NCBI RefSeq assembly: GCF_000186365.1
Contig: NC_014961.1
Span: forward strand, 806,001 to 870,000
Direction: 5' to 3'
Length of the DNA: 64,000 nucleotides
Source: Desulfurococcus mucosus DSM 2162
Lineage (GTDB): Archaea > Thermoproteota > Thermoprotei_A > Sulfolobales > Desulfurococcaceae
Shown here: piece after piece, positions 1-64,000 of the stretch
Position numbering within the stretch: the first letter of the stretch is position 1
Layout: each line of letters opens with the position of its first letter
Program-made: the position numbers and the translations under genes
Notes under the pieces: generated by a model
Told to the model about the DNA's origin: nothing
The model's input: only the letters and a program-made list of their open reading frames with translations
Databases searched by the model: none

Positions 1-841
1 GGCCGAACAACGTGTACATGAACCTCATCACGGCGTAAACCCCTACGTTTACAACCATCCCAGAGAGGGCTGCGGAGACAGGGGTTGGGGCCTCTGGGTG
101 TGCGTCGGGCAACCAGAAGTGGTTGGGGAATAGTGCTGACTTATATGTGAATACCCATAGCGAGAACGCCACCACTATTAAGCCAGCGTATTTCACACCC
201 TCTCCTGCAAACCTGTAGTACTGCGAGATAGCTGAAAGCAGCCCCATGTTTAGTGAGCCATGTGTCACGTAGAGTATTACAAGGGCGCCGAAGTACATGT
301 TCGTGGCGACCGCACCTATCAGAGCGTACTTGGCCGCTGCTTCAACGGCCTCCGCCCTCCCCTTGTGATACGACACCAACCCGTATGCGGAGATACTTAG
401 AACCTCGAGCATGACGAAGAGGTTGAAAGCGTCGCCTGTGTAAAGGCATCCCAGCATTCCTATCTCAAGGCCGAGGAGGAGTACATAATACCATACTGGC
501 TCATCCAAGTGGCGACCATACCATACAGAGTACAATGTAACAGCCAGCATAGTCAACGCTGTGTACGCCCCGATCAACGCGTTTAACCCGTCCACCTCGT
601 ACACTATACCGTAATGGGGAGGCCAACCGCCAAAGGGGTAGAGGAGTGGTTCGCCCTCCCAATAGACAGCTATAAGTATTATCACCGATGAGAATGCGGC
701 CAGCATGGATCCAGTTAAAGCCAGCAGGTAGGTGGCTCTCCTACTACCAGTGAGCTTCTCGATCAACGGTATCACGAATACTATGAGTGCTAACAGGGGT
801 ATGGTTAAACCGGTCAGGTTGTAGGCAAGCTCATGTATCAT
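1..841 (-). CDS. Proton-translocating antiporter subunit, MbhH/MrpD-like (3' end outside window)
   Basis: Reading leftward from an ATG at 841, the frame stays open for 280 codons to the window edge, so the C-terminus is missing. The product begins MIHELAYNLTG and is almost entirely hydrophobic helices. It contains the family pattern around GLEIGMLGCLYTGDAFNLFVMLEVLSI-type residues (about residues 120-145) with the glutamate typical of NuoL/M/N-MrpD proton channels, and a later lysine in KSALFPNHFWLPDAHPEAPTP-like sequence (about 230-250). This is the MrpD-type pumping subunit of an Mbh hydrogenase. It follows the MrpE-like gene by 13 bases in one operon. MrpD and other NuoN-like antiporter subunits cannot be separated from each other with certainty, but the Mrp context favours MbhH. 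Confidence 0.88.
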   Translation of the reverse strand, partial: MIHELAYNLTGLTIPLLALIVFVIPLIEKLTGSRRATYLLALTGSMLAAFSSVIILIAVYWEGEPLLYPFGGWPPHYGIVYEVDGLNALIGAYTALTMLAVTLYSVWYGRHLDEPVWYYVLLLGLEIGMLGCLYTGDAFNLFVMLEVLSISAYGLVSYHKGRAEAVEAAAKYALIGAVATNMYFGALVILYVTHGSLNMGLLSAISQYYRFAGEGVKYAGLIVVAFSLWVFTYKSALFPNHFWLPDAHPEAPTPVSAALSGMVVNVGVYAVMRFMYTLFG

Positions 842-854
842 CGACTACCACCTC

Positions 855-1367
855 TTACTCGAATATTTTACGAGAGTACTCCTCGAACACAAGGGATATC
901 TCCTTCTTCGCCTCAGCGGGCTCAATGGTTTTAGCATCGATCCAGTGCACGTAGAAAGCCTTCTCATCCTCCCTGACTTCAACCACGACTGTACCCGGCG
1001 TGTTAGTTATGGAGTTAGCTATCGATGCCACTGTGTAGTCTGATACAGCCTCATACGGTACCTTGACTATCGCCGGGTTTACAGGGGTCTTCGGGTGCAG
1101 TATCCTCTTTATTACATCTATGTGAGCCTTCGTCTCATCAATGGTGAAATACCTTACAGCATACCTCAATAGCCAGAACCACCTAGCCGGGTTCAGGACC
1201 TTCCACGGCTCAGAGACCGTTATGTTGGCGAAGAGTACCCCGGTCACTAATGCCACCACTACACCTGTCACCAGGTCGTAGGGCTGTATGCTTCCCGAGA
1301 ACACTATGTATGTTATGAAAGACAGTGCCGAGACCACTGCTATTCTTGCAGCTTTCACGGGCGTCAC
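855..1367 (-). CDS. Mrp-type antiporter subunit E / MbhA-like
   Basis: 170 residues. Two or three N-terminal membrane helices (about residues 7-55) are followed by a soluble alpha/beta domain with NSITNTPGTVVVEV and YVHWID, typical of MrpE/MnhE (the same fold as MbhA). It is a membrane subunit of the ion-translocating module of the hydrogenase. Its start overlaps the stop of the MrpC-like gene by 4 bases, indicating translational coupling. The length matches the family. In Thermococcales this subunit opens the operon, whereas here it comes late, just before the MrpD-like gene. Confidence 0.85.
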   Translation of the reverse strand: MTPVKAARIAVVSALSFITYIVFSGSIQPYDLVTGVVVALVTGVLFANITVSEPWKVLNPARWFWLLRYAVRYFTIDETKAHIDVIKRILHPKTPVNPAIVKVPYEAVSDYTVASIANSITNTPGTVVVEVREDEKAFYVHWIDAKTIEPAEAKKEISLVFEEYSRKIFE

Positions 1368-1777
1368 CCCCTGAGCCTCCTTATCTCCCTCATGTCGAGC
1401 GTATGGTAGTGCTTGTATAGCTGGTAGCCGAGGAAGACTAGGAAGAGTGTTACAGCCAACCCTATCACCACGGCTGTTAAGACGAGTGCTTGAGGCAATG
1501 GATCCACGGCTCTCGCCACGAACTCTTTCAACGCGCTTGGAGTAGGCTCTGTCACCAGTACTGGTGGACGAGGGTTTACTCCGTCAACCCATTTCCTGTA
1601 GCCGAGGTATATTGCGAAGGCGTTTATTGTGTCTGAGAAAATGGTTAACGCTATCACCTTCTTAATGTAGTGTGACTTGAAGAATAGCCCGTACAGGGAT
1701 ATCGCGAAGTTGAATATCAGGGAGAAAAGCGTGAGTGCGAACAAGTAGTTCACTATATACTCACTCACCTGAACCAC
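1364..1777 (-). CDS. Mrp-type antiporter subunit C / MbhG-like (NuoK-like)
   Basis: 137 residues with three membrane helices. It has the NuoK/MrpC layout, including IALTIFSDTINAFAIYLGYR in the second helix region and DPLPQALVLTAVVIGLAVT in the third, which is the classic MrpC signature (DPLPQALVLTAIVI). The protein forms part of the proton/sodium channel of the Mbh complex. It overlaps the upstream MbhE/F-like gene by 17 bases and the downstream MrpE-like gene by 4 bases, so the three are translationally coupled. Confidence 0.9.
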   Translation of the reverse strand: MVQVSEYIVNYLFALTLFSLIFNFAISLYGLFFKSHYIKKVIALTIFSDTINAFAIYLGYRKWVDGVNPRPPVLVTEPTPSALKEFVARAVDPLPQALVLTAVVIGLAVTLFLVFLGYQLYKHYHTLDMREIRRLRG

Positions 1778-2573
1778 CCTCCACAGAGTCCTCCGGCATG
1801 GCTAGAAGCATGAATGCTATTGTGAACCCAGCGGTTACAGCAATGAATTCGAAGAGGTTGAAGAACCATAGAGTGCCACTTATAAGTGCTCCATTAACCT
1901 CCCATGGGAAGCTCACGGGTGAAAACGGCTTAGCCATATTCTGGAAGACATACGCGTTAACGCCGTATAATAGCCCGACGAAGAAGAGGAGCACAGCTGT
2001 TAATCCTATTCCTGTGAGCCCAATACTCCTTAACACCAGCATGTTCTCCTTGCTGAGCCCGCGTTCCACGAGAAACGCCACTGAGAAGACTATTATGGCT
2101 ACCATTGGAGCCACAGCAGCCGTTGCACCGCCCTGGAAGCCTCCGCCCGGCGTCAAATGCCCGTGGAGGCCTATTGAGGCCCCGACCGTTATTATCATTG
2201 GCAGGGTTAGCTTGGAGACCGTTTTAACGATCACCGAGAGCCCACGGTCCCCGCCGGATGGCAGCCTGTACCTGATGCCCCTCGCTAAGGCTATCCCGGC
2301 TACAAGTGCCAGGTAGAAGACCGATGTCTCGAACAAAGTGTCGAGCCCACGGTAGTCCCATACTATAGCTGTCACAGCCTCAGGTGAGTTAACAGTGTAG
2401 CTGGGCAACTGAGGGTTATACGTTGTCCAGAGATAGAAGTAGGGGAGGCATATCCCTTCCAACGGGCACTTGAACCATTCACCAGGCGTGAACCACTGCC
2501 ATGCAATGCCGGCTAGGAGGCTGAGCCCGAAGAGTATGGTCAGAATTATCGCCAGTTGTATAAGGTTCCCCAT
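1761..2573 (-). CDS. Fused MbhE-MbhF-like subunit (MrpA C-terminal piece plus MrpB)
   Basis: 270 residues with about six membrane helices. Residues 65-100 contain AIVWDYRGLDTLFETSVF, the mark of the MbhE/MrpA C-terminal domain. Residues 120-260 carry the MrpB/MbhF core, including GLHGHLTPGGGFQGGATAA and a later EFIAVTAGFTIAF helix. In Thermococcales these are two separate genes, so the single reading frame is a natural fusion. A soluble loop with two cysteines (FKCPLEGICLPYF) lies near residue 38. The gene is the middle of the antiporter module, 2 bases after the MbhD-like gene. Confidence 0.85.
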   Translation of the reverse strand: MGNLIQLAIILTILFGLSLLAGIAWQWFTPGEWFKCPLEGICLPYFYLWTTYNPQLPSYTVNSPEAVTAIVWDYRGLDTLFETSVFYLALVAGIALARGIRYRLPSGGDRGLSVIVKTVSKLTLPMIITVGASIGLHGHLTPGGGFQGGATAAVAPMVAIIVFSVAFLVERGLSKENMLVLRSIGLTGIGLTAVLLFFVGLLYGVNAYVFQNMAKPFSPVSFPWEVNGALISGTLWFFNLFEFIAVTAGFTIAFMLLAMPEDSVEGGSGE

Positions 2574-2575
2574 GG

Positions 2576-2839
2576 CTACTCCCTCTCCCTCCTCTCCGTC
2601 TTACTAATTAGCAACAGGAGCACTCCCGGAATCAACCCGACTGAGACGGGCAAGTAGACGAGCACTATGTCGGGTGCCATTAAGAGGTAGAAAAGTATAG
2701 TGTAGAAGCCGCTCTGAATAGCACTGTAAATCACCGATTTAACAAGGTCTTTCTCAACTATGGCAAAGTAGACGGCTATCGTTGATGCAACGCTTGAGGC
2801 CGCCATCAGGATGTATATTGCCAGCTCAGCTGTAATCAA
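2576..2839 (-). CDS. MbhD-like subunit (DUF4040 piece of MrpA)
   Basis: 87 residues forming three hydrophobic helices. The stretch DLVKSVIYSAIQSGFYTILFYLLMAPDIVL fits the MbhD/DUF4040 domain, where AVxxxAxxSxxxxxxxxxxxAPDVA is typical. It is the small MrpA-derived membrane subunit of the hydrogenase. It sits between the MrpG-like and MbhE/F-like genes with spacers of 5 and 2 bases. The order D then E/F agrees with the Thermococcales operon, which supports the assignment. Confidence 0.82.
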   Translation of the reverse strand: MITAELAIYILMAASSVASTIAVYFAIVEKDLVKSVIYSAIQSGFYTILFYLLMAPDIVLVYLPVSVGLIPGVLLLLISKTERRERE

Positions 2840-2844
2840 CTACA

Positions 2845-3216
2845 TCACCCCTTAACACACATGTCCTCGTTGAGCGCGTCATGAATGCATGGCTCAACCC
2901 TTGAAATCCCTGACCTGTGTACGGCACGAGCCAATGCATGGGAGCCAGCCGGGGCGAGTATCAGTACTATGAAAGCAGTCACGAAGCCGGCGCCAGCCAT
3001 GAACCACCGGTAGACCCCGAGCTCAGGCATAGTGATCGCCAGCAGTGATGCTCCAACTATAGGGTATACTCCTCCCCATATGGTTGAAACGGTTGCAGCA
3101 TGGAGCCTTAAGTAGAAGTTCCTGAACCTGTGCATACCGATCGCACCTATAAGGGATGCAACAGCACCTAGAGAGAGTAGTGCTACACCAATATATTCCA
3201 GTAGGAGCCCGATCAC
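2845..3216 (-). CDS. Mrp-type antiporter subunit G / MbhC-like
   Basis: About 123 residues with three membrane helices and the MrpG signature GAIGMHRFRNFYLRLHAATVSTIWG near residues 20-45. It is a membrane subunit of the antiporter module. I chose the GTG at 3216 because the helix begins immediately after it and GGTGA lies 8 bases upstream. An in-frame GTG at 3231 would add five residues and overlap the MrpF-like gene slightly more. A longer frame from 3315 would overlap the neighbour by 92 bases and is unlikely. Confidence 0.85.
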   Translation of the reverse strand: MIGLLLEYIGVALLSLGAVASLIGAIGMHRFRNFYLRLHAATVSTIWGGVYPIVGASLLAITMPELGVYRWFMAGAGFVTAFIVLILAPAGSHALARAVHRSGISRVEPCIHDALNEDMCVKG

Positions 3217-3223
3217 CGGTGCC

Positions 3224-3496
3224 TCACCCACCCATCTCCTTTTTCTCCAGGTATTTAGCGACATATATGTCGAGAGCGTAAACCCATAGAGCGAGGGGTA
3301 TTGCAACCACGACAAGTATGGCCTCCCGCAGGTATATGGCTATTAGAACCATTAATGTGACGGTTGCATACGTCATGACATCTATGGCCAGCACCTGATC
3401 GCCTATGGTGGGACCCTTCAGCGCCCTCACGAAGACTATTATTATTGAGAGAGCGTACACGAGTATCGTTACTGGGACAACTATGTCTACTATCAT
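3224..3496 (-). CDS. Mrp-type antiporter subunit F / MbhB-like
   Basis: 90 residues and three membrane helices. It has the MrpF signature RALKGPTIGDQVLAIDVMT in the loop after helix 1. The length is that of the family. It is a membrane subunit of the Mbh ion-translocating module. Its start overlaps the stop of the polyferredoxin-type MbhN-like gene by 4 bases, which joins the hydrogenase module (J-K-L-N) directly to the antiporter module (B-C-D-E/F-G-A-H). This inverts the module order known from Pyrococcus. Confidence 0.88.
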   Translation of the reverse strand: MIVDIVVPVTILVYALSIIIVFVRALKGPTIGDQVLAIDVMTYATVTLMVLIAIYLREAILVVVAIPLALWVYALDIYVAKYLEKKEMGG

Positions 3497-3894
3497 TTAA
3501 CACCACCCTTCCCAAGAGTGGAGAGACTGAGCCCTGAGGAGTCGCTGATAACATGGTCGGCCAGCCTGTACTCATTGGTATGGATGTACGCGTTGAACGG
3601 GCACACCGATATACAGCGGTAGCAGTATACGCATTTACCGTAATCTATCAACGGGTATATTCTCCGGGGATTAGACTTGGGTACATCATACCCCTCGGGT
3701 ATAGGCGTCATCTTTATCGCGTCAGCCGGACACTCTATAGAGCAAAGAGAGCAACCAGTACACTTACTGAGGTCGGCGTAATGCCTCCCTCTGAAGTCCT
3801 CCTCCACGGGAGTAGGCTCCTTAGGGTACTCTATGGTGGCAGGCTTACTGGCCAGGTTGGAAACCGCTAAACCGAGTATCTTCGGCTTACCCAT
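3493..3894 (-). CDS. mbhN: Hydrogenase ferredoxin subunit, MbhN/NuoI-like
   Basis: 133 residues. Two CxxCxxCxxxC motifs are visible: CTGCSLCSIECP (about residues 45-56) and CVYCYRCISVCP (about 88-99). Each should bind one [4Fe-4S] cluster and pass electrons from ferredoxin to the MbhJ-type small subunit. The layout is that of the NuoI/TYKY family. The gene overlaps the end of the large-subunit gene by 28 bases. No NuoH-like anchor (MbhM) is found in the window; it presumably lies beyond the left edge. Confidence 0.9.
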   Translation of the reverse strand: MGKPKILGLAVSNLASKPATIEYPKEPTPVEEDFRGRHYADLSKCTGCSLCSIECPADAIKMTPIPEGYDVPKSNPRRIYPLIDYGKCVYCYRCISVCPFNAYIHTNEYRLADHVISDSSGLSLSTLGKGGVK

Positions 3895-5087
3895 TTACCC
3901 CCACCACTCAGCTCTTTCATCGACACCCTGTAAACACTATTCTTCTCGAGATCCACTACCGTGACCCTCTCCATGCATGAAACACATGGATCCAGTGATG
4001 TAAGTATGACGGGGAGATCCGGGATGGTGTAGCCAACATAAAGGAAGCCGGTGTTTATTATGTTGTTGACGCTTGGAGTCCTTATTTTAACCCTATAGGG
4101 GTTCATCCCCTTGCCATCACTCATCACATAGTAGGCTAATTCACCTCTCTGCGCCTCGACCCTCGTATAGGCCTCGCCGGGCGGGAACTTCCTCGGCAGC
4201 TTCTTCTCGTCTGGAACCGGGCTACCGTCACTTGGGAGTTTATCAAGTATGAAGAGAGCCATCTCTATGGATTCCAGCGTCTCATCCCATCTAACCATCA
4301 TCCTAGCCCAGGAGTCACCCTCTGTCCTAGTAACCACGTTGAAGGATACCTCGTCATACGCGTCGTATTTGTCACTAGCCCTGGCATCTATCTTGACGCC
4401 TGATGCCCTTGCCACCGGGCCGAGTAATCCATGGCTTGTGACATCAACTGGTTTAAGCCTGCCGACTCCCACAAGTCTTTTCAGTATTGTTTCATCCTCC
4501 TCGAACACCTTCCTATAGTACTCGACCCGGGGCTTCAGCTCGGTGAGCAGCTTTCTCAATCTATCTCTTTTAACATCGTCTATATCCCTTCTAACTCCCC
4601 CAACCATCATGTAGTCAGCTAGGACTCTGCCACCGGTCACTATCTCCTTCGCCTTCATTACTCTTTCACGGTCAAGCATTATGTTCATGAAGAGGTTCTC
4701 GAAGCCTATGTTCTCAGCCATTACAGCGTTTATCAGCATGTGGCTATGTATACGTTCGAGCTCCATGGCTAGAACCCTAAGGTACTTAGCCCTCCTGTTA
4801 GGCGTTACACCCAGTATTGCTTCAAGCGCCCTAACATAGACATTTGTGTGAACAGCGTTACATATGCCGCAGACCCTTCCCACGATGAATATGTCCTTGT
4901 AGAAGCTGTTCCTCTCGCAAAGCTTCTCTATACCCCTATGGTTGTACCCGGTGTTGACGTCGACCCTGACTATTTCCTCGCCATCCGCATAGGCCTTTAA
5001 GAGCAGTGGCTCGTGGAGGGCAGGGTGCTGTGGACCCACTGGGAGCTCCAGTGTGAACGGCACCTCGATAACCTTTGACACACCCAT
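3867..5087 (-). CDS. mbhL: [NiFe] hydrogenase large subunit, MbhL-like (NuoD family)
   Basis: 406 residues of the NuoD/group 4 hydrogenase family. Both nickel-binding cysteine pairs are present: RVCGICNAVH near residue 73 and DPCVSCMERV near residue 370. The paralogous sulfur-reducing Mbs/Mbx complexes have lost part of this set, so retention of all four cysteines argues for a real H2-evolving hydrogenase. About 30 residues follow the last cysteine pair; whether they are cleaved on maturation cannot be read from the sequence. The gene lies between the NuoC-like and NuoI-like genes. The nearby hypF, hypC and hypE genes fit a nickel enzyme. Confidence 0.93.
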   Translation of the reverse strand: MGVSKVIEVPFTLELPVGPQHPALHEPLLLKAYADGEEIVRVDVNTGYNHRGIEKLCERNSFYKDIFIVGRVCGICNAVHTNVYVRALEAILGVTPNRRAKYLRVLAMELERIHSHMLINAVMAENIGFENLFMNIMLDRERVMKAKEIVTGGRVLADYMMVGGVRRDIDDVKRDRLRKLLTELKPRVEYYRKVFEEDETILKRLVGVGRLKPVDVTSHGLLGPVARASGVKIDARASDKYDAYDEVSFNVVTRTEGDSWARMMVRWDETLESIEMALFILDKLPSDGSPVPDEKKLPRKFPPGEAYTRVEAQRGELAYYVMSDGKGMNPYRVKIRTPSVNNIINTGFLYVGYTIPDLPVILTSLDPCVSCMERVTVVDLEKNSVYRVSMKELSGGGKWVSRRYSV

Positions 5088-5091
5088 TCAC

Positions 5092-5547
5092 CTACACCCC
5101 GCTATCCTTCCTCAACGGGTACTTGCCCTGCTCGACGAGGTCGCGTGGCACAAAGAAGCCGCGCCTAAGGAATGGATTGCCCTGGAATACTACTCCCAAC
5201 AGATCGTGGGCCTCGCACTCACCGGCCAGGGCCCCGGGTATCACGTCTATTATCGAGTCCACCACTGGGTTATCCCTGGGTAAGTGTGTCCTTATAACTA
5301 TGGTTTCCTCCTCCGGGAGTAGAACCACGTAGTAGTCTAAGCGTATTCTCCCCTCATCCTTCATATCGGTGGCGACTATCGTTGAGAGATACATGTTCTC
5401 CCTGCCGATTTTCTCCAGCATCTCCGCGAACACTTGTTTCACGTTCTCAGGCTTCACCACTAGGAGTGTTCTACCTGGTTTGACAACACCCTTCTCCACG
5501 ACATATTTATCCATGAAGCTAAGCCTCTCCCCTGCACCCGTCGTCAA
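5092..5547 (-). CDS. mbhK: Hydrogenase subunit MbhK-like (NuoC family)
   Basis: 151 residues with the NuoC 30-kDa-subunit pattern. The C-terminal part has GALAGECEAHDLLGVVFQGNP followed by an RRGFFVPRDL motif, corresponding to the family's E-R-E-x-x-D-x-x-G-I-x-F-x-G-H-P/L-R-R. It is a structural subunit that bridges the large and small subunits of the peripheral hydrogenase arm. It overlaps the small-subunit gene by 29 bases and precedes the large-subunit gene by 4 bases. Confidence 0.88.
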   Translation of the reverse strand: MTTGAGERLSFMDKYVVEKGVVKPGRTLLVVKPENVKQVFAEMLEKIGRENMYLSTIVATDMKDEGRIRLDYYVVLLPEEETIVIRTHLPRDNPVVDSIIDVIPGALAGECEAHDLLGVVFQGNPFLRRGFFVPRDLVEQGKYPLRKDSGV

Positions 5548-6013
5548 CCGCCTCCCCTCCCTCTACTCTTTTCAGAAGCTTCACGATGCCGTCTAGGATG
5601 GCCTCGGGGCGCGGAGGGCATCCAGGTATATACATTGATACGGGTACAACCTTGTCTGCTCCGGCTAGAACCGTGTAGGACTTAGAGAACACGCCGCCAC
5701 TGCACGCACATGCACCTACAGCGATCACGAATTTAGGGCATGGCATCTGTTCGTAGAGTCTTTTAAGCCTTTCCCCGGACTTCTTGGTTACAGCCCCAGT
5801 TACAACCAGGATGTCTCCGTGCCTTATGCTTGGCGCCAGCCTCACCCCGAACCTCTCGGGGTCGTAGAGAGGTGTTATAGCGGCTAAGACCTCTATGTCG
5901 CATCCATTGCATGCACCGGTGTTGAAGTGGACTAGCCATGGACTGTACCGGATTACCTTGTACTCCCTCCTCGACTCCTTCTCCTCGGCTCTTCCACTGC
6001 TCAATGTAAGCAC
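5519..6013 (-). CDS. mbhJ: [NiFe] hydrogenase small subunit, MbhJ-like (NuoB family)
   Basis: 164 residues. The four cysteine ligands for the proximal [4Fe-4S] cluster are visible: CNGCDIE near residue 36, GACACSGG near 102 and PGCPPRP near 131. This subunit hands electrons to the nickel site. It is the first gene of the hydrogenase operon and starts with GTG, with a TATA element about 35-45 bases upstream, just after the hypF stop. The operon therefore has its own promoter although hypF runs in the same direction. Confidence 0.92.
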   Translation of the reverse strand: MLTLSSGRAEEKESRREYKVIRYSPWLVHFNTGACNGCDIEVLAAITPLYDPERFGVRLAPSIRHGDILVVTGAVTKKSGERLKRLYEQMPCPKFVIAVGACACSGGVFSKSYTVLAGADKVVPVSMYIPGCPPRPEAILDGIVKLLKRVEGGEAVDDGCRGEA

Positions 6014-6044
6014 CCTTAACTCGTTGTGGAGGTATCTGGTGCGA

Positions 6045-6058
6045 GGTAAATAAATTAA
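6045..6058 (-). promoter_or_regulatory. TATA element of the hydrogenase operon
   Basis: On the minus strand the sequence TTAATTTATTTACC lies about 40 bases before the GTG start of the small-subunit gene, in the 48-base gap after hypF. Spacing from box centre to a start site near 6026 would leave a short leader of about 12 bases. Called from base composition and spacing only. Confidence 0.55.
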
Positions 6059-6061
6059 GCG

Positions 6062-8365
6062 TTAGGTTAACCTAATTAAACCACCGGCAACAACCTGGCC
6101 GAAGGAAAGGCCTCCATCACCAGGCGGGATATTGCGCGGTAGCAATGGCTCCAACCCCTCCAGGGTCAACCTCTCCTTCAACCCCTTGTAGAGGTACTCG
6201 TTGACGGCTGCGCCACCCGATACCACTACACTGGAGACCCCTTCACCCTTAACGGTTCCAGCTATGAGTTCCCCGTAGTAGTAGCCTAGGCTGTAGAGGA
6301 ATGACGCTGCGAGGACGCCTGGCTCCACAGCCCCCCTCATCTCAATTATATTTGTCACTAAGCCATAGTAGTCTAGGCGCATCACACCGTCATCGATGAA
6401 GAAGCGTACGCCTTCAAGTAGCCTGGGTGTACCGCTATGTGCAAGGGACTCCAACCATATGGCCGGCTCCCCTTCGAAGCTCCTCTCTATTGATGGATTG
6501 AGCAGCGCTGCCACCATATCTATGAGTCGCCCGGTGCTGGAAGCCAGCGTGTACCTGCCGAGGTCAACCATCCTGAAGACTACCCGCGCCTCTGAGAGAA
6601 CCCTGGGATCCCTGACCCCAACCACTTTCACCACTTCATCTAGGTTCCAGCCTTTCCTGGCAAGGTATCCGTAGACGAGTCTCGCAGGCTTCAAAGTATC
6701 CTTATCGCTGGTCAACGGTATGTGGTCTATCGACGCTACCCTTCTGTAAGCACCCGGCTTCCCTGCGTCGAAGACCAGGATCTCTCCACCCCACACGGTT
6801 GAGTCATCGCCCCATCCAACTCCATCCACAGCTAAGCCTGCTACTCGACCGCTTAGACCCCTGTCGATCGCCGCACCTAGGACATGCGCGTAGTGGTGTT
6901 GTACTTCAACCACGGGGATCCCGTGTCTCTCAGCGTACTCTACCCCGAGCCTACGAGAGTGGTAGAGCGGGTGCTTGTCGACAACTATTACTGAGTCCCT
7001 TAGAGAGACACCGTAGTTTCTCACCATGTATTCGATCGCGTTCAACAATTCTACCTGGGCATTATAGCTCTCGAGGTCTCCTATGTACTGTGTCAAGACC
7101 ACCTTATCCTCGAAGCCGACGCCCCCGGTGTTATTGAGGTCTCCTCCAAACGCTACTACCTCCCTCTCCAGTCTCACAGGGATCTTTATCCACGCTGGTG
7201 CGAAGCCACGGGATCTCCTTAGTAGAACATATTCCCCACCGGTCTTGCGGAGAACACTATCGTCAACCCTGTTAACTATATCCCTGTCGTGCACAAGGAA
7301 GAAGTCGACTATCTGTGAAAGCTTGCTTCTAGCACACTCATCGTCGCGACACATGGGTTCGCCCGAGACATTGCCGCTGGTCATCACGAGGAACTTGTCC
7401 CGTGTATGCATTAAGAGAATGAAATGTAGAGGAGTGTAGGCGATGAAGACGCCCTCATGGCTTAGACCAGGCGAGACAAGCCTTGATACCGGTGAGTCCT
7501 CCCGCTTCGGGAGGAGGAGTATCGGTGCCTGAGGGGATTCAAGCACCTCTCTATCGGCTTCATCCATGTAGACAAGTAGCTCAAGAATGCTTGTGTCAAG
7601 CCCCATTACAGCGAATGGTTTCCTAGGCCTCCTCTTCCTCTCCCTTAGGCGTTGAACCACGTCGTCATCTGTCGCCAGGGATGCTATATGGTAGCCGCCC
7701 AGCCCCTTTACAGCTACTATGTATCCCTCGTCGATTAATCTTGCAGCCTCCACCAGTGGGTCGCCTACGTCGATCCGGGTGAAACCTCTATCGTAGAGCG
7801 TTAGCCTGGGGCCGTCCCTAGGGCAGCTTATGCCTTGTGCATGATGCCTTCTAACGTTGCTTGGATCACGGTATTCTCTCATACAGTCCTCGCAGAGCAC
7901 ATACTTGGCCATGCTCGTGTTCTCACGATCATAGGGCGACCTATACATCATTGAGAAGCGGGGGCCGCACCAGGCACACGAGTTGAAGGGGTACATGTAT
8001 CTCCTATTAGAGGGGTCTAATACCTCCTCTAGGCAGTGCTTGCAAACGGCGAAGTCAGGCGGTATATTCGACCTCAGGATCCTTGACTCACCGCTCTTCA
8101 GGATTGTGAAACCATTGTAGCCCAGCGGTGATTCCTCCTCGAAAACCACCTCGTCTATCAGGGCTGGCGGCGGCTTCTCATTGAAGAGTGCTGCGAGAAA
8201 CTCGTAGAGCCCCTCCTCATCTCCTTCAACCCATATCTCCACCTCGCTGCCCCCGACATTCCTCACGAAGCCATTTAAACCGATTTGCCTAACCAGCCTG
8301 TCTATGAAGGGTCTGAAACCAACTCCCTGGACTAGCCCGGTTACCACTATCCTGAGCGCCCTCAT
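6062..8365 (-). CDS. hypF: Carbamoyltransferase HypF
   Basis: 767 residues, full length. Domains in order are an acylphosphatase domain (GLVQGVGFRPF near residue 10), zinc-finger repeats (CKHC, CAWC, CEDC between about 105 and 190), a YrdC-like nucleotide-binding domain (about 200-370) and a Kae1-like C-terminal domain with HHYAH. HypF forms carbamoyl adenylate from carbamoyl phosphate and loads it on HypE for the cyanide ligands of the [NiFe] site. The expected last zinc-finger CPxCGP reads CPRDGP here, so one cysteine is replaced by aspartate. It follows hypC by 20 bases. Confidence 0.95.
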   Translation of the reverse strand: MRALRIVVTGLVQGVGFRPFIDRLVRQIGLNGFVRNVGGSEVEIWVEGDEEGLYEFLAALFNEKPPPALIDEVVFEEESPLGYNGFTILKSGESRILRSNIPPDFAVCKHCLEEVLDPSNRRYMYPFNSCAWCGPRFSMMYRSPYDRENTSMAKYVLCEDCMREYRDPSNVRRHHAQGISCPRDGPRLTLYDRGFTRIDVGDPLVEAARLIDEGYIVAVKGLGGYHIASLATDDDVVQRLRERKRRPRKPFAVMGLDTSILELLVYMDEADREVLESPQAPILLLPKREDSPVSRLVSPGLSHEGVFIAYTPLHFILLMHTRDKFLVMTSGNVSGEPMCRDDECARSKLSQIVDFFLVHDRDIVNRVDDSVLRKTGGEYVLLRRSRGFAPAWIKIPVRLEREVVAFGGDLNNTGGVGFEDKVVLTQYIGDLESYNAQVELLNAIEYMVRNYGVSLRDSVIVVDKHPLYHSRRLGVEYAERHGIPVVEVQHHYAHVLGAAIDRGLSGRVAGLAVDGVGWGDDSTVWGGEILVFDAGKPGAYRRVASIDHIPLTSDKDTLKPARLVYGYLARKGWNLDEVVKVVGVRDPRVLSEARVVFRMVDLGRYTLASSTGRLIDMVAALLNPSIERSFEGEPAIWLESLAHSGTPRLLEGVRFFIDDGVMRLDYYGLVTNIIEMRGAVEPGVLAASFLYSLGYYYGELIAGTVKGEGVSSVVVSGGAAVNEYLYKGLKERLTLEGLEPLLPRNIPPGDGGLSFGQVVAGGLIRLT

Positions 8366-8385
8366 CTAGAACCCCGTTCACAGGG

Positions 8386-8613
8386 TTACTTGGTGCTGCT
8401 TATCTCCATTAGGAGCCTCATCGTCTCCTCGGCCTCCTCCTTGTTGATCCTACCTATGGCTACACCGGCGTGGACTATGACGTAGTCCCCTGGCTTCACG
8501 TCTTCCAGTGCCGATATGACTTGGCGAACCACACCGCCGACCTTAACCTTAAGGATCCGTAGCCCTTTGTCTTCATCCACGCTTAGAACCTCTCCAGGCA
8601 CCCCGAGGCACAT
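8386..8613 (-). CDS. hypC: Hydrogenase assembly chaperone HypC
   Basis: 75 residues, the usual size. It starts MCLGVPGEV, so the essential second-residue cysteine after the initiator methionine is present. The central GDYVIVHAGVAI motif is also typical. HypC (with HypD, not in the window) carries the Fe(CN)2CO unit to the hydrogenase large subunit. It lies between hypE (10 bases) and hypF (20 bases), and the order hypE-hypC-hypF suggests one transcript. Confidence 0.95.
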   Translation of the reverse strand: MCLGVPGEVLSVDEDKGLRILKVKVGGVVRQVISALEDVKPGDYVIVHAGVAIGRINKEEAEETMRLLMEISSTK

Positions 8614-8623
8614 TACTCCACAC

Positions 8624-9661
8624 CTAGCATATGCGTGGTAGGTTGTATGCGTTAGGAGGGATCATGGTTAAGCCGCCTACCTCTGTGACAGCCAGGACCT
8701 TTCCAGCCAGTTCACTGGAGCGGGGTTCCACAACCTCCCCGATGACGGAGGGGTTCTCCCCGTTTCTACGTAGCTCTTCAACCACATCATCTACGATACT
8801 GCTCCTCACGCTCAGCACTGCAACCCCTTCCGATGCCAGGGTTAAGGGGTCTACGCCCAGCATCTCGAGGAACTCCGCCACCTCGATTCTCACCGGTATG
8901 CTGCCTCTGTCCACAATTATTGTGAGCCCGCTGCTACGGGCCCATTCATTCAGGGTTGCTGCGAGCCCTCCCCGCGTCGGATCCCTGGCTGCGTTGACGC
9001 CGTCCCTGTACTTCTCGAGCACGGGTAGAATCGTTTTAACAAGGGGTTTTGCATCGCTTCTAAGCCCTTTTGCATCCTCTAGCATGCCTAGCTGGGCGGC
9101 CAGTATTGTTGCACCGTGCTCAGCTATGTAGTTCGTGACCACTATCTTGTCGCCTGGCTTCACGGAGTCGACTATGGGGGGTTTGACGGACACCCCTATG
9201 GCGAACCCGGAGATCACTATTCCGTCGACCTCGCCTCTCGGCATGACCTTGAAGTCTCCGCCTATTAGTGCAACATTGTTGTCTACCAGTGTTTTCACCA
9301 TTGAGCCGACTACTGCCTCTAGATCCCTTAGCGGGAAACCCTCCTCGACAACTATGTTGTCCATGAAGGCTACTGGGCGTGCACCCATCATTACTAAGTC
9401 GTTTAAGACTCCTGAAGCGGCTAAACCACCTATGTCTCCACCTGGAAAGAAAATGGGTTTAACCGTGTAGGAGTCACTTGTGAACACTATGAAGCTGTCT
9501 CCAACCACTATGTAGGAGCCGTCGTCAAGGGCGTCGAGGCCTACTCCCCCGAGAACCCTCCAGAGGTTGCCTGGGACTTTCCCACGGATCAATTTCTCCA
9601 CGATCACCCATGACTCAGCCCCGCCGGCCCCGTGGAGCGTTGTAACCACGCCGCCCTCCAT
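8624..9661 (-). CDS. hypE: Hydrogenase maturation protein HypE
   Basis: About 345 residues in the PurM/AIR-synthase fold. LHGAGG lies near the N-terminus and GGDIGGLAASGVLNDLVMMGA near residue 80. ARDPTRGGLAATLNEWA comes further on, and the protein ends in PRIC, whose terminal cysteine carries the thiocarboxamide dehydrated to thiocyanate. I prefer the ATG at 9661, which has AGGTG 9 bases upstream and a TATA element 43-50 bases upstream. Starts at GTG 9673 or TTG 9679 are possible. The promoter overlaps the stop codon of the preceding gene, so hypECF may be transcribed apart from the pterin operon. Confidence 0.93.
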   Translation of the reverse strand: MEGGVVTTLHGAGGAESWVIVEKLIRGKVPGNLWRVLGGVGLDALDDGSYIVVGDSFIVFTSDSYTVKPIFFPGGDIGGLAASGVLNDLVMMGARPVAFMDNIVVEEGFPLRDLEAVVGSMVKTLVDNNVALIGGDFKVMPRGEVDGIVISGFAIGVSVKPPIVDSVKPGDKIVVTNYIAEHGATILAAQLGMLEDAKGLRSDAKPLVKTILPVLEKYRDGVNAARDPTRGGLAATLNEWARSSGLTIIVDRGSIPVRIEVAEFLEMLGVDPLTLASEGVAVLSVRSSIVDDVVEELRRNGENPSVIGEVVEPRSSELAGKVLAVTEVGGLTMIPPNAYNLPRIC

Positions 9662-9703
9662 GGCTGGAAGCACCTTCAATAACAGTGCTACGCCTAGGTC
9701 TCC

Positions 9704-9712
9704 TTATATATG
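9704..9712 (-). promoter_or_regulatory. TATA element of hypECF overlapping the upstream stop codon
   Basis: The minus-strand sequence CCATATATAAGG contains the TAA stop of the dihydropteroate-synthase-like gene and a strong TATA box at once. The predicted start site (about 26 bases from the centre) is near 9681, just before the hypE start region. Based on motif and spacing only. Confidence 0.55.
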
Positions 9713-11260
9713 GAATAAGTCCTCGTCCTGCACGTATTCTTTACCGGTCTTCAACGCTATGTAAGCCTTGCTCAACTCGTAGCCTAGGTAGAAGAAGTGG
9801 TCATGCATTGATGCCAGTCGCCTCTCAACTATCTCGGCGAGTATAGCGTACGGGTCGCTCCCGATTACAGTGTAATCGGGTTCCACGCCACCCGGCTTAT
9901 AGTGTTCAACCACGATGTTTCCTGACTCGTGATCCACATGTATCTTGAAGAATCCAGCAGGATCCATCCCGGTTCTTCTCCTCTCGGCTGCATGCACGAC
10001 CACACCACGTGGTTTAACACTGGTCGCCCTCCTACGCTTATCCTTCATTAGCAGCAGGCTCACCGAGAGATCCTTGGGCGGCCTAGACTCCCTACGCGCT
10101 ATCACGCACATGTCGAGCGCCCTCCTCAACTCTCTCGTGGAGCCCCGTGTTTTCACGCTGGCCTCAGTTGTCAGGTATGCTTCAACACCTATCTCGACAC
10201 CTATGGAAGCGAGAAGCGCGTTGACACCGATGCTGTCAGCATCCATCAGCTCCGTAATGTTTCCAACACCCATCAATAAGGGAACGCCTGGAAGCATCCT
10301 CCTAACCTCACTATACCTCCATAGGGAAGCAGTTAACCCGTTGAGCGGGGGGCTTAGAACGGGGTCCAGTATTATTCTAGTAGCCCCCTTCTCCAAGGCA
10401 AGCCTGTAGGCCTCGAGCAGGCTCCTCAATGAATCCTGACCCCCCGCTCCCGGCTCGGGCACCAGTACGACGCCTACATCGCCGGGGAACCAGGCTTCCC
10501 CGAGCTCTTTCAGTGCTGAATAAGTGAAGCTCATCAGGAGATCCGCACCCCACCCAGCTGCCTCCCTCAGTAAGCCTGGGTCTGGGGCATCCACCCCTAC
10601 CGGTCTACGGGTCCTCTCCTTTACCTCCGCGATCACCTCCCTGATGCATGCCTGAGGCTTCCCCATGCTGAAGCCGAGTACCACTATGTCGGCTCCATCG
10701 GCAACGGCTTTCACAGCCCTCGCTACAATGTGGTCGAGGGACCCCTCCCCGGTGACATATATTTCGTGGAGCACTATTGGATAGACATGACTAACATAGA
10801 CCCTGTATGGGTTGCCTATCGTAAAGTAGTGGTGTCTCTGGGCCTCCTGCTTAAGGGCCTCCAGTAACCTCTTATCCCTTTCAGCTCGTTGAAGAGCTAT
10901 CACGTCGTCAGCCGGGTTAACGGGAGACAGGGTGACGCCGTCGAGGAGGGCCTTGATCATGGCTGGAATATCGTACATGTATCTAACCCCTTTCACCACG
11001 GGCTTCCCCACGAGCTCCGAGACCCTTGTTAAATCCCCGCTGGTGAATCCAGGGGCAATGACCAGGTCGACGCCTCGGAGCTCCTCCATGTGCCTAGGCA
11101 ACTCTCTCTCCAGGTACTCGCTGCTCATCATTGCAGCAACAGGTATCGGGAGCTCTATGACCGTGAACTCCACTCCAGGCATGTCTACCTCTGCGACAAG
11201 CCTCCTCAGTGCTTCCCCTGCTAGTCTACCCGTGAGCAAAGCTATCTTCAACGAGGTCAC
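9704..11260 (-). CDS. Dihydropteroate-synthase-like protein (archaeal pterin pathway)
   Basis: 518 residues. The N-terminal ~150 residues form a Rossmann-like region. Residues about 175-390 resemble the TIM barrel of dihydropteroate synthase (ADIVVLGFSMGKPQ, PVGVDAPDPGLL, ATRIILDPVLSPPL), and a C-terminal domain with VVVHAAERRR follows. It matches the archaeal DHPS-related family found in methanogens and Crenarchaeota. Its job is not settled; coupling a hydroxymethyl-dihydropterin diphosphate to an arylamine is the obvious inference here, because it is the last gene of an operon with MptA, MptE and MptD. It overlaps the flavoprotein gene by 4 bases. Confidence 0.85.
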   Translation of the reverse strand: MTSLKIALLTGRLAGEALRRLVAEVDMPGVEFTVIELPIPVAAMMSSEYLERELPRHMEELRGVDLVIAPGFTSGDLTRVSELVGKPVVKGVRYMYDIPAMIKALLDGVTLSPVNPADDVIALQRAERDKRLLEALKQEAQRHHYFTIGNPYRVYVSHVYPIVLHEIYVTGEGSLDHIVARAVKAVADGADIVVLGFSMGKPQACIREVIAEVKERTRRPVGVDAPDPGLLREAAGWGADLLMSFTYSALKELGEAWFPGDVGVVLVPEPGAGGQDSLRSLLEAYRLALEKGATRIILDPVLSPPLNGLTASLWRYSEVRRMLPGVPLLMGVGNITELMDADSIGVNALLASIGVEIGVEAYLTTEASVKTRGSTRELRRALDMCVIARRESRPPKDLSVSLLLMKDKRRRATSVKPRGVVVHAAERRRTGMDPAGFFKIHVDHESGNIVVEHYKPGGVEPDYTVIGSDPYAILAEIVERRLASMHDHFFYLGYELSKAYIALKTGKEYVQDEDLFHI

Positions 11261-11970
11261 CTCACGTACTCGAGAACCCTGCCAGGATGCTCTATCACCT
11301 CGACGCCGGGTACCTCCTTCAGCCTCTTCACTATGCCGACATAGAATGGGTGGGGTTTAACAGTGATTTCAACGTCGAAGGAGATAGCGCCATAGGGGCA
11401 TCTATCCTTACATACATAGCACCTCGTACACTTAGACGCGTCAACCCTGACCCTATGGTAGGGGTCGTGTCGAAGCGCGCCAGTGGGGCATGAATCAGCC
11501 GCCGCACACCAGTTGCAGAGCGAGCACTTCCCTCTATCGATCACGATGGGTATGAGGCTTGACGACTCATAGAGATCCACGGGTAGAATCAACACCCTCA
11601 TATTGTTTTTAATGGCATGCATAACCATGTTTGAGACAAGGGAATCCGCTATGCCGTTCACAATTTTAGCGACAGTATTCATGGATGCCGGGGAAACCAC
11701 CGCGATGTCGTAGACACCCTTGTAGAGCCTGCCAGTAGAGGGGAACCCGGGGGCCTCCTCATCCTCGAAAACCACGCCTCTCGGGTAGGGGCCTTGCAGG
11801 ACGGCTACAAGCCTCTCCAATAAACCATACATGGAGAGAATGCTTCTAGCTGCACGTGACACGTAGGCTGTAATACTCACACCGGTCTCCGTGAGGCTCG
11901 CCATCACGTCAATACTCTCCCTCATGAAGGCTCCCGCACCAGTTACACCCCATGCAACGCTCTTAGCCAA
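11257..11970 (-). CDS. Archaeoflavoprotein with C-terminal ferredoxin domain (DmrX/AfpA-like)
   Basis: 237 residues. The first ~150 form an FMN-binding flavoprotein domain (GVTGAGAFM at residue 9; VVSPASMNTVAKIVNGIADSL near 92). Residues about 150-205 hold two [4Fe-4S] motifs, CSLCNWCAAADSCP (slightly unusual spacing) and CTRCYVCKDRCP. The arrangement is that of archaeoflavoproteins related to dihydromethanopterin reductase DmrX. Reduction of a dihydropterin to the tetrahydro form is a reasonable inference because it lies in the pterin operon, between MptD (5 bases) and the DHPS-like gene (overlap). The family alone does not prove that role. Confidence 0.8.
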   Translation of the reverse strand: MAKSVAWGVTGAGAFMRESIDVMASLTETGVSITAYVSRAARSILSMYGLLERLVAVLQGPYPRGVVFEDEEAPGFPSTGRLYKGVYDIAVVSPASMNTVAKIVNGIADSLVSNMVMHAIKNNMRVLILPVDLYESSSLIPIVIDRGKCSLCNWCAAADSCPTGALRHDPYHRVRVDASKCTRCYVCKDRCPYGAISFDVEITVKPHPFYVGIVKRLKEVPGVEVIEHPGRVLEYVR

Positions 11971-11975
11971 GGAGG

Positions 11976-12368
11976 CTACCCCTTAACCTCCTCTATATCC
12001 TCGATGTAAGCCAGGTTGAAGTCGAGCTCCGGGATGTATCTGAGCCTAGCTGTAACCCGGGTGCCCCCGTACCTAACCACTACTGTCGCATCTATATGCC
12101 TAGTTTTAAGGGTCGTGTAATCATAGGGGTTTCCACCCTCCCCCTGGAGATCCATTTTTATCTCGACTCTGGCATCCTCCTTGAACGGCTGCGCCTTCAC
12201 AGCGTTCTCGATGACCCTACGCAGTAGCTCTAAGTCCTCCCTCCTCCTCACCGGGATACCTGTAAACTGGTGGGCTATCATGCCTAGAGCTATACCGGCT
12301 TCGAAGACAGCCCTATCCCTCTCCGTGGCTTTACCCGTGAAATACTTGGCGGCAGGGTCACTCCTCAA
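11976..12368 (-). CDS. mptD: Archaeal dihydroneopterin aldolase MptD
   Basis: 130 residues. The sequence FEAGIALGMIAHQFTGIPV near residue 24 and the C-terminal ARLRYIPELDFNLAYIEDIEEV fit the small archaeal MptD family, which is unrelated to bacterial FolB. MptD converts 7,8-dihydroneopterin to 6-hydroxymethyl-7,8-dihydropterin with release of glycolaldehyde. Its start overlaps the mptE stop by 4 bases. The context with MptE and MptA supports the call. Confidence 0.88.
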   Translation of the reverse strand: MRSDPAAKYFTGKATERDRAVFEAGIALGMIAHQFTGIPVRRREDLELLRRVIENAVKAQPFKEDARVEIKMDLQGEGGNPYDYTTLKTRHIDATVVVRYGGTRVTARLRYIPELDFNLAYIEDIEEVKG

Positions 12369-13084
12369 GTCTTCTCCCCAATGCCCTTAATGGTTACACC
12401 CTTGCTTGAAAGATGCTTAAGCATGAGGGACGCTATCTCTAGCTTGGCCTTCTTCAACCGCCTGTTAAACGGGACGAGTTTACCGGGGCACACCGAGGGC
12501 TCCCCGGTTAAATCAAAGCCCGCCAAGTATATCTCTCTGATACCGAGGGCGTACGCTAGGAAAGCCGCTCTATCGCCATCCGTAAACCCCCCGAAGTTAT
12601 AGACATGGGGACGCGGCTCAACCTGGGTGGAACCTATCAATGGACCCTTGAACCCCTTGACGAACTTCTCCACTCTATGCATATTGTCTCCGTGGGCGTG
12701 CACAACTGTCACAGCACCCTCCGCGGAGGCCTTCTGGAGGTCATATATGTATCCATCGAGATCCGTGACCACTATGTCAGGCTTGACCCCGTGTCCAAGT
12801 AGCACTGTGGTCGCACCGTCAGCCGCTATCAGTAGAAGGGTGGACGCATCCATGAGTAAACCTAGATCCCTCACTAGGTTACGGCCGCAGCCGAATACTA
12901 CTGCAGCCTTCTTCCCATCGGCCATCCTCTTTACCTCGTCGAACTCCACTGTGTTATCCATCTCTTCAAGCAGCCTGCTGAGGACATCCGTTGCCTCCTG
13001 ATCCTTCTCGAATGATAGCCTAAGCCTCGACTTCACATGCTCATAGAGGGGCTTCCACTCGCCTGGATCTATCAACCAGCTCAC
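12365..13084 (-). CDS. mptE: 6-hydroxymethyl-7,8-dihydropterin pyrophosphokinase MptE
   Basis: 239 residues of the DUF115/MptE type. The Rossmann-like core has VVFGCGRNL (near residue 88), IAADGATTVLLGHGVKPDIVVTDLDG (about 107-132), VVHAHGDNM and NFGGFTDGDRAAF. The aspartate-rich motifs probably bind Mg-ATP. It transfers diphosphate to the hydroxymethylpterin made by MptD. It overlaps both mptA and mptD by 4 bases, so the three are translationally coupled. Confidence 0.88.
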   Translation of the reverse strand: MSWLIDPGEWKPLYEHVKSRLRLSFEKDQEATDVLSRLLEEMDNTVEFDEVKRMADGKKAAVVFGCGRNLVRDLGLLMDASTLLLIAADGATTVLLGHGVKPDIVVTDLDGYIYDLQKASAEGAVTVVHAHGDNMHRVEKFVKGFKGPLIGSTQVEPRPHVYNFGGFTDGDRAAFLAYALGIREIYLAGFDLTGEPSVCPGKLVPFNRRLKKAKLEIASLMLKHLSSKGVTIKGIGEKT

Positions 13085-13926
13085 TTGACCACCCCTAGTA
13101 GCTCACTTACTCCGGCTTTAACCACGGATTCAACCACGTACTCATGTATAGTCTCATAGGATCTCACCCTTACATATAGAACCCCGTCTAAACCAGTGTC
13201 GCCACGGCTGGCTGCGAGGCGTGCGAGCTCCAGGGATGCACGTCTCGCTATGTCCTCTGTGAACGATGAATCCTCGTAGACCTCTCTGACGAAGGAGGCC
13301 TCGTCAATCCTTTTAAGGTGGTTCCGCGGGACATGCACTATGCCGCTAAGCCTCTTGAATACCTCTACGGGTTCTACACGTAGCCTCCTGGACTCTAGGA
13401 GTGCATCGATCCTCACTTTCTGCATGTGGGTGTAGGGTTCCCCATACAGGTGGCGTGCAACGGCTTTGGCGCATGGACAGGTTGATAAACCATATACTCC
13501 TCCCCCGGAATACTCCCTGAGGCTTCCAACACCGCGTTTAAACGTTAACCCAGCGTATATGAAGCCGTTGCCAGAGTACTCTGGCACATTGCCCCTGGCC
13601 ACAGTGTAGTAGAGGCGGCCCCTCATGGAAACCAATGCTGTATCCGAGTAGTCGTTCACCCTGAGGAGCTCCTCAGCCAGCGTCCTCAGCAAGTCAAGGC
13701 TTAGTTCCCCATGTGGCTTCACAACCCTTACATACGCTTCATATATCCGTGAAAGATGAGCACCCCTCGCGTAGCCAGGTAGGTTGACAAACGCCTTGAA
13801 GACTGGTAGAACCGTGTAGTCCTCAACCCTCATAGGGGGAGCACGCAGCTTGAGAAGCCCTACTCTGTCAACACCTAGCTCCACGGAGGGTTTCTCGCTA
13901 TGGATATCCGGGATCTCGTCCCACAT
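13081..13926 (-). CDS. mptA: GTP cyclohydrolase MptA (FolE2 family)
   Basis: 281 residues. Motifs typical of the Fe(II)-dependent GTP cyclohydrolase FolE2/MptA family are visible: ARGAHLSRIYEAYV near residue 54, STCPCAKAVARHLYGEPYTHMQKVRI near 150-175 and a C-terminal SYETIHEY. It opens the pterin pathway by making 7,8-dihydroneopterin 2',3'-cyclic phosphate from GTP. The next step needs the HD-domain phosphodiesterase MptB, which is not in this operon. It follows the thioredoxin-fold gene by 3 bases. Confidence 0.9.
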   Translation of the reverse strand: MWDEIPDIHSEKPSVELGVDRVGLLKLRAPPMRVEDYTVLPVFKAFVNLPGYARGAHLSRIYEAYVRVVKPHGELSLDLLRTLAEELLRVNDYSDTALVSMRGRLYYTVARGNVPEYSGNGFIYAGLTFKRGVGSLREYSGGGVYGLSTCPCAKAVARHLYGEPYTHMQKVRIDALLESRRLRVEPVEVFKRLSGIVHVPRNHLKRIDEASFVREVYEDSSFTEDIARRASLELARLAASRGDTGLDGVLYVRVRSYETIHEYVVESVVKAGVSELLGVVK

Positions 13927-13929
13927 GTC

Positions 13930-14475
13930 TCAGCCACTCCCAGCCACTCCCTTGGCCGTGGACTCGTTAACGAATTTAGAGACTTCTTCAACAAGCTGGT
14001 CAATTCTCTTAACGCCCTCGAGCTTACGCATTGCTTTGACAGCCCCGTTTTCAACACTGAGCAGGAGAGTGGTGGGTGATGCATGTATATCGAAGTGCTC
14101 GAAACTGTTTCTCGCAGCGCTTGAATTACACTCCCTTGTAAACCAGTCGCAGAGCACTATTATGAAGTGGGCGTCTTTAAATGTGTGGCCGAAGAGCTTT
14201 ACAAATGGATACCAGTACATGTCGTAGGCCCTGCAGGCCGGGCACTTCGTATTGTCGAAGTAAACCACGTATAAGCCGTCCTCCCAGGGCTTTAGATGGT
14301 CTCCGTCAACCTGTTGGAGAACCCATTTACCATTCAACTGGTTGAATATGTATATACCGTTCGGTGACTCCGGCCCCACGGAGTCCACCTCTAGACCCGT
14401 CTTCGCCTCGATCCTTCTCTCAGGCCTTGAGAGGAGCTTCCTGAGTAGATTCAGTATTTCGTCGTCCCCGCTCAT
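13930..14475 (-). CDS. Thioredoxin-fold protein
   Basis: About 181 residues. The C-terminal two thirds form a thioredoxin fold: VVYFDNTKCPACRAYDMYWYP has a redox CPAC pair, then FIIVLCDWF and a SPTTLLL segment with the cis-proline. The N-terminal 45 residues are charged. I chose the ATG at 14475, which has GGTGG upstream; an ATG at 14487 adds four residues. It heads the pterin operon and faces the superoxide reductase gene across a shared 138-base promoter region. A role in redox repair or in reducing the SOR system is inference. Confidence 0.78.
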   Translation of the reverse strand: MSGDDEILNLLRKLLSRPERRIEAKTGLEVDSVGPESPNGIYIFNQLNGKWVLQQVDGDHLKPWEDGLYVVYFDNTKCPACRAYDMYWYPFVKLFGHTFKDAHFIIVLCDWFTRECNSSAARNSFEHFDIHASPTTLLLSVENGAVKAMRKLEGVKRIDQLVEEVSKFVNESTAKGVAGSG

Positions 14476-14613
14476 TTCAACCACCATTTAAGCATAGCAA
14501 CCATGATTAATACGGGTTTAATCACTTAAATCCATGCATCCCGAGAGACAGGGTGTTGCCGTGGGTTTCGCATTGTAAACTATAAAATCCCTTATTTTAA
14601 TCCATTGGTTAGG

Positions 14614-15000
14614 GTGAACGAGTTGACAGGGTTAAAAGACCTCATATATACACCCTCGACAGCCAGTGGTGAAGCCATAAGCAAGGTTGAAACCCACACA
14701 CCACGTATCGAGGCACCGGACCATGTGAAGCCCGGTGAAGTCTTCAGGGTCAAGGTGAGCGTAGGCCCTCATCCCAACACTGTTGAACACTCAATTAGAT
14801 GGATAGAGCTCTACTTTGAGGAGGAGGGAAGGGCCTTCAACCCGGTTCTAATAGGTAGGTATGAGTTCACACCAGTGTATAGTGAACCCGTGGTAGAGGT
14901 CTACCTGAAGATACAGAAGCCGGGTAGACTAATAGCAGTCGAATACTGCAACCTGCATGGATTATGGGAGAGCTACAAGGAGGTAAAGGTATCCGGGTAA
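14614..15000 (+). CDS. Superoxide reductase (neelaredoxin type) lacking the usual lysine
   Basis: About 128 residues. The iron centre ligands are visible: ETHTP (His), GPHPNTVEHSIRWIELYF (two His) and the C-terminal YCNLHGLW (Cys and His). This is the one-iron SOR family; it reduces superoxide to peroxide without making O2. The usual EKHVP motif reads ETHTP here, so the catalytic-loop lysine is threonine. A TATA element lies at about 14578-14586. Start is uncertain: GTG 14614 fits a nearly leaderless transcript, while TTG 14623 has GGTGA just upstream. Two co-directional genes follow. Confidence 0.88.
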   Translation: MNELTGLKDLIYTPSTASGEAISKVETHTPRIEAPDHVKPGEVFRVKVSVGPHPNTVEHSIRWIELYFEEEGRAFNPVLIGRYEFTPVYSEPVVEVYLKIQKPGRLIAVEYCNLHGLWESYKEVKVSG

Positions 15001-15006
15001 TCAGCC

Positions 15007-15309
15007 ATGTGCACGGGCGACTCGTTTAGAAACATTGTTTTTTCAGCTCTTGAAACATACAACAAGACGAGGTCACCTGAAGCGGTAGCCAGGATAACCT
15101 GGGTTGACGATGAGAAAATGCTGGTCAAGGTGGAGTTTGAAGGTGCTTTCTGCCTTTCATGCGGCGTGAGAGACTGGGTCGAGGACTACATGTACATATT
15201 GAGATCCATGGGGCATTACGCCGAGTTAGTGGAGTACATTGAGCCAGGTGATAATGAGTTTAAAAGAGTAGGCGTGTTTAAGGTAGAACCATGCCGGGGA
15301 GGCGGGTAG
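15007..15309 (+). CDS. Small cysteine-containing protein of unknown function
   Basis: 100 residues, not recognised. It has an acidic alpha/beta character and a CLSC pair inside EGAFCLSCGVRDWVEDYMYIL, plus single cysteines at residue 2 and near the C-terminus (VEPCRGGG). The cysteines could bind metal or act in thiol chemistry. It lies 6 bases after the superoxide reductase gene and overlaps the following regulator gene by 19 bases, so a link to oxidative stress is suggested by position only. Confidence 0.7.
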   Translation: MCTGDSFRNIVFSALETYNKTRSPEAVARITWVDDEKMLVKVEFEGAFCLSCGVRDWVEDYMYILRSMGHYAELVEYIEPGDNEFKRVGVFKVEPCRGGG

Positions 15310-15749
15310 GTTTGCTAGACGAGATCGACATGTTTATCATAAAGGAGCTTATGGAGAACGCTAGGAAGCCTTTCAGAGAAATAGCGTTGAAGCTGAAGCT
15401 GAGCGATGTGGCGGTTATAAAGAGGGTGAAGAAGCTGGAGTCCCGTGGCGTGATAAAGAAGTACGCGTTAATAGTTGACCCGGCTAGCCTGGGGTACGGC
15501 AGGATCAGCTACACGGGCATAAATGTCGAGCCAAACAAGCTCTTCGAGGTGGCATACAGGTTGAAGGAGAAGGAATACGTGAAATACCTGGCGCTAGCCT
15601 CAGGCGACCACGATCTTCTCGCAGTAATATGGGCGAGAGACGGGGAGGAGCTCCAGAGGATACATGAGGAGATAAAGAGCATCGAGGGCGTTGTAAACAT
15701 ATATCCAGCGGTACTCACCGACGTGATCAAGGCGGAAGCATACGTCTGA
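15291..15749 (+). CDS. Lrp/AsnC-family transcription regulator
   Basis: 152 residues. N-terminal winged helix-turn-helix (LDEIDMFIIKELMENARKPFREIALKLKLSD-type, about residues 8-60) and a C-terminal RAM/ligand domain (about 75-150, with VKYLALASGDHDLLAVIWA). It is a small-molecule-responsive regulator. The ATG at 15291 lies inside the preceding gene; a TTG at 15312 with GGAGGCGGG upstream would start at LDEID and is also plausible. Its coupling to the SOR and cysteine-protein genes suggests local control. Confidence 0.88.
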   Translation: MPGRRVGLLDEIDMFIIKELMENARKPFREIALKLKLSDVAVIKRVKKLESRGVIKKYALIVDPASLGYGRISYTGINVEPNKLFEVAYRLKEKEYVKYLALASGDHDLLAVIWARDGEELQRIHEEIKSIEGVVNIYPAVLTDVIKAEAYV

Positions 15750-15786
15750 GAACCAGGGTTAAAGCACTACTGTAGCCCACTAGTCA

Positions 15787-15985
15787 GACTGTTCACTAAG
15801 TGAAGGTTTCAAGCTGGTTTAGCTACTGGAAGCACTGGAGGCGTGGCGGTGAATGGGAGGGGCTCTCCCGCCTCATTCCCCGTGGGGCGGGCCCAGTGGT
15901 GTCCGTCGACGCAGCCCCCGGTGAAGTACTGAGAATAGATGAGGTATCGGAAGGGGAAAGCCCGTGCTAATGGGCACGGGCAACC
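15787..15985. repeat. Dispersed ~200 bp repeat with terminal hairpin, copy 1
   Basis: This stretch is nearly identical to the reverse complement of 46343-46537. It runs from GACTGTTC to a perfect hairpin (GCCCGTGC, loop TAATGG, GCACGGGC) followed by CAACC. The minus-strand frame has a conserved C-terminus, GEPLPFTATPPVLPxAKPA, in both copies. The hairpin plus protein tail resembles the end of an IS200/IS605-type element, but no transposase is present. It abuts the 3' end of the AEC permease gene. Confidence 0.75.
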
Positions 15986-15990
15986 ACCTT

Positions 15991-16887
15991 CTAGTGGAGC
16001 AGGGCTGAGAACAAGGGGAGACATAAGACCACGGCAAGCGTTAGGAGGAAGGTGGTTGACGCAACGAGTTCAGGCATCCATCCATGCCTCTCGGCAATAA
16101 GCGTGTTCATGACTGCAGGAGGCATCAGCGACACGGTGACTGCCTGAATACTTAGCCCTACGTCAACCCTGCTCACCAATAGCACCAGTGCTGTTACAGC
16201 TGGCGAGATAAGAAACCTGTACAATGCTACAACGCCAAGGAACCGCCTGTTACGCCTCAAGACATCCATCCTTAAAGGCAGCCTCGCTCCAAGCACCGCT
16301 GTTGCCGTGTAGCTCAATGCCTGCGGAGCCCACCATAGCGCCGAGGTTATCCAGTTGACGAACCAGGAAGGGGCCGCATAGTGGCCGCCTAACCCAGCGA
16401 TGAAGCCGAGGAGGGCTGGCATTAAGAGGATCCTGCGCAGGGAGAAGCCGCTCACAGCCATTAAGTCTGGCAGCAGGACGTTGAGGACCAGTGTAACAAG
16501 CCCATATATTGATGCAACATGTATCGAGCCGAAGAGCGCCATGGAAACCGGGAAGCCCAGGAACACGGCGTTGGGGAAAGTACTAGCCAGGAAGAGGGCG
16601 CCATAGTACTCCCTGGGCCTACCCCGAGCAATAAGGCTCAGTGATACAGCCGATACAAATGTGAAAACAATGAATGAGAACGCTATCCATGTATCACCAC
16701 TATCAAGCCCTCTCTCCAAATACGTCTTAAGGAATGCCAGCGGTATCAGCACACGGTACACTACATCCACGAGAACCCTAACCATCCTATCGAAGAACAC
16801 GCCCAACCCCAAGACATGCTTGAACACCAGCTGCGCGGAGACACCGACACCCATCAGCAGCATCAGCAACACTATCTCGTTCAACAC
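15991..16887 (-). CDS. AEC-family membrane permease
   Basis: About 298 residues with some ten hydrophobic helices in the two-bundle layout of the auxin efflux carrier (AEC) family. Family-like features include TFPNAVFLGFPVSMALFG (first bundle) and SLMPPAVMNTLIAERHG (second bundle). The substrate is unknown. I prefer the GTG at 16887, which sits below a TATA-like element at 16921-16928 with GGGTG upstream and places the first helix at the start; a GTG at 16917 would add ten residues. Its 3' end lies against the dispersed repeat. Confidence 0.82.
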   Translation of the reverse strand: MLNEIVLLMLLMGVGVSAQLVFKHVLGLGVFFDRMVRVLVDVVYRVLIPLAFLKTYLERGLDSGDTWIAFSFIVFTFVSAVSLSLIARGRPREYYGALFLASTFPNAVFLGFPVSMALFGSIHVASIYGLVTLVLNVLLPDLMAVSGFSLRRILLMPALLGFIAGLGGHYAAPSWFVNWITSALWWAPQALSYTATAVLGARLPLRMDVLRRNRRFLGVVALYRFLISPAVTALVLLVSRVDVGLSIQAVTVSLMPPAVMNTLIAERHGWMPELVASTTFLLTLAVVLCLPLFSALLH

Positions 16888-16996
16888 GTAGCACCCATCA
16901 ATGCCTAGAGCCAGCACCCGTTAAATACGTTCATCCAGGGTAGAGTCATAATAGTTCTTAGTTAATAAGACCCAGGAGACATCACTACAATCCAGC

Positions 16997-17071
16997 GGGC
17001 CCGTCGCCTAGCCAGGACAGGGCGCCGGCCTCCGGAGCCGGAGGCCCCGGGTTCAAATCCCGGCGGGCCCG
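16997..17071 (+). tRNA. tRNA-Arg (anticodon CCG)
   Basis: A full cloverleaf can be drawn. The acceptor stem GGGCCCG pairs with CGGGCCC, the anticodon stem is CCGGC/GCCGG with loop CTCCGGA (anticodon CCG, reads CGG), and the T stem CCGGG/CCCGG carries loop TTCAAAT. There is no intron and CCA is not encoded. A TATA-like TAGTTAATAAG lies about 35 bases upstream. The 14 bases from 17065 repeat the first 14 bases of the tRNA gene. Confidence 0.93.
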
Positions 17072-17252
17072 TCGCCTAAGATCCATGCCCCACCTGCGAC
17101 TGGCCTCCCTCACTCGGGTTTGCATTCATCCCCTACAGGGCAAACGGGGGTTGACAGAGATTCTTCATTTCTGCGAGGGGCGGGGCCAACCCTGAATGCA
17201 ACCCCTGAAGTTAGAAGTCCCTCATATCGCATTTGAACCCTTCAACCCCGCC
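17072..17252. other. Intergenic region with possible mobile-element relic
   Basis: No gene is visible. The segment around 17110-17160 on the minus strand, with TGTAGGGGATGAATGCAAAC, resembles the degenerate transposase tails at 40.6 and 46.2 kb (TGVNPNxCRG-like coding). The match is short and stops are frequent, so this is only suggestive. Confidence 0.3.
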
Positions 17253-18167
17253 TTAGGGGATAGGGTTTTCGGTTGTAAGCATTCTTGGATCGAGTTCTCT
17301 TTCAATCCCGTAGCCCACCAGCATTACAGCGTATGCCAGGGAGATAAGCATTACTCCGGGCGGTATAAAGTACCACCACATCCCTGCTGCAAGGGCGCCC
17401 GAGACATATGCGTTGTAAAGTATGAGGCCCCAGTTCCATTCACCTATGTTCCCGACGCCCATGAACACTAGTGCTGCATGCGAGAATATGGCTGTTGAAA
17501 CCGAGAGAACCGTGTTAGCTATTGCTACCGGTGCTACTGCCGGGAGAATATGTCTCGTGATAATCCACGAGTCACCTGCACCCAGTGACCTCGCGACCTG
17601 TATGAATGCCCATTCCCTCAGTGATAAAACCATGGATCTAACGATCCTGGCTATAGGGCTCCAACTCAGCAACCCGATTATCAGAATGACTGAAAGCGTG
17701 TTCGATCCAAGTATTGAACCGATAACTATCATTAGCACTATGGATGGCATGGCGAGGAGGAAGTTCACTACATGCATTAGAATCTCATCCACGAGGCCAC
17801 CGTAGTACCCTGAAACGAGGCCAGCGGCGAGGCCGATAACCGCTGTCAACACTGCTGAAGCCAAGCCTACTACTAGGGAAGTCCTTATAGAGTATATGTT
17901 AAGGGTGAATAGATCCCGCCCCACCTCATCTGTTCCAAGCAGGTGTTTGACGCTGGGAGGCTGGAGTATGCTGGAGGGATCCGTGTCGCTGGGCTTGTAG
18001 GGAGTTATGTAAGGGGCTAGGATAGACAGGGAGACATATATGAGGAGCACTGTTAACCCGGCTTTCACACTCCTGTTTCCACGGATTATGGTCAGCATTC
18101 TAGCCAGCAATGCGCATGTGTGCCCAGTGGATTTACCATTTAAAAGAACCATACACCGCCTCATCAC
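17253..18167 (-). CDS. Peptide ABC transporter permease, DppC-like
   Basis: 304 residues with about six membrane helices. The N-terminal membrane domain of the OppC family is visible (SVKHLLGTDEVGRDLFT near residue 75), and the EAA loop lies near residue 200 (EWAFIQVARSLGAGDSWIITRHILP). It forms the channel for peptides or sugars with the DppB-like partner. Its start overlaps the dppB stop by 4 bases. The ATPase genes that normally follow are not in the window. Confidence 0.92.
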   Translation of the reverse strand: MMRRCMVLLNGKSTGHTCALLARMLTIIRGNRSVKAGLTVLLIYVSLSILAPYITPYKPSDTDPSSILQPPSVKHLLGTDEVGRDLFTLNIYSIRTSLVVGLASAVLTAVIGLAAGLVSGYYGGLVDEILMHVVNFLLAMPSIVLMIVIGSILGSNTLSVILIIGLLSWSPIARIVRSMVLSLREWAFIQVARSLGAGDSWIITRHILPAVAPVAIANTVLSVSTAIFSHAALVFMGVGNIGEWNWGLILYNAYVSGALAAGMWWYFIPPGVMLISLAYAVMLVGYGIERELDPRMLTTENPIP

Positions 18168-19138
18168 GCCCTCACCCTTGGATCTATGAGCCCGTATAGT
18201 ATGTCAGCCAGTAGGTTAGCTAAGACCACTGAAACCGTTACAGTGAGAAAAGCTCCTTGGAGAAGAGGGTAGTCCCTGTTGAACACCGCCTCATATATTA
18301 GTCTCCCAACACCCGGCCATGCGAATATTGTCTCCGTTAGAACAGCCCCGGACACCGATGTAGCTATGGATATCGATATCGCTGTAAGCGTTGGCAGCAT
18401 GGCGTTTTTCAACCCATACTTGAAGAGGATTCTACCCTCACCGAACCCTACTGCACGGTAGGTTCTAATGTAGTCCTCCGCCAATACATCCAGCATCGAT
18501 GCTCTGACAAGCAGCGTGAAGCCGCCGTAGTTAACCAATACGAGCGTGGATAGAGGCAGCACCATGTGGCTGAGTAGATCCTTAATGTGATCCATGAAGG
18601 ATGAGTACCCCACCCCGTAGTCGCCCATCCCTGTCACCGGGAGGTGCAGGTAGTTTATGGATGCCAGCACTAGTAGCCCTCCAAGCCAATACGTGGGGAG
18701 AGTATATAGTGCCAGTGCCGTACCGCTCAGTGCCTTCTCAAGCCTGCTACCACGCTTCCACGCTGAGACAACCCCTGTCAGCACCCCGATGGCTATTGAA
18801 ATCAACACGGCGGGTACCAGTAGTAAGAGCGTGTTCAACAGCCTCTCGAGCAATACCTCCGCCACGGGGCGTCTATAGTAGAATGAGATGCCTAGGTCGC
18901 CTCTCAGAGTGTTCACCAGGTAGATCACGTATTGCTCCCATAGAGGCTTGTCAAGCCCGAATTTCTCCCTTAGAAAAACCACTTGATCCTGTGTTAACCT
19001 GGGGTCCCTGAACATGAGGGAGGCTGGGTCCCCTGGAAGCATCCTGAAGAGTATGAAGGCTATTGTTAGCAACATGAATACCGATGCCACGCTTGAAAAA
19101 ATCCTTCTAACTATGAATATGAAGGTCACAGAAGTCAC
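18164..19138 (-). CDS. Peptide ABC transporter permease, DppB-like
   Basis: 324 residues with six membrane helices. The OppB-family N-terminus is present (FILFRMLPGDPASLMF), as are the EAA loop (DYIRTYRAVGFGEGRILFKYGLKNAMLP) and the C-terminal helix ending in LIDPRVRA. It overlaps both the binding-protein gene and dppC by 4 bases. It pairs with DppC as the transmembrane channel. Confidence 0.93.
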   Translation of the reverse strand: MTSVTFIFIVRRIFSSVASVFMLLTIAFILFRMLPGDPASLMFRDPRLTQDQVVFLREKFGLDKPLWEQYVIYLVNTLRGDLGISFYYRRPVAEVLLERLLNTLLLLVPAVLISIAIGVLTGVVSAWKRGSRLEKALSGTALALYTLPTYWLGGLLVLASINYLHLPVTGMGDYGVGYSSFMDHIKDLLSHMVLPLSTLVLVNYGGFTLLVRASMLDVLAEDYIRTYRAVGFGEGRILFKYGLKNAMLPTLTAISISIATSVSGAVLTETIFAWPGVGRLIYEAVFNRDYPLLQGAFLTVTVSVVLANLLADILYGLIDPRVRA

Positions 19139-20898
19139 CTCCTAGCGTAACGGGCTAGCACCCAGACCACTGCGGCAACCGCTACCACGCTAAGGGCCAC
19201 TGCTACAGTCGGGATGCCGCCTCCATTAGCCTGGGCTACTGGGTGAGCCTCAGACACGTTGAGGAAGGTGTACCAGTCTGAGCCTCCGAAGGGGCCTCCC
19301 GGCCATTCATAGTTGAAGCCTGTGAACCTTACTGAATGAGCTTGGACAGCCTCGATCTCGCAGAGCGGTAGGTATGGTAGGTCGTTGTAGAGTATCTCCT
19401 GTAGTCTCCACGCTATGCTCCTAACCTCGTCAACGCTTGAAGCATTGTATATTGTCTCATACAATGAATCGTATAGGGGGTTACTGTAGCCGGAATCCGA
19501 GATACCCGTGATAGTGCGTCCAGTGACGAAGACGTCCAGTATTGACACATCGTTAGGGTCAACGATCCAATCCCATAGATCCATGTCGTGGCCGAGCCTG
19601 ACCACACCGTTCACATTACTCCATATTATTGCACTCATACTGCCAGTATCCATGGCCTTAACCGTTAAGCTGATCCCTATCTGCCTCCACCAGTCCGCGA
19701 TCACCTGTGCCGCGTTAACCGCCTCTGGGAACCTACTCGGCACAAGCAGGGTGTATGCAAGCGGGGTTCCCTCGCCTGAAACCCTCACCCCGTTAGGGCC
19801 GAGCTTGTAGCCGGCTGACTCAAGCACCTCTACTGCCCTGCTCAAGTTGAAGTCGTAGGGTTTAAGGTTCTTGTTATGATATATGTTTGAAGAAGGCAGC
19901 ACCGATGTAGCTGGCTTAGAGTACCCGTGCCAAGCCGTGTCACATAGGTAGGATATATTGGTTGCATAAGCCAAGGCTTTCCTCACATTGAGATCCCTCA
20001 AGGTTGGATTACCCGTACCGTTCGGGTCAACGTTGAAGGCTATATAGAAGTACGTGGTCCCCGGGGACGTGAAGACCTTGAAACCCGGGTTGCTTGCAAG
20101 CACCGTGTACATAGCCATAGGGATATATGGCCCCACAGCATCAACGTCCCCGGCCAGTAGTGCGTTGGCAGCACTGGTTACATCCGGGTAGAACTTCACT
20201 ATGATACGGTTGACTTTAGGCAGGTACCATGGATAGTAGAACCCACTATACGGCTCGAGCACGAGATACTGCCCCTCCTTGTATTCGGTTAAGCGCAAGG
20301 GGCCCGAGCCCACTACCGGGTACCCACTGTATGTCGATGGATCGCTTAACCCAGCCCATATGTGTTTTGGCACTATTGGTATGGTGCTTGCAGCCATCGC
20401 GAAGAACAAAGGTATCGATGAAACCGTAAACTCCACGGTGTAATTATCTAGGATCCTCATGGATTCAACCACTTTCACATTGGCCGACCTAGAGGACCAT
20501 GACTGATTAGCCAGATGGAAGCTGAACTCGACATCGCTAGCGGTAACTGGGACACCATCGTGGAAAGTCGCATTGGAGACCAGGTGGAATCTCACAGTAT
20601 GGGGATCCAGGTACTCCCATGAGGCGGCCAGGTCAGGCACGTATGTTGAGTAGTCTGCCGAGACCCTGACAAGCCTACTATACACGTCAAGAGTGACCCA
20701 TATGGAGATCTGTGCATATGTTGTGAATGGGTTAAGAGTGTCCAGCGATGTTCCGCCCCATCCCACTCTGAAGACGCTTTGACCCTGGGATATCACTGGC
20801 TGTAGCTGGATGATCCCTGCTAGCAGTACTGTGAGCAGGGCTAGCCCGATCACCCTGCGACCCGTCTCCGGGGCTCCGCTAACGCTCATCCGCCACAT
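19135..20898 (-). CDS. Extracellular peptide-binding protein (family 5, DppA-like)
   Basis: 587 residues. A signal peptide lies at about residues 14-37 (VIGLALLTVLLAGI), and the mature domain has SBP-family-5 motifs (DLAASWEYLDPHTVRFHL, FHDGVPVTASDVEFS, VRKALAYATN). A C-terminal membrane anchor is formed by VAVALSVVAVAAVVWVL before ARYARR. The anchor is common in Crenarchaeota, which have no outer membrane to retain binding proteins. The substrate is probably oligopeptide but could be a glycan. Confidence 0.93.
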   Translation of the reverse strand: MWRMSVSGAPETGRRVIGLALLTVLLAGIIQLQPVISQGQSVFRVGWGGTSLDTLNPFTTYAQISIWVTLDVYSRLVRVSADYSTYVPDLAASWEYLDPHTVRFHLVSNATFHDGVPVTASDVEFSFHLANQSWSSRSANVKVVESMRILDNYTVEFTVSSIPLFFAMAASTIPIVPKHIWAGLSDPSTYSGYPVVGSGPLRLTEYKEGQYLVLEPYSGFYYPWYLPKVNRIIVKFYPDVTSAANALLAGDVDAVGPYIPMAMYTVLASNPGFKVFTSPGTTYFYIAFNVDPNGTGNPTLRDLNVRKALAYATNISYLCDTAWHGYSKPATSVLPSSNIYHNKNLKPYDFNLSRAVEVLESAGYKLGPNGVRVSGEGTPLAYTLLVPSRFPEAVNAAQVIADWWRQIGISLTVKAMDTGSMSAIIWSNVNGVVRLGHDMDLWDWIVDPNDVSILDVFVTGRTITGISDSGYSNPLYDSLYETIYNASSVDEVRSIAWRLQEILYNDLPYLPLCEIEAVQAHSVRFTGFNYEWPGGPFGGSDWYTFLNVSEAHPVAQANGGGIPTVAVALSVVAVAAVVWVLARYARR

Positions 20899-21019
20899 AT
20901 ATACCCACCGCGTAGACCGCCTTATGGAACAGGGATAAAAGTCTTTCCCACCACATGAAACAATTATTAACCTAGTGTGCTATTTGGAATATTCTTGTTC
21001 CATCTTGGAGGCTGACATA

Positions 21020-21706
21020 ATGCAACGGGACGGCGTGAACATCAGCAGCATAGTTAGGAGCATTGTCGAAGCTGATCCATGCCTCGTGGAAGCATTGAGA
21101 AGCGGTTACGTAAACTACAGCAGACTATCCGAGATAATAGCCGAGGCTGTGAGAGAAGACTACGGTATGCAGTGCTCAGCCAGTGCTGTTAAAATGGCTC
21201 TGCTACGTAGCAGGATGAACACGACCACGCCATCCCCCATGTCAAAGGTCTTCAGAGTCCTGGCTGAGAGCAGCATCGAGCTCAAGACGAGTCTAGTAAT
21301 AGCAACCTACGACTCAAACATACTCCACGACGTTCTCAATGCTATGAGCAGGCTGACTGGTAAGACGCGTTTCATATCGGTTGCTCAAGGCGTAGACAAT
21401 ATAACTGTGATAATGAATAAAGAAGTATTCGACTCCTTCTCGAAGCTGGTGAACCACGACCCAATATGGGTTAAAGCCGATGTATCAGCCATAGTTGTAA
21501 TCAGCCCTGTTGAAAACATTGAGACCCCTGGCTTCGTATCCTACATAACCACACTGCTCGCCAGGAGAAAGGTGAATATTCTCCAAATAATGTCAGCACA
21601 TAGCGATACAATCATAGTCGTAGACAGGGGAGACGCATTAGAGGCCTTCAAGGCTCTCGAAACAGCTGTAGCTAGGGCTAGAGAGGCTTCGAAAAAAGCT
21701 AGTTAG
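21020..21706 (+). CDS. ACT-domain regulator-like protein
   Basis: About 228 residues. The N-terminal ~70 residues look helical (VRSIVEADPCLVEALRSGYVN). Two ACT-like alpha/beta units follow: about residues 85-140, and 150-210 with ISPVENIETPGFVSYITTLLARRKVNILQIMSA. This resembles archaeal ACT-domain proteins thought to sense amino acids. I chose ATG 21020, which has GGAGG 9 bases upstream, over an in-frame start at 20975. It diverges from the peptide transporter. Confidence 0.72.
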   Translation: MQRDGVNISSIVRSIVEADPCLVEALRSGYVNYSRLSEIIAEAVREDYGMQCSASAVKMALLRSRMNTTTPSPMSKVFRVLAESSIELKTSLVIATYDSNILHDVLNAMSRLTGKTRFISVAQGVDNITVIMNKEVFDSFSKLVNHDPIWVKADVSAIVVISPVENIETPGFVSYITTLLARRKVNILQIMSAHSDTIIVVDRGDALEAFKALETAVARAREASKKAS

Positions 21707-21888
21707 ATTACAGCAACCTAGACACCACCGGGCGTGCAGTACCATCCCATGTCCTGCGACCCCGCGTCGGAGGCGATGCGGCCACTGGTGAAGACGTAGG
21801 CGGAGAGGAGGTCGCTGGAGGCGAGCCTAAATTAAAATTACCCGGAATAAATAAGAATAAACCTCTAGGGGTAAACGGGTCAGCCCAT
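21707..21888. other. Intergenic region with probable degraded ORF tail
   Basis: Between the ACT and amidotransferase genes, 21720-21830 is GC-rich and coding-like: it reads MRPLVKT-stop-AERRSLEAS, suggesting the broken C-terminus of a transposase-type gene. The amidotransferase promoter follows, with an AT-rich ATAAATAAGAATAAACC at 21848-21864. No intact gene is seen here. Confidence 0.35.
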
Positions 21889-22698
21889 ATGTGTCGGCTA
21901 TTTGGCCTATATGCTAACAGGCCTGTTGACGTCTATTTCAGCTTCTTCGAGTCTCCCATGGGTAGCATGGTGGAGTTTTCGCATGAGAACCCTAGTGGTT
22001 GGGGTATTGCATGGCTCGATGAAGGCGGCTGGCATGTCTACAAGGAGCCTCTACCCCTGTACTCCTCAGCTAAGGCTAGAGAGGTCATCCAAAGACGTGC
22101 CCGCGGCAGGATAGTGGTGTCCCATGTCAGGCTTGCCAGTGTCGGGGATCGTAGACGCGGAAACACTCATCCATGGCTGTACAGGAGCTGGGTTTTCGCA
22201 CATAATGGGACAATACATGATAGGCGGGCACTACTGGGTCTTCTCGACGAAAGACACCGTAGCCTTGACGGCGACACGGATTCTGAGGCATTCTTCCACC
22301 TAGTCGTCCAGGAGGCTGAAGAATATGGGGACCCCGTGGAGGGTATTAGGAGGGCTGTCGAGAAGATCATTGCCGAGGGCATTGGCTTTTCATCGCTAAA
22401 CTTCATTGCTAGCGATGGTGAGAGACTTTACGCCTTGAGATATGCTACTACAAGCCTAGACTACTACACGCTCTACTACAGGGAGAGGCCTGGGGAGGGT
22501 TTTGAACTGAGGAAGCTGTCGAAGGAGACGCGGCAGCTTATAGCAATGAAGCTTGCCTACAGGGAAAGAGCCGTGCTGGTAGCCTCTGAACCTATGAGTG
22601 ATGAACCATACTGGAATCCCATACCGAACAAACACTTAATAGTAGTGAACTCAGGCCTCGACATAGAGTTAATACCGATGAAAACCCCATCCAATTAG
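21889..22698 (+). CDS. Class II glutamine amidotransferase (YafJ-like)
   Basis: 269 residues. It starts MCRLFGLYANRP with the Ntn nucleophile Cys2. The glutaminase motifs are present: HVRLASVGDRRRGNTHPW near residue 84, FAHNGTIHD near 105 and GDTDSEAFFHLV near 130. It should release ammonia from glutamine; no synthase domain is attached and the ammonia acceptor is unknown. It is a single-gene unit with a promoter just upstream. Confidence 0.88.
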   Translation: MCRLFGLYANRPVDVYFSFFESPMGSMVEFSHENPSGWGIAWLDEGGWHVYKEPLPLYSSAKAREVIQRRARGRIVVSHVRLASVGDRRRGNTHPWLYRSWVFAHNGTIHDRRALLGLLDERHRSLDGDTDSEAFFHLVVQEAEEYGDPVEGIRRAVEKIIAEGIGFSSLNFIASDGERLYALRYATTSLDYYTLYYRERPGEGFELRKLSKETRQLIAMKLAYRERAVLVASEPMSDEPYWNPIPNKHLIVVNSGLDIELIPMKTPSN

Positions 22699-23085
22699 GG
22701 CTTAGGCACGATGCAGAAATCAACAATACATACTAGCCGCAACCACTGCTTCCCCTACAGTACTTTTATCCCTGGAGGAACATTCCATGCGTATCAGGGT
22801 TTCCTCAAGGGGCTTCCCCGCCCAGAGATCACGGGCGATTGATGTGGAGTCATGGGGATCCTACACCTTCATTTTCTTCCATCACGGTTTCCGGCGACTC
22901 ACCGTATAATGCCTGATCCCCCTGAACACTGCTGGAACACCTTTTCATGACACCTTGAATCGTTCAGCTGAAAGCCCCGGCTTTTAGGGCGGGAGGGAGA
23001 TCCTCGAGACCACTGTAGCAGGGACTAGGGGTCCTTGAAAAAGAGTTGGCGGGTAACGACCTAAGGACATGCACCCTGGTTTCCT
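22699..23085. other. Intergenic region with IS200/IS605-like end motif
   Basis: No gene is visible. Around 22975-23000 the sequence GAAAGCCCCGGCTTTTAGGG followed by GCGGGAGGGAGATCC has the hairpin-plus-GGAGG layout seen at archaeal IS200/IS605 right ends. The rest shows nothing recognisable. Confidence 0.35.
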
Positions 23086-24180
23086 CTAGGGCCCTATTAC
23101 ACCAGGGATCCTTGGGTGGGGCGATGCATAGGCTACATGGGGCAATCTATGTATATACCTGACCAGCCTCTCTACGCCGAGACCCCATCCACATGTGGGC
23201 TGAATAGCCCCGGCTTCAGCCAGTTCAAGGAACCACTTGTACTTCCCGAGTGGTTCTCCATGGTGCTTTATCCTGTCGACCAGGTGCTCGTACCTGTATT
23301 CCCTGCACCCACCATCCAGGACCTCGCCTGCACGGCTTGGTAGGATGAGGTTGTAGTCTACGTTGTAGCCGGGTTTCCCTGGATCCGGGATGTAGTAGAA
23401 TCCGCGGCTACTCGTAGGGAATCCCTGTATCCACACTGGTGTTCCATAGATATCCCCTAGTGCTGCCTCAGCGTCGAAGCTTAGCTCCCTTCCATGTTCG
23501 ACTGTGAAGCCCTTCCGCCTCAATAGTTCTACCGCTGAGTCATAGTCTATCCTCGGATAGGGTGGCTTGATGATGGTTTCCTCTAGGAAGCGTTCTTCTT
23601 CACGTGTGAGGAGCCCACTGTGATAGTTGAGTAAGTGTTTAACAGCCCCATATAGAGTTTCCTCGGCGAGCATCATCACGTCGTCGGCGGTGGTAAGGGA
23701 TGCCTCCACGTCTAGCTGGGTGAACTCGGCGAGATGTCTCCCGGTGGAGGCGTTTTCAACGGGCTCCACCCTTAGGTTCCTGGCTGCATAATATATCTTC
23801 CCTAGGAGGGAAGCGTAGAGCTGTTTATACATGATTACACTGCTCTGAACCTCATATACCTTTCCATACATTTTGATTGACGCCTTTACAGCGCCTCTTA
23901 ATCCTGGATCACTCACGTAACCTATTATTGGGGAGGGTAGTTCCGTGAAGCCGTGTTCGTCTAGAATACTCCTCATAGCCTTCAACACCATGGAGTATGT
24001 TTTCACAGCCCTCAGAACCCTGGGGTGCCTGACGTACACATGGTAGTTCCGTGCATACTCGCCGGGGTCGCTGGGAACATCGTCGACGCATATCTTCTCG
24101 GGTTTCAGCGGCTTATGTAGAACCCTGTACTCCTCGACTTCCAAGCCGTCCCATGTGAGAACCCCGGTCACAGCCACCAT
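23086..24180 (-). CDS. AsnRS-like class II synthetase paralogue (possible asparagine synthetase)
   Basis: From the first ATG (24180) this gives 364 residues with a class II aminoacyl-tRNA synthetase core. Motif 2 region VENASTGRHLAEFTQLDVE lies near residue 140 and motif 3 GWGLGVERLVRYI near 340. It is closest to AsnRS/AspRS. Archaeal paralogues of this type (AS-AR) make asparagine from aspartate; which activity applies here is not decidable by eye. An OB-fold-like extension is encoded upstream in the same frame (24181-24373) but has no ATG, GTG or TTG of its own. Confidence 0.8.
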   Translation of the reverse strand: MVAVTGVLTWDGLEVEEYRVLHKPLKPEKICVDDVPSDPGEYARNYHVYVRHPRVLRAVKTYSMVLKAMRSILDEHGFTELPSPIIGYVSDPGLRGAVKASIKMYGKVYEVQSSVIMYKQLYASLLGKIYYAARNLRVEPVENASTGRHLAEFTQLDVEASLTTADDVMMLAEETLYGAVKHLLNYHSGLLTREEERFLEETIIKPPYPRIDYDSAVELLRRKGFTVEHGRELSFDAEAALGDIYGTPVWIQGFPTSSRGFYYIPDPGKPGYNVDYNLILPSRAGEVLDGGCREYRYEHLVDRIKHHGEPLGKYKWFLELAEAGAIQPTCGWGLGVERLVRYIHRLPHVAYASPHPRIPGVIGP

Positions 24181-24373
24181 GGTTTCACAGGGCAGTGATA
24201 GGAGTTCCCTGGCTTTCCCACCGGTTACCCTGAGCTCTTTCTCGCCTGTTGGATCCCTTACAAGGATTCTTCCGGGGCCGAGGGGTTTTATCCTTGCCTT
24301 TATGGTTACTTTCTCACCTAGTAGGAGGCTTGAGACGGGTAGACCGCTATCTCTGCCACGTGTTAAATAACAT
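24181..24373 (-). pseudogene. Out-of-phase 5' part (OB-fold) of the AsnRS-like gene
   Basis: Reading into the ATG at 24180, the same frame is open for 67 codons upstream and encodes a typical OB-fold N-terminus: LLLGEKVTIKARI, then GRILVRDPTGEKELRV. It contains no standard start codon before an in-frame TGA. A well-placed ATG at 24373 (GGTGAG just upstream, TATA TTTTTAAAGC about 40 bases upstream) opens a frame shifted by one base that stops after eight codons. This is either a real frameshift, a sequencing error, or recoding or non-standard initiation. Confidence 0.6.
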
Positions 24374-24457
24374 CCCTCTCACCTTACGACTAATGGAATA
24401 CGCATTGCAGCTTTAAAAATCCAGTATCCCTACTGTCTTGGCTACCTATACTTGTCT

Positions 24458-25243
24458 CTACGGTATATACGATTTAACCACTGTATCACCTATCAAAGCA
24501 TATACCTCTATATGGCTCCTCAGCGGTGTCGACGAGATCTTCGGGATGAGTATTTCGTCCACCTGGAATATGCCTGCACGCTCAGTCATGTTGACGTTTA
24601 TCCTGACAGATACTCTTTCGGATGGAAGTATCTCGACTGATTTAATGCTAAGTGCTGAAACACTATGTATCGAGACTCCGCCAAGCCTGTATGGTACTCT
24701 AGCCCTTCCCTCAGCCATATCCACTCCATCCCCTACTTTAACGCATCCAGCCTCGTATGTAAGGCACTCCACGTCGTAGCTGGTGCAGTATATGGCATGC
24801 ATCACTTCCTGCCTCAGCTTAACCCTGATGCTTTGATCCTGTATGAGTTTACCGAGCACCCTATCCAAAATAGGCATGGCTATTACTGCGCCAATCCTCT
24901 CATGCATATCCCTGTGAACACTGTTGCCTACGTCGTGGAGGAGCGAGCCTAACAACGGCACCAGCCACGTGTACCCTACATCATCCACTACGCCGTCCCT
25001 CAGTAATGATGGTTGAACACCTTTCGAGAGAAGCAACTGGTATATGTAGAGGGATGCACCGGCAGCTATATGCGCGTGGACGGGGCCGTGGTCATTGTAC
25101 CTTAAACGGTTAACAGCCATCACGTTGGCCATGCTCCAAAGAGCTTGAACCTCGGGATCATTGACAAGCATAGTGTACGCCTGTTTAAGCAAGGGGTTAC
25201 CGGAGAGCATTGACTCAATGAGTTTCGGGCTAACTAAAACCAT
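24458..25243 (-). CDS. HD-domain metal-dependent phosphohydrolase
   Basis: 261 residues. The HD-superfamily metal site is visible: YNDHGPVHAHIAAG near residue 50, LLGSLLHDVGNSVHRDMHE near 97-115. The C-terminal ~100 residues form a separate beta-rich domain (VSALSIKSVEILPSERVSVRINVNM). The family hydrolyses phosphate esters of nucleotides. MptB, the cyclic phosphodiesterase missing from the pterin operon, is also an HD protein, so this gene is one candidate, on family grounds only. Confidence 0.78.
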   Translation of the reverse strand: MVLVSPKLIESMLSGNPLLKQAYTMLVNDPEVQALWSMANVMAVNRLRYNDHGPVHAHIAAGASLYIYQLLLSKGVQPSLLRDGVVDDVGYTWLVPLLGSLLHDVGNSVHRDMHERIGAVIAMPILDRVLGKLIQDQSIRVKLRQEVMHAIYCTSYDVECLTYEAGCVKVGDGVDMAEGRARVPYRLGGVSIHSVSALSIKSVEILPSERVSVRINVNMTERAGIFQVDEILIPKISSTPLRSHIEVYALIGDTVVKSYIP

Positions 25244-25333
25244 GCTTATCCAACCCTTACACGTGTCTTCCCCAATAATGCCTCCGACAACTTAATATTT
25301 TTACCGCCCAGGATAGATTATTATTAGTGTAGC

Positions 25334-26101
25334 GTGGAGACCACTCTGAGTCTGAAAGGGGTAGCCTTGCAGACAGTGTCGCTGAAACTGGTTAAACCAG
25401 GCTTGCTCAACGGGGTGAGAACGCGTTTCTACACGTGGAGTGAGGGAGCTCCTCCGAGAGAGCCCGGTGCCCTGCCATACATTGCTGAAACCATTAGCCC
25501 CCGCATAGACTTCACATGGTTCGATAAGCCGCATGAGAAGGTCCCCTCCAAGAGGTTCATTGCGGAGTTCAAGGGGTTCATAAAGATAGATTATCCTGGC
25601 ACCTATAGGTTCTACGTGGTCTCAAGTGATGGTGCAATACTTTCAGTAGATGGCAGGGTACTTGTCGACGCGTGGTTCGACCAGCCCCCGAGGCTCCATA
25701 GCAGCCCGGAGATAGTGCTCGGCAGGGGATACAGGAGGATTAGGCTACTCTACTATAACAGGGATGGAATCGGGGAGGTAACCCTTGGTTGGATAAGGCC
25801 GGACGGCGTTGCCGAGTCCATCCCGAGTGACAGATACTACTTCTCAATAGGGGAACACGCATTCATAACTGGGCTGCCGGACGGATACGTTGTGAGGCTA
25901 CTGCCCCTGAGGGATGAAGCACTTGAGAAGCAATGCGTATCCGTGATGAACATATGTATGGTGAGCATTCCATGGGAGGAGCAACCACTGGAAGCATACT
26001 TAAGCATATATCGGGGAAGCGGGGAGGTCTTCGCGAGATTCACTGAGCCAGTAACGCTCTTCGGCGGCGATGAATACTCAGTGTATTACGCTAAGCACTA
26101 G
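25334..26101 (+). CDS. PA14-domain protein
   Basis: 255 residues starting at GTG. Residues about 25-160 form a PA14 domain: FYTWSEG at the start, FIAEFKGFIKIDYPGTYRFYVVSSDGAILSVDGRVLVD near 75-120 and GYRRIRLLYYNRDGIGEVTLGW near 135-160. PA14 usually binds carbohydrate. No signal peptide or membrane helix is visible, so the protein is probably cytoplasmic. A C-terminal unknown domain of ~90 residues follows. It is upstream of cdvB-cdvC but separated by 130 bases and a TATA element. Confidence 0.8.
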   Translation: METTLSLKGVALQTVSLKLVKPGLLNGVRTRFYTWSEGAPPREPGALPYIAETISPRIDFTWFDKPHEKVPSKRFIAEFKGFIKIDYPGTYRFYVVSSDGAILSVDGRVLVDAWFDQPPRLHSSPEIVLGRGYRRIRLLYYNRDGIGEVTLGWIRPDGVAESIPSDRYYFSIGEHAFITGLPDGYVVRLLPLRDEALEKQCVSVMNICMVSIPWEEQPLEAYLSIYRGSGEVFARFTEPVTLFGGDEYSVYYAKH

Positions 26102-26171
26102 CCCTACAGCCAACATGCCTCACCAGGGATGCATGTAGAGGCATGGTGTTAGCACTGTATTACTATACCCA

Positions 26172-26182
26172 TTGTTTAAAAA
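26172..26182 (+). promoter_or_regulatory. TATA element of cdvB-cdvC
   Basis: TGTTTAAAAAG lies about 55 bases before the cdvB start and gives a predicted transcript start near 26203. It separates cdvB-cdvC from the PA14 gene transcriptionally. Motif and spacing only. Confidence 0.45.
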
Positions 26183-26231
26183 GAGTCCCATATGGGATGT
26201 GATAGCGGAAGCGTGGCACGGGGTTTGAGAC

Positions 26232-27104
26232 ATGTCTGCATCAATCAGTAGCTACAGGGGAAGCATCTTCAGCAGGCTGCTGGGAGCGTTTAAACCCAAG
26301 GATCCTTTAGTAAAGAACATTGAGGAATCCATTGTCCTCATGGAGAGAATGATAAGGAGCATTGAGGCATCCAAGAAAGGCCTCGAAATGACGCTTGAAG
26401 AGCATACGAGGAAAGTGAAGTCCAGTGGAGCCCAGGATAAGGAGATCCAGAGGATAATAGATGAGGAGAGCAGGAACATTTCAGGATACATCGCGCTCTT
26501 CACAAAGGTACTCTACGATCTCACAAGGGTCAAGCTCAGGCTTGAAACAATCACGCAGATCCAGGAGCCCATGAAGGCGTTACCCGAGGTACTAGACGAG
26601 TTGAAGCGGATCGAGCCAGAGGTCGAGAAGATTAACCCGCAACTAGTCAGCTTGATAAGGGCGATCGAGCAGAAAGTAGGGAGCATACAGGTTTCAACCG
26701 ATAGCTCCTCAGCACCCTACCCGCTGGTCTCAAAGCATATTGCACAGGGGGAGGGGAAGCCCCCTGTTAAACGCGTGGAGGAGCATAGTGCACCGGGGAG
26801 TAGGCTCGGTAGCCCCGGCTTAGCCGAGAAGATACCTCCACCCCCGCCCAGCGACCCCGTAGAGTTGAAGACAGCACCCATTGAACCGGGGGTATCGCCT
26901 GTCGCACAGGGAGTTAACGTGGATGCATCCAGCGACATCCCGTTGAATGTGATTGAACAATGGTTGCTTGCAGAGCTAAGGGGTAATGGAGGAATACTCG
27001 ACATACCCCACTTCACAGCCAAGTATAGGGTTGCCCGTGACAAAGTGTATGAGGCGCTGAGGCGCCTAGAGGAGAAAGGGCTCATCAAGTTGAAGCGGTT
27101 TTAA
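26232..27104 (+). CDS. cdvB: ESCRT-III-like cell division protein CdvB
   Basis: 290 residues. Residues about 15-155 form the helical Snf7/ESCRT-III core with charged coiled-coil segments. A flexible linker follows with proline-rich PPPPPSDPVEL near residue 200, which is a plausible MIM2 motif for the Vps4-like partner. A C-terminal winged helix (about 230-290, VIEQWLLAELRGNGGILDIPHF) matches the CdvA-binding domain of crenarchaeal CdvB. It polymerises at the division neck. cdvC follows by 42 bases. CdvA, often next to these genes, is not in the window. Confidence 0.92.
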   Translation: MSASISSYRGSIFSRLLGAFKPKDPLVKNIEESIVLMERMIRSIEASKKGLEMTLEEHTRKVKSSGAQDKEIQRIIDEESRNISGYIALFTKVLYDLTRVKLRLETITQIQEPMKALPEVLDELKRIEPEVEKINPQLVSLIRAIEQKVGSIQVSTDSSSAPYPLVSKHIAQGEGKPPVKRVEEHSAPGSRLGSPGLAEKIPPPPPSDPVELKTAPIEPGVSPVAQGVNVDASSDIPLNVIEQWLLAELRGNGGILDIPHFTAKYRVARDKVYEALRRLEEKGLIKLKRF

Positions 27105-27146
27105 ACGAGGCCCTGTGAACCGCTGGAGGAACGGTGATCGAGAGCC

Positions 27147-28307
27147 ATGAGCATGCAGTACCTGGTTGATAAAGGCATAGAGTACGCGCATAAAGCCGTC
27201 TCAGCTGATAAGGCCGGAGACTACGAGTCCGCTATCAAGTACTATAATGCAGCCATAGACCTGCTCTCAAAATACCTGAAGCTGTACCCCGACTCCCCTC
27301 TCGCAGAGACGTACAGGGATCTAATACAGAAGTACAGGAATCGCGTCAGCATACTGGAGAAATATGTCTCAGGCTCAGTTAAAATCGGGGGACCCCAGGG
27401 AGAGGCAAGCATAGACGACGTCGTCGAAGTCCTAGAACCCGATAAAAGAAGCAACAAGAACACCTTCAAGGACCTAGTGGATCTCGAAGAAGTTAAACAG
27501 GCGTTGAAGCGATCCGTGATATATCCGGTGAAAACGCCGCAACTGTACCCACTAGGGTGGTCTCAAGGCATACTGCTGTTCGGACCGCCTGGCTGCGGGA
27601 AAACGGAGCTGGCAATAGCGTTAGCCAACGAGATAGATGCAGTCCTAATAAATGTGAGCCCAGCAACCATAATGAGTAAATGGCTTGGCGACGCTGAGAA
27701 AAACGTGAAGAAAGTGTTCGACAAGGCAAGGGAATACGCGTCCCAGGACAAGCCCGTGATAATATTCATAGATGAAGTAGACAGCCTACTACAGCCACTT
27801 GGAAACGAGGTCGGCGGAGAGAAGAGGATGAGAAACCAGTTCCTCATAGAGATGGATGGGTTGAAGAGCAAGGAGAACAAGAAGATGCCGTTGTTCGTCG
27901 TCGGCGCAACAAACAAGCCGTGGACACTGGACATAGGCTTCATAAGGAGATTCGAGAAGAGGATATATGTACCGCCACCCAACAAGGAGGTAAGGAAACA
28001 GTTATTCATACACTACATAGGCAAGCTGAAAGACGTCTACTCCATCGACAGCATAGATTACGACAAGCTCGCTGAGCTAACGGAAAACTATAGTCCAGCA
28101 GACATTGCAAGCATCGTGAAGGAGGTTCAAAACAACGTCGCGGAGGAGCTGAACGAGAAGGGCTTGTCGAAGCCCGAGGACATAAAGTCCCTACGGCCTC
28201 TAACCACGGATGACTTCATCAAAGTAATAGAGAAGAGAAAGCCCAGCATTGATCCCTCATGGCTCGAGGCATACAAGGAGTGGCAGGATAAGTACGGTGC
28301 ATCATAA
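27147..28307 (+). CDS. cdvC: Vps4-like AAA ATPase CdvC
   Basis: 386 residues. An N-terminal MIT domain (about residues 5-75, AHKAVSADKAGDYESAIKYYNAAIDLL) binds the MIM2 motif of CdvB. The AAA core follows with Walker A FGPPGCGKTEL (near 145), Walker B IIFIDEVDSL (near 207) and sensor/arginine finger NQFLIEMDGL and RRFEKRIYVPPP. A C-terminal Vps4-type helix region closes it. It remodels ESCRT-III filaments in cytokinesis. Confidence 0.95.
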   Translation: MSMQYLVDKGIEYAHKAVSADKAGDYESAIKYYNAAIDLLSKYLKLYPDSPLAETYRDLIQKYRNRVSILEKYVSGSVKIGGPQGEASIDDVVEVLEPDKRSNKNTFKDLVDLEEVKQALKRSVIYPVKTPQLYPLGWSQGILLFGPPGCGKTELAIALANEIDAVLINVSPATIMSKWLGDAEKNVKKVFDKAREYASQDKPVIIFIDEVDSLLQPLGNEVGGEKRMRNQFLIEMDGLKSKENKKMPLFVVGATNKPWTLDIGFIRRFEKRIYVPPPNKEVRKQLFIHYIGKLKDVYSIDSIDYDKLAELTENYSPADIASIVKEVQNNVAEELNEKGLSKPEDIKSLRPLTTDDFIKVIEKRKPSIDPSWLEAYKEWQDKYGAS

Positions 28308-28315
28308 TCGGCCTC

Positions 28316-28341
28316 GCCCGCCCCGGCCTCCCGGGGCGGGC
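28316..28341 (+). terminator. GC-rich hairpin after cdvC
   Basis: An 11-bp perfect stem (GCCCGCCCCGG / CCGGGGCGGGC) with loop CCTC begins 9 bases after the cdvC stop and is followed by CATACTTTTCAC. Such strong hairpins are unusual at archaeal gene ends; it may stabilise the mRNA 3' end as well as mark it. Confidence 0.55.
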
Positions 28342-28670
28342 CATACTTTTCACAAGACCCGTTCCCCAGCATTAAACGGGCTCCTACAACACTGGATGAC
28401 CCGGGTTAGAGGTGTACGGTAAGGCATAAATCTCCTATTGCTGAAGATATCAATGGTGCGATGAGGAGAGTCATGCCTCGAGACACCGTGAATGATCTCA
28501 GCCCTGGGGTATCCGAGCACCCTTCCTGAGTCAACTAGACGCCATGGTTGAAAACGAATAACATTGTTTCATGTCTAAGTAGTCATGTGCTATGCTAAGT
28601 CACTCAGTTACCAAATCATGGGAAAAAGTTATATAAGGGATTAACATGTTAATTTAGAGCGGTGAACACC
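28342..28670. other. Intergenic region upstream of cren7
   Basis: No gene is seen. The proximal part is of mixed composition; the distal 100 bases are AT-rich and hold the cren7 promoter (TTATATAAG at 28629-28637). Short box C/D-like words occur around 28450-28510 but do not form a convincing guide RNA. Confidence 0.5.
28629..28637 (+). promoter_or_regulatory. TATA element of cren7
   Basis: TTATATAAG preceded by a purine-rich BRE-like GGAAAAAG. The predicted start site is near 28658, leaving a leader of about a dozen bases with GGTGA before the ATG. Confidence 0.7.
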
Positions 28671-28856
28671 ATGCCATGTACAGAGAAAGTAAAGGTGAAA
28701 ACCCCGAGTGGTAGAGAACTCGAGCTAGTACCTGTAAAGGTGTGGCAGCTTAACCCGAGAGGTAGGAAAGGCGTCAAGGTAGGGTTATTCCAGGATCCGG
28801 AGTCCGGGAGATACTTCAGGACGAAGGTTCCAGAAAACTACCCGCTCTGCAGCTAG
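28671..28856 (+). CDS. cren7: Chromatin protein Cren7
   Basis: 61 residues. [32 protein letters not shown] and [12 protein letters not shown] match the conserved crenarchaeal Cren7 SH3-like DNA-binding protein over its full length. It binds and bends double-stranded DNA. I chose ATG 28671 (GGTGA 5 bases upstream); a GTG at 28662 would add three residues. The cysteine at residue 3 is unusual. A T-run (TTTTTT) right after the stop probably ends the transcript. Confidence 0.95.
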
Positions 28857-29076
28857 TTTTTTCCTCCACACACCCTGGGAGCCTAGATTCCCTCGTGGAT
28901 GAAGCGCCTTCCTAACGTGCTCCTGCAACCGGTTTCCCGTTGTGTGCTCAACGGGGCTGTCTGGGAGCCTACTGTATGCCCGCAGGGTTCGACATGATGC
29001 TATTTCACACCTGCTTGAAACACTTATTTACCTAGCCCTACCATATATACTGGTAAAGAGTGAAGTGGGATGGAAG

Positions 29077-30288
29077 ATGGCTGACCTAAGCGTTGAGTTA
29101 GCGGGGCTCAAGTTAAAGAACCCATTGATGAATGCCGCGTGCCCTGTCTCAAGAGACTACGAGGCCATGAGGGAACTAGTTGACGCCGGTGTCGGCGCGG
29201 TAGTTGCTAAGACTATAAGCGTGAAGCCCGCCATAGTGCCGCGTCCAAGCATGGCTGCAGTTGATCGAGGCGTTGTCAGGGCAAACCTGTTGAAGACCCT
29301 GAAACCCGGGGATGTAAGGATAACACCGGTTGACAGCGGGAACTACCGGTTTATATACGCTGTACTCAACGCTGAGCTATGGAGCGATATACCGGCTGAA
29401 CACTACCTTGAGAGAGAATATCCGCTTGTGAAGAAATACTGCGGCGAGAAAGGCGTTGCATTCATAGCGAGCATAGGGTACACGCCCGAAGAGCTCTCAC
29501 TACTGGGACCCAAAGTCGAGAAGGCTGGCGTCCAGGCAATAGAGTTCTCCACCCACTACATAGGGCGCGACTACCGTCCCGTTGTAGAAGCGGCTAAAGC
29601 ACTAAGGGAGAGCGTTAGCATACCGATATTCCCGAAGCTGAGCCCGTTCACACCGAACATACCCGAGCTGGTTAAAGAGCTCGAGAAGGTTGGGGTCGAT
29701 GGAATCGTTGCAACGAACACTATAGGTCCAGCACTACACATAGATGTAGAAACCGGGATGCCCATAGTGGGTGGACCATATGGATACGGGTGGATGAGCG
29801 GCCCAGCACTCAAACCCCTTGCACTAGCCGTGGTCTCCCAGGCAGCGTTGAACACCAAGCTACCGGTGATAGGTGTTGGAGGGATTAGCAGGGGCCTCGA
29901 CGTCATAGAGTACTTCATGGCCGGTGCCTCAGCTGTGCAGATATGTACGGCTGCACTAGTAGAAGGCCCAGGGGTCTTCACAAGGATACTGAAAGAGGTG
30001 AATGAATGGCTGGATCGCCATGGATATGCAAGCATACTCGACGTGAAAGGTGCATCGTTGAAGTACCTGAGGCCCGAGCCAAGAAGGGTTTGGGCACAGC
30101 CCCCGGTTGTCGACGAGAAGAAGTGTATTGGATGCGGCTTCTGCGAGCAGGTATGCAACTATGACGCCGTGCATGTCGAGGACGCTGGCGGGAAACGCGT
30201 TGCAAGGATTGATTTAACGAAGTGCTATGGATGCGGGTTGTGTACAAGCGTGTGCCCCACAAGGGCGATTCACTTCGTGGAGAAGTAG
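29077..30288 (+). CDS. PreA/DHODH-like FMN enzyme with C-terminal ferredoxin domain
   Basis: About 403 residues. Residues 1-330 form the FMN TIM barrel of the dihydroorotate/dihydropyrimidine dehydrogenase family (LAGLKLKNPLMNAACP, VDGIVATNTIG, PVIGVGGI). Residues 345-403 hold two [4Fe-4S] motifs, CIGCGFCEQVC and CYGCGLCTSVCP. The layout resembles the PreA subunit. The substrate loop, ELNLSCPN in most relatives, reads IEFSTHYIGRDY, so the substrate is open. I chose ATG 29077, with TATA CCATATATACTGG about 30 bases upstream. It stands alone. Confidence 0.82.
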   Translation: MADLSVELAGLKLKNPLMNAACPVSRDYEAMRELVDAGVGAVVAKTISVKPAIVPRPSMAAVDRGVVRANLLKTLKPGDVRITPVDSGNYRFIYAVLNAELWSDIPAEHYLEREYPLVKKYCGEKGVAFIASIGYTPEELSLLGPKVEKAGVQAIEFSTHYIGRDYRPVVEAAKALRESVSIPIFPKLSPFTPNIPELVKELEKVGVDGIVATNTIGPALHIDVETGMPIVGGPYGYGWMSGPALKPLALAVVSQAALNTKLPVIGVGGISRGLDVIEYFMAGASAVQICTAALVEGPGVFTRILKEVNEWLDRHGYASILDVKGASLKYLRPEPRRVWAQPPVVDEKKCIGCGFCEQVCNYDAVHVEDAGGKRVARIDLTKCYGCGLCTSVCPTRAIHFVEK

Positions 30289-30378
30289 CTTGTTTTCATC
30301 AAATACCTTAATTTTTTCAAATACTCTAGCTTATGATAACTATTTAAATTAGTGATGTACAAGGATCCGTTGAAATCC

Positions 30379-30394
30379 TTTAAATATTTAAATA
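30379..30394 (+). promoter_or_regulatory. TATA element of the pgk operon
   Basis: TTTAAATATTTAAATA is a strong AT-rich box, with a predicted start near 30412. This supports the ATG at 30453 as the pgk start with a ~40-base leader. Confidence 0.6.
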
Positions 30395-30452
30395 AACCAT
30401 TCCATTGACAGTTATAAGCTTAAAACACCATAGCACAGAAGCGGTGCGTGAG

Positions 30453-31691
30453 ATGAGCCACCTCGAGATTCCTCGACTACCCTCCGTAAGGGACGTCAAT
30501 ATTTCAGGCAAGAAGGTATTCATGCGGATAGATGTAAATGTCCCTATAGATCCTGAAACAGGCGACATCCTCGATGATAGACGCATAAAGATACACTCCA
30601 TGTTCATCAAGAAGATGCTCGAGGACTACCAGCCTGCCCTGGTACTGGCTTCACACCAGGGGAGGCCGGGCGACGACGATTTCACAACAATGGAGAAGCA
30701 TGCGGAGCTACTCTCCAAGTATACTGGGAGAGATATACGCTACGTCCCAGACATCATAGGTCCAAGAGCCCTAGAGGAAATCAACAATCTGAAACCCGGT
30801 GAAGCACTACTCCTCGACAACCTCAGGCTGCTTTCAGAGGAGGTGATCGAGGCTCCCCCGGAGAGGCAGGCGCTGACAATCATGGCTAAGCGGCTCTCAG
30901 CAGTCTTCAACATATATGTAAACGACGCCTTCGCAACCGCGCATAGAAGCCAGCCAAGCATTGTGGGACTACCACTACTCATGCCTAGCTGCATGGGCCC
31001 CCTCTTCGAACAAGAGATCGCCGCTGTTAGGAGAGTATTTAACTCGGCTGAATCCCCCAGGATATACGTGCTCGGCGGCTCAAAAGTCAGGGAGCTGCTG
31101 AGAGTTATCGAGAACCTGATGAGGAATAAGCTGGCTGACCGGATACTTACCACAGGCCTCCTGGCACAGTTATTCCTAGCCGCTAAAGGGGTAAACATAG
31201 GAACCGAGAACATGAAGATACTTGAAGAGAAGGGACTTCTACCACTGGTTCCAAGAGCCAGGTATATACTGCTACGCGGTGCACCGATAGAGACACCAGT
31301 TGACCTAAGGGTCGAGGTCAACGGTGATGTCAGGAACACCTACATCGGCGGAATCACTGGTGTAGCCAAGGACATAGGCGAGAACACTATGCAAATATAT
31401 AGCGACCTGATAAGGGACGCCAGGATTATAGTGATGCGTGGCCCAGCCGGAGTAATAGAGGATGAAAGATTCAGGGAGGGCACACTAAGGATACTTGACG
31501 CCGTCTACAGCTCCAACGCGTTCACACTTATAGCGGGAGGGCACCTGGCATCCATGGTTGATGAATCGAAGCTGACAAGCAGAATACATGTATCAACAGG
31601 TGGAAACGCCCTGCTACTCTTCCTCTCAGGCGAGGAGCTCCCAGCACTGAAAGCCCTGGAGTTATCGGCTAAAATGTTCCTGGGATGGTAG
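30453..31691 (+). CDS. pgk: Phosphoglycerate kinase
   Basis: About 412 residues. RIDVNVPIDPETGDILDDRRI (substrate loop), LASHQGRPG, NDAFATAHRSQPS and a C-terminal ISTGGNA-like HVSTGGNALLLFL are the PGK signatures. It interconverts 1,3-bisphosphoglycerate and 3-phosphoglycerate with ATP. The ATG at 30453 gives the normal archaeal length; a TTG at 30405 would add 16 residues. It overlaps the next gene region, forming a pgk-gap-usp operon. Confidence 0.95.
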   Translation: MSHLEIPRLPSVRDVNISGKKVFMRIDVNVPIDPETGDILDDRRIKIHSMFIKKMLEDYQPALVLASHQGRPGDDDFTTMEKHAELLSKYTGRDIRYVPDIIGPRALEEINNLKPGEALLLDNLRLLSEEVIEAPPERQALTIMAKRLSAVFNIYVNDAFATAHRSQPSIVGLPLLMPSCMGPLFEQEIAAVRRVFNSAESPRIYVLGGSKVRELLRVIENLMRNKLADRILTTGLLAQLFLAAKGVNIGTENMKILEEKGLLPLVPRARYILLRGAPIETPVDLRVEVNGDVRNTYIGGITGVAKDIGENTMQIYSDLIRDARIIVMRGPAGVIEDERFREGTLRILDAVYSSNAFTLIAGGHLASMVDESKLTSRIHVSTGGNALLLFLSGEELPALKALELSAKMFLGW

Positions 31692-31693
31692 CT

Positions 31694-32764
31694 ATGCCCG
31701 TGAAGATCGCTGTAAACGGCTATGGAACAATAGGGAAGAGAATAGTTGACGCCGTGCTATCCAACAAGGATTTCAGGCTGGTTGGGATAGCCAAGTACAG
31801 GGTAGACTACTCCGCCTACCTGGCCGCCAGGAAGGGAATACCCATATATGTGCCCAGGGAGAGAGCTAGCGAGTTCCGTGAAGCCGGCTTAGAGCCCCAT
31901 GGATACGTAGACTACCTCTTTGAAGAAGCAGACCTAATATATGACGCATCACCCGGGGGCAAGGGAGCCGGCAACAAGAAGATCTATGAATCCTATGGGA
32001 AACCCGGGGTTTTCCAAGGAGGCGAGGAACCCGGGGTAGCTGAGCTCAGCTATAGTACCCTCTGTAATTTCGAGGAAGCATTAAACAAGAAGTATGTGAG
32101 AGTCGTAAGCTGTAACACCACCGGTATGTTGAGGCTACTGTGCACCCTGCACAGGGAGTATGGTGTGAAGAGAGCGCTTTCAGTAATAATCAGGAGAGCA
32201 GCCGATCCAAAGGAGGATCAAAGGGGACCCGTGAACTCAATACTCCTGGATCCACCTAGCATACCGAGCCACCACGGACTAGATGCTCGAACCGTTGCAC
32301 CATGGTTGGACATAGTGACAGCCGCTGCAGTCGTCCCCACGACACTTATGCATATGCAGTTCATTGAAGTAGAGCTCTCAACCCAGGTGAATAGAGGTGA
32401 TGTAGTGGAACTCCTTGACGGAATCAACAGGTTCCTACTGGTTGAATCCGCTTCGACAGGCATAGATTCCACGAGCAAGGTAATGGAGCTAGCGAGAGAC
32501 AGCGGTAGGCCGCGTGGTGATATTTATGAAAACATCGTGTTCATTGATTCGCTAAGCATTAACGCCTCCAGACTCTACCTCTTCCAAGGCATACACCAGG
32601 AGTCGATAGTTATCCCGGAGAACATTGATGTAGCCTACGCTATGCTGGGCATCGAATCAGACCCATTGAAAGTGATGGAAAGAGTGGACAGCACCCTAGG
32701 TATCGGCGGGTTGAGAAGATTCATTAGCCCCCATGGATATATCCAGATTGGTGGAGCTCCATGA
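31694..32764 (+). CDS. gap: Archaeal (type II) glyceraldehyde-3-phosphate dehydrogenase
   Basis: About 356 residues. The nucleotide-binding VNGYGTIGKRI opens the protein, and the catalytic cysteine lies in VSCNTTGMLR near residue 140. SHHGLDA and PTTLMH follow as in archaeal phosphorylating GAPDH. Together with PGK it acts in gluconeogenesis (and to a limited degree in glycolysis, where many archaea use GAPOR or GAPN). I prefer ATG 31694; ATG 31685 adds three residues and overlaps pgk. Confidence 0.95.
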   Translation: MPVKIAVNGYGTIGKRIVDAVLSNKDFRLVGIAKYRVDYSAYLAARKGIPIYVPRERASEFREAGLEPHGYVDYLFEEADLIYDASPGGKGAGNKKIYESYGKPGVFQGGEEPGVAELSYSTLCNFEEALNKKYVRVVSCNTTGMLRLLCTLHREYGVKRALSVIIRRAADPKEDQRGPVNSILLDPPSIPSHHGLDARTVAPWLDIVTAAAVVPTTLMHMQFIEVELSTQVNRGDVVELLDGINRFLLVESASTGIDSTSKVMELARDSGRPRGDIYENIVFIDSLSINASRLYLFQGIHQESIVIPENIDVAYAMLGIESDPLKVMERVDSTLGIGGLRRFISPHGYIQIGGAP

Positions 32765-33177
32765 GCGAGGCCCCTACATACGAGATAAGCTTCTACTTTA
32801 GAAAAATACTTGTCCCAATAGATGGAAGCGAGAACAGTCTAAAAGCACTTGAATTCGCACTAGACTTAGCCAAGCACTACGGCTCCAAGATAGTTGTTGC
32901 ATATGCTAAGCCCAAGGGGGATTCAAGAGGCGACCCCTTTGAACGTGCAAGAATAAAGATCGCTAGAGAAGGACTCAACGTGCAATACAAGGTCATAGAG
33001 TACGATCCCTCCAACAGTAACACGCCCTCCACTCTAGTGAGGGAGATTATAGAAGGAGGCTATGACGCAGTAGTGCTCGGTGCCCGCGGCCTCAGTCTCA
33101 CAACAGATATACCGATAGGTAGCACAGCCCTCTCACTAGTGATAAATTCACCGGTTTCAGTGTTCATAATCAGGTAG
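32761..33177 (+). CDS. Universal stress protein (UspA family)
   Basis: 138 residues. Usp fold: ILVPIDGSENSLKALEFALDLA at residue 15, the ATP-binding GARGLSLTTDIPIGSTALSLV near the C-terminus (G-2x-G-9x-G-S/T pattern). It probably binds ATP. Its start overlaps the gap stop by 4 bases, so it is coupled to PGK-GAPDH expression. Its 3' end overlaps the convergent glucan phosphorylase-like gene by 8 bases. Confidence 0.92.
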   Translation: MSEAPTYEISFYFRKILVPIDGSENSLKALEFALDLAKHYGSKIVVAYAKPKGDSRGDPFERARIKIAREGLNVQYKVIEYDPSNSNTPSTLVREIIEGGYDAVVLGARGLSLTTDIPIGSTALSLVINSPVSVFIIR

Positions 33178-34696
33178 TGGTTTCAAAATAGTATTTTTTA
33201 AGCACGCCGGCTATGTCCACTTTCCCAGGCGTCTTCATCCAAGCATTCATCGATATCTCGAGATACTTCTCAGGATCGCTCTGATACATGTCTATTATCC
33301 ATAGAAGCTTATTCCTGAACTCCTGGTATTCCCTCTCATCTATCTCGCCGGCCCTTGGATCAGTGTATATATTGGTGAAGTCCCTGAGATCCTGGCCGAA
33401 CAACCAGCCGGTGACCCCGTCTTCAATTATTTCAAGGGCTCCTCCATCCCTGCTTGAAAGCACTGGCACCCCGTTTACTTGTGCTTTCATAAAGCTTGTT
33501 CCACAGGCCTCCCACCCACTGAACGGTGTGAAAAGCCATAGGTCTGACCCCTGGGCAATGAGTCTTGCCGTCTCAATGTTATAGTCCTGGAGATACACGG
33601 TGTTCGCGAGCTTTAGATCGAGCTCCCTGAACTTCTTCAAGTACCCCAACCCGTCGTTATCTCTTGGATGGGGTTTGCCGGCTAGTATGAAGAACGCGTT
33701 CACATCAGGATTCTCCTCTATGAATCTAGCCGCAAAGTACGGTCTCTTATACCTAGCCAGCCTCCTCGTCCACGCCACGATTATTCTACCATCAGCATTC
33801 ACATTACTCTTAACGCTTCTAATCAGGGAGAGAAGCCTCCCGCGTGACTCACTCCTCGCCTTCACAAGGATCTCTCGCTGGAAAACCCCCTGCCTCCACG
33901 CCTTGTAGAGCTCTGGATGCATCCATCTCGGCAGGTATATGCCGTTAGTTATCCCCCTGAACTTACCCGCGTGTGCCGGAAATATTTTGCCCACGACATC
34001 CTCCTGCTTCTTCGAGACCACTATTGCTGACTTAAGCCGTGAAAGCGCATACTCTGAAAGGCTCACATAGTCCCCTAGGAACAACCCGAACTCTCTAGCT
34101 ATGAACTCGCCTGGGAACCCGGGGTGCCCCCAGGGGCCAGGAGTATGGATTATTATCCTAGCCCTGTCAGCCAGGTCAAGCGTGTTCAGGATTAATGCCG
34201 TATACGATTCCTCGAGGTCTACGACGCTTATGTTCTCCAGCCCGATGACATTCCTGATGTAGTGGGATGCCGCCTTCGCTAATAGAGCGTACTTGAGGAA
34301 TGTCTCCTCCATCCCGTCCTCAAGGTACACTCTCTCAGTGAGCTTCCTAGCCCACTGGGGGCAGACAGCCTCAAATAACACGGCTTTCGCCGTCTTATAC
34401 CTGTAGACCCATGGTCTAACTATTACCTCATTGCCTTTCAGGGTCACGACGAACTCTTCTTCAGGGGTCAGCTTCTCCAGGAAACTCTTCTCCTGTCTCT
34501 CAGGGCCTAGGGAGGGTTGCAACCCCTGGAACGATATCGAAACATAGCCATGCCTGTAGAAGAGGGATAATGCAACATAGTCCAACCCCATGTCGCCGGC
34601 TCCGTAGAGCTTATCTCCCTCGAGAACACCGAGCCCCCCTGCAAATATGCGTGAACCCTCAAGGGCTATTTCAGGGGTTATGCTGACTATGACCAC
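33170..34696 (-). CDS. Alpha-glucan phosphorylase-like protein (GT35)
   Basis: About 508 residues. The N-terminal phosphorylase motif GGLGVLEGDKLYGAGDMGLDYVALSLFYRHGY, the middle GITNGIYLPRWM and ARYKRP, and the C-terminal GTSFMKAQVNGVPVLSSRDGG fit short archaeal GlgP-type enzymes; the lysine in SFMKA is in the position of the PLP lysine. It should release glucose 1-phosphate from storage glucan. A glycogen synthase-type GT-B function is less likely but not excluded. I prefer GTG 34696 (GGAG 7 bases upstream) over TTG 34711. Confidence 0.82.
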   Translation of the reverse strand: MVIVSITPEIALEGSRIFAGGLGVLEGDKLYGAGDMGLDYVALSLFYRHGYVSISFQGLQPSLGPERQEKSFLEKLTPEEEFVVTLKGNEVIVRPWVYRYKTAKAVLFEAVCPQWARKLTERVYLEDGMEETFLKYALLAKAASHYIRNVIGLENISVVDLEESYTALILNTLDLADRARIIIHTPGPWGHPGFPGEFIAREFGLFLGDYVSLSEYALSRLKSAIVVSKKQEDVVGKIFPAHAGKFRGITNGIYLPRWMHPELYKAWRQGVFQREILVKARSESRGRLLSLIRSVKSNVNADGRIIVAWTRRLARYKRPYFAARFIEENPDVNAFFILAGKPHPRDNDGLGYLKKFRELDLKLANTVYLQDYNIETARLIAQGSDLWLFTPFSGWEACGTSFMKAQVNGVPVLSSRDGGALEIIEDGVTGWLFGQDLRDFTNIYTDPRAGEIDEREYQEFRNKLLWIIDMYQSDPEKYLEISMNAWMKTPGKVDIAGVLKKYYFETTT

Positions 34697-34765
34697 CCGG
34701 TATCTCCTCAAGCAAGCGGTTTTTAATGGTTCGCTACCTTTAATTTAGTGGTGAATTATTAAATA

Positions 34766-36430
34766 TTGCCTACATGGGGATTGACAGGCTTGATTAAAGA
34801 ATTATTGAGCTCCCTTGCGAAAAACGCACGTGGCTCACTTACATCGGACATGGTAAACATGTTGACGCGACACCATAGGATCCAGGGAAGCACCGGGCTC
34901 GAAAACGCGTTAAGCGACCTCTATGACGCATTAGAGGGAATAGGGTACTCGCCCCGTGTGATCGAGGTGCCAAGTGACTCAAGGAAGGGGTTCATAGATT
35001 CACCCGTATCCTGGGAGATAGAGGATGCATTCCTACAGTTCAAGGCAGGCGGTAAACTACTCGAGGAATACAGCTTCACCGAGCATCCAACACTGGTGGC
35101 AGCGCACTCCCCGCCAGGGGAGGGATGCGGAACCCTCTCACTATGCAATGGCGGTGAGTGCCATGGTGACGCTGTACTGGCCAGGGGACCCGCCTACGAG
35201 GCCTATAGCAGGGCCGATGCGAAACTCGTCGTAGTTTACGAGCCGAAAAGATACATTGACGCCGTCCCATACACCGGTCTATTCCTCCATAGCAACGAGG
35301 TCAAGGATACAGTTGTAATGAACATACCGTATAGGACGGCATTGAAACTCATGTCTATGCTCGTGGAGAACCCTGGCAGGAAGATAGAGGTATGCTGGAG
35401 CAATAGATCCAGGTATACGAGTAAGCCCATGCACGTTCTCATCGCTTGCAACGACAACGTAGATGGCCCCGGAGTAGTCCTCGTAAGCCATATATGTCAC
35501 CCCAGGCCCGGTGCCCATGACAATGCCAGTGGAAGCGTCGCCAATTACGTGGCCGCCTTCATCTCCCATGTAATGAGGCTAGACATACCTCTATGCCATG
35601 TATGGGTGCCAGAGTTCACTGGCACCGTGTACCTGGATAGGGCACTACCATGGCGCCCGCTTGGAGTAGTGAACTTGGACATGGTGGGCTCCAAGCAGTG
35701 GATTACTGGTTCAACACTCAACATCGTTAATGCCCCCCTCTACATGGATTCAACCATTGTTCCATACACATATCTAGCGGTGAAAGCAGTCCTTGACACG
35801 GCTCCCTCCTTCAGTGGATTCGATCTCCCTGGATCCAGGTACTCTCTATCACCGTATACTGCTGGAAGCGACCACGACGTCTTCCTCTCATGGGGAGTAG
35901 ACACAGTCATGCTTAACGAGTGGCCCAGCAAGTACTACCACACAGACATGGATACAGCGGAAACCCTCTCGCAACGCAGCTTAACCGATACAGCTGTTGC
36001 ATCACTGCTCGCAGCGTACATGGCCTATAAGAGGTATAGGGTTAATTTCGTCACCAACGTGTTTCTAGACTACCTGAAGACATGGTACGCTCTGGAAGCC
36101 ATGAAGACTGGATTCAACACCGGGTTAGACGAGCTCTCAAGGAGAATCAGTGATCAAGCCAGGCTCAAGCCCGGTGAAATAAGGGGGATTGCCTCACCGG
36201 TGTCGACTAGACTGATACAGAGGCTCATAGGCTTCGAGAAGTATAGGGAGATAACCGAGGTTAAGGGTGCTGTATCATATCTAACCCTTTATGCCCCTCT
36301 AGCATACGTCAACGGCATAAGTGATGCATCACAGCTATTCCAACTCGAAAACCTGGTTAAATGGAGCAATAGGGAGGAAGCGTTAATTAGCGAAGCATGG
36401 GAATTAATCAGGAATGAAGTGTTGAAGTGA
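34766..36430 (+). CDS. M28-like (DUF4910) aminopeptidase-type protein
   Basis: 554 residues. The central region has VVLVSHICHPRPGAHDNASGSVANYVAAF (about 235-265), the metal-binding and bridging-aspartate motif of the DUF4910/M28 group. A second set of metal-site residues occurs in VWVPEFTGTVYLDRAL and TAGSDHDVFLSWGVDTVMLNEW. The C-terminus has a helical domain. It probably hydrolyses peptide-like bonds; the substrate is unknown. It starts with TTG at 34766 (TTG 34781 also possible). Its stop overlaps the pheT start region. Confidence 0.78.
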   Translation: MPTWGLTGLIKELLSSLAKNARGSLTSDMVNMLTRHHRIQGSTGLENALSDLYDALEGIGYSPRVIEVPSDSRKGFIDSPVSWEIEDAFLQFKAGGKLLEEYSFTEHPTLVAAHSPPGEGCGTLSLCNGGECHGDAVLARGPAYEAYSRADAKLVVVYEPKRYIDAVPYTGLFLHSNEVKDTVVMNIPYRTALKLMSMLVENPGRKIEVCWSNRSRYTSKPMHVLIACNDNVDGPGVVLVSHICHPRPGAHDNASGSVANYVAAFISHVMRLDIPLCHVWVPEFTGTVYLDRALPWRPLGVVNLDMVGSKQWITGSTLNIVNAPLYMDSTIVPYTYLAVKAVLDTAPSFSGFDLPGSRYSLSPYTAGSDHDVFLSWGVDTVMLNEWPSKYYHTDMDTAETLSQRSLTDTAVASLLAAYMAYKRYRVNFVTNVFLDYLKTWYALEAMKTGFNTGLDELSRRISDQARLKPGEIRGIASPVSTRLIQRLIGFEKYREITEVKGAVSYLTLYAPLAYVNGISDASQLFQLENLVKWSNREEALISEAWELIRNEVLK

Positions 36431-36435
36431 TACAC

Positions 36436-38100
36436 ATGCCAGTGATCAGGGTCAGCATGAGTGACCTGGAGAGCCTCTTAGCTAAGAGGCTCACACTGGA
36501 GGAACTCTACAAGGGGTTGACTAGGCTTAAATGCGAGATCGAGAATATCGCGGGCGACACAGTTGAGTATGAAGCAAACCATGATCGCCCCGACTTATTC
36601 AGTAGCGAGGGCTTGGCGAGAGCACTTAGGCCTTTCCTAGGCCTGAAGGAAAGGCACTACAGGATTGAGGAGTCGGGAAATGTAAGGGGATACGCGGAGG
36701 ATGTTGCAGGTAGACCCTACATAGCCCTCGCCGTTGTAAGGGATGTAGTGTTAAGCGAGGAGGCGATCTCACAGATCATGCAACTACAGGAGAAGCTGGC
36801 TTCAACCTATGGCCGTGGACGCAGGAAGGCGAGCATAGGGGTATACGATCTCGATCTCATTAAGCCACCCATATACTACCGCGCCGTAGATCCAGATAAA
36901 GCAAAATATATCCCGCTCAACGAGAAACGCGAGATGACCCTTAGAGAGGTTCTCAGCAAGACCGATAAAGGGAGGCTGTACGGATACATAATCGAGCACA
37001 TGGAAAGGTACCCGGTGCTCATGGACTCCGAGGAGAGGATACTGAGCCTGGCCCCGATACTTAATGCCGACTACAATAAGGTGACGACAAAGACGCGTAA
37101 TATACTGGTTGATTCAACCGGTTTAAGCCCCGATATAGTAGTAGACATGGTTACCATAATGTCAGCCAACATAGTGGAGCGCTCCCGGAGCGGCGTAGTG
37201 GAGCTTGTGAGAGTAGAGCACCCAGGCGGACTGGTTATTGAAGCACCGAGGAAGGCCGGGAGCACTATCACTGTAGACCTTGGCGACGTGAGCAGGCTGC
37301 TTGGCGTTGAGCTAAGCGTGGAGGAAGCACTCAAGCTACTTCAACAACACTACTACAGGGTTAAATCCGTGAGCGGGAAAGTATTCAGTGTTGAAGCACC
37401 AGCCTACAGAATCGACGTGAAGACATGGGTGGATGTAGCAGAGGACATAGCTGTGTCCTATGGATACCACGCACTAGGTGGGCAAGCAGACTCCCTGCCT
37501 CCATCCATCAGTGTTGGAAGACTGCATCCACTTGAATATGCCTCGAGAAGAATAAGGGATATACTGGTTGGAATGGGGTTTACAGAGGTGTCGAACTACA
37601 TGATGAGCAGTGTTGAGGCACAGACCTCGCTACTCGGCGGTGGGCGCGAAGTCTTCATCGTTGAAAACCCCAAGTCGGAGAAATATACGGCTTTAAGGTC
37701 ATGGCTGACGCCGGGCTTACTTGAGACCATTGTGGAGAACACTGGTAAGAGGCCTAGAATAGCTGTCTTCGAAATAGGGGATGTCGTAATACCGGATGCG
37801 TCGAGGGAGACAGGGGCACGCGTTGAGAGAAGGCTCTGTGTGGCGCTCTCCCATGAGAAGGCCACGCTCACCGATGGTCTAGCAGTGGTGAAGGCTTTGC
37901 TCAGGGATCTCGGTGTCAAACCCCTATTTGAAGGTGCAACTATCGCTGGTTTTCTCCAGGGGAGAACTGCGGTGATACGGGTGGACGATGACAATGTAGG
38001 CTTCGTGGGCGAGGTTGAACCAGGGATATTGTATAGGCTTGGAGTCGTCAACCCAGTGGTTATCGCTGAGATGGTCTTGAACAAGGTTATTAACCATTGA
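36436..38100 (+). CDS. pheT: Phenylalanyl-tRNA synthetase beta subunit
   Basis: About 554 residues, the compact archaeal/eukaryal form. ANHDRPDLFSSEGLARALR near residue 45 is the B1 domain; B3/B4 and B5 follow, and PAYRIDVKTWVDVAEDIAVSYGY near residue 320 leads into the catalytic-like module. ATG 36436 gives the standard MPVIRVS start; a GTG at 36427 is possible. The catalytic alpha subunit (pheS) is not in the window. The gene directly follows the M28-like gene. Confidence 0.94.
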   Translation: MPVIRVSMSDLESLLAKRLTLEELYKGLTRLKCEIENIAGDTVEYEANHDRPDLFSSEGLARALRPFLGLKERHYRIEESGNVRGYAEDVAGRPYIALAVVRDVVLSEEAISQIMQLQEKLASTYGRGRRKASIGVYDLDLIKPPIYYRAVDPDKAKYIPLNEKREMTLREVLSKTDKGRLYGYIIEHMERYPVLMDSEERILSLAPILNADYNKVTTKTRNILVDSTGLSPDIVVDMVTIMSANIVERSRSGVVELVRVEHPGGLVIEAPRKAGSTITVDLGDVSRLLGVELSVEEALKLLQQHYYRVKSVSGKVFSVEAPAYRIDVKTWVDVAEDIAVSYGYHALGGQADSLPPSISVGRLHPLEYASRRIRDILVGMGFTEVSNYMMSSVEAQTSLLGGGREVFIVENPKSEKYTALRSWLTPGLLETIVENTGKRPRIAVFEIGDVVIPDASRETGARVERRLCVALSHEKATLTDGLAVVKALLRDLGVKPLFEGATIAGFLQGRTAVIRVDDDNVGFVGEVEPGILYRLGVVNPVVIAEMVLNKVINH

Positions 38101-38218
38101 TGTTTATCATGTCTAGGCGAGGATGAAGCTTGGAAGGGATGACTCGTAAAGGGGATGAATGCACGGGCCTAGCTGAAGCACTCGGCTTCTCGAATCCATC
38201 CACGCTAACCATTCACTT

Positions 38219-39376
38219 TTAATCCAGCAGCCTATTCATGACTGACACAGCGATCACTGAGATAACTATTGTTGACAAGGCTACGGCGACTATGGTGTTG
38301 AATACTTCTACTGATACAAGCCCTAGTTCAAACCCCTTGACCAGTAGTGTCAGCTCTAGTACACCCCTCCCCGTCATCGAGAAGCCGGCTGTTACACCTA
38401 CAGACGTGTCTTCTCCCCGGGCCTTTAGGAAGGCAAAGTAGCTCAGCATCTTTGTAGCAATGCCCGCGGCCAGGAGTGCTGCGAGGAGCACCGGGTCCAC
38501 GGCACTGATTCTAATATGGAGCCCCACATACAACATAAATAGAGGCGTGAACAAGCCGTCGATCACGCTGCCGAGAATATTTGTGAAATCACTTACCCTG
38601 GCCCTGTACCTGAGCATGGGATCCTTCATCCCCAGCCCCCCTGAGACCAGTATTCCGGCGAGGTAAGCCGCTATAATGTAGCTCATGCCTGACTCAAAGG
38701 CTAGCAAGAGGAGGAGGGAAAGCATTATCAATGATGCATCAGTGAAGTACGCCATGTTTCTAGACATGTAATTGAAAACCGGGTTAAGGATAAGCCTCTG
38801 CCTCGTAATCAAGGTGAAGACTACCAGTGTTGCAGCCAACGCGACCACCGTGGACACTAATGCCTCGTTGACGTGCCCTGTCAACCGCCACATGTAGTAT
38901 GCTGATGTAGCTAATACCATGAAGAGATCGTCTATGAAGCTGGCTGAAACCAGCATAGACTTGACGTGTAACGGGAGCCTCTCAACGAGCATTGAAGCCA
39001 TCTCTGTAGCGGTGTTCGAGAGCAGTAGGGCTACGAGGAGCGCTGTCTCGAATGAATACCCAAGATACATTACAATGGCTAATACTGTGATCACCGTGAC
39101 GGCAACCGAGGTCAGCGATACCGCCAATGCTGAGGCTGAATTCTCGACCACATCCTCAAGACTACTTGTCACCCCAGCGTAGAATACTACGAATATGGCT
39201 GCGATACTAGAGACTAGTGAGAGATCATGGATGTACTCGTCCCTCCCCACGGTAACGCCGAGGATTATGCCCACGATAAGATACCCGGCTACTTCACCTA
39301 TACTGTGCCTCCTCAGTAGGTGCCCAACCACCTTTGAGAGAAGAATACCGAGGAAAACATAGCCTAGTGTATTCAT
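38219..39376 (-). CDS. Cation/proton antiporter (CPA2, KefB/NapA type)
   Basis: About 385 residues with twelve or so membrane helices. GEVAGYLIVGIILG near residue 28 and the core SNTATEMASML and SFIDDLFMVLATSAYY (with the conserved DD-like acidic pair reduced to IDD) place it in the CPA2 family, and a GRGVLELTLLV segment lies near residue 345. It probably exchanges Na+ or K+ for H+. No regulatory TrkA-N domain is attached. ATG 39376 is preferred; GTG 39391 adds five residues. Confidence 0.88.
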   Translation of the reverse strand: MNTLGYVFLGILLSKVVGHLLRRHSIGEVAGYLIVGIILGVTVGRDEYIHDLSLVSSIAAIFVVFYAGVTSSLEDVVENSASALAVSLTSVAVTVITVLAIVMYLGYSFETALLVALLLSNTATEMASMLVERLPLHVKSMLVSASFIDDLFMVLATSAYYMWRLTGHVNEALVSTVVALAATLVVFTLITRQRLILNPVFNYMSRNMAYFTDASLIMLSLLLLLAFESGMSYIIAAYLAGILVSGGLGMKDPMLRYRARVSDFTNILGSVIDGLFTPLFMLYVGLHIRISAVDPVLLAALLAAGIATKMLSYFAFLKARGEDTSVGVTAGFSMTGRGVLELTLLVKGFELGLVSVEVFNTIVAVALSTIVISVIAVSVMNRLLD

Positions 39377-39440
39377 CTCCCCGTAGATCACCGGTGCAAG
39401 TTAAATCCCATGAGGCTTAAAAACATCGCTCTTCCCAGTT

Positions 39441-40382
39441 CTAGGAGACCACTAGTTGTTTAACGCCCCATATCCTGTAGGAGACCTCCTTTGATGTCAA
39501 CGTCTTCTCCACGCTGGCGATATCGTTCGATAGGCCCTTCACAATGTTGCCTTCCAGCTTACCGAAGAATCCCAGGGGATCGCCATTCCTGTTAACGAAT
39601 ATTACGAGATCCGTGGTTTCATCCCTGTCCTTCACGGAGATCATACCCATCCTGTACTGGGAGAGAACACCTTTCTTCTCACGTGCCTTGCTTAAAAGGT
39701 TGTTAATCTCCCATGGAGGAGTCATCTCGCCTGCAGCAACGAGATCCGAGTTTAACAGCATCATTGCTACTGATACCTCATCGAACAACTTGGTGACATC
39801 AACGGCCTCCTTCTCTTGCGGAGCCGGCTTCTCGGGCTGCACCTGTCTAGGGGGTGGTGGAGGTTGTGGAGCCGGTGGTGCTGCAGGCTTAGGTGCCTCG
39901 GGTGGTTTAACCACGGCCTCAACCGGCTTAGCCGCCTGTGGAGCCGGCTTCGGAGGCTTTATCATTGGTTGAATAGGTTTCTTCAACGCCTCCTCTAATC
40001 CCTTCACAAAGGAGTCCAGGAACCTCGAGCAGAGAGCTAGGTTGCCGCCCTCACATGAAGCCCTGACACTGATGTGAAGCGCGTAGAAGACGGGCACCAG
40101 CCTGTACTCTATCCTAGCCTTGAATACGTCGGATTCAAAGAGCATGGCGAGGGAATCATCCGTCTTAACCTCGCTCCTTATCCTAAGGGTTACCCTTGCA
40201 CCCCCACCGAAGAGCCCTCTATCACTCCATATGACTGAAACCTCGTTGGCAGCGGGCCCGCGCCCCGCTACAACCAAGCCTTTCATGTTGGATGCAAGTG
40301 TAACTATGTCGTAAAGCAGTGCATACGCCAACTCCTTGTCGATGGGTCTTATGATCACCTTCTCGAAACCACTAGTAGCCAC
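39441..40382 (-). CDS. Two-domain protein with proline-rich linker, unknown
   Basis: 313 residues starting with GTG. Residues 1-135 form an alpha/beta domain that may resemble START/SRPBCC proteins (ELAYALLYDIVTLAS, LRIRSEVKTDD). Residues ~140-200 are a linker rich in Pro, Ala and Lys (PPKPAPQAAKPVEAV, PAPQPPPPPRQVQ). Residues ~205-313 are a second domain (TKLFDEVSVAMMLLN, GDPLGFFGKLEGNIV). I do not recognise a family. A TATA-like AAACTATATTAG lies upstream near 40425. Confidence 0.7.
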   Translation of the reverse strand: MATSGFEKVIIRPIDKELAYALLYDIVTLASNMKGLVVAGRGPAANEVSVIWSDRGLFGGGARVTLRIRSEVKTDDSLAMLFESDVFKARIEYRLVPVFYALHISVRASCEGGNLALCSRFLDSFVKGLEEALKKPIQPMIKPPKPAPQAAKPVEAVVKPPEAPKPAAPPAPQPPPPPRQVQPEKPAPQEKEAVDVTKLFDEVSVAMMLLNSDLVAAGEMTPPWEINNLLSKAREKKGVLSQYRMGMISVKDRDETTDLVIFVNRNGDPLGFFGKLEGNIVKGLSNDIASVEKTLTSKEVSYRIWGVKQLVVS

Positions 40383-40812
40383 AGGTTTACACCTAAAATA
40401 ATCCTTAAGACTCTACACTAATATAGTTTTTCAAGATACTGGGGCTGAATATTTAAATCTGACCATCTACTCAGGCATCAGTCCTCATCTCTTCCATCTT
40501 TCTCAATGCATACCCATATCCAGAATACCGTTTGCCCTCTCACCCACGCACCACATGGTATCGGCACAGGTTCACTGGTGGTTGCCAAGCCTGTTAACGG
40601 GGGCCTCATCCACTATCTAACCTCCTCTCGTCCTAAAGGGGGTTTCCGTTTAGGGGGTTCACTGGTCCCCACATTTGTTCGGTTCACATCTGTGAGCAAC
40701 TGGCCCAAGCTGTGTGAGACATCACCTACACTACGACTCAGAGATTCCTGAGAGACATAGATTTAACTGAAGTCTGTAAGCCTCTCCAGTAGGCTTCAAA
40801 CCAGAGGTGGCT
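40383..40812. other. Intergenic region with degraded TnpB-like 3' end
   Basis: No intact gene. On the minus strand from about 40755 to 40617 a broken frame reads TDVNRTNVGTSEPPKRKPPLGREEV. It resembles the TGVNPNxCRGTxxPPKQ tail of archaeal IS200/IS605 TnpB proteins, followed by the hairpin/GGAGG end motif (40630-40662). The rest (40383-40540) holds the promoter of the upstream gene. Confidence 0.5.
40617..40662 (-). repeat. Inverted repeat left arm (IS200/IS605-like end)
   Basis: The sequence AACGGAAACCCCCTTTAGG, followed by ACGAGAGGAGGT on the minus strand, matches 41338-41370 on the plus strand. The two arms are inverted and flank the small HTH gene. Confidence 0.65.
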
Positions 40813-41190
40813 CTAACCACGAGCAGGAGAGATTAGTTCATCAACGGGTTCTCCAACGGCTTCGATAACGCTCCTGTAGAGTCCTCTTAGAAATAGTGAA
40901 CGACAAAGGTCACATTGATTAAAGCCTATGGAACCACCCGTACCCAGGGAAGCCGCTGTCTCGTCGAGGAGCTGCTTGAACCCGTGTATGCTCAGTAAAC
41001 TCTCATAGTACTTGGGTTTTCTCCTCCCGGTAAGCACATAGTTTACAGCCGATTGCTTCATATCTAGGATCCTCGCCACCTCCAGCTGTGTGAAGCCGTA
41101 TTCCCTTACAAGCTTTACCGCTATATAGGACTTAGCCGTTGGCATTATCTTCCTGTTCAATACTTCGCAAAACGCTTTCACATGCATCAC
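40813..41190 (-). CDS. HTH transcription regulator with cysteine motif
   Basis: 125 residues. A helix-turn-helix is clear at residues 18-55 (AVKLVREYGFTQLEVARILDMKQSAVNYVLTGRRKP), as in archaeal COG2522-type regulators. A C-terminal segment carries a CDLCRSLF cysteine pair that could bind metal or an Fe-S cluster with Cys8. The gene lies alone between inverted mobile-element-like ends at about 40.63 and 41.34 kb. Confidence 0.78.
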   Translation of the reverse strand: MMHVKAFCEVLNRKIMPTAKSYIAVKLVREYGFTQLEVARILDMKQSAVNYVLTGRRKPKYYESLLSIHGFKQLLDETAASLGTGGSIGFNQCDLCRSLFLRGLYRSVIEAVGEPVDELISPARG

Positions 41191-41326
41191 CCTATAACCA
41201 TGTTATTATCCCTGAAACAATAAAATAAAGCTGAGACCATGAGAAGCAACACATTCATTGCCGGCCCTGAAAGATTATGACGAGATAAACCTATAAGTTA
41301 GAGCATGAATATTTAGGTTACAGATG

Positions 41327-41376
41327 TGAACCCCTGAACGGAAACCCCCTTTAGGACGAGAGGAGGTCATGTGAGG
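41327..41376 (+). repeat. Inverted repeat right arm (IS200/IS605-like end)
   Basis: AGATGTGAACC, then ACGGAAACCCCCTTTAGGAC and GAGAGGAGGTC, match the inverse of 40617-40690 except for an internal deletion of about 25-35 bases. Part of the relic pair around the HTH gene. Confidence 0.65.
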
Positions 41377-41409
41377 GTGCTGGTGGAAACACTGATCAAC
41401 GGGGTGTAA

Positions 41410-42060
41410 GTGTTGAGGCTCGTGGTAAGGTCTTTCAAGCTCACGCCGTTCGAGGAGGAGACTGATGTATTAAAAATAAGGCTTTACGCACAGAGTGATG
41501 AGCAATGGAGGGAGATGGAGGTTGACGTGAATACTAGGGAGTCTAATGGAGGGAGATTACTTGAGAAAATGCTCGAAGTAGCCGGCAACCAGCTTGTAAC
41601 ATGGCTGGCTAGGGAGGGTGAAGCTGGTTGCTATAGATTTGTCAACGCAGAGGCACCGGGTGTAAGCATCACTCTAGGCGAAGGCTCGGTGGAGGGCGTT
41701 GAGACGCTACTTGCTTTGAAACCCTCGCACCTGATCCGTGTACGTCTGGTGAGGTTTGAAGAACCAGAGAAGTATCATGTTGTCTACGAGTTTAAACCGT
41801 CGAGGGAATCCATGGTCTACGAGGGCTTCATAACTGTCAAGAACCCTGAGCTACGGTACGACCTGATACTGGTGGACACGGCTGAAGACACTAGGATAAT
41901 ACTGCCGCATGAAATGGTACTACCCCAATTGAAGCTAGGTGAGAAGCGAACTAGGAGAACCAAGAGAAGGAGGAAAACTAAATCTTCAAAAGCCGGGAAG
42001 AGGAAGAAGAGTAAGTCTAAGAGTGGCAAGAAGCGTAAAAGCAGGAGACGGAGGAGGTGA
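41410..42060 (+). CDS. Unknown protein with very basic C-terminal tail
   Basis: 216 residues starting with GTG. Residues 1-175 are a beta-rich globular part without a recognised family (VRSFKLTPFEEETDVLKIRLYAQ, VRLVRFEEPEKYHVVYEF). The last ~38 residues are almost only Lys, Arg and Ser (KRRRKTKSSKAGKRKK and similar), suggesting binding to RNA or DNA. It overlaps the purine nucleoside phosphorylase gene region and begins a run of five co-directional genes. Confidence 0.75.
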   Translation: MLRLVVRSFKLTPFEEETDVLKIRLYAQSDEQWREMEVDVNTRESNGGRLLEKMLEVAGNQLVTWLAREGEAGCYRFVNAEAPGVSITLGEGSVEGVETLLALKPSHLIRVRLVRFEEPEKYHVVYEFKPSRESMVYEGFITVKNPELRYDLILVDTAEDTRIILPHEMVLPQLKLGEKRTRRTKRRRKTKSSKAGKRKKSKSKSGKKRKSRRRRR

Positions 42061-42065
42061 AGGAT

Positions 42066-42788
42066 ATGCCGGTACATATAAAGGCTTCCCCAGGAGAAAT
42101 AGCTGAGAACACTATAGCTGTAGGTGACCCTGGACGCGTCGACCTCTTATCAGGCATCCTTGAAGATGCCAGGGTGGTTAACACCCATAGAGGGTTAAAG
42201 ACCGTTACCGGATTCTACAAAGGCAAGAGGGTTACCATTGCAACCCATGGAATAGGGGCCCCAAGTGCCAGTATAGTTTTCGAGGAACTATATCAACTCG
42301 GTGCCAGACGAATAGTTAGAGTGGGAACAACCGGTGGCATAAGGCGTGACACAAGGATAGGAGACGTAGTTGTAGCGACTGGTGCCATGTATGTTCAAAA
42401 CGGATGCGGACTCGGACAATACATCCCTGGGTTATGCGGTGCCTCCTCACCGGACCCCGTGTTAACCACCAGGATAATGGAGGCGTTAAGCAAGAATGGA
42501 TTGAACTTCAAGAAAGGCCCTGTGTTCTCGAGCGACGCATTCTACGCAGAGGACCCATCCTTCGCCGAGAAAATGTCCCACTACGGCGTCGTAGCCGTAG
42601 AAATGGAGGCAGCAGCGCTCTTCACCCTTGGCTGGATGCGTGGATTCGATACCTCCTGCGTCCTCGTGGTCAGCGATGTACTCCACGGTGAAGAAGCAAT
42701 GAAGAAGTATTTAACCACCGAGGAGCTCGCCGAGGTATTCCTGAAGATTGGAAAAACAATCATGGATGTCTTCCACGATTACTACTGA
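42066..42788 (+). CDS. Purine nucleoside (or uridine) phosphorylase
   Basis: 240 residues of the hexameric PNP/UP family: AVGDPGRVD (phosphate/ribose site) near residue 20, THGIGAPSASIVFEEL near 65, RVGTTGGIRRD near 88 and EMEAAALFTLG near 180. It phosphorolyses nucleosides to base and ribose 1-phosphate. Archaeal members often act on purines including methylthioadenosine. ATG 42066 has GGAGGTGA upstream; GTG 42057 is an alternative. cysS follows by 3 bases. Confidence 0.9.
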   Translation: MPVHIKASPGEIAENTIAVGDPGRVDLLSGILEDARVVNTHRGLKTVTGFYKGKRVTIATHGIGAPSASIVFEELYQLGARRIVRVGTTGGIRRDTRIGDVVVATGAMYVQNGCGLGQYIPGLCGASSPDPVLTTRIMEALSKNGLNFKKGPVFSSDAFYAEDPSFAEKMSHYGVVAVEMEAAALFTLGWMRGFDTSCVLVVSDVLHGEEAMKKYLTTEELAEVFLKIGKTIMDVFHDYY

Positions 42789-42791
42789 GAG

Positions 42792-44246
42792 GTGGTCGAG
42801 ATCCTCCCGGATGTGAAGGTATACGATACCCTTTCAAGAGGCCTCAAGGAGCTGAGGCCTGTTGAACCAGGCATAGTTAAAATGTATGTATGCGGCCCCA
42901 CAGTGTACGATTACACACACATAGGGCATGGGAAAACCTACGTAATCTACGATGCTTTCAAGAGGTACTTATCCCTGCGGGGCTACCATGTAGTGCACGT
43001 GATGAATATAACCGATATAGACGACAAGATCATAAGGCGCTCTCACGAGGAGGGCAGGGATTGGAATGAGATAGTGGAAGAATACACACGTGACTATATA
43101 TCAGCCCTCGAGAAGTTGAATGTCAAGGTAGACCACCATCCACGCGTCTCAGAACACATTGATGAAATAATACGGTTCATCCAGGGACTTATAGACAAGG
43201 GATACGCGTATGTCGCGCCAAGCGGAAGCGTCTACTTCGACGTTGACAAATACGAGGACTACGGACGCCTCTCAGGCCGGGAGAGCAGGGATACATGGGG
43301 GCAGGAACAGGAGTTTCTATCCGAGAAGAAGAACCCATACGACTTCGCTCTCTGGAAGGCGGCTAAGCCTGGTGAACCATACTGGGAGAGCCCGTGGGGC
43401 AAGGGAAGACCCGGGTGGCACATAGAGTGCAGTGTCATGAGTAGCAGGTACCTTGGCTCCAGGTTCGACATACATGGGGGAGGAACAGACCTAATATTTC
43501 CCCACCATGAGAATGAGAGGGCGCAGAGTGAAGCGTACTTCGGCTCAAAGCCGTGGGTTAGCATATGGATGCATTCAGGGCTAGTGATGGTTGGCAAGGA
43601 TAAGATGAGTAAGAGCCTGAAGAACATTGTACCGTTGAAGGAAGCATTCGATAAATGGGGTCCCATGCCTCTGAGGCTCTGGTACCTTTCCACACACTAT
43701 AGGAAGCCCCTCTACTTCTTCGAGGAGGCCCTTGAGAACGCGGTTAAGCTGTATGAGAGGCTTGTGACCGCTGCTCAACTGCTGGGGAAGCTGAGCCGTG
43801 AGGCGTCTGGACTCCACTACGCCCGTGACGAGGATCTGAAAGTATTCAGCCAACTAGTCTCACTCCATAGACGCTTCCATGAAGCATTAAGCGACGACTT
43901 CAATACCGCGGAGGCCATGGCGGCTGTAAACGAGTACCTTACAATACTGTTCAGGGACATTCAACACAACCCGAGACATCTACTGGTCTCCACGAGCATT
44001 AAGCTCCTCAGGGAGTTCAACAGTGTCCTAGGCGTGCTCGACAAGGAGCTGGAAGCCGTAGGAGAGGCTGAAGCACTGCTGGATAGCGTTATCGGCATCC
44101 TCGTGAATGTTAGAAGAGAGTTGAGGAAGAGGGGGCTATACGATCTCTCGGATGCCATAAGGAGCGATCTATCCAAGATCGGTATACAGTTGATGGATAA
44201 AGGCCTTGAAACAAGCTGGATAAGGGTTAGAAGAAGTGAACATTAG
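42792..44246 (+). CDS. cysS: Cysteinyl-tRNA synthetase
   Basis: 484 residues. The HIGH motif appears as [15 protein letters not shown], the zinc-site residues [15 protein letters not shown] and [10 protein letters not shown] are present, and KMSKS occurs in [11 protein letters not shown] near residue 275. It charges tRNA-Cys. It starts with GTG at 42792. The last 11 bases overlap the RecB-like nuclease gene. Confidence 0.95.
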
Positions 44247-44925
44247 CTCCAGCAGGAAGTGGCGGAGCAGCGAACTGATAGCACTAGAATACCTAGAGAG
44301 ACAGGGATTCAGGATAGAGGAAGCCAGGAAGAAGATAAAGGTTGAAGGAGTAGAAATAGGGGAAGTAGACGCCGTAGCCGTGTCAAGGAACGGAGTGAAA
44401 TACGCCGTTGAAGTAAAAGCCGGAAGAGTAGATGTAACCGGTATTAGACAAGCATACGTTAACGCAGTCCTACTGGGTTTAAAACCCCTCGTCGTCGCCA
44501 AGGGCTATGCAGATGACTCAGCCGCTGCTTTAGCAAAGGAACTCGGGGTGGAAGTAATAGAGCTCGGAGACCAGTACCTTGTCGACGCCGAAGAACTCGA
44601 GGTCATAGTTGAGTCAGCTGTACAGGGCTTCATCAGGAGGATACTCGATGTACTAGTTAAGGACGAATCCGTGCCCCCGCAGGATCTAGAGGTAATAGAT
44701 GCCCTAGCCAGATCCCGCGATATAAAAGAGTTCGCCGACGCATTGAAGACCAGCGTGGAGAACGCCATGAGACACGTAAGGAGGATTCAAGCCAAAGGAT
44801 TACTCCCAGAGGATACGAGGAGCTTCAATGAGCTGAAACTGTACGCACAGCTCACTGTGCTGAGAGAGAAGGTGAAACTACTTGGGAAAATACTTTCCTC
44901 ATGCACCCAGCAACCCGGTAAGTAA
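44236..44925 (+). CDS. RecB-like PD-(D/E)XK nuclease-family protein
   Basis: 229 residues. The nuclease core is visible at residues 10-100: [17 protein letters not shown], then the catalytic [25 protein letters not shown] (D...E-x-K) and [13 protein letters not shown] helical C-terminal region (about 140-229) follows. Archaeal homologues are annotated as RecB-like nucleases of unknown target. It starts at GTG inside the end of cysS and converges on the radical SAM gene, with 2 bases between stops. Confidence 0.85.
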
Positions 44926-44927
44926 CC

Positions 44928-46124
44928 CTACCATACACCTCCACAATCTTCCAAGCATTTCCCCCGACTCTTCGAGAAACGGACACATGCCTTGAACCAG
45001 CACCTCAATAGCTCTCCAGCCAGCACGATATCGCATCCCCTGTCAGGCTCTACAATGATGTAGCCTTCGGAGAAGCCCTTGAAGAAGCCACTGCATCCAA
45101 TATCCCTGAGAGCCTCCTCAACCGAGCTCTTGCTTGGTTCACGTAGAGGGCTCCCCTGACCCTCAAGCCCAAGCGAGATCATTCTCCAGCATGTTTCCCC
45201 ATGAGTATAGAGGTTAGCCATGCATGCCGATGGGAAGTATTTAAGCCCCTTCCTCCTAGCGTAAGCAGCTATCTTCTCCTTTATGTCTGAGACCTCTACT
45301 CCATATTGAACCCCTGCACGCAGTTTCCCCAAGGGTATTTTGATGCGTTTCTCTATCTCCCTTAGATCTACACCGGTGTCTCTCAGTCTATCAATGATCC
45401 CTCTACTCACCCTTAACCCGCCTGCAACGACACCTATCGCACCGTGCTCAGCCGCCTCATCTATTATTTCCTCGAATTCCCACTCAGTTATACCGGGAAT
45501 TACGGGTCTTAGAAACAGCAGGGGCTTCAATCCCGCTTCACTCATAGTTCTTATGGATTCAAACCTGAGATCCGGCTTAGGTGCGTTTCTCTCAAGAATA
45601 CTGGAGTACCTGAGGGATACTATGGTGACAAGCGGTGAGATACCTGGATCTATTTCCGCAAGCTTTGCCGCCGTGGTTTTCGATACATATGCCTTTGTGG
45701 AGAACTGTATGTGGTTCCCCATGTATCTCTTCACGGCCTCAATGTATTCCAGGGTTCTCTCTAAGACCGCTGGATGCAACGGCTCCGTCACGCTACCTAA
45801 AGCTATGAGCGAGCCCTCTCTACCCGGTAGGAAATACCTGTTGTTAAGCAAAGCGTAGACCAATTGCACTCCGCTTAAAGGATACGGCTTTATAGAGTCA
45901 ATGGGAAACCCCATGTCACCTATGTAGCAGTATAGGCATCCCATCGTGCACCCGATTCCAGTGTGAATAGTGAAGCCACAGGGCCTCGGCTTCCTCTTGG
46001 AATGCGGGTCCCTCAACGCCTCCTCTCTCTCACTGTCACCGAGTAACGCCGACACCCGGTCTCTGAGCCTAGCCTTAAATTCAAGATAGTATGAGGCGAC
46101 ACCTGTCAAAATACACCACCACAT
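44928..46124 (-). CDS. Radical SAM protein (SplB-like)
   Basis: 398 residues. The cluster motif CTMGCLYC (CxxxCxxC) lies near residue 59 within FTIHTGIGCTMGCLYCYIGD, followed by a radical SAM half-barrel. The shape fits the SplB-related 'DNA repair photolyase' COG1533 group, whose reactions are mostly unknown. The C-terminal ~70 residues hold five further cysteines (CSGFF, RGCDIV, RCWFKAC, CLEDC) that could bind a second metal centre. Confidence 0.82.
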   Translation of the reverse strand: MWWCILTGVASYYLEFKARLRDRVSALLGDSEREEALRDPHSKRKPRPCGFTIHTGIGCTMGCLYCYIGDMGFPIDSIKPYPLSGVQLVYALLNNRYFLPGREGSLIALGSVTEPLHPAVLERTLEYIEAVKRYMGNHIQFSTKAYVSKTTAAKLAEIDPGISPLVTIVSLRYSSILERNAPKPDLRFESIRTMSEAGLKPLLFLRPVIPGITEWEFEEIIDEAAEHGAIGVVAGGLRVSRGIIDRLRDTGVDLREIEKRIKIPLGKLRAGVQYGVEVSDIKEKIAAYARRKGLKYFPSACMANLYTHGETCWRMISLGLEGQGSPLREPSKSSVEEALRDIGCSGFFKGFSEGYIIVEPDRGCDIVLAGELLRCWFKACVRFSKSRGKCLEDCGGVW

Positions 46125-46342
46125 AGCAGTCGTTCACTGGTCGGCCATCTAGACTGACCTCCCCGCCCTAAAAAGAGGTTTCCTGTTTAGGGGGTCCACG
46201 GGTTCCCCTGCATCTATTCGGGTTTACACCCGTCATCTACGGGGCTTTCGGTTGTAAAGGCATGCGTGACGCAAGGCTATGTATATGCAATGGATTCTGC
46301 ACCGGGGCTTTCCCATGCTACGAGTCGTTGTTTCGCTGAAGC
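46125..46342. other. Degraded TnpB-like 3' end
   Basis: On the minus strand, 46262-46150 reads PKAP-stop-MTGVNPNRCRGTRGPPKQE before a TAG. This is the tail typical of IS200/IS605 TnpB proteins, followed by the GGGCGGGGAGGTC end motif. Upstream coding sequence is absent. No intact gene lies here. Confidence 0.6.
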
Positions 46343-46537
46343 GGTTGCCCGTGCCCATTAGCACGGGCTTCTCCCTCCGATACCTCATCTACCAGTACCT
46401 CATTGGGGGCTGCATCGGCGGGCACCACTGGGCCCACCCCACGGGGAATGATGCGGGAGAGCCCCTCCCATTCACCGCCACGCCTCCAGTGCTTCCAGCA
46501 GCTAAACCAGCCTAAAACCTTCACCTAGCGAACAGTC
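46343..46537. repeat. Dispersed ~200 bp repeat with terminal hairpin, copy 2
   Basis: Inverted copy of 15787-15985. It has the same hairpin (GCCCGTGC, loop, GCACGGGC) at its left end, and the same plus-strand frame ending GEPLPFTATPPVLPAAKPA. It lies next to a TnpB-like tail, which supports a mobile-element origin. Confidence 0.75.
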
Positions 46538-46560
46538 CTTGATGGTGCTTGCATCTGCGA

Positions 46561-46620
46561 CTACTCTTTCTTCTCCGCCTTCTTCTTCTCTCCACACTTC
46601 TTCTTAGCCTTCTCAGACAT
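46561..46620 (-). CDS. Lys-rich microprotein (19 residues)
   Basis: A 20-codon frame encoding MSEKAKKKCGEKKKAEKKE with a single central cysteine. Support for expression: GGTGATGGAG just upstream of the ATG and a strong TATA (GTTTTTAAATACTT, 46651-46664) at the right distance for a short leader. An ATG two codons upstream (46626) would give 21 residues. I do not recognise a family. It stands alone between mobile-element relics and a divergent unknown gene. Confidence 0.55.
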   Translation of the reverse strand: MSEKAKKKCGEKKKAEKKE

Positions 46621-46650
46621 CTCCATCACCGTTTTTAGAGATTTCAATCC

Positions 46651-46664
46651 AAGTATTTAAAAAC
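46651..46664 (-). promoter_or_regulatory. TATA element of the Lys-rich microprotein gene
   Basis: Minus-strand GTTTTTAAATACTT, preceded by purines; predicted start near 46631, about 10 bases before the start codon. Motif and spacing only. Confidence 0.55.
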
Positions 46665-46776
46665 TTTACCGAAACAGCCCCGGGGAGCTATGAGGATGCA
46701 CTAGATAAAAAGCTGGCTTCTCATAGATACATGCTGGTCGCCGGCCAGGCGTTTAAGTAGAGCAAGGTGTAGGGAG

Positions 46777-47364
46777 TTGACTGCGGACTTCATACGCCAG
46801 ATAGTGAACCCGGTTTTAAACAAGTATATGACAAGCCTCGATGCATCCAGAGTCCTAGGCGAGGTTAAAAGGTTGTTCCAGCAGGGTGAGGACACATACA
46901 GGTTCAGCGTATATAACGGGGATCCACGCAACATCGCAGTGTTCCTGAAAAGCGACATATTCACCAGGATAGTGGACATACTTGAGTCCTCGGGCTTCAG
47001 CAGCCTGTTAACCGAGATACTTGTGGAAACCAAGAAGTCCTATGGAGATATAAAGGAGGTTGAGGAAGCAGTCGACGAGGTATTGAGCAGATTGAAGACT
47101 GAGAAAGGAAGGGTTGTCGAGGTTGACCCACTGCAAACAATTGAATCCATGTTGAGGAACACAGGCCTCTTCAAGTCTGTGGAACTAGGGGGCGGGCGGC
47201 TCACAGCTGAAACCGACACCGGCTGGATCCTGCAAGTTACAAGAGGCAAGAAAGGCTACAGGGTTAAAGCAGTATTCACAAGGAGCTATAGTAGGGGTAA
47301 GACTAGTGAATTAATCGGGGAGGTGGTGAGGCTTGCCGAGTGGATTAGTAGTCTTCGATTGTGA
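46777..47364 (+). CDS. Conserved-looking helical protein, unknown
   Basis: 195 residues starting with TTG (GGTGTAGGGAG just upstream). The N-terminal two thirds are helical (VLNKYMTSLDASRVLGEVKRLFQ, VEEAVDEVLSRLKTEKGRV). The C-terminal part, VELGGGRLTAETDTGWILQVTRGKKGYRVKAVF, is beta-rich. I do not recognise a family. The following HAD phosphatase gene starts 32 bases before this gene's stop, so the two are coupled. Confidence 0.7.
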   Translation: MTADFIRQIVNPVLNKYMTSLDASRVLGEVKRLFQQGEDTYRFSVYNGDPRNIAVFLKSDIFTRIVDILESSGFSSLLTEILVETKKSYGDIKEVEEAVDEVLSRLKTEKGRVVEVDPLQTIESMLRNTGLFKSVELGGGRLTAETDTGWILQVTRGKKGYRVKAVFTRSYSRGKTSELIGEVVRLAEWISSLRL

Positions 47365-48007
47365 CGGGGTCCTCACTGAGAACCATAGCAGCTGGCAGGT
47401 GCTCCACGAGTACTTCGGGAGCCGTGACAACAAGTACTTCGCCGACCTCTACAGGAGAGGCTTGATATCTTATCTCGACTGGATGAAGATAGATATAGCG
47501 TTAATGATACACTCATGGGGAAAACCCATAACCAGGGTGAACGTTGAAGACGCCTTATCAAGGGTTAAGGTTAAACCTGAGGCCAGGAGAGTGGTTGAAG
47601 CACTCAACGAGATGGGCTACATCGTGGCCGTCGTGAGCAGCGGAATAGATGTACTGGTAGAAAGAGTCTGCAGAGAGGTAGGCGTGGATCTATGCTTCTA
47701 CAACAAGCTGAGGTTCGAGGACGGAGAGCTGGTGCCCGGTGGAGAGGCCCTGGTACCATTGAGGGAGAAGCCTAGAGTTATAAGAAGCATAGCCGAGAAC
47801 CTTTCCATTAGAATAAGCGACACATACTATGTGGGTGACAGTGAGTGGGATATAGATGTGTTCAGGAGTGTAGGCCACTCCATAGCTGTTGAACCATGCG
47901 GGGAGGCATGCAGGCATGCGGAGCAAGTAGTGTCAAGCCTTAGGGAGATACCTGATGCATTAAGGAGGATTCATGGAGTGGGGAATCAATTCAGCGCCGG
48001 GAAATAA
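47333..48007 (+). CDS. HAD-family phosphatase (phosphoserine phosphatase-like)
   Basis: 224 residues. HAD motifs: VVFDCDGVLTEN (motif I), VVSSGIDVLVERV (motif II) and YVGDSEWDIDVFRSVG (motif IV); the lysine of motif III is in LREKPRVI. The layout resembles SerB-like phosphatases with a helical cap. The substrate is unknown. TTG start at 47333 with GAGGTGGTGAG upstream. It converges on the Zn-ribbon regulator with a 17-base overlap. Confidence 0.85.
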   Translation: MPSGLVVFDCDGVLTENHSSWQVLHEYFGSRDNKYFADLYRRGLISYLDWMKIDIALMIHSWGKPITRVNVEDALSRVKVKPEARRVVEALNEMGYIVAVVSSGIDVLVERVCREVGVDLCFYNKLRFEDGELVPGGEALVPLREKPRVIRSIAENLSIRISDTYYVGDSEWDIDVFRSVGHSIAVEPCGEACRHAEQVVSSLREIPDALRRIHGVGNQFSAGK

Positions 48008-48317
48008 TGAAGCGCGGGGGCTCTATCCATTCGCTTTTACACCTAGGGCATCTCGAAGGCTTCCTCGGTCTTCCAAGATCCTTGAAGACATAGCCGCACT
48101 TCCTGCAACGCGGAGGCTCCATAAGCAATACTTCACTGCCACCGGATTTAGCATGTATGCTCTTTGCGAGGTGCAGCAAATCCTCGTACACCTCCCTGGG
48201 CGTCGCATTCAACTGCAACATGCTTATTATCTCGTCAACCGTCAGCGGCCTCTCCACTTCCCTCAGCAACCTGGCTATTCTCTCCCTGGTGGTTTCAAAC
48301 CCGCCCTCCACTTCCAC
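47991..48317 (-). CDS. Predicted regulator: winged HTH plus zinc ribbon
   Basis: 108 residues starting with GTG. Residues 8-60 look like a winged helix (RIARLLREVERPLTVDEIISMLQLNATPREVYEDLLHLAKSI). The C-terminal PRCRKCGYVFKDLGRPRKPSRCPRCKSEWI has two CxxC pairs of a zinc ribbon. It matches the archaeal COG3357-type predicted regulators. Target unknown. Confidence 0.85.
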   Translation of the reverse strand: MEVEGGFETTRERIARLLREVERPLTVDEIISMLQLNATPREVYEDLLHLAKSIHAKSGGSEVLLMEPPRCRKCGYVFKDLGRPRKPSRCPRCKSEWIEPPRFIISRR

Positions 48318-48433
48318 CGCCCTCGGTGAAACCGAGGAGTGACAGATGGATTCCGCCTTTCAGTGTGGAGAGAGCATGAGCCATGGGTCTCCGCCTTGCT
48401 TGCCAAGCGCCCCCTGCTCGGTGTATTGTTAAG

Positions 48434-48850
48434 CTAGATGAGCCTCACTAGCTTAGCCAGCTTGTCGGCCAACTCATCCATATTGACATCGTAGAAAACC
48501 AGCTTCTTAAGCGTGGAGCGGTGACCGTACACTATATCGATCCTTGAGACCGGTATCTTCAGCTCCCTTGAGAAAAACTTCACCAGGGCTGCGTTCGCCC
48601 GCCCCCTCTCAGGAGGCTCAGAAGTATAGAATACTAGTTCATCCCCTTCCACGGTGAGAAAGTCCTCGGATTCACCTGGCTTAACTCTTATTGAGAGGAT
48701 GATGCCATGGGAGGATTCAGTGAGATGTTTAAGGATTGTTTCACGTATTTTCTCAAACAACTGGGTCAACTGTATCCCCGTTTCTAACTCTATGCCTGCA
48801 TCCGGGATAAAAGTCTTTTCTTCCCTGTGTTCCCCGTGAGCAGTGTACAT
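48434..48850 (-). CDS. DUF167 (YggU-like) protein with N-terminal extension
   Basis: 138 residues. Residues ~48-135 form the DUF167 fold: IILSIRVKPGESEDFLTV, PPERGRANAALVKFFSREL and GHRSTLKKLVFYDV. The function of this ancient family is unknown. The ~45 N-terminal residues (EKTFIPDAGIELETGIQLTQLFEKIRETI region) are not part of the fold. TATA CTTTATAG near 48890 supports the start at 48850. Confidence 0.82.
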   Translation of the reverse strand: MYTAHGEHREEKTFIPDAGIELETGIQLTQLFEKIRETILKHLTESSHGIILSIRVKPGESEDFLTVEGDELVFYTSEPPERGRANAALVKFFSRELKIPVSRIDIVYGHRSTLKKLVFYDVNMDELADKLAKLVRLI

Positions 48851-48899
48851 GTGAAAACATGAGGGCCCTAGGGCGGAGAAATCAATCTATAAAGCATCG

Positions 48900-50099
48900 T
48901 CAACGAGTGGTTGGATCACTCTTCAACACCTCTATAAGAGCCCTGGTGTCAGCCTCTATCTTCAGCCCCCTGGGGTCGAAATGAGTGCGGGATGCCTTGA
49001 TGCCAATAGACCTTAATGTATCTATTAGTTCCTCGTACTTAGGCATATTCCTGCCTAGGATAGAGCACAGCTTATCTACTCTCACATATGGGTTGTTTAA
49101 CTCCACCTCGTTTTTAAGCATGCTGAGGATCCTCCTGGTGTCCTTTGTAAGCCAGTTGACGCTGCCTGCTTCGTCATGCAGCCTGTTAACGAAGTCTTTA
49201 TCGCCTAATCCACATATCCATATTTTACCTATGGGAACGGGTTTCTCGCCACTCATGCAGGTGACGTCGTTGAGGTCGCTGAGTGTTTTCACATACCCTC
49301 TCTCAAGGGTTGAAGGACAATACCATATGTATCCGAGGCACTCTGTTGATAACCTGTATGCCTCGCCCGCATTCCTCCTGGTCTCCAGGAAGACCCTGTA
49401 GTAATGTCTATGCATGAAGACGAGTAGTGGCTTAACGGATGTGTCGAGGGCTGCTGCCCGCTTAAATATATATGTGATAAGGAGCCTGGCCCCTATCTCC
49501 TTCTCGAAATCCGTGTCGACGCATGTGAACCAGTACCTTCTCAGGGTCTTCCTGAAGTGGCTGCAGGTGAGAGGTGCCGTATCTGTAGCTGAGACGCCTA
49601 TCACAGCCTTCTTGGCAAGGGGCTTAAACACGGAGTCCAGGAAGGGGGCGGGCGACCCGTAGGGGTCTAGGTCTACATAGTCGAAAGGTATGCCCGTGAA
49701 CGTTAAATTGTTGAGTAGTACGTTAGCCTCCTGAGAGTAGACTTCCACCTTTCCGTTTCCGAGCTTATTCAACTGAATATTCTTCCTAATGTAGTAGACG
49801 GCCCGTGGATCCACGTCATTTACTATTCCTTCACCACCGCTCTCCACCGCTATGCGGATGCCTCGAACACCTGTGCCTGCCAAGGAGTCTATGAAGGTGA
49901 ATCCATGTGAGCCATGGAGAACCCTCAGCACAAGGACTGTTGCATCCCTGCTCACCACTGCAGATGGATTATAGAAGACTGGCATCCATGCTGGCTCAAT
50001 CCTGCCATCAGGCCTCGTGTATTCCTCCATCCTTGGGACAGCGAGCTTCACTAAACCCTCTGTGACCACCTCTTCACGGGGGTTAATCAAGGCCGTCAC
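48900..50099 (-). CDS. trm1: tRNA (guanine26-N2)-dimethyltransferase Trm1
   Basis: 399 residues. EVVTEGLVKLAVPRM at the start, AWMPVFYNPSAVVSRD, then the SAM site SLAGTGVRGIRIAVESGG and the catalytic-site DLDPYGSPAPFLDSVF; VSATDTAPLTCSH follows, and a C-terminal domain completes the archaeal Trm1. It methylates G26 of tRNAs. It overlaps the THEP1 gene by 4 bases. Confidence 0.94.
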   Translation of the reverse strand: MTALINPREEVVTEGLVKLAVPRMEEYTRPDGRIEPAWMPVFYNPSAVVSRDATVLVLRVLHGSHGFTFIDSLAGTGVRGIRIAVESGGEGIVNDVDPRAVYYIRKNIQLNKLGNGKVEVYSQEANVLLNNLTFTGIPFDYVDLDPYGSPAPFLDSVFKPLAKKAVIGVSATDTAPLTCSHFRKTLRRYWFTCVDTDFEKEIGARLLITYIFKRAAALDTSVKPLLVFMHRHYYRVFLETRRNAGEAYRLSTECLGYIWYCPSTLERGYVKTLSDLNDVTCMSGEKPVPIGKIWICGLGDKDFVNRLHDEAGSVNWLTKDTRRILSMLKNEVELNNPYVRVDKLCSILGRNMPKYEELIDTLRSIGIKASRTHFDPRGLKIEADTRALIEVLKSDPTTR

Positions 50100-50665
50100 C
50101 CTGAACGCGTTGGGGAGTCGCCTCTAAGGATTACGTCGGCTATCTGCTTTACACGAGACCCCATGATCTCCCTGTTCTCCACCGTGATCACGATCCGCTC
50201 AGCGTCTTCAAGCCTGCCGAGTATCTCCCGGTCACTCAACCTGTAGTGCACGACTAGCACTACGGGTTTCCCTGATTCAAGGGCTTCGAGAATCAAGGGT
50301 TTGAACAAGGGGATCTTTAGCTCCATGGGTCCAACCTCGTCGACACCTATGACGTCGGCCTCTCGGAGCGCACGCTGCAAAGCGTTCCCTATGAGCCTCG
50401 AGGCCTCCTCAAGCATCACCGTGTAGGAGCCCACCCTGATAGAGCCATGGGCACCCCTCTTGGCGAGCCATGCCTCGTCACCTGAGAGTAAGTCCACGAT
50501 TTTGAAACCTACCCTGACATCGTGCTCCCTCACCTCAGGGGCCTTGAAGCCGCCTACAACTAAGCCCCTGGCCCTTAACTCTGAAACCAGTCTCTCAAAG
50601 AATGTTGACTTCCCTGCCCCCGGATGCCCCGTGATAACTATCTTAGAGGAACCCATGCTGCCCAC
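50096..50665 (-). CDS. THEP1-type nucleoside triphosphatase
   Basis: 189 residues. Walker A GHPGAGKSTFFERLV near residue 13, GGFKAPEVREHDVRVGFKIVDLLSG near 40, Walker B VIGVDEVGPMELK near 105 and FKPLILEALESGKPVVLVVHY. This is the THEP1 family of NTPases, which act on NTPs with low turnover. ATG 50656 is an alternative start. It lies between the HTH regulator and trm1. Confidence 0.9.
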   Translation of the reverse strand: MGSMGSSKIVITGHPGAGKSTFFERLVSELRARGLVVGGFKAPEVREHDVRVGFKIVDLLSGDEAWLAKRGAHGSIRVGSYTVMLEEASRLIGNALQRALREADVIGVDEVGPMELKIPLFKPLILEALESGKPVVLVVHYRLSDREILGRLEDAERIVITVENREIMGSRVKQIADVILRGDSPTRSG

Positions 50666-50719
50666 CCAGTTGCAAGCCTATGGAACCATGCTGATGAGGC
50701 AACTGCTCCTCCGGGAGGA

Positions 50720-51616
50720 TTACTCACTGCGGAGGCTTTTCAAATCACTCTTGGTCTCTATGGTTACCAGTCTTGAGCCGGTTGTTCTAGCTATTTTCTC
50801 AGCGTTCTCCAGCTTCTCTGCTTTCTCCTCGACTCCGTCAAGCCTTGTCACAGTTATTGTATCCCTCCCCTTTGCGACAATGTCCACGGGTGTCCTAGAG
50901 AGTTTCACCACTAGATTGCTCAGCCTATTGAGGAGCCTCCATATTGTTTCCTCTATTTCATCGCTGAGCAACGGCTCCTCCCTTATATCGTCCAGTGCCG
51001 GTGCTTCTATCTTATCGCTGAAGATATCTATTTCATCGAAAACGTCTTCCCCAATGACTCTTGCCAGCTCTATCCCTTTCTGGAGGGATATCATTAGCTC
51101 CCCCTTCTCATACATATAGATCGTCTTCCTGCTTACACCCAGCATTTCAGCTAGCTCACCCCTTGTGAGGCCTATTTCCTTCCTCTTCTCGTGTAGTCTG
51201 CTTGCAGAAAGCTTTAACAGGTAGTTTCCCTTAATGTTGACCACTATCGGCTTGTTGTTTCTGAGCAGATAGTTGTTGAGTAGCTCTGGTGTAACTATGT
51301 TAACGCCGTTTCTAACGTAGACCACGTCGTCTTCCAGCTTTCTCCCACCGTTCCTCTCAGCTACTATAAGTGTGCTTGAATTATATGCTACACCGGATTT
51401 CTTTAAATCATCCATCTCCATTCCCGAGAGATCCCTGAGGTCCCCTGAGATCTTCATGAAGACCCTTGTATCCCCTTTACATGCAACGATATCGATGCTC
51501 CTGGCTACATGTGGATACGACAATAGCTCTACCCTAAATCCAGCTCTCCTCAAAGTCCTCGAAACATCTTCGGCTATGTTCCCCGCGCCGGTCTCCCAGC
51601 GCAAAACAGACCCCAA
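50720..51616 (-). CDS. Archaeal HTH regulator (COG1395 type)
   Basis: 298 residues. Residues ~10-120 look like a restriction-endonuclease-fold or related alpha/beta domain (IAEDVSRTLRRAGFRVELLS, VARSIDIVACKGDTRVFMKI). A clear XRE-type HTH lies near 140-190 (KRKEIGLTRGELAEMLGVSRKTIYMYEKGELMIS), and a C-terminal domain follows. It matches the archaeal 'putative HTH-type regulator' family. It is next in line after fibrillarin but has a 50-base gap. Confidence 0.82.
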   Translation of the reverse strand: MGSVLRWETGAGNIAEDVSRTLRRAGFRVELLSYPHVARSIDIVACKGDTRVFMKISGDLRDLSGMEMDDLKKSGVAYNSSTLIVAERNGGRKLEDDVVYVRNGVNIVTPELLNNYLLRNNKPIVVNIKGNYLLKLSASRLHEKRKEIGLTRGELAEMLGVSRKTIYMYEKGELMISLQKGIELARVIGEDVFDEIDIFSDKIEAPALDDIREEPLLSDEIEETIWRLLNRLSNLVVKLSRTPVDIVAKGRDTITVTRLDGVEEKAEKLENAEKIARTTGSRLVTIETKSDLKSLRSE

Positions 51617-51666
51617 ATGTAGTGATATGTTAAAAAGAGGATTTAATATATTCAGGCGTGTTTAAG

Positions 51667-52374
51667 CTACTGTTTCCTCCGGTATGTTGCGTATATCATT
51701 GCATGGTCTCTATCATAGGGTTCCAGGTGCACGACGTCAACTATTTCAAAGCCCCTCTGCTTAAGCGTCTCTATCTCCCTCCGATATATCTCGCTGGGCT
51801 CCTTAGTTACATCGATGCTTCTGGCCTTCACCGCTAACAACAAGTAGCCGCCGTCCTTCAGGAATAGCGAGGCGTTGTCCGCCACGATGGATGCCTGCTC
51901 GGGCTGTGCTACGTCAGCGTAGAGCCCGTCAACGGTTTCCACCACGTGCCTGTATTCATGTGGCTTCCTGGCATCGCCCAGTATCGGGTATATGTTCCTC
52001 CTCACCTCGGCAACTAGCACCAGCTCCCTCATCACTCTCGGCGCGAACTCGACACCGTAGATCCTGCCCTTTAATCCAATTATGTCTGAGATATGGCTAG
52101 CCGTGGTGCCAGAGGCTATGCCAAGGTAGAGTATCCTATGGCCCTCCCTTATCGGCTGGTCGCTGAGGCCGTTGGCTAACGCGCCTGCAAGCTTACTCCT
52201 GTACAGGTTCCACTCCCTGTACTCCACGTCTCCAACCCTGTAGAGTTTCTCGCCGTAGACCCTGCGTCCCGGAACCAGGTTCCGTGTTGCAAGCTTCAGG
52301 CTTCCGTCCTCCAGCTCCACAACGTATACGCCGTAGTATTTCTCATGTGGTTTAACGGATAATGGTTGACTCAT
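51667..52374 (-). CDS. flpA: Fibrillarin-like rRNA/tRNA 2'-O-methyltransferase
   Basis: 235 residues. [20 protein letters not shown] near residue 50, the SAM site [19 protein letters not shown] near 82, [22 protein letters not shown] and [17 protein letters not shown] are all fibrillarin signatures. It is the methylase of box C/D guide RNPs with Nop5 and L7Ae. It lies 5 bases after nop5, so the two are one operon. Confidence 0.96.
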
Positions 52375-52379
52375 CTAGC

Positions 52380-53600
52380 TCACCTCCCACCCTTCTTCTT
52401 AAACTTGTGCGGGGGCTTCGGTTTCTTTTCCTCCTCTTTCCTGGGCGGCGGCTTGGGGTAGAGTTTCTTTATTTCCTCAACTCTCTCCTCGAATTCTTTC
52501 ACAAGCTTATCTCCCACAAGCCTACCGCTGAAGTAGTCTACTTTAGCCGCTATAGAGAGCTTTGCTGCGAGAGCCCTCGCTATCTTCCCTCTCTGCCATC
52601 TAGGACTCTTATGTATGTGGGGATGCTGGAAGATCACTCCGTGCTTCGGCGGCTTCCCCCCGGTTCTAAGCGCCCTGAACAACGCCTTCTCCGCGCCTAG
52701 AACCTGGATCGTGCTAGCTGGCAGTTTGGCAAGCTTCTCAAGCCCCCCAGCGAGGCTTAACAGTCTCGCACCGAGCTTCGGGCCTACTAGGGCCGCTATG
52801 TTGGGGGCAACCTCCTTCATCACGGCGTCAATGTACTCGTCAAGGGTGTCGCGTAACCTGTAGAGATCCAGTATTATTCCAGCCAGCACCTTTATATAGT
52901 TCATGTCGAAGTCGCTTAAGTCGGCACCTATGCTGCTCCTAGCTGCGTCAGCGAGTTTCTCAGCCTTCTCCCTACCGTACCCTAGCTTCACCAGGTTCTC
53001 AACAGTATAGTTGGAGCGATCCCCTAGCTCATATACCAGCTTAGCGTACTCGGGGTGCTCCTTGACGAGCTCGTCTAGCTCGGGGAAGTGTATACTATAC
53101 CATTCCCTCAGCCTTGCAACATAGAGGTTTATCGTTTTATCTATGTCGTCTATGGCTCTTATAGCTTGGACGGCCAATAGATCCCTCTTCTGAGCCTCCC
53201 TTCTCAGCTTCCTCCTCGTATACTCCAGCATTATCTCGTGTAGCTTATCGAAGAACTTCTCAGGTGAGTCAACGAATCCAACCTTCACTGCGAGCTCCTG
53301 TATACTGTCCCTTGCCTTAACGAATACAGCACCACCGGGGACGACTTCAGGCGTTAACCCATGTGCCGAAGCTATCTTGGCTGTCGCAAGGGATTCAACA
53401 ACTACGTTGGCTACGCCTAGCTCTTTCAGTTTACCTAGTACCTCAGAGTGCTGTGGCGTAGACTCCCCCCGCTCTATGTTCAGCAGGTATTCCACCGTGT
53501 CGTCAACGCTCTCAGGAGACCTGGCGTAGACTAGTATAGAGCCTTCATCGTTTAAAGCGATCACTCCTATCACGCTTTCAACAATATATGCCTTACCCAT
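52380..53600 (-). CDS. nop5: Nop5 (Nop56/58-like) box C/D RNP core protein
   Basis: About 406 residues. N-terminal fibrillarin-binding domain (1-130), a coiled coil (about 140-215), then the Nop domain with IAALVGPKLGARLLSLAGGLEKLAKLPASTIQVLGAEKALFRAL near 280-330 and HPHIHKSPRWQRGKIARALAAK. The C-terminus is a Lys/Pro-rich tail (KLYPKPPPRKEEEKKPKPPHKFKKKGGR). It scaffolds fibrillarin on guide RNA bound by L7Ae. A ~160-base structured leader precedes it. ATG 53600 is preferred over GTG 53603. Confidence 0.96.
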   Translation of the reverse strand: MGKAYIVESVIGVIALNDEGSILVYARSPESVDDTVEYLLNIERGESTPQHSEVLGKLKELGVANVVVESLATAKIASAHGLTPEVVPGGAVFVKARDSIQELAVKVGFVDSPEKFFDKLHEIMLEYTRRKLRREAQKRDLLAVQAIRAIDDIDKTINLYVARLREWYSIHFPELDELVKEHPEYAKLVYELGDRSNYTVENLVKLGYGREKAEKLADAARSSIGADLSDFDMNYIKVLAGIILDLYRLRDTLDEYIDAVMKEVAPNIAALVGPKLGARLLSLAGGLEKLAKLPASTIQVLGAEKALFRALRTGGKPPKHGVIFQHPHIHKSPRWQRGKIARALAAKLSIAAKVDYFSGRLVGDKLVKEFEERVEEIKKLYPKPPPRKEEEKKPKPPHKFKKKGGR

Positions 53601-53603
53601 CAC

Positions 53604-53762
53604 CTAACACCCAATCCAACTAACTCCAGGGTCGGCCAACCCTCCCCTTGCCCCGAGGCATGGTTTAACCCATGCTGTCTCGGAGCCTGCCGTCTGCCCT
53701 CCACGGCCTCCGCCTCACCTATGGTTCACCGGCGGCTGTCGAGCCCGACGGCGCAGGCTCCC
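53604..53762 (-). ncRNA. Structured RNA with kink-turn, leader of nop5-flpA or guide RNA
   Basis: Just below a TATA box (53777-53785) the minus strand forms a long hairpin (53682-53761). GGAGCCT pairs with AGGCTCC and GCCGTC with GACGGC around a two-base bulge. At its top a canonical kink-turn is present: stem CCGCC/GGCGG, three-base bulge GGU, tandem GA opposite GA, then ACC/GGU closing an AUA loop (53710-53735). A second hairpin (GCATGG/CCATGC inside CCGAG/CTCGG, 53653-53683) follows. Kink-turns bind L7Ae, the partner of Nop5 and fibrillarin. It could be an autoregulatory leader, or a separate H/ACA-type guide RNA with ACA at 53676-53678. Confidence 0.6.
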
Positions 53763-53776
53763 ATCAATGCTCAAGG

Positions 53777-53785
53777 CTTTAAAAA
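53777..53785 (-). promoter_or_regulatory. TATA element of the nop5-flpA transcript
   Basis: Minus-strand TTTTTAAAG about 20-25 bases before the first base of the long hairpin. No second TATA is visible between it and nop5, so one transcript probably carries the structured leader plus nop5-flpA. Confidence 0.6.
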
Positions 53786-53900
53786 TGTCTCCGACACCTA
53801 TAAACTTTTCCAGTAGCATTTAAACCGGTTGGCTGCCCTGCTAGTTGTAGACGCGTGTAGGGTCAGCCGTTATTTGAGCTGGTTGCCGGCCGGTGGAACC

Positions 53901-53912
53901 ATATTTAAATAT
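53901..53912 (+). promoter_or_regulatory. TATA element of the S30e gene
   Basis: ATATTTAAATAT lies about 45 bases before the S30e ATG, with an AGGTGAT ribosome-binding site between. It diverges from the nop5 promoter. Confidence 0.6.
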
Positions 53913-53949
53913 CCCTGAAGCATTACTCTACTGCTAGGTGATTGATGAA

Positions 53950-54102
53950 ATGCCCAGCCACGGCTCGTTAACGAAGGCGGGAAAAGTCAGGAGCCAGACC
54001 CCGAAGATCCCGCCTAAGCCTAAGAAGAATAAGCCTCCCAGGGTCAGGAACAAGTGGGAGTATGTTAGAAGAGTGGAAAACCCGCCTAAGGAGGCTGCTT
54101 GA
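53950..54102 (+). CDS. rps30e: Ribosomal protein S30e
   Basis: 50 residues. It begins [20 protein letters not shown] and continues with [19 protein letters not shown], the full archaeal eS30 pattern, ending NPPKEAA. It is a small-subunit ribosomal protein. ATG 53950 has AGGTGATTG upstream and a TATA at 53901-53912. The gene is short and lies alone between nop5 (divergent) and tdh (convergent). Confidence 0.95.
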
Positions 54103-54179
54103 AAACCCTTAGGGTTTTCCCAAGTGGCAGCTTAAACCGGCTTCCTTCATGATTCAATAAGGTTTTGGCAACGGGAAAA

Positions 54180-55163
54180 CTACTCGAGATCCAGGTGCTT
54201 GCCAAGCTTCCTACTAAGCTTCACCAGCATATCCTTAACCATTGCTTCGAAACCCCAGTCAGGCCTCCAACCCCATTCTTCTCTCGCAACAGAGTCATCC
54301 AGTGACTTAGGCCATGAATCGGCTATGGCCTGCCTGAAGTCGGGCTCGTACTCTACTTCGAAGCTGGGTATGTATTTCCTGATCTCATTGGCCAGCTGCT
54401 CCGGCGTGAAGCTGAATGCGGCCACATTGTATCCCACCATGAGTTTAAGCCTGGATCTATCAGCCTCCATTAACTGTATCGCCGCCTTCACCGCGTCAGG
54501 CATATACATCATTGGAAGCATTGTATCCTTTCTCAGATAGCACTTGTACTTCTTGCCCTCAAGCGCATAGTAGAATATTTCAACAGCGTAATCCGTGGTG
54601 CCGCCTCCTGGAAGGGCTTCACTGCTTATTATACCGGGGTACCTGACCCCCCTCACATCGACACCGTACTTCAGGAAGTAGTATCTCCCAAGTAGCTCTC
54701 CAGCGTATTTCGTTATACCGTACATGGTAGTTGGATCCATCACAGTGTACTGTGGTGTGTTATACTTGGGTGCGCTGGGACCGAAGGCCGCTATAGAGCT
54801 AGGCCAAAACACCTTTATACCGTGCTCCCTGGCAGCCTCGAGCACATTGATTAATCCATCCATGTTGACCCTCCATGCCAGCATCGGGTTTCTCTCCCCG
54901 GCCGCTGAGAGTATGGCGGCTAAGTGATATATCGTGTCCACATTGTATCTTTCAATGACTTTTTCAAGGGAACCCTTATCCAGGACGTCTACTTGCTCGA
55001 CCGGTCCATCCAGTAACTCAGGTGCCTCGGGTTTCCTCGAGTGGTAGCCTGCTACAACATTGTACTTGCCATACCTATCTCTGAGGGCTGGCACAAGAGC
55101 CGAACCTATCTGGCCTGTCGACCCCAATACGAGTACCCGGGGCATGCCTCCATCACTCTCCAT
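54180..55163 (-). CDS. tdh: L-threonine 3-dehydrogenase, SDR (GalE-like) type
   Basis: 327 residues. NAD site VLVLGSTGQIGSALVPAL near residue 10, DTIYHLAAILSAAGERNP near 75, the catalytic Tyr-Lys in MYGITKYAGELL near 147, VRGVRYPGIIS and a DPTTMYGITK context are typical of the short-chain TDH family, not of zinc-type TDH. It oxidises threonine to 2-amino-3-ketobutyrate. It is 2 bases after kbl, giving the two-step threonine-to-glycine pathway in one operon. Confidence 0.9.
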   Translation of the reverse strand: MESDGGMPRVLVLGSTGQIGSALVPALRDRYGKYNVVAGYHSRKPEAPELLDGPVEQVDVLDKGSLEKVIERYNVDTIYHLAAILSAAGERNPMLAWRVNMDGLINVLEAAREHGIKVFWPSSIAAFGPSAPKYNTPQYTVMDPTTMYGITKYAGELLGRYYFLKYGVDVRGVRYPGIISSEALPGGGTTDYAVEIFYYALEGKKYKCYLRKDTMLPMMYMPDAVKAAIQLMEADRSRLKLMVGYNVAAFSFTPEQLANEIRKYIPSFEVEYEPDFRQAIADSWPKSLDDSVAREEWGWRPDWGFEAMVKDMLVKLSRKLGKHLDLE

Positions 55164-55165
55164 GC

Positions 55166-56356
55166 TTACACTATGCCCAGTCTCCTGCCATGCTTCTCAT
55201 ATGCTGCGAGAGCCTTGTCGAGGTCATCCCTCGTGTGGCCAGCGTTGACCTGGTTTCTTATCCTCTCCGTACCCCTAGCCACCATCGGGTACACTATTGG
55301 CACAACGAAGACTCCCTCATCGAAGAGAGACCTCGCAAGCTCACGCGTCTTCTTGGTGTCACCAATGATGACCGGTACTATTGGTGTCTGACTCTTCCCG
55401 GTGTTGAAGCCTATGCCCTCAAGCCCCTTCTTGAAGTACTCCCTGTTCTCCCACAGCCTCCTTATCCTCTCCCGTCCCTCATCACTCATAACGATCTCCA
55501 AGGCCTTCAAGTTGGCTGCTGCCACTGCCGGTGGGAAACCAGTGCTGAGCAACCATGATCTAGCCCTGTTCCTAATGTACTCTATAACCTCGTGGTCTGA
55601 GCCTATCATTCCCCCTGAGGAACCCAGGGCCTTAGAGAACGTGCCCACGTGGAAGTCTACTTCCTCCTCCACCCCTAGGTGTGCTGGGCTCCCACGTCCC
55701 TCGCCGAGCACTCCTTCACCATGCGCGTCGTCAACGTAAAGCATTGCATTGTACTCCCTAGCCAGCTTAGCTATCTCCCTCAACGGCGCTATGTCTCCAT
55801 CCATTGAGAACACTCCATCGGTAACTATGAGTATCTTCTTGTATTTCCCGTGAACCTGCCTGAGTTTATCCTCTAAATCGGATGGGTCACAGTGCTTGTA
55901 TATTACTTTCTCGGCTCTTGAAAGCCTTATTCCATCGATAATGCTTCCATGGTTCAACTCATCCGACAATATGACGTCTCCCTGCTCCACTATTGCTGGA
56001 ATAGTTCCGGCGTTAACTGCGAAACCCGTGGGGAAAACCAGTGCTGCCTCAGTTCTCTTGAACTCCGCTATCTTCCTGTGCAGTGCATCCAGTATTTCAT
56101 GGTACCCGGCTATAGCCCAGACCGCTCCAGGCCCCCAGCCGTACTTCTCCATTGCTTCGACAGCCGCCTGCTTAAGCCTGGGGTCGTTGGCCAGGTTGAG
56201 ATAATTGTTCGACGCCAGCACCACTACTTCTCGTCCATCCACTACTGCACGCGGCCCAGCTGGACTCATTAATCTCTTTATCTCCCATATCTCTCCTCTT
56301 TCAATCAGCTCCTTGAGCTTTAACCCATAGTACTCCTTTACCCAGGGCCTCACCAT
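55166..56356 (-). CDS. kbl: 2-amino-3-ketobutyrate CoA ligase (glycine C-acetyltransferase)
   Basis: About 396 residues of the alpha-oxoamine synthase family. NNYLNLANDPRLKQAAVEA near residue 47, DELNHGSIIDGIRLS near 130, VDDAHGEGVLGEGRG near 205 and the PLP lysine in GTFSKALGSSGG near 240. It splits 2-amino-3-ketobutyrate with CoA into glycine and acetyl-CoA. ATG 56356 has GGTGG upstream and a TATA at 56396-56408 gives a short leader; a longer frame would begin at the TATA itself. Confidence 0.94.
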   Translation of the reverse strand: MVRPWVKEYYGLKLKELIERGEIWEIKRLMSPAGPRAVVDGREVVVLASNNYLNLANDPRLKQAAVEAMEKYGWGPGAVWAIAGYHEILDALHRKIAEFKRTEAALVFPTGFAVNAGTIPAIVEQGDVILSDELNHGSIIDGIRLSRAEKVIYKHCDPSDLEDKLRQVHGKYKKILIVTDGVFSMDGDIAPLREIAKLAREYNAMLYVDDAHGEGVLGEGRGSPAHLGVEEEVDFHVGTFSKALGSSGGMIGSDHEVIEYIRNRARSWLLSTGFPPAVAAANLKALEIVMSDEGRERIRRLWENREYFKKGLEGIGFNTGKSQTPIVPVIIGDTKKTRELARSLFDEGVFVVPIVYPMVARGTERIRNQVNAGHTRDDLDKALAAYEKHGRRLGIV

Positions 56357-56395
56357 ACGTATACCACCATAGACATATTTATGGTATCTACGCAT

Positions 56396-56408
56396 AATTA
56401 TTTATATC
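56396..56408 (-). promoter_or_regulatory. TATA element of kbl-tdh
   Basis: Minus-strand GATATAAATAATTA, about 45 bases before the chosen kbl ATG. Predicted start near 56375. It argues against any kbl start above 56380. Confidence 0.6.
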
Positions 56409-56484
56409 TTCGCATCCCCAGCGAGCAAGCTTAGCTCTCACCTATATTAGGCGAGCACACTATATTCCCTCACACGGTGGTTTC

Positions 56485-57840
56485 ATGGAGCTATACTACG
56501 GGTACAGCGGTAATGTAGCAGTAGCATTGAAGAGCATTGGCGCCGAGCCAGGAGATAGATTGAGAGTGGTCTTAAAGGATGGATCAGTGTTTGAAGGAAT
56601 ACTCATGCCCCGTCAAGCACTCTACTCAAGTAGACCCATATTGGTCCTCAAACTGGACAACGGCTACAACATAGGGTTGAACATCGGCGAGATCGGTGAG
56701 GTAAGGCTCTTATCGAAGAAACACGACCACAAGCACCCGGTGGGCATCGGAGTGAAGGAGGTTAGCGGACTACCCAGGGTAACCCTCCTGGGTACAGGAG
56801 GCACAATAGCGTCGAAGGTGGACTACGAGACAGGGGGTGTGACACCGGTTCTCACACCGGGTGAAATACTTGAATGGGTGCCTGAACTAGCAGACATAGC
56901 CGTCTTCAACGCCAGGGAGGTTATGAGCGTCTTCAGCGAGGATATAGAGCCATCCCACTGGACCCTTATCTCACGGGAAGTCTACAAGGAGATCCTCAGC
57001 GGTGTCGACGGGGTTGTGATAGCCCATGGAACAGACATGATGTCCTACTCCGCGTCGGCACTAGCGTTCTCGATAACCGGTAAACCAGTCCCCGTGGTTT
57101 TCGTGGGGTCCCAGAGAAGTAGTGACAGGCCTAGCAGTGACTCCGCGTTCAACCTGCGTGCCGCCTTCATAACTGCATCAAAAGCCCCGTTCGCCGAATC
57201 CGTTATCGTGATGCACGGTGAGACCTCGGACACATATGCACTGGCCCATAGAGGGGTGAAAGCTAGGAAAATGCACACCAGCAGGAGGGACGCCTTCCAG
57301 TCGATTAACGATAAGCCGCTAGCCAGGATCAACCCTGACACAGGTGAGATAAGGATCATTGGAAGGATCATTGAGCACCGCGACAAGGGTAGAGAAGCCG
57401 TGTTAAGGGATAGATTCGACGATAAAGTGGCACTGGTTAAAGTCTACCCAGGCCTACAGGGAGAAGTACTAGAGACACTGATAGACAAGGGTTTCCACGG
57501 GATAGTCCTAGAGGGAAGCGGTTTAGGACACATGCCGAACAAGCTTGTACCCACTATAGCCAGAGCCGTTGACAACGGTATACCCGTCGTGATGACTAGT
57601 CAATGCCTCTTCGGCCGTGTAAACCTCCACGTGTACAGCACTGGTAGAAGGCTCCTGGAGGCTGGAGTCATACCAGGCCTAGACATACTTCCAGAGACAG
57701 CCTATGTGAAGCTCTCCTGGATCCTCGGCAGCATCTCAAGGGACCCCGAGGAGGTTAGAAAAGTATTCCTCACGAACATCGCAGGCGAGTTCAATGAGAG
57801 ACACACACTCGACCTCTACCCGAGGTGGAACCATGGCTGA
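56485..57840 (+). CDS. gatD: Glu-tRNA(Gln) amidotransferase subunit D
   Basis: 451 residues. N-terminal beta-barrel ([18 protein letters not shown], residues 1-75), then the L-asparaginase-like domain with [19 protein letters not shown] near 105, [18 protein letters not shown] near 180 and [15 protein letters not shown] near 208. It releases ammonia from an amide donor for GatE. The stop overlaps the gatE start by 8 bases. Archaeal GatDE makes Gln-tRNA from Glu-tRNA. Confidence 0.96.
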
Positions 57841-59749
57841 AATCAACTACAGGGAGATAGGGCTGAAAGTAGGCTTAGAGATACACGTCCAGTTGGATAC
57901 CGCTAGGAAACTATTCTGTAAATGCCCCACAACCCTTAGCGATGCTCAAGGAGTCCCCGAGTTCACACGCTACCTCAGGCCGGCGAAGAGTGAAACCGGG
58001 GAGGTCGACGCAGCCGCATTATTAGAGTGGAGGAAGAGTAAGAGATACGAGTACGAGGCTCCACAGGAGTCCAGCTGCCTTGTTGAAGCAGATGAAGAAC
58101 CTCCCCACGAGATAAGTGAGGAGGCATTGCTGACAGCACTTGCTGTTGCACGTGCAATGAACATGAGAATCATAGATGAAATCCACGTCATGAGGAAGAT
58201 AGTCATAGATGGAAGCAACGTCAGTGGCTTCCAGCGTACAGCACTGGTAGCCGTAAACGGCTTCATACTGGATGAAGACGGGAAAATAGGTATCCAGACA
58301 CTCTGCCTCGAGGAGGATGCAGCGAGAAAGATAAGTGAGTCGGAGGATGCAACGAGATACAGGATTGATAGACTAGGTATACCGCTGATAGAGGTGGCAA
58401 CAGCCCCAGATATATATGACCCTGAACAGGCCATGCGGGTGGCATTAAAGATAGGGCAATTAATCAGGTTAACTGGTAGAGCAAAACACGGATTAGGCAC
58501 GATTAGACAGGATTTAAACATCAGTATCAGGGGCGGGGCCAAAGTAGAGGTCAAAGGGGTGCAACACCTCTACCTCATCCCGAAGGTCGTGGAGAATGAA
58601 GCGTTGAGACAGTTAAGGCTACTGGGGTTACGGGACGAACTAGTTAAGCGGGGTGTTAGGCCAGAGGACATAGTGTTCAATATAGTGGATGTCACAGAGG
58701 TATTCAAGAATACGGCGTCGAAGATCATTAGGAGGGTTCTCTCAACGCCTGGAGGCGGCGTCTACGCTGTAGTACTGCCGGGATTCAAGGGGCTCCTCGG
58801 CATGGAGCTCCAGCCTGGCAGAAGGTTTGGGACAGAGCTAGCGGACTATGCAAGGGTATGGGGAGGTGTTGGAGGCATCTTCCACACTGATGAGCTGCCT
58901 AACTACGGGATAACCGAGGAGGAAGTACGTGCACTGTATGGGAAAACACATGCTTCACCTGACAGGGACGCCATAGTCATAGTAGCCGACGCCTCGGAGA
59001 AGGCTGTTGAAGCATTGAAAGCTGTCGTCGAAAGGGCTAGGATGGCGCTCACAGGGGTCCCCGAGGAGACCCGTGCAGCGAACCCTGACGGCACAACAAG
59101 GTACATGCGTCCGAGACCGGGCTCGGCGAGAATGTATCCTGAGACAGATATACCACCCATATATGTCACACCGGAACTAGTGAGCAAGGCAGGGGAACTA
59201 GTGCCAGAGCCCCCCGAGAGGAAACTCGAGAGATTTGTTAGGGAGCATGGTCTAAGCGTGGAGCTCGCAAAGGCTATTCTAGGGGATTTAAGACTGGATC
59301 TATACGAGAAGCTTGTGAAGAAGTATAGTGGAAGAATCCCCGCATCCGTGATAGCGTCAACACTAGTCAATGTGATACCATCACTGAGGCGTGATGGAGT
59401 ACCAGTTGAAAACATAGATGACGACTCAATAGAGGGCGTCCTAGACATGGTGGCCAGGGGTGCGGTAGCCAAGGAGGCCATACCAGAAATCCTGGCTGGA
59501 GTCGCCAGGAATCCAGGAAAGCTGGTCGAGGACATTGTACGAGAGCTGGGCTTAAGCACCGTGTCCCTTGAAGAGCTGGACAAGCTTATAGATGAAGCAA
59601 TCGCGAGGAACAGGGAAAAGATAGAGGCGAGAAGGGAGAAAGCCTTCCAAATAATTATGAGCGAGGTCATGAAGACTGCCAGAGGAAAAGTGGATGGTGG
59701 ACTCGTGGCTGAAAGAGTGAAAGAGAAATTAAAGGGTTTAACCGTGTAA
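57833..59749 (+). CDS. gatE: Glu-tRNA(Gln) amidotransferase subunit E
   Basis: About 638 residues. GatB-like kinase/amidase region ([38 protein letters not shown]), an AspRS-like insertion (about 270-400), then the helical tail ending in a YqeY-like part ([19 protein letters not shown]). ATG 57833 starts [10 protein letters not shown], the usual N-terminus. It phosphorylates and amidates Glu-tRNA(Gln). A possible C/D-type RNA follows its stop. Confidence 0.96.
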
Positions 59750-59754
59750 TACTA

Positions 59755-59814
59755 CACGGCGATGACGAGTACTCCCGTCAATGAATGATGATTAGAAGGC
59801 ATTTGGCTGAGCAA
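59755..59814 (+). ncRNA. Possible box C/D guide sRNA
   Basis: Order of boxes: GCGATGA (C-like, 59759-59765), 13-base guide, a degenerate D' area, ATGATGA (exact C', 59785-59791), 15-base guide TTAGAAGGCATTTGG and exact D box CTGA (59807-59810). Size (~55) is right. The imperfect C box and missing clear D' make it uncertain. Confidence 0.3.
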
Positions 59815-60226
59815 CCACTGTTTCCCTTCGCCCTGGATATTCACCCTCATCTCCTTCATGTTTACTCATATCCAGGGGCTTCCATCACCGCATAGTACGG
59901 GCGCCCCAAGCCCTTGAAACCCATCCAGCAACCATACAAAATAGAGGCAACCCGTAAACCAAGCTGCATGGAGAAAGATGACCCTTCACCAGTGCCACCG
60001 CTGGAAAGCTTAAATGTTGCGTGAGGAAATACCTATGGTAGTAGGCATGGATGATGTGAATCCCCGGTGCGAGCATCAGGCAATGAGCTCTATACGAGCG
60101 TGCTGACACCTATCTCCCGTAGACCTCTGCTTTATAGCCAGATGCCACTTATAGATATACTCTGGGACCTGGAAGATGAGGATCCTTGGCCGCACGGATA
60201 CCCTGAGCAAGGGTAGGTGATGAGAA
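59815..60226. other. Intergenic region without a clear gene
   Basis: About 410 bases. A TATA-like GCTTAAATG near 60008-60016 precedes GGATGATGTG and, 50 bases on, CTGA (about 60101-60104), a second weak C/D-like candidate. Otherwise no frame or structure stands out. Confidence 0.4.
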
Positions 60227-60577
60227 ATGGTAGCCTCCGAAGTAGTTGAGGAAGCAATAGTTGAACTCCTCAGCCGCAACGGCTACAGGGTCTCGGTGAA
60301 AGACGTTGAGGAGAGAACCCTTAAGGGAGGTATATCCCGTGCTAGACTCATACACGGGGTGAAGAATAGTAGCGTGTTCATGGCTAGGATAAGCGGGGGA
60401 ATCATTAAGCTGACACTCGTGATAAAACACCAGCTCGACGATGAGAGAGCATCTAGCTTGGAGGAGAAAGGGTGGCGGGTCGATGTAGCGGAGGATGAAA
60501 CCATAGTTACGCTTAAAGTGGAAAACGCCATGGATGCGTCCTCACTAGGCGAGCTTATCCAAGAAGCCATCGCCTAA
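60227..60577 (+). CDS. Small alpha/beta protein, unknown
   Basis: 116 residues. It begins VASEVVEEAIVELLSRNGYRV and has a middle segment VKNSSVFMARISGGIIKLTLVIKHQ and a final helix. I do not recognise it. It lies 7 bases before the following HTH gene, and the pair may be an operon. Confidence 0.65.
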   Translation: MVASEVVEEAIVELLSRNGYRVSVKDVEERTLKGGISRARLIHGVKNSSVFMARISGGIIKLTLVIKHQLDDERASSLEEKGWRVDVAEDETIVTLKVENAMDASSLGELIQEAIA

Positions 60578-60584
60578 GCAATTC

Positions 60585-61508
60585 ATGGGGAAGCATGGAA
60601 TGATATTAGATGACACCCTAGCGGAGACCATAGCCCTGTTGAATAACGGTGTCAGCTTAGCAGAAGCCTCAAGGATGCTTGGCATCAGTAGGAGTCAGCT
60701 TTCAAGGCGTTTAAACACCTTGATGAAGAGGGGTGCTGTGCTCAAGTATCTGAATGTCTTCATAGACCGCCTGCATACACCGGTATCCGTGGTGATCTCG
60801 GAGGCCAAGCAGAAGGCGCAGGGACTCAGGTGTCTTATTGGAAGCCCGCCAACCGTGATATCATATTACTCTTACGCCGCCAGGCCTGTGACGATAAGCT
60901 ATGTGAGGGATGACTACAGCGGGGTCGACGCCGGCTCCATAGTTGCAGGAACATGCAGAGCAGTGTTCTACGGTAGGATTACACAGGTATTGATACCCCT
61001 CCAAGAGGCTGAAGCCGTGAAGCCGCGCTTCAGGCTCATCGATTCAAGAGAACTTGTGGGGAGCCCTGCACCTCTGGATGAAGCCGATGAAATAATAGCA
61101 CTAGAGCTGTTCAGGGTCTTCAACCCATGCACTATAACAGGTAACTGGAGGCTCAACGACCTGGTTAAAATAGTAGAGGGGAGTCTAGGTGCTAGAGATA
61201 CCCGGCACCATATGGTCAGGCATGTCAACGCATTGACGCTTAGGAGATACGTGTATAGGGGTGACGGCGTGTACGCAGTGATACTTGTAGCCTCAGATAC
61301 TCTTGAGACGCTTGCAACACTGCTAAGCCAGTTAAAGGAGTCGGGGATACTCATAGATGTGGAGCAAGTCAACATGATTGGCTCCAATCCCTTCACAGGG
61401 CTGATCCACGCATGGATATCGCCGTATAAGCTATACGAGCCTGAGAACGGGCATGAGTTCACTGATGGCGCATCCTACTCAATATACCCTGTCATCTCGG
61501 CTAAATAG
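60585..61508 (+). CDS. HTH-domain protein, unknown regulator
   Basis: 307 residues. The N-terminal helix-turn-helix is clear (TLAETIALLNNGVSLAEASRMLGISRSQLSRRLNTLMKRGAV, residues 10-52), resembling Lrp/MarR winged helices. The rest (60-307) is an unrecognised alpha/beta sequence with a second region near 200-290. An ATG at 60600 would remove five residues. It precedes the aIF5A gene, which has its own TATA. Confidence 0.72.
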   Translation: MGKHGMILDDTLAETIALLNNGVSLAEASRMLGISRSQLSRRLNTLMKRGAVLKYLNVFIDRLHTPVSVVISEAKQKAQGLRCLIGSPPTVISYYSYAARPVTISYVRDDYSGVDAGSIVAGTCRAVFYGRITQVLIPLQEAEAVKPRFRLIDSRELVGSPAPLDEADEIIALELFRVFNPCTITGNWRLNDLVKIVEGSLGARDTRHHMVRHVNALTLRRYVYRGDGVYAVILVASDTLETLATLLSQLKESGILIDVEQVNMIGSNPFTGLIHAWISPYKLYEPENGHEFTDGASYSIYPVISAK

Positions 61509-61575
61509 GCTTCTAGATGGTTCGAACCCATCCATGCATCCACCATGCGTAGCCTCCGCCAAGGGATCCTTGAAG

Positions 61576-61584
61576 TTTAAATAA
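61576..61584 (+). promoter_or_regulatory. TATA element of the aIF5A gene
   Basis: TTTAAATAA about 40 bases before the ATG, with GAGGTGG as ribosome-binding site at 61608-61614. Motif and spacing only. Confidence 0.6.
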
Positions 61585-61619
61585 TCTAAACCACCATTAA
61601 ACACCTGAGGTGGTTTGCG

Positions 61620-62018
61620 ATGAGCAAGGTGTACGATACGCTGGGCAACCTGAAGATAGGTAGCTTCATAGTGATCGACGGCGAGCCCTGCAGAATAGTC
61701 GAGATGTCCCGTGCAAAGACAGGGAAGCATGGCAGTGCTAAAGCCAACGTGATCGCGATAGGCCTCTTCTCCAAGGCCAAGAAGACGCTTGTAGCACCGG
61801 TGGACACGCAGGTAGAGGTGCCAGTCATAGAGAAACGCGTGGGTCAAATAATAGCTGACATGGGGACGATGTACCAGGTAATGGATATGGAGACCTATGA
61901 GACATTCGAGGTTGAAAAAGACGCTGTAGAGGAGGATGTGAGAAACAAGCTGAGCGTTGGCTCGGAAGTAGAGTACTGGGTTGTAATGGGTAAGAGACTC
62001 ATAGTGCGTCCACGCTAA
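61620..62018 (+). CDS. Translation initiation factor aIF5A
   Basis: 132 residues. The hypusine/deoxyhypusine loop reads [16 protein letters not shown] near residue 32-46 (lysine in GKHG), followed by the OB-fold domain ending in KRLIVRPR. It stimulates peptide bond formation at difficult sequences. It converges with the next gene, overlapping by 4 bases at the stops. Confidence 0.96.
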
Positions 62019-62383
62019 ATATCATCAGGGATGAACACTGGTTTTTCCGCAATGCTCACTATAGGTATAGCTACACCTGGCTTCGGGTTTTTAGACAGCT
62101 CTATCTTTTCCTCACCGGTGCTCACAATAATGTAGTTTGCGTCCCCGACGCTTTCAGGGCTAGTCGAATAATAGTAGAAGACCGGGATACCATAGTACTT
62201 GTAGTAGTCGCGGAAAACCCCGAGGATACCCAGGTAGACCTTGTCTCTGTGTCTAAACCTTATTATATAGGTACTGAACTGCTGGGGTATCATTGTTGAA
62301 ACAGCAAGCCTCACGAGATCGCCGAGGGATGCAACCCTTATCGGTACGACTTTCTCAACCTCGCTCACGCCGGCAACACCCAT
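62015..62383 (-). CDS. Small protein of unknown function
   Basis: 122 residues, alpha/beta, no signature recognised ([41 protein letters not shown]). It is rich in Tyr and Val. It follows the pseudo-nitrilase gene by 23 bases and may be in the same operon, upstream of which lies reverse gyrase. Confidence 0.65.
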
Positions 62384-62406
62384 GTGAAACCCATGTGTCT
62401 CAAGGC

Positions 62407-63303
62407 TTAAAACAGCTTGCCTGCCTTCCTCCGTTTTCTCACATATCTCAGTAGGAAACCAAGGATCCCTGCTGCATCAACCCCGTGGTCAACGTGTTCC
62501 GCTGCAAGTATATCCCTGTATGGCACCGTCACCAGTCCGGGCGTGGCCTCGCTGTACATCACCACGAGCTCTCCCTGAGGATTCACCACCAGGGAGTTTA
62601 AAACATATCTGTCATCGTTGACTATGAAGATCCCGCCTACATGTAGAACCCATACCCCTAGTATCTGTGCAAGAGCCCTCACAATATCCACATAGTTTCT
62701 AACGGGCTTCAGGGGAGAGATCGTTGACACCACCATGTTGCAGCCCTGAGCCACACCCACCCTGCCCAGCTCGGGAACCACTATTTCATTGGAGACTAGA
62801 ACCACGTACTTTAAGTAGTAGTCATTTAACACCGAGATCTCGTGTCCGGGTCTAATGCCGATCTTCTTCTCTTCGCTGGAGACCAGGATCTTTCTCTGCG
62901 AGACCGGCTCCTCCCCGTTCCCATAGGGCACGAACACTGATGAAATATAGTACCTGCTCCCCGCGCGCTCGATGAGGGCCGGGGAAATAATGTTCAACCC
63001 GTAGTTAGCCGACAGGTACCTGAGGGTTTTAAGGTATTGATGCTCACTGTCAACAGCGTACCTTCTACGGAGTTCCTCAGCCTCCATAATGTCCGAGTAG
63101 GCTTCGATGACCGGGCCGAAGGCGGCTGAGTACGGTATGATCAGGGTGTTCACATTTCTCTCGCTGGCGTAGAAAACTATCCTACGTAGATGGTTAAGGT
63201 TTATCCCGAACGCGTCGGTGACCACTGGCATATGGGCTATCCCAAGCCTTGAACCGGGAACCCCCTTGCCTAGTTCAACTAGCTTGAATCCCTCCGTGCT
63301 CAA
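62407..63303 (-). CDS. Nitrilase-superfamily-like protein lacking the catalytic residues
   Basis: 298 residues starting with TTG. The fold pattern of the nitrilase superfamily can be followed, but the catalytic Glu position (usual fPE) reads LIIPYSAAFGP, and the nucleophile Cys position (usual ICYDxxFPE) reads LVSNEIVVPELGRV. The lysine in QRKILVSS remains. It is therefore probably not a C-N hydrolase. It lies 5 bases after reverse gyrase. A C-terminal RKRRKAGKLF tail is basic. Confidence 0.65.
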   Translation of the reverse strand: MSTEGFKLVELGKGVPGSRLGIAHMPVVTDAFGINLNHLRRIVFYASERNVNTLIIPYSAAFGPVIEAYSDIMEAEELRRRYAVDSEHQYLKTLRYLSANYGLNIISPALIERAGSRYYISSVFVPYGNGEEPVSQRKILVSSEEKKIGIRPGHEISVLNDYYLKYVVLVSNEIVVPELGRVGVAQGCNMVVSTISPLKPVRNYVDIVRALAQILGVWVLHVGGIFIVNDDRYVLNSLVVNPQGELVVMYSEATPGLVTVPYRDILAAEHVDHGVDAAGILGFLLRYVRKRRKAGKLF

Positions 63304-63308
63304 CTAGG

Positions 63309-64000
63309 TCACTTCTCCTCGGAACACTTCTCCCTATACATCTTCTCCAGTAGCTCGTTAACACGGTGATTCCCTATCACAGCCGTCGTAACCTCCCTAT
63401 ATATTCCCTCCAGTGCACTCTGGTATTCGACGGTGTTTTTACTGATGTCCTCCATTAACTCCTCCAGCCTCCTAGTGGTGTCGACGCTGACGACATTGCC
63501 GTAGTATTTCCCAAGGAAGTTAAACACGCTCCTACCTCTCTCAGTAGGTATCAGGGCCTTGACCTTCCCCGTCACCCTTACATATCCCCTATCGATCAAT
63601 GTCTGCACGATTTTCGCATAGGTGCTCGGCCGCCCTATGCCCTGTTCTTTCATCCACCTTATGACGTCATGCGACCTCAACCTTGGCGGCGTAACTCTGT
63701 TCCCGTCATGTATCTCGGCTTCAACCCGTTCACCGGGTTTTAACCCGAGCTCCCTCCCCAGTAGTCTCACATTCTCGTATACCTCAAGGTATCCTTTCCA
63801 AACAGCCTCTGTGTATATCTCGGTTTCATAGCTACGATCCCCGATGTAGACCCTTAACACGAGCTTCCTGAGCTTCGCTGCCTCCATTTGGCTAGCGATA
63901 AACCTCCTGAACACGAGGTCGTAGAGCCTCACGTGATCCCTCGTCAACCTCAGAGGGAGGGAGAGCACGCCCTCCTTGACTAGTTCAACCAGTCTGTCCG
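63309..64000 (-). CDS. rgy: Reverse gyrase (topoisomerase IA domain, C-terminal part; 5' end outside window)
   Basis: 231 codons to the right edge without a stop, the C-terminal end of a type IA topoisomerase. RLYDLVFRRFIASQM near the start, MKEQGIGRPSTYAKIVQTLIDRGYV and TERGRSVFNFL are typical of the reverse gyrase topoisomerase module. The helicase part would lie beyond the window. Plain topoisomerase I (TopA) is the alternative but is less likely given the motif style. Confidence 0.85.
   Translation of the reverse strand, partial: DRLVELVKEGVLSLPLRLTRDHVRLYDLVFRRFIASQMEAAKLRKLVLRVYIGDRSYETEIYTEAVWKGYLEVYENVRLLGRELGLKPGERVEAEIHDGNRVTPPRLRSHDVIRWMKEQGIGRPSTYAKIVQTLIDRGYVRVTGKVKALIPTERGRSVFNFLGKYYGNVVSVDTTRRLEELMEDISKNTVEYQSALEGIYREVTTAVIGNHRVNELLEKMYREKCSEEK

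Follow-up and report, generated by a model that had tools for sequence, protein, structure and literature searches.

A solo TnpB omega-RNA with a kink-turn upstream of nop5-fibrillarin in Desulfurococcus mucosus: a candidate mRNA leader of transposon origin

The nop5-fibrillarin locus and its upstream kink-turn

The D. mucosus genome consists of 1,314,639 bases in one contig (C1), from which we analysed a stretch of 64,000 nucleotides, referred to below as the window. On the minus strand of the window lie nop5 (52380-53603; Pfam PF01798, 9e-75, and PF21572, 1e-33), whose likely start is the ATG at 53600, and the next gene of the operon, encoding fibrillarin (51667-52374; PF01269, 1.7e-104), and these matches bear out the gene identities given in an initial annotation of the DNA. 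The same strand carries a BRE/TATA-like sequence, GGAAAAGTTTATA at 53799-53811, in which a TTTATA is accompanied by an A-rich, BRE-like GGAAAAG, and which we take from its sequence to be a probable promoter. A second TATA-like stretch, TTTTTAAAG, is found at 53785-53777. Transcription probably starts at about 53775, the point at which homology to the other copies of the RNA family described below begins. The sequence between the RNA element and nop5 contains no T-run resembling a terminator, and the transcript would probably read through into nop5. The kink-turn lies in what is very probably the leader of nop5-fibrillarin, and if transcription does start at about 53775, the kink-turn would fall within the first ~125 nt of the nop5 mRNA.

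The kink-turn occupies 53710-53735 on the minus strand and has homologous counterparts in related genomes. Its C-stem is formed by CCGCC (53735-53731) and GGCGG (53714-53710), followed by a GGU bulge (53730-53728), a GA (53727-53726) opposite a second GA (53716-53715), and a tip in which ACC and GGU close an AUA loop (53725-53717). A strict scan, demanding five Watson-Crick pairs in the C-stem, a three-nucleotide bulge, GA/GA and three further Watson-Crick pairs, returned this kink-turn alone from the two strands of the window, and of 5000 dinucleotide-shuffled leaders 2 contained a match. The exact kink-turn reported earlier is present as described. The long hairpin proposed for the leader likewise proved to be the minimum-energy fold (-82.6 kcal/mol over 191 nt, z = -2.9, with 4 of 200 shuffles as good), and an ACA does lie 3 nt past its lower stem. 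The leader also contains a perfect palindromic hairpin, GCATGGGTTAAACCATGC, at 53675-53658 (minus strand), 3' of the element.

An archaeal TnpB omega-RNA family with a conserved fold

The element upstream of nop5, which runs on the minus strand from 53765 to 53690 (GATGGGAG...GCAGACGG), is a complete omega-RNA scaffold, from the first hairpin to the end that precedes the guide, and belongs to type A of an archaeal family of TnpB omega-RNAs. A covariance model built without it recovers it over model positions 1-142 of 142 with 54 bits and E = 2.8e-15, covariance-model E-values being rough. By blastn, 53765-53723 matches multicopy elements of many relatives at ~80-89% identity, and wherever the frame is open these matches are the 3' end of tnpB, encoding the C-terminus DGSPVPLGSTAAHEP. 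In the relatives the end of tnpB is followed by ...GGCGGAAGUCCC-hairpin-GGGACAAACGG and this in turn by sequence unique to each copy, which is how an omega-RNA and its guide are arranged. The proteins encoded by type A carry the TnpB/Cas12f TNB domain. A pattern scan produced 120 further stretches, nearly all from Desulfurococcales and their neighbours, and 116 distinct copies were parsed, with at least one 3' end (L035) misplaced in the parsing. Rfam contained nothing relevant at gathering or loose thresholds, the gathering score returning only a tRNA in the 64-kb window, and the copies in relatives had no Rfam match either. No tnpB adjoins the copy in the window, which has a divergent S30e-like gene upstream and nop5 downstream. 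The earlier suggestion of a guide RNA joined to the operon thus holds in the sense of descent from the guide RNA of a transposon nuclease, but not in the sense of a guide for rRNA modification.

The family fold comprises hairpin 1, a pseudoknot, the kink-turn with its C-stem and outer stem, and hairpin 3. On a covariation set of 16 copies, from which the window copy was excluded, 96% of the positions pair and 11 pairs are doubly changed; none of 500 shuffles did as well, and versions of the fold slid along the alignment fail. Hairpin 1 (53741-53760, minus strand; GAGCC 53760-53756 with GGCUC 53745-53741) is 100% paired in the 16 relatives and intact in the window copy. The 5' strand of the pseudoknot (53747-53751), situated in the loop of hairpin 1, covaries with its 3' strand (53690-53694), which supplies the last bases before the guide: type A has mostly CCGUU/AACGG, type B has GCGUU/AACGC, and the window copy has CCGUC/GACGG. 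The C-stem occurs as CCGCC/GGCGG, CCACC/GGUGG, GGGCC/GGCCC, GCACC/GGUGC and others. A shuffle test of this stem is weak within type A alone because the stem varies little there; what supports it is type B, together with the comparison between the types. The canonical GA/GA is found in 55 of 64 type A copies, and in 35 of 41 type A solo copies, which are free of coding constraint. Type B shows it in only 10 of 51 copies, although fold and bulge are common to both types, and we are less sure that type B forms a true kink-turn.

Type B is a sister family (L070, L149, L163 and 51 copies) with the stem GGGCC-CAU-GN/NA-GGCCC; the one TnpB-like protein of this type that was searched, that of L070, had no Pfam match. 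A different tnpB family, represented by L043, L044, L045 and L046 and present in the D. mucosus genome itself, has 3' ends of the form CC-CGU-GA-ACCGCCC...GGGCGGG-GA-GG-AGGUCAG, which resembles a kink-turn whose C-stem is very short.

The omega-RNAs or reRNAs of IS200/IS605-type elements known from ISDra2, Sulfolobus islandicus and Halobacterium (sotRNAs) occupy the same position, at and past the tnpB stop and just before a variable guide, and the Halobacterium sotRNAs share with the present family a pseudoknot between a hairpin loop and the 3' end (PMC12558985). The window copy differs from these known RNAs in being solo, in having lost its frame and in having a self-paired guide, and its archaeal family differs in the conserved kink-turn stem. 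The RAGATH-18-derived RNAs of bacterial IS607 TnpB are also guide RNAs with a possible kink-turn (PMC11061315), but they are bacterial and apparently of another sequence and fold.

Copies of the family are abundant. There are ~20 in the D. mucosus genome, scoring from 147 to below 20 bits and spanning all states of decay; some have a common promoter-like upstream unit, many are fragments, and they stand against a single cognate tnpB, which has an open frame (C1:1098202-1099407). Among 99 related genomes, 62 have copies, with up to at least 32 per genome, and solo copies make up about two thirds of the distinct ones. A TATA-like box ~80 nt upstream is frequent among type A solos and missing from the copies with an open frame. 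The intergenic stretches of the window hold further family copies, mostly degraded, at 22762-22883 (minus) and 40528-40610 (minus), and weak matches at 21814-21878 (plus), 59824-59886 (minus) and 46341-46438 (minus).

The window copy, its guide and its possible role as a leader

The window copy lacks one base in hairpin 1 relative to the other copies, a deletion that breaks the tnpB frame, so that the TnpB C-terminus is no longer encoded. Its bulge, CAU elsewhere, changed to GGU once coding had been lost, while GA/GA and both stems were kept. In the kink-turn stem and in hairpin 3 (GCC/GGC, 53696-53707, minus strand, placed by alignment to the covariance model) the loops have been shortened while the stems still pair. 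Every helix of the family is thus retained, and the pseudoknot is doubly changed.

The guide, CAGGCTCCGAGACAGCATGG, lies at 53670-53689 on the minus strand. Its first eight bases, CAGGCUCC, are complementary to GGAGCCUG of the scaffold (53761-53754), a pairing which together with CCGUC/GACGG builds the long lower stem of the hairpin. None of 106 other copies has such an 8-nt pairing, one relative reaching 7 nt. The long hairpin is favoured by 27 kcal/mol over the omega conformer, the latter being scored without its pseudoknot and GA pairs; the guide is therefore probably sequestered, and its guide function has probably been lost. The genome contains no second full match to the guide beyond chance expectation, and a search with the pooled guides returned the copies themselves and matches at chance level only. 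One candidate target, in a small gene at C1:917950, has 13 identical bases followed by three mismatches and was read as chance. A 16-base match to the guide occurs in 10 viral contigs, and the phage records contained none.

The interpretation that we favour, and regard as somewhat probable, is that a solo omega-RNA has become the 5' leader of the nop5-fibrillarin mRNA, with a kink-turn open to feedback by L7Ae. An omega-RNA without tnpB would have come to sit upstream of nop5 and downstream of a promoter of its own; transcription from about 53775 through nop5 and fibrillarin would make it the 5' leader of the mRNA; the guide would be locked with its own scaffold in the long hairpin and its former role lost; and L7Ae could bind the canonical kink-turn at the hairpin tip and so control the operon by feedback. 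Binding by L7Ae, with feedback on nop5, is plausible because both have been published for other archaea: the nop5 mRNA of S. acidocaldarius has within its first 125 nt a kink-turn to which L7Ae binds, L7Ae represses its own mRNA via a kink-turn in the leader, and a kink-turn has been reported for Thermococcus nop5-fibrillarin (PMC5539422). The nop5-fibrillarin mRNAs of S. acidocaldarius and T. kodakarensis (Daume 2017, PMC5539422) have a kink-turn near the 5' end, as the D. mucosus mRNA would; the analogy is one of function, since the D. mucosus kink-turn is not homologous to theirs, derives from a transposon guide RNA and lies far upstream of the start codon. Since it lies ~110 nt from the nop5 start, masking of the SD, the mechanism known for l7ae, is not directly applicable. 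The leader interpretation is weakened by its reliance on a single copy in one species, there being no orthologous leader in which selection at this site could be seen, and by a genome so littered with decaying copies that the position and survival of this one could be due to chance.

The main rival is that the element is a neutral fossil: a solo omega-RNA in decay, placed upstream of nop5 by chance and doing nothing there, an explanation that we consider possible but less likely than the leader. It accounts for most of the facts, and draws support from the ~20 copies in the genome, many of them truncated, from the further family fragments in the window, and from the absence of the element from all 69 other nop5 leaders. 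It accounts less well for a copy in which all helices are intact and the pseudoknot has changed on both strands, though this is the evidence of one copy. Nor does it readily explain why this copy has the one kink-turn in the window that passes the strict scan, or why its loops have been shortened and its stems spared.

One could also speculate that the element still works as a guide RNA, in trans, for the cognate TnpB. The scaffold is complete, one cognate tnpB retains an open frame, relatives have many solo copies, those of type A often with the TATA-like box upstream, and SisTnpB7 accepts a guide RNA made at another locus (PMC11043419). However, the pairing of the first eight guide bases with the scaffold, which sets this copy apart from the 106 others, and the lack of a further guide match in the genome above chance make this unlikely.

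The binding of nop5 mRNA by L7Ae in S. acidocaldarius could instead suggest an ancestral regulatory element conserved in nop5 leaders across the order. The covariance model of the omega-RNA family found a homologous element in none of the 69 related nop5 leaders, which refutes this reading as far as homology is concerned. Elsewhere in the family, the two remaining genomes of the genus included, nop5 is separated from the divergent upstream gene by a short gap that lacks the hairpin. A loose scan gave kink-turns in 31 of 70 nop5 leaders, against 23-35 in shuffles, so that generic kink-turns close to nop5 starts are no more frequent than in shuffled sequence and were set aside as candidates. The kink-turn belongs instead to a dispersed TnpB omega-RNA family, and conservation across the order appears very improbable. 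Finally, an H/ACA pseudouridylation guide RNA, a reading raised earlier for the ACA 3 nt past the lower stem and compatible with a kink-turn in an upper stem, can be dismissed almost entirely, since the ACA falls where the family has its variable guide, since the ACA and the base of the upper stem are ~31 nt apart rather than 14-16 nt, and since the homologues adjoin tnpB.

Kink-turns and solo guide RNAs in the wider family

The D. mucosus element is a specific candidate for a guide RNA of a transposon that has become an mRNA leader. Covariation shows that a kink-turn, to which an abundant host protein binds, is part of this family of archaeal TnpB guide RNAs. A broader proposal, which we put forward as a speculation and consider doubtful as a whole, is that the TnpB guide RNAs of Desulfurococcales recruit L7Ae as a third partner, that dozens of solo guide-RNA genes with promoters of their own coexist with few TnpBs, and that one of these was exapted as an L7Ae-responsive leader of nop5-fibrillarin, which would tie a transposon RNA to the control of the box C/D machinery. 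The presence of L7Ae in archaeal TnpB complexes and the role of the many solo guide RNAs are directly testable now. In the open-access literature searched we found no report that joins TnpB guide RNAs with L7Ae, one paper mentioning the two separately (PMC12817955); the lack of a report there on kink-turns in archaeal omega-RNAs is weak evidence that these are new.

Several solo copies elsewhere in the D. mucosus genome are well kept, namely those at C1:899520-899655 (minus), 967077-967212 (minus), 509433-509568 (plus) and 292171-292285 (plus). The first two have a common promoter-like unit around an upstream TTTATA box, and the copy at 967 kb lies, as judged by eye, directly upstream of an apparent MATE-family coding sequence. 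Guide RNAs without an adjacent nuclease gene are known as the standalone, trans-acting omega-RNAs of Ktedonobacter, which belong to IscB rather than TnpB. In the relatives, solo omega-RNAs form two groups, one comprising L053, L074, L075, L091, L122 and L167 and the other L051, L063, L095, L112 and L116. Several members lie in one genome, and those of a group have 100 nt or more of common upstream sequence with a TATA-like box while their guides differ, a pattern suggestive of families of guide-RNA genes.
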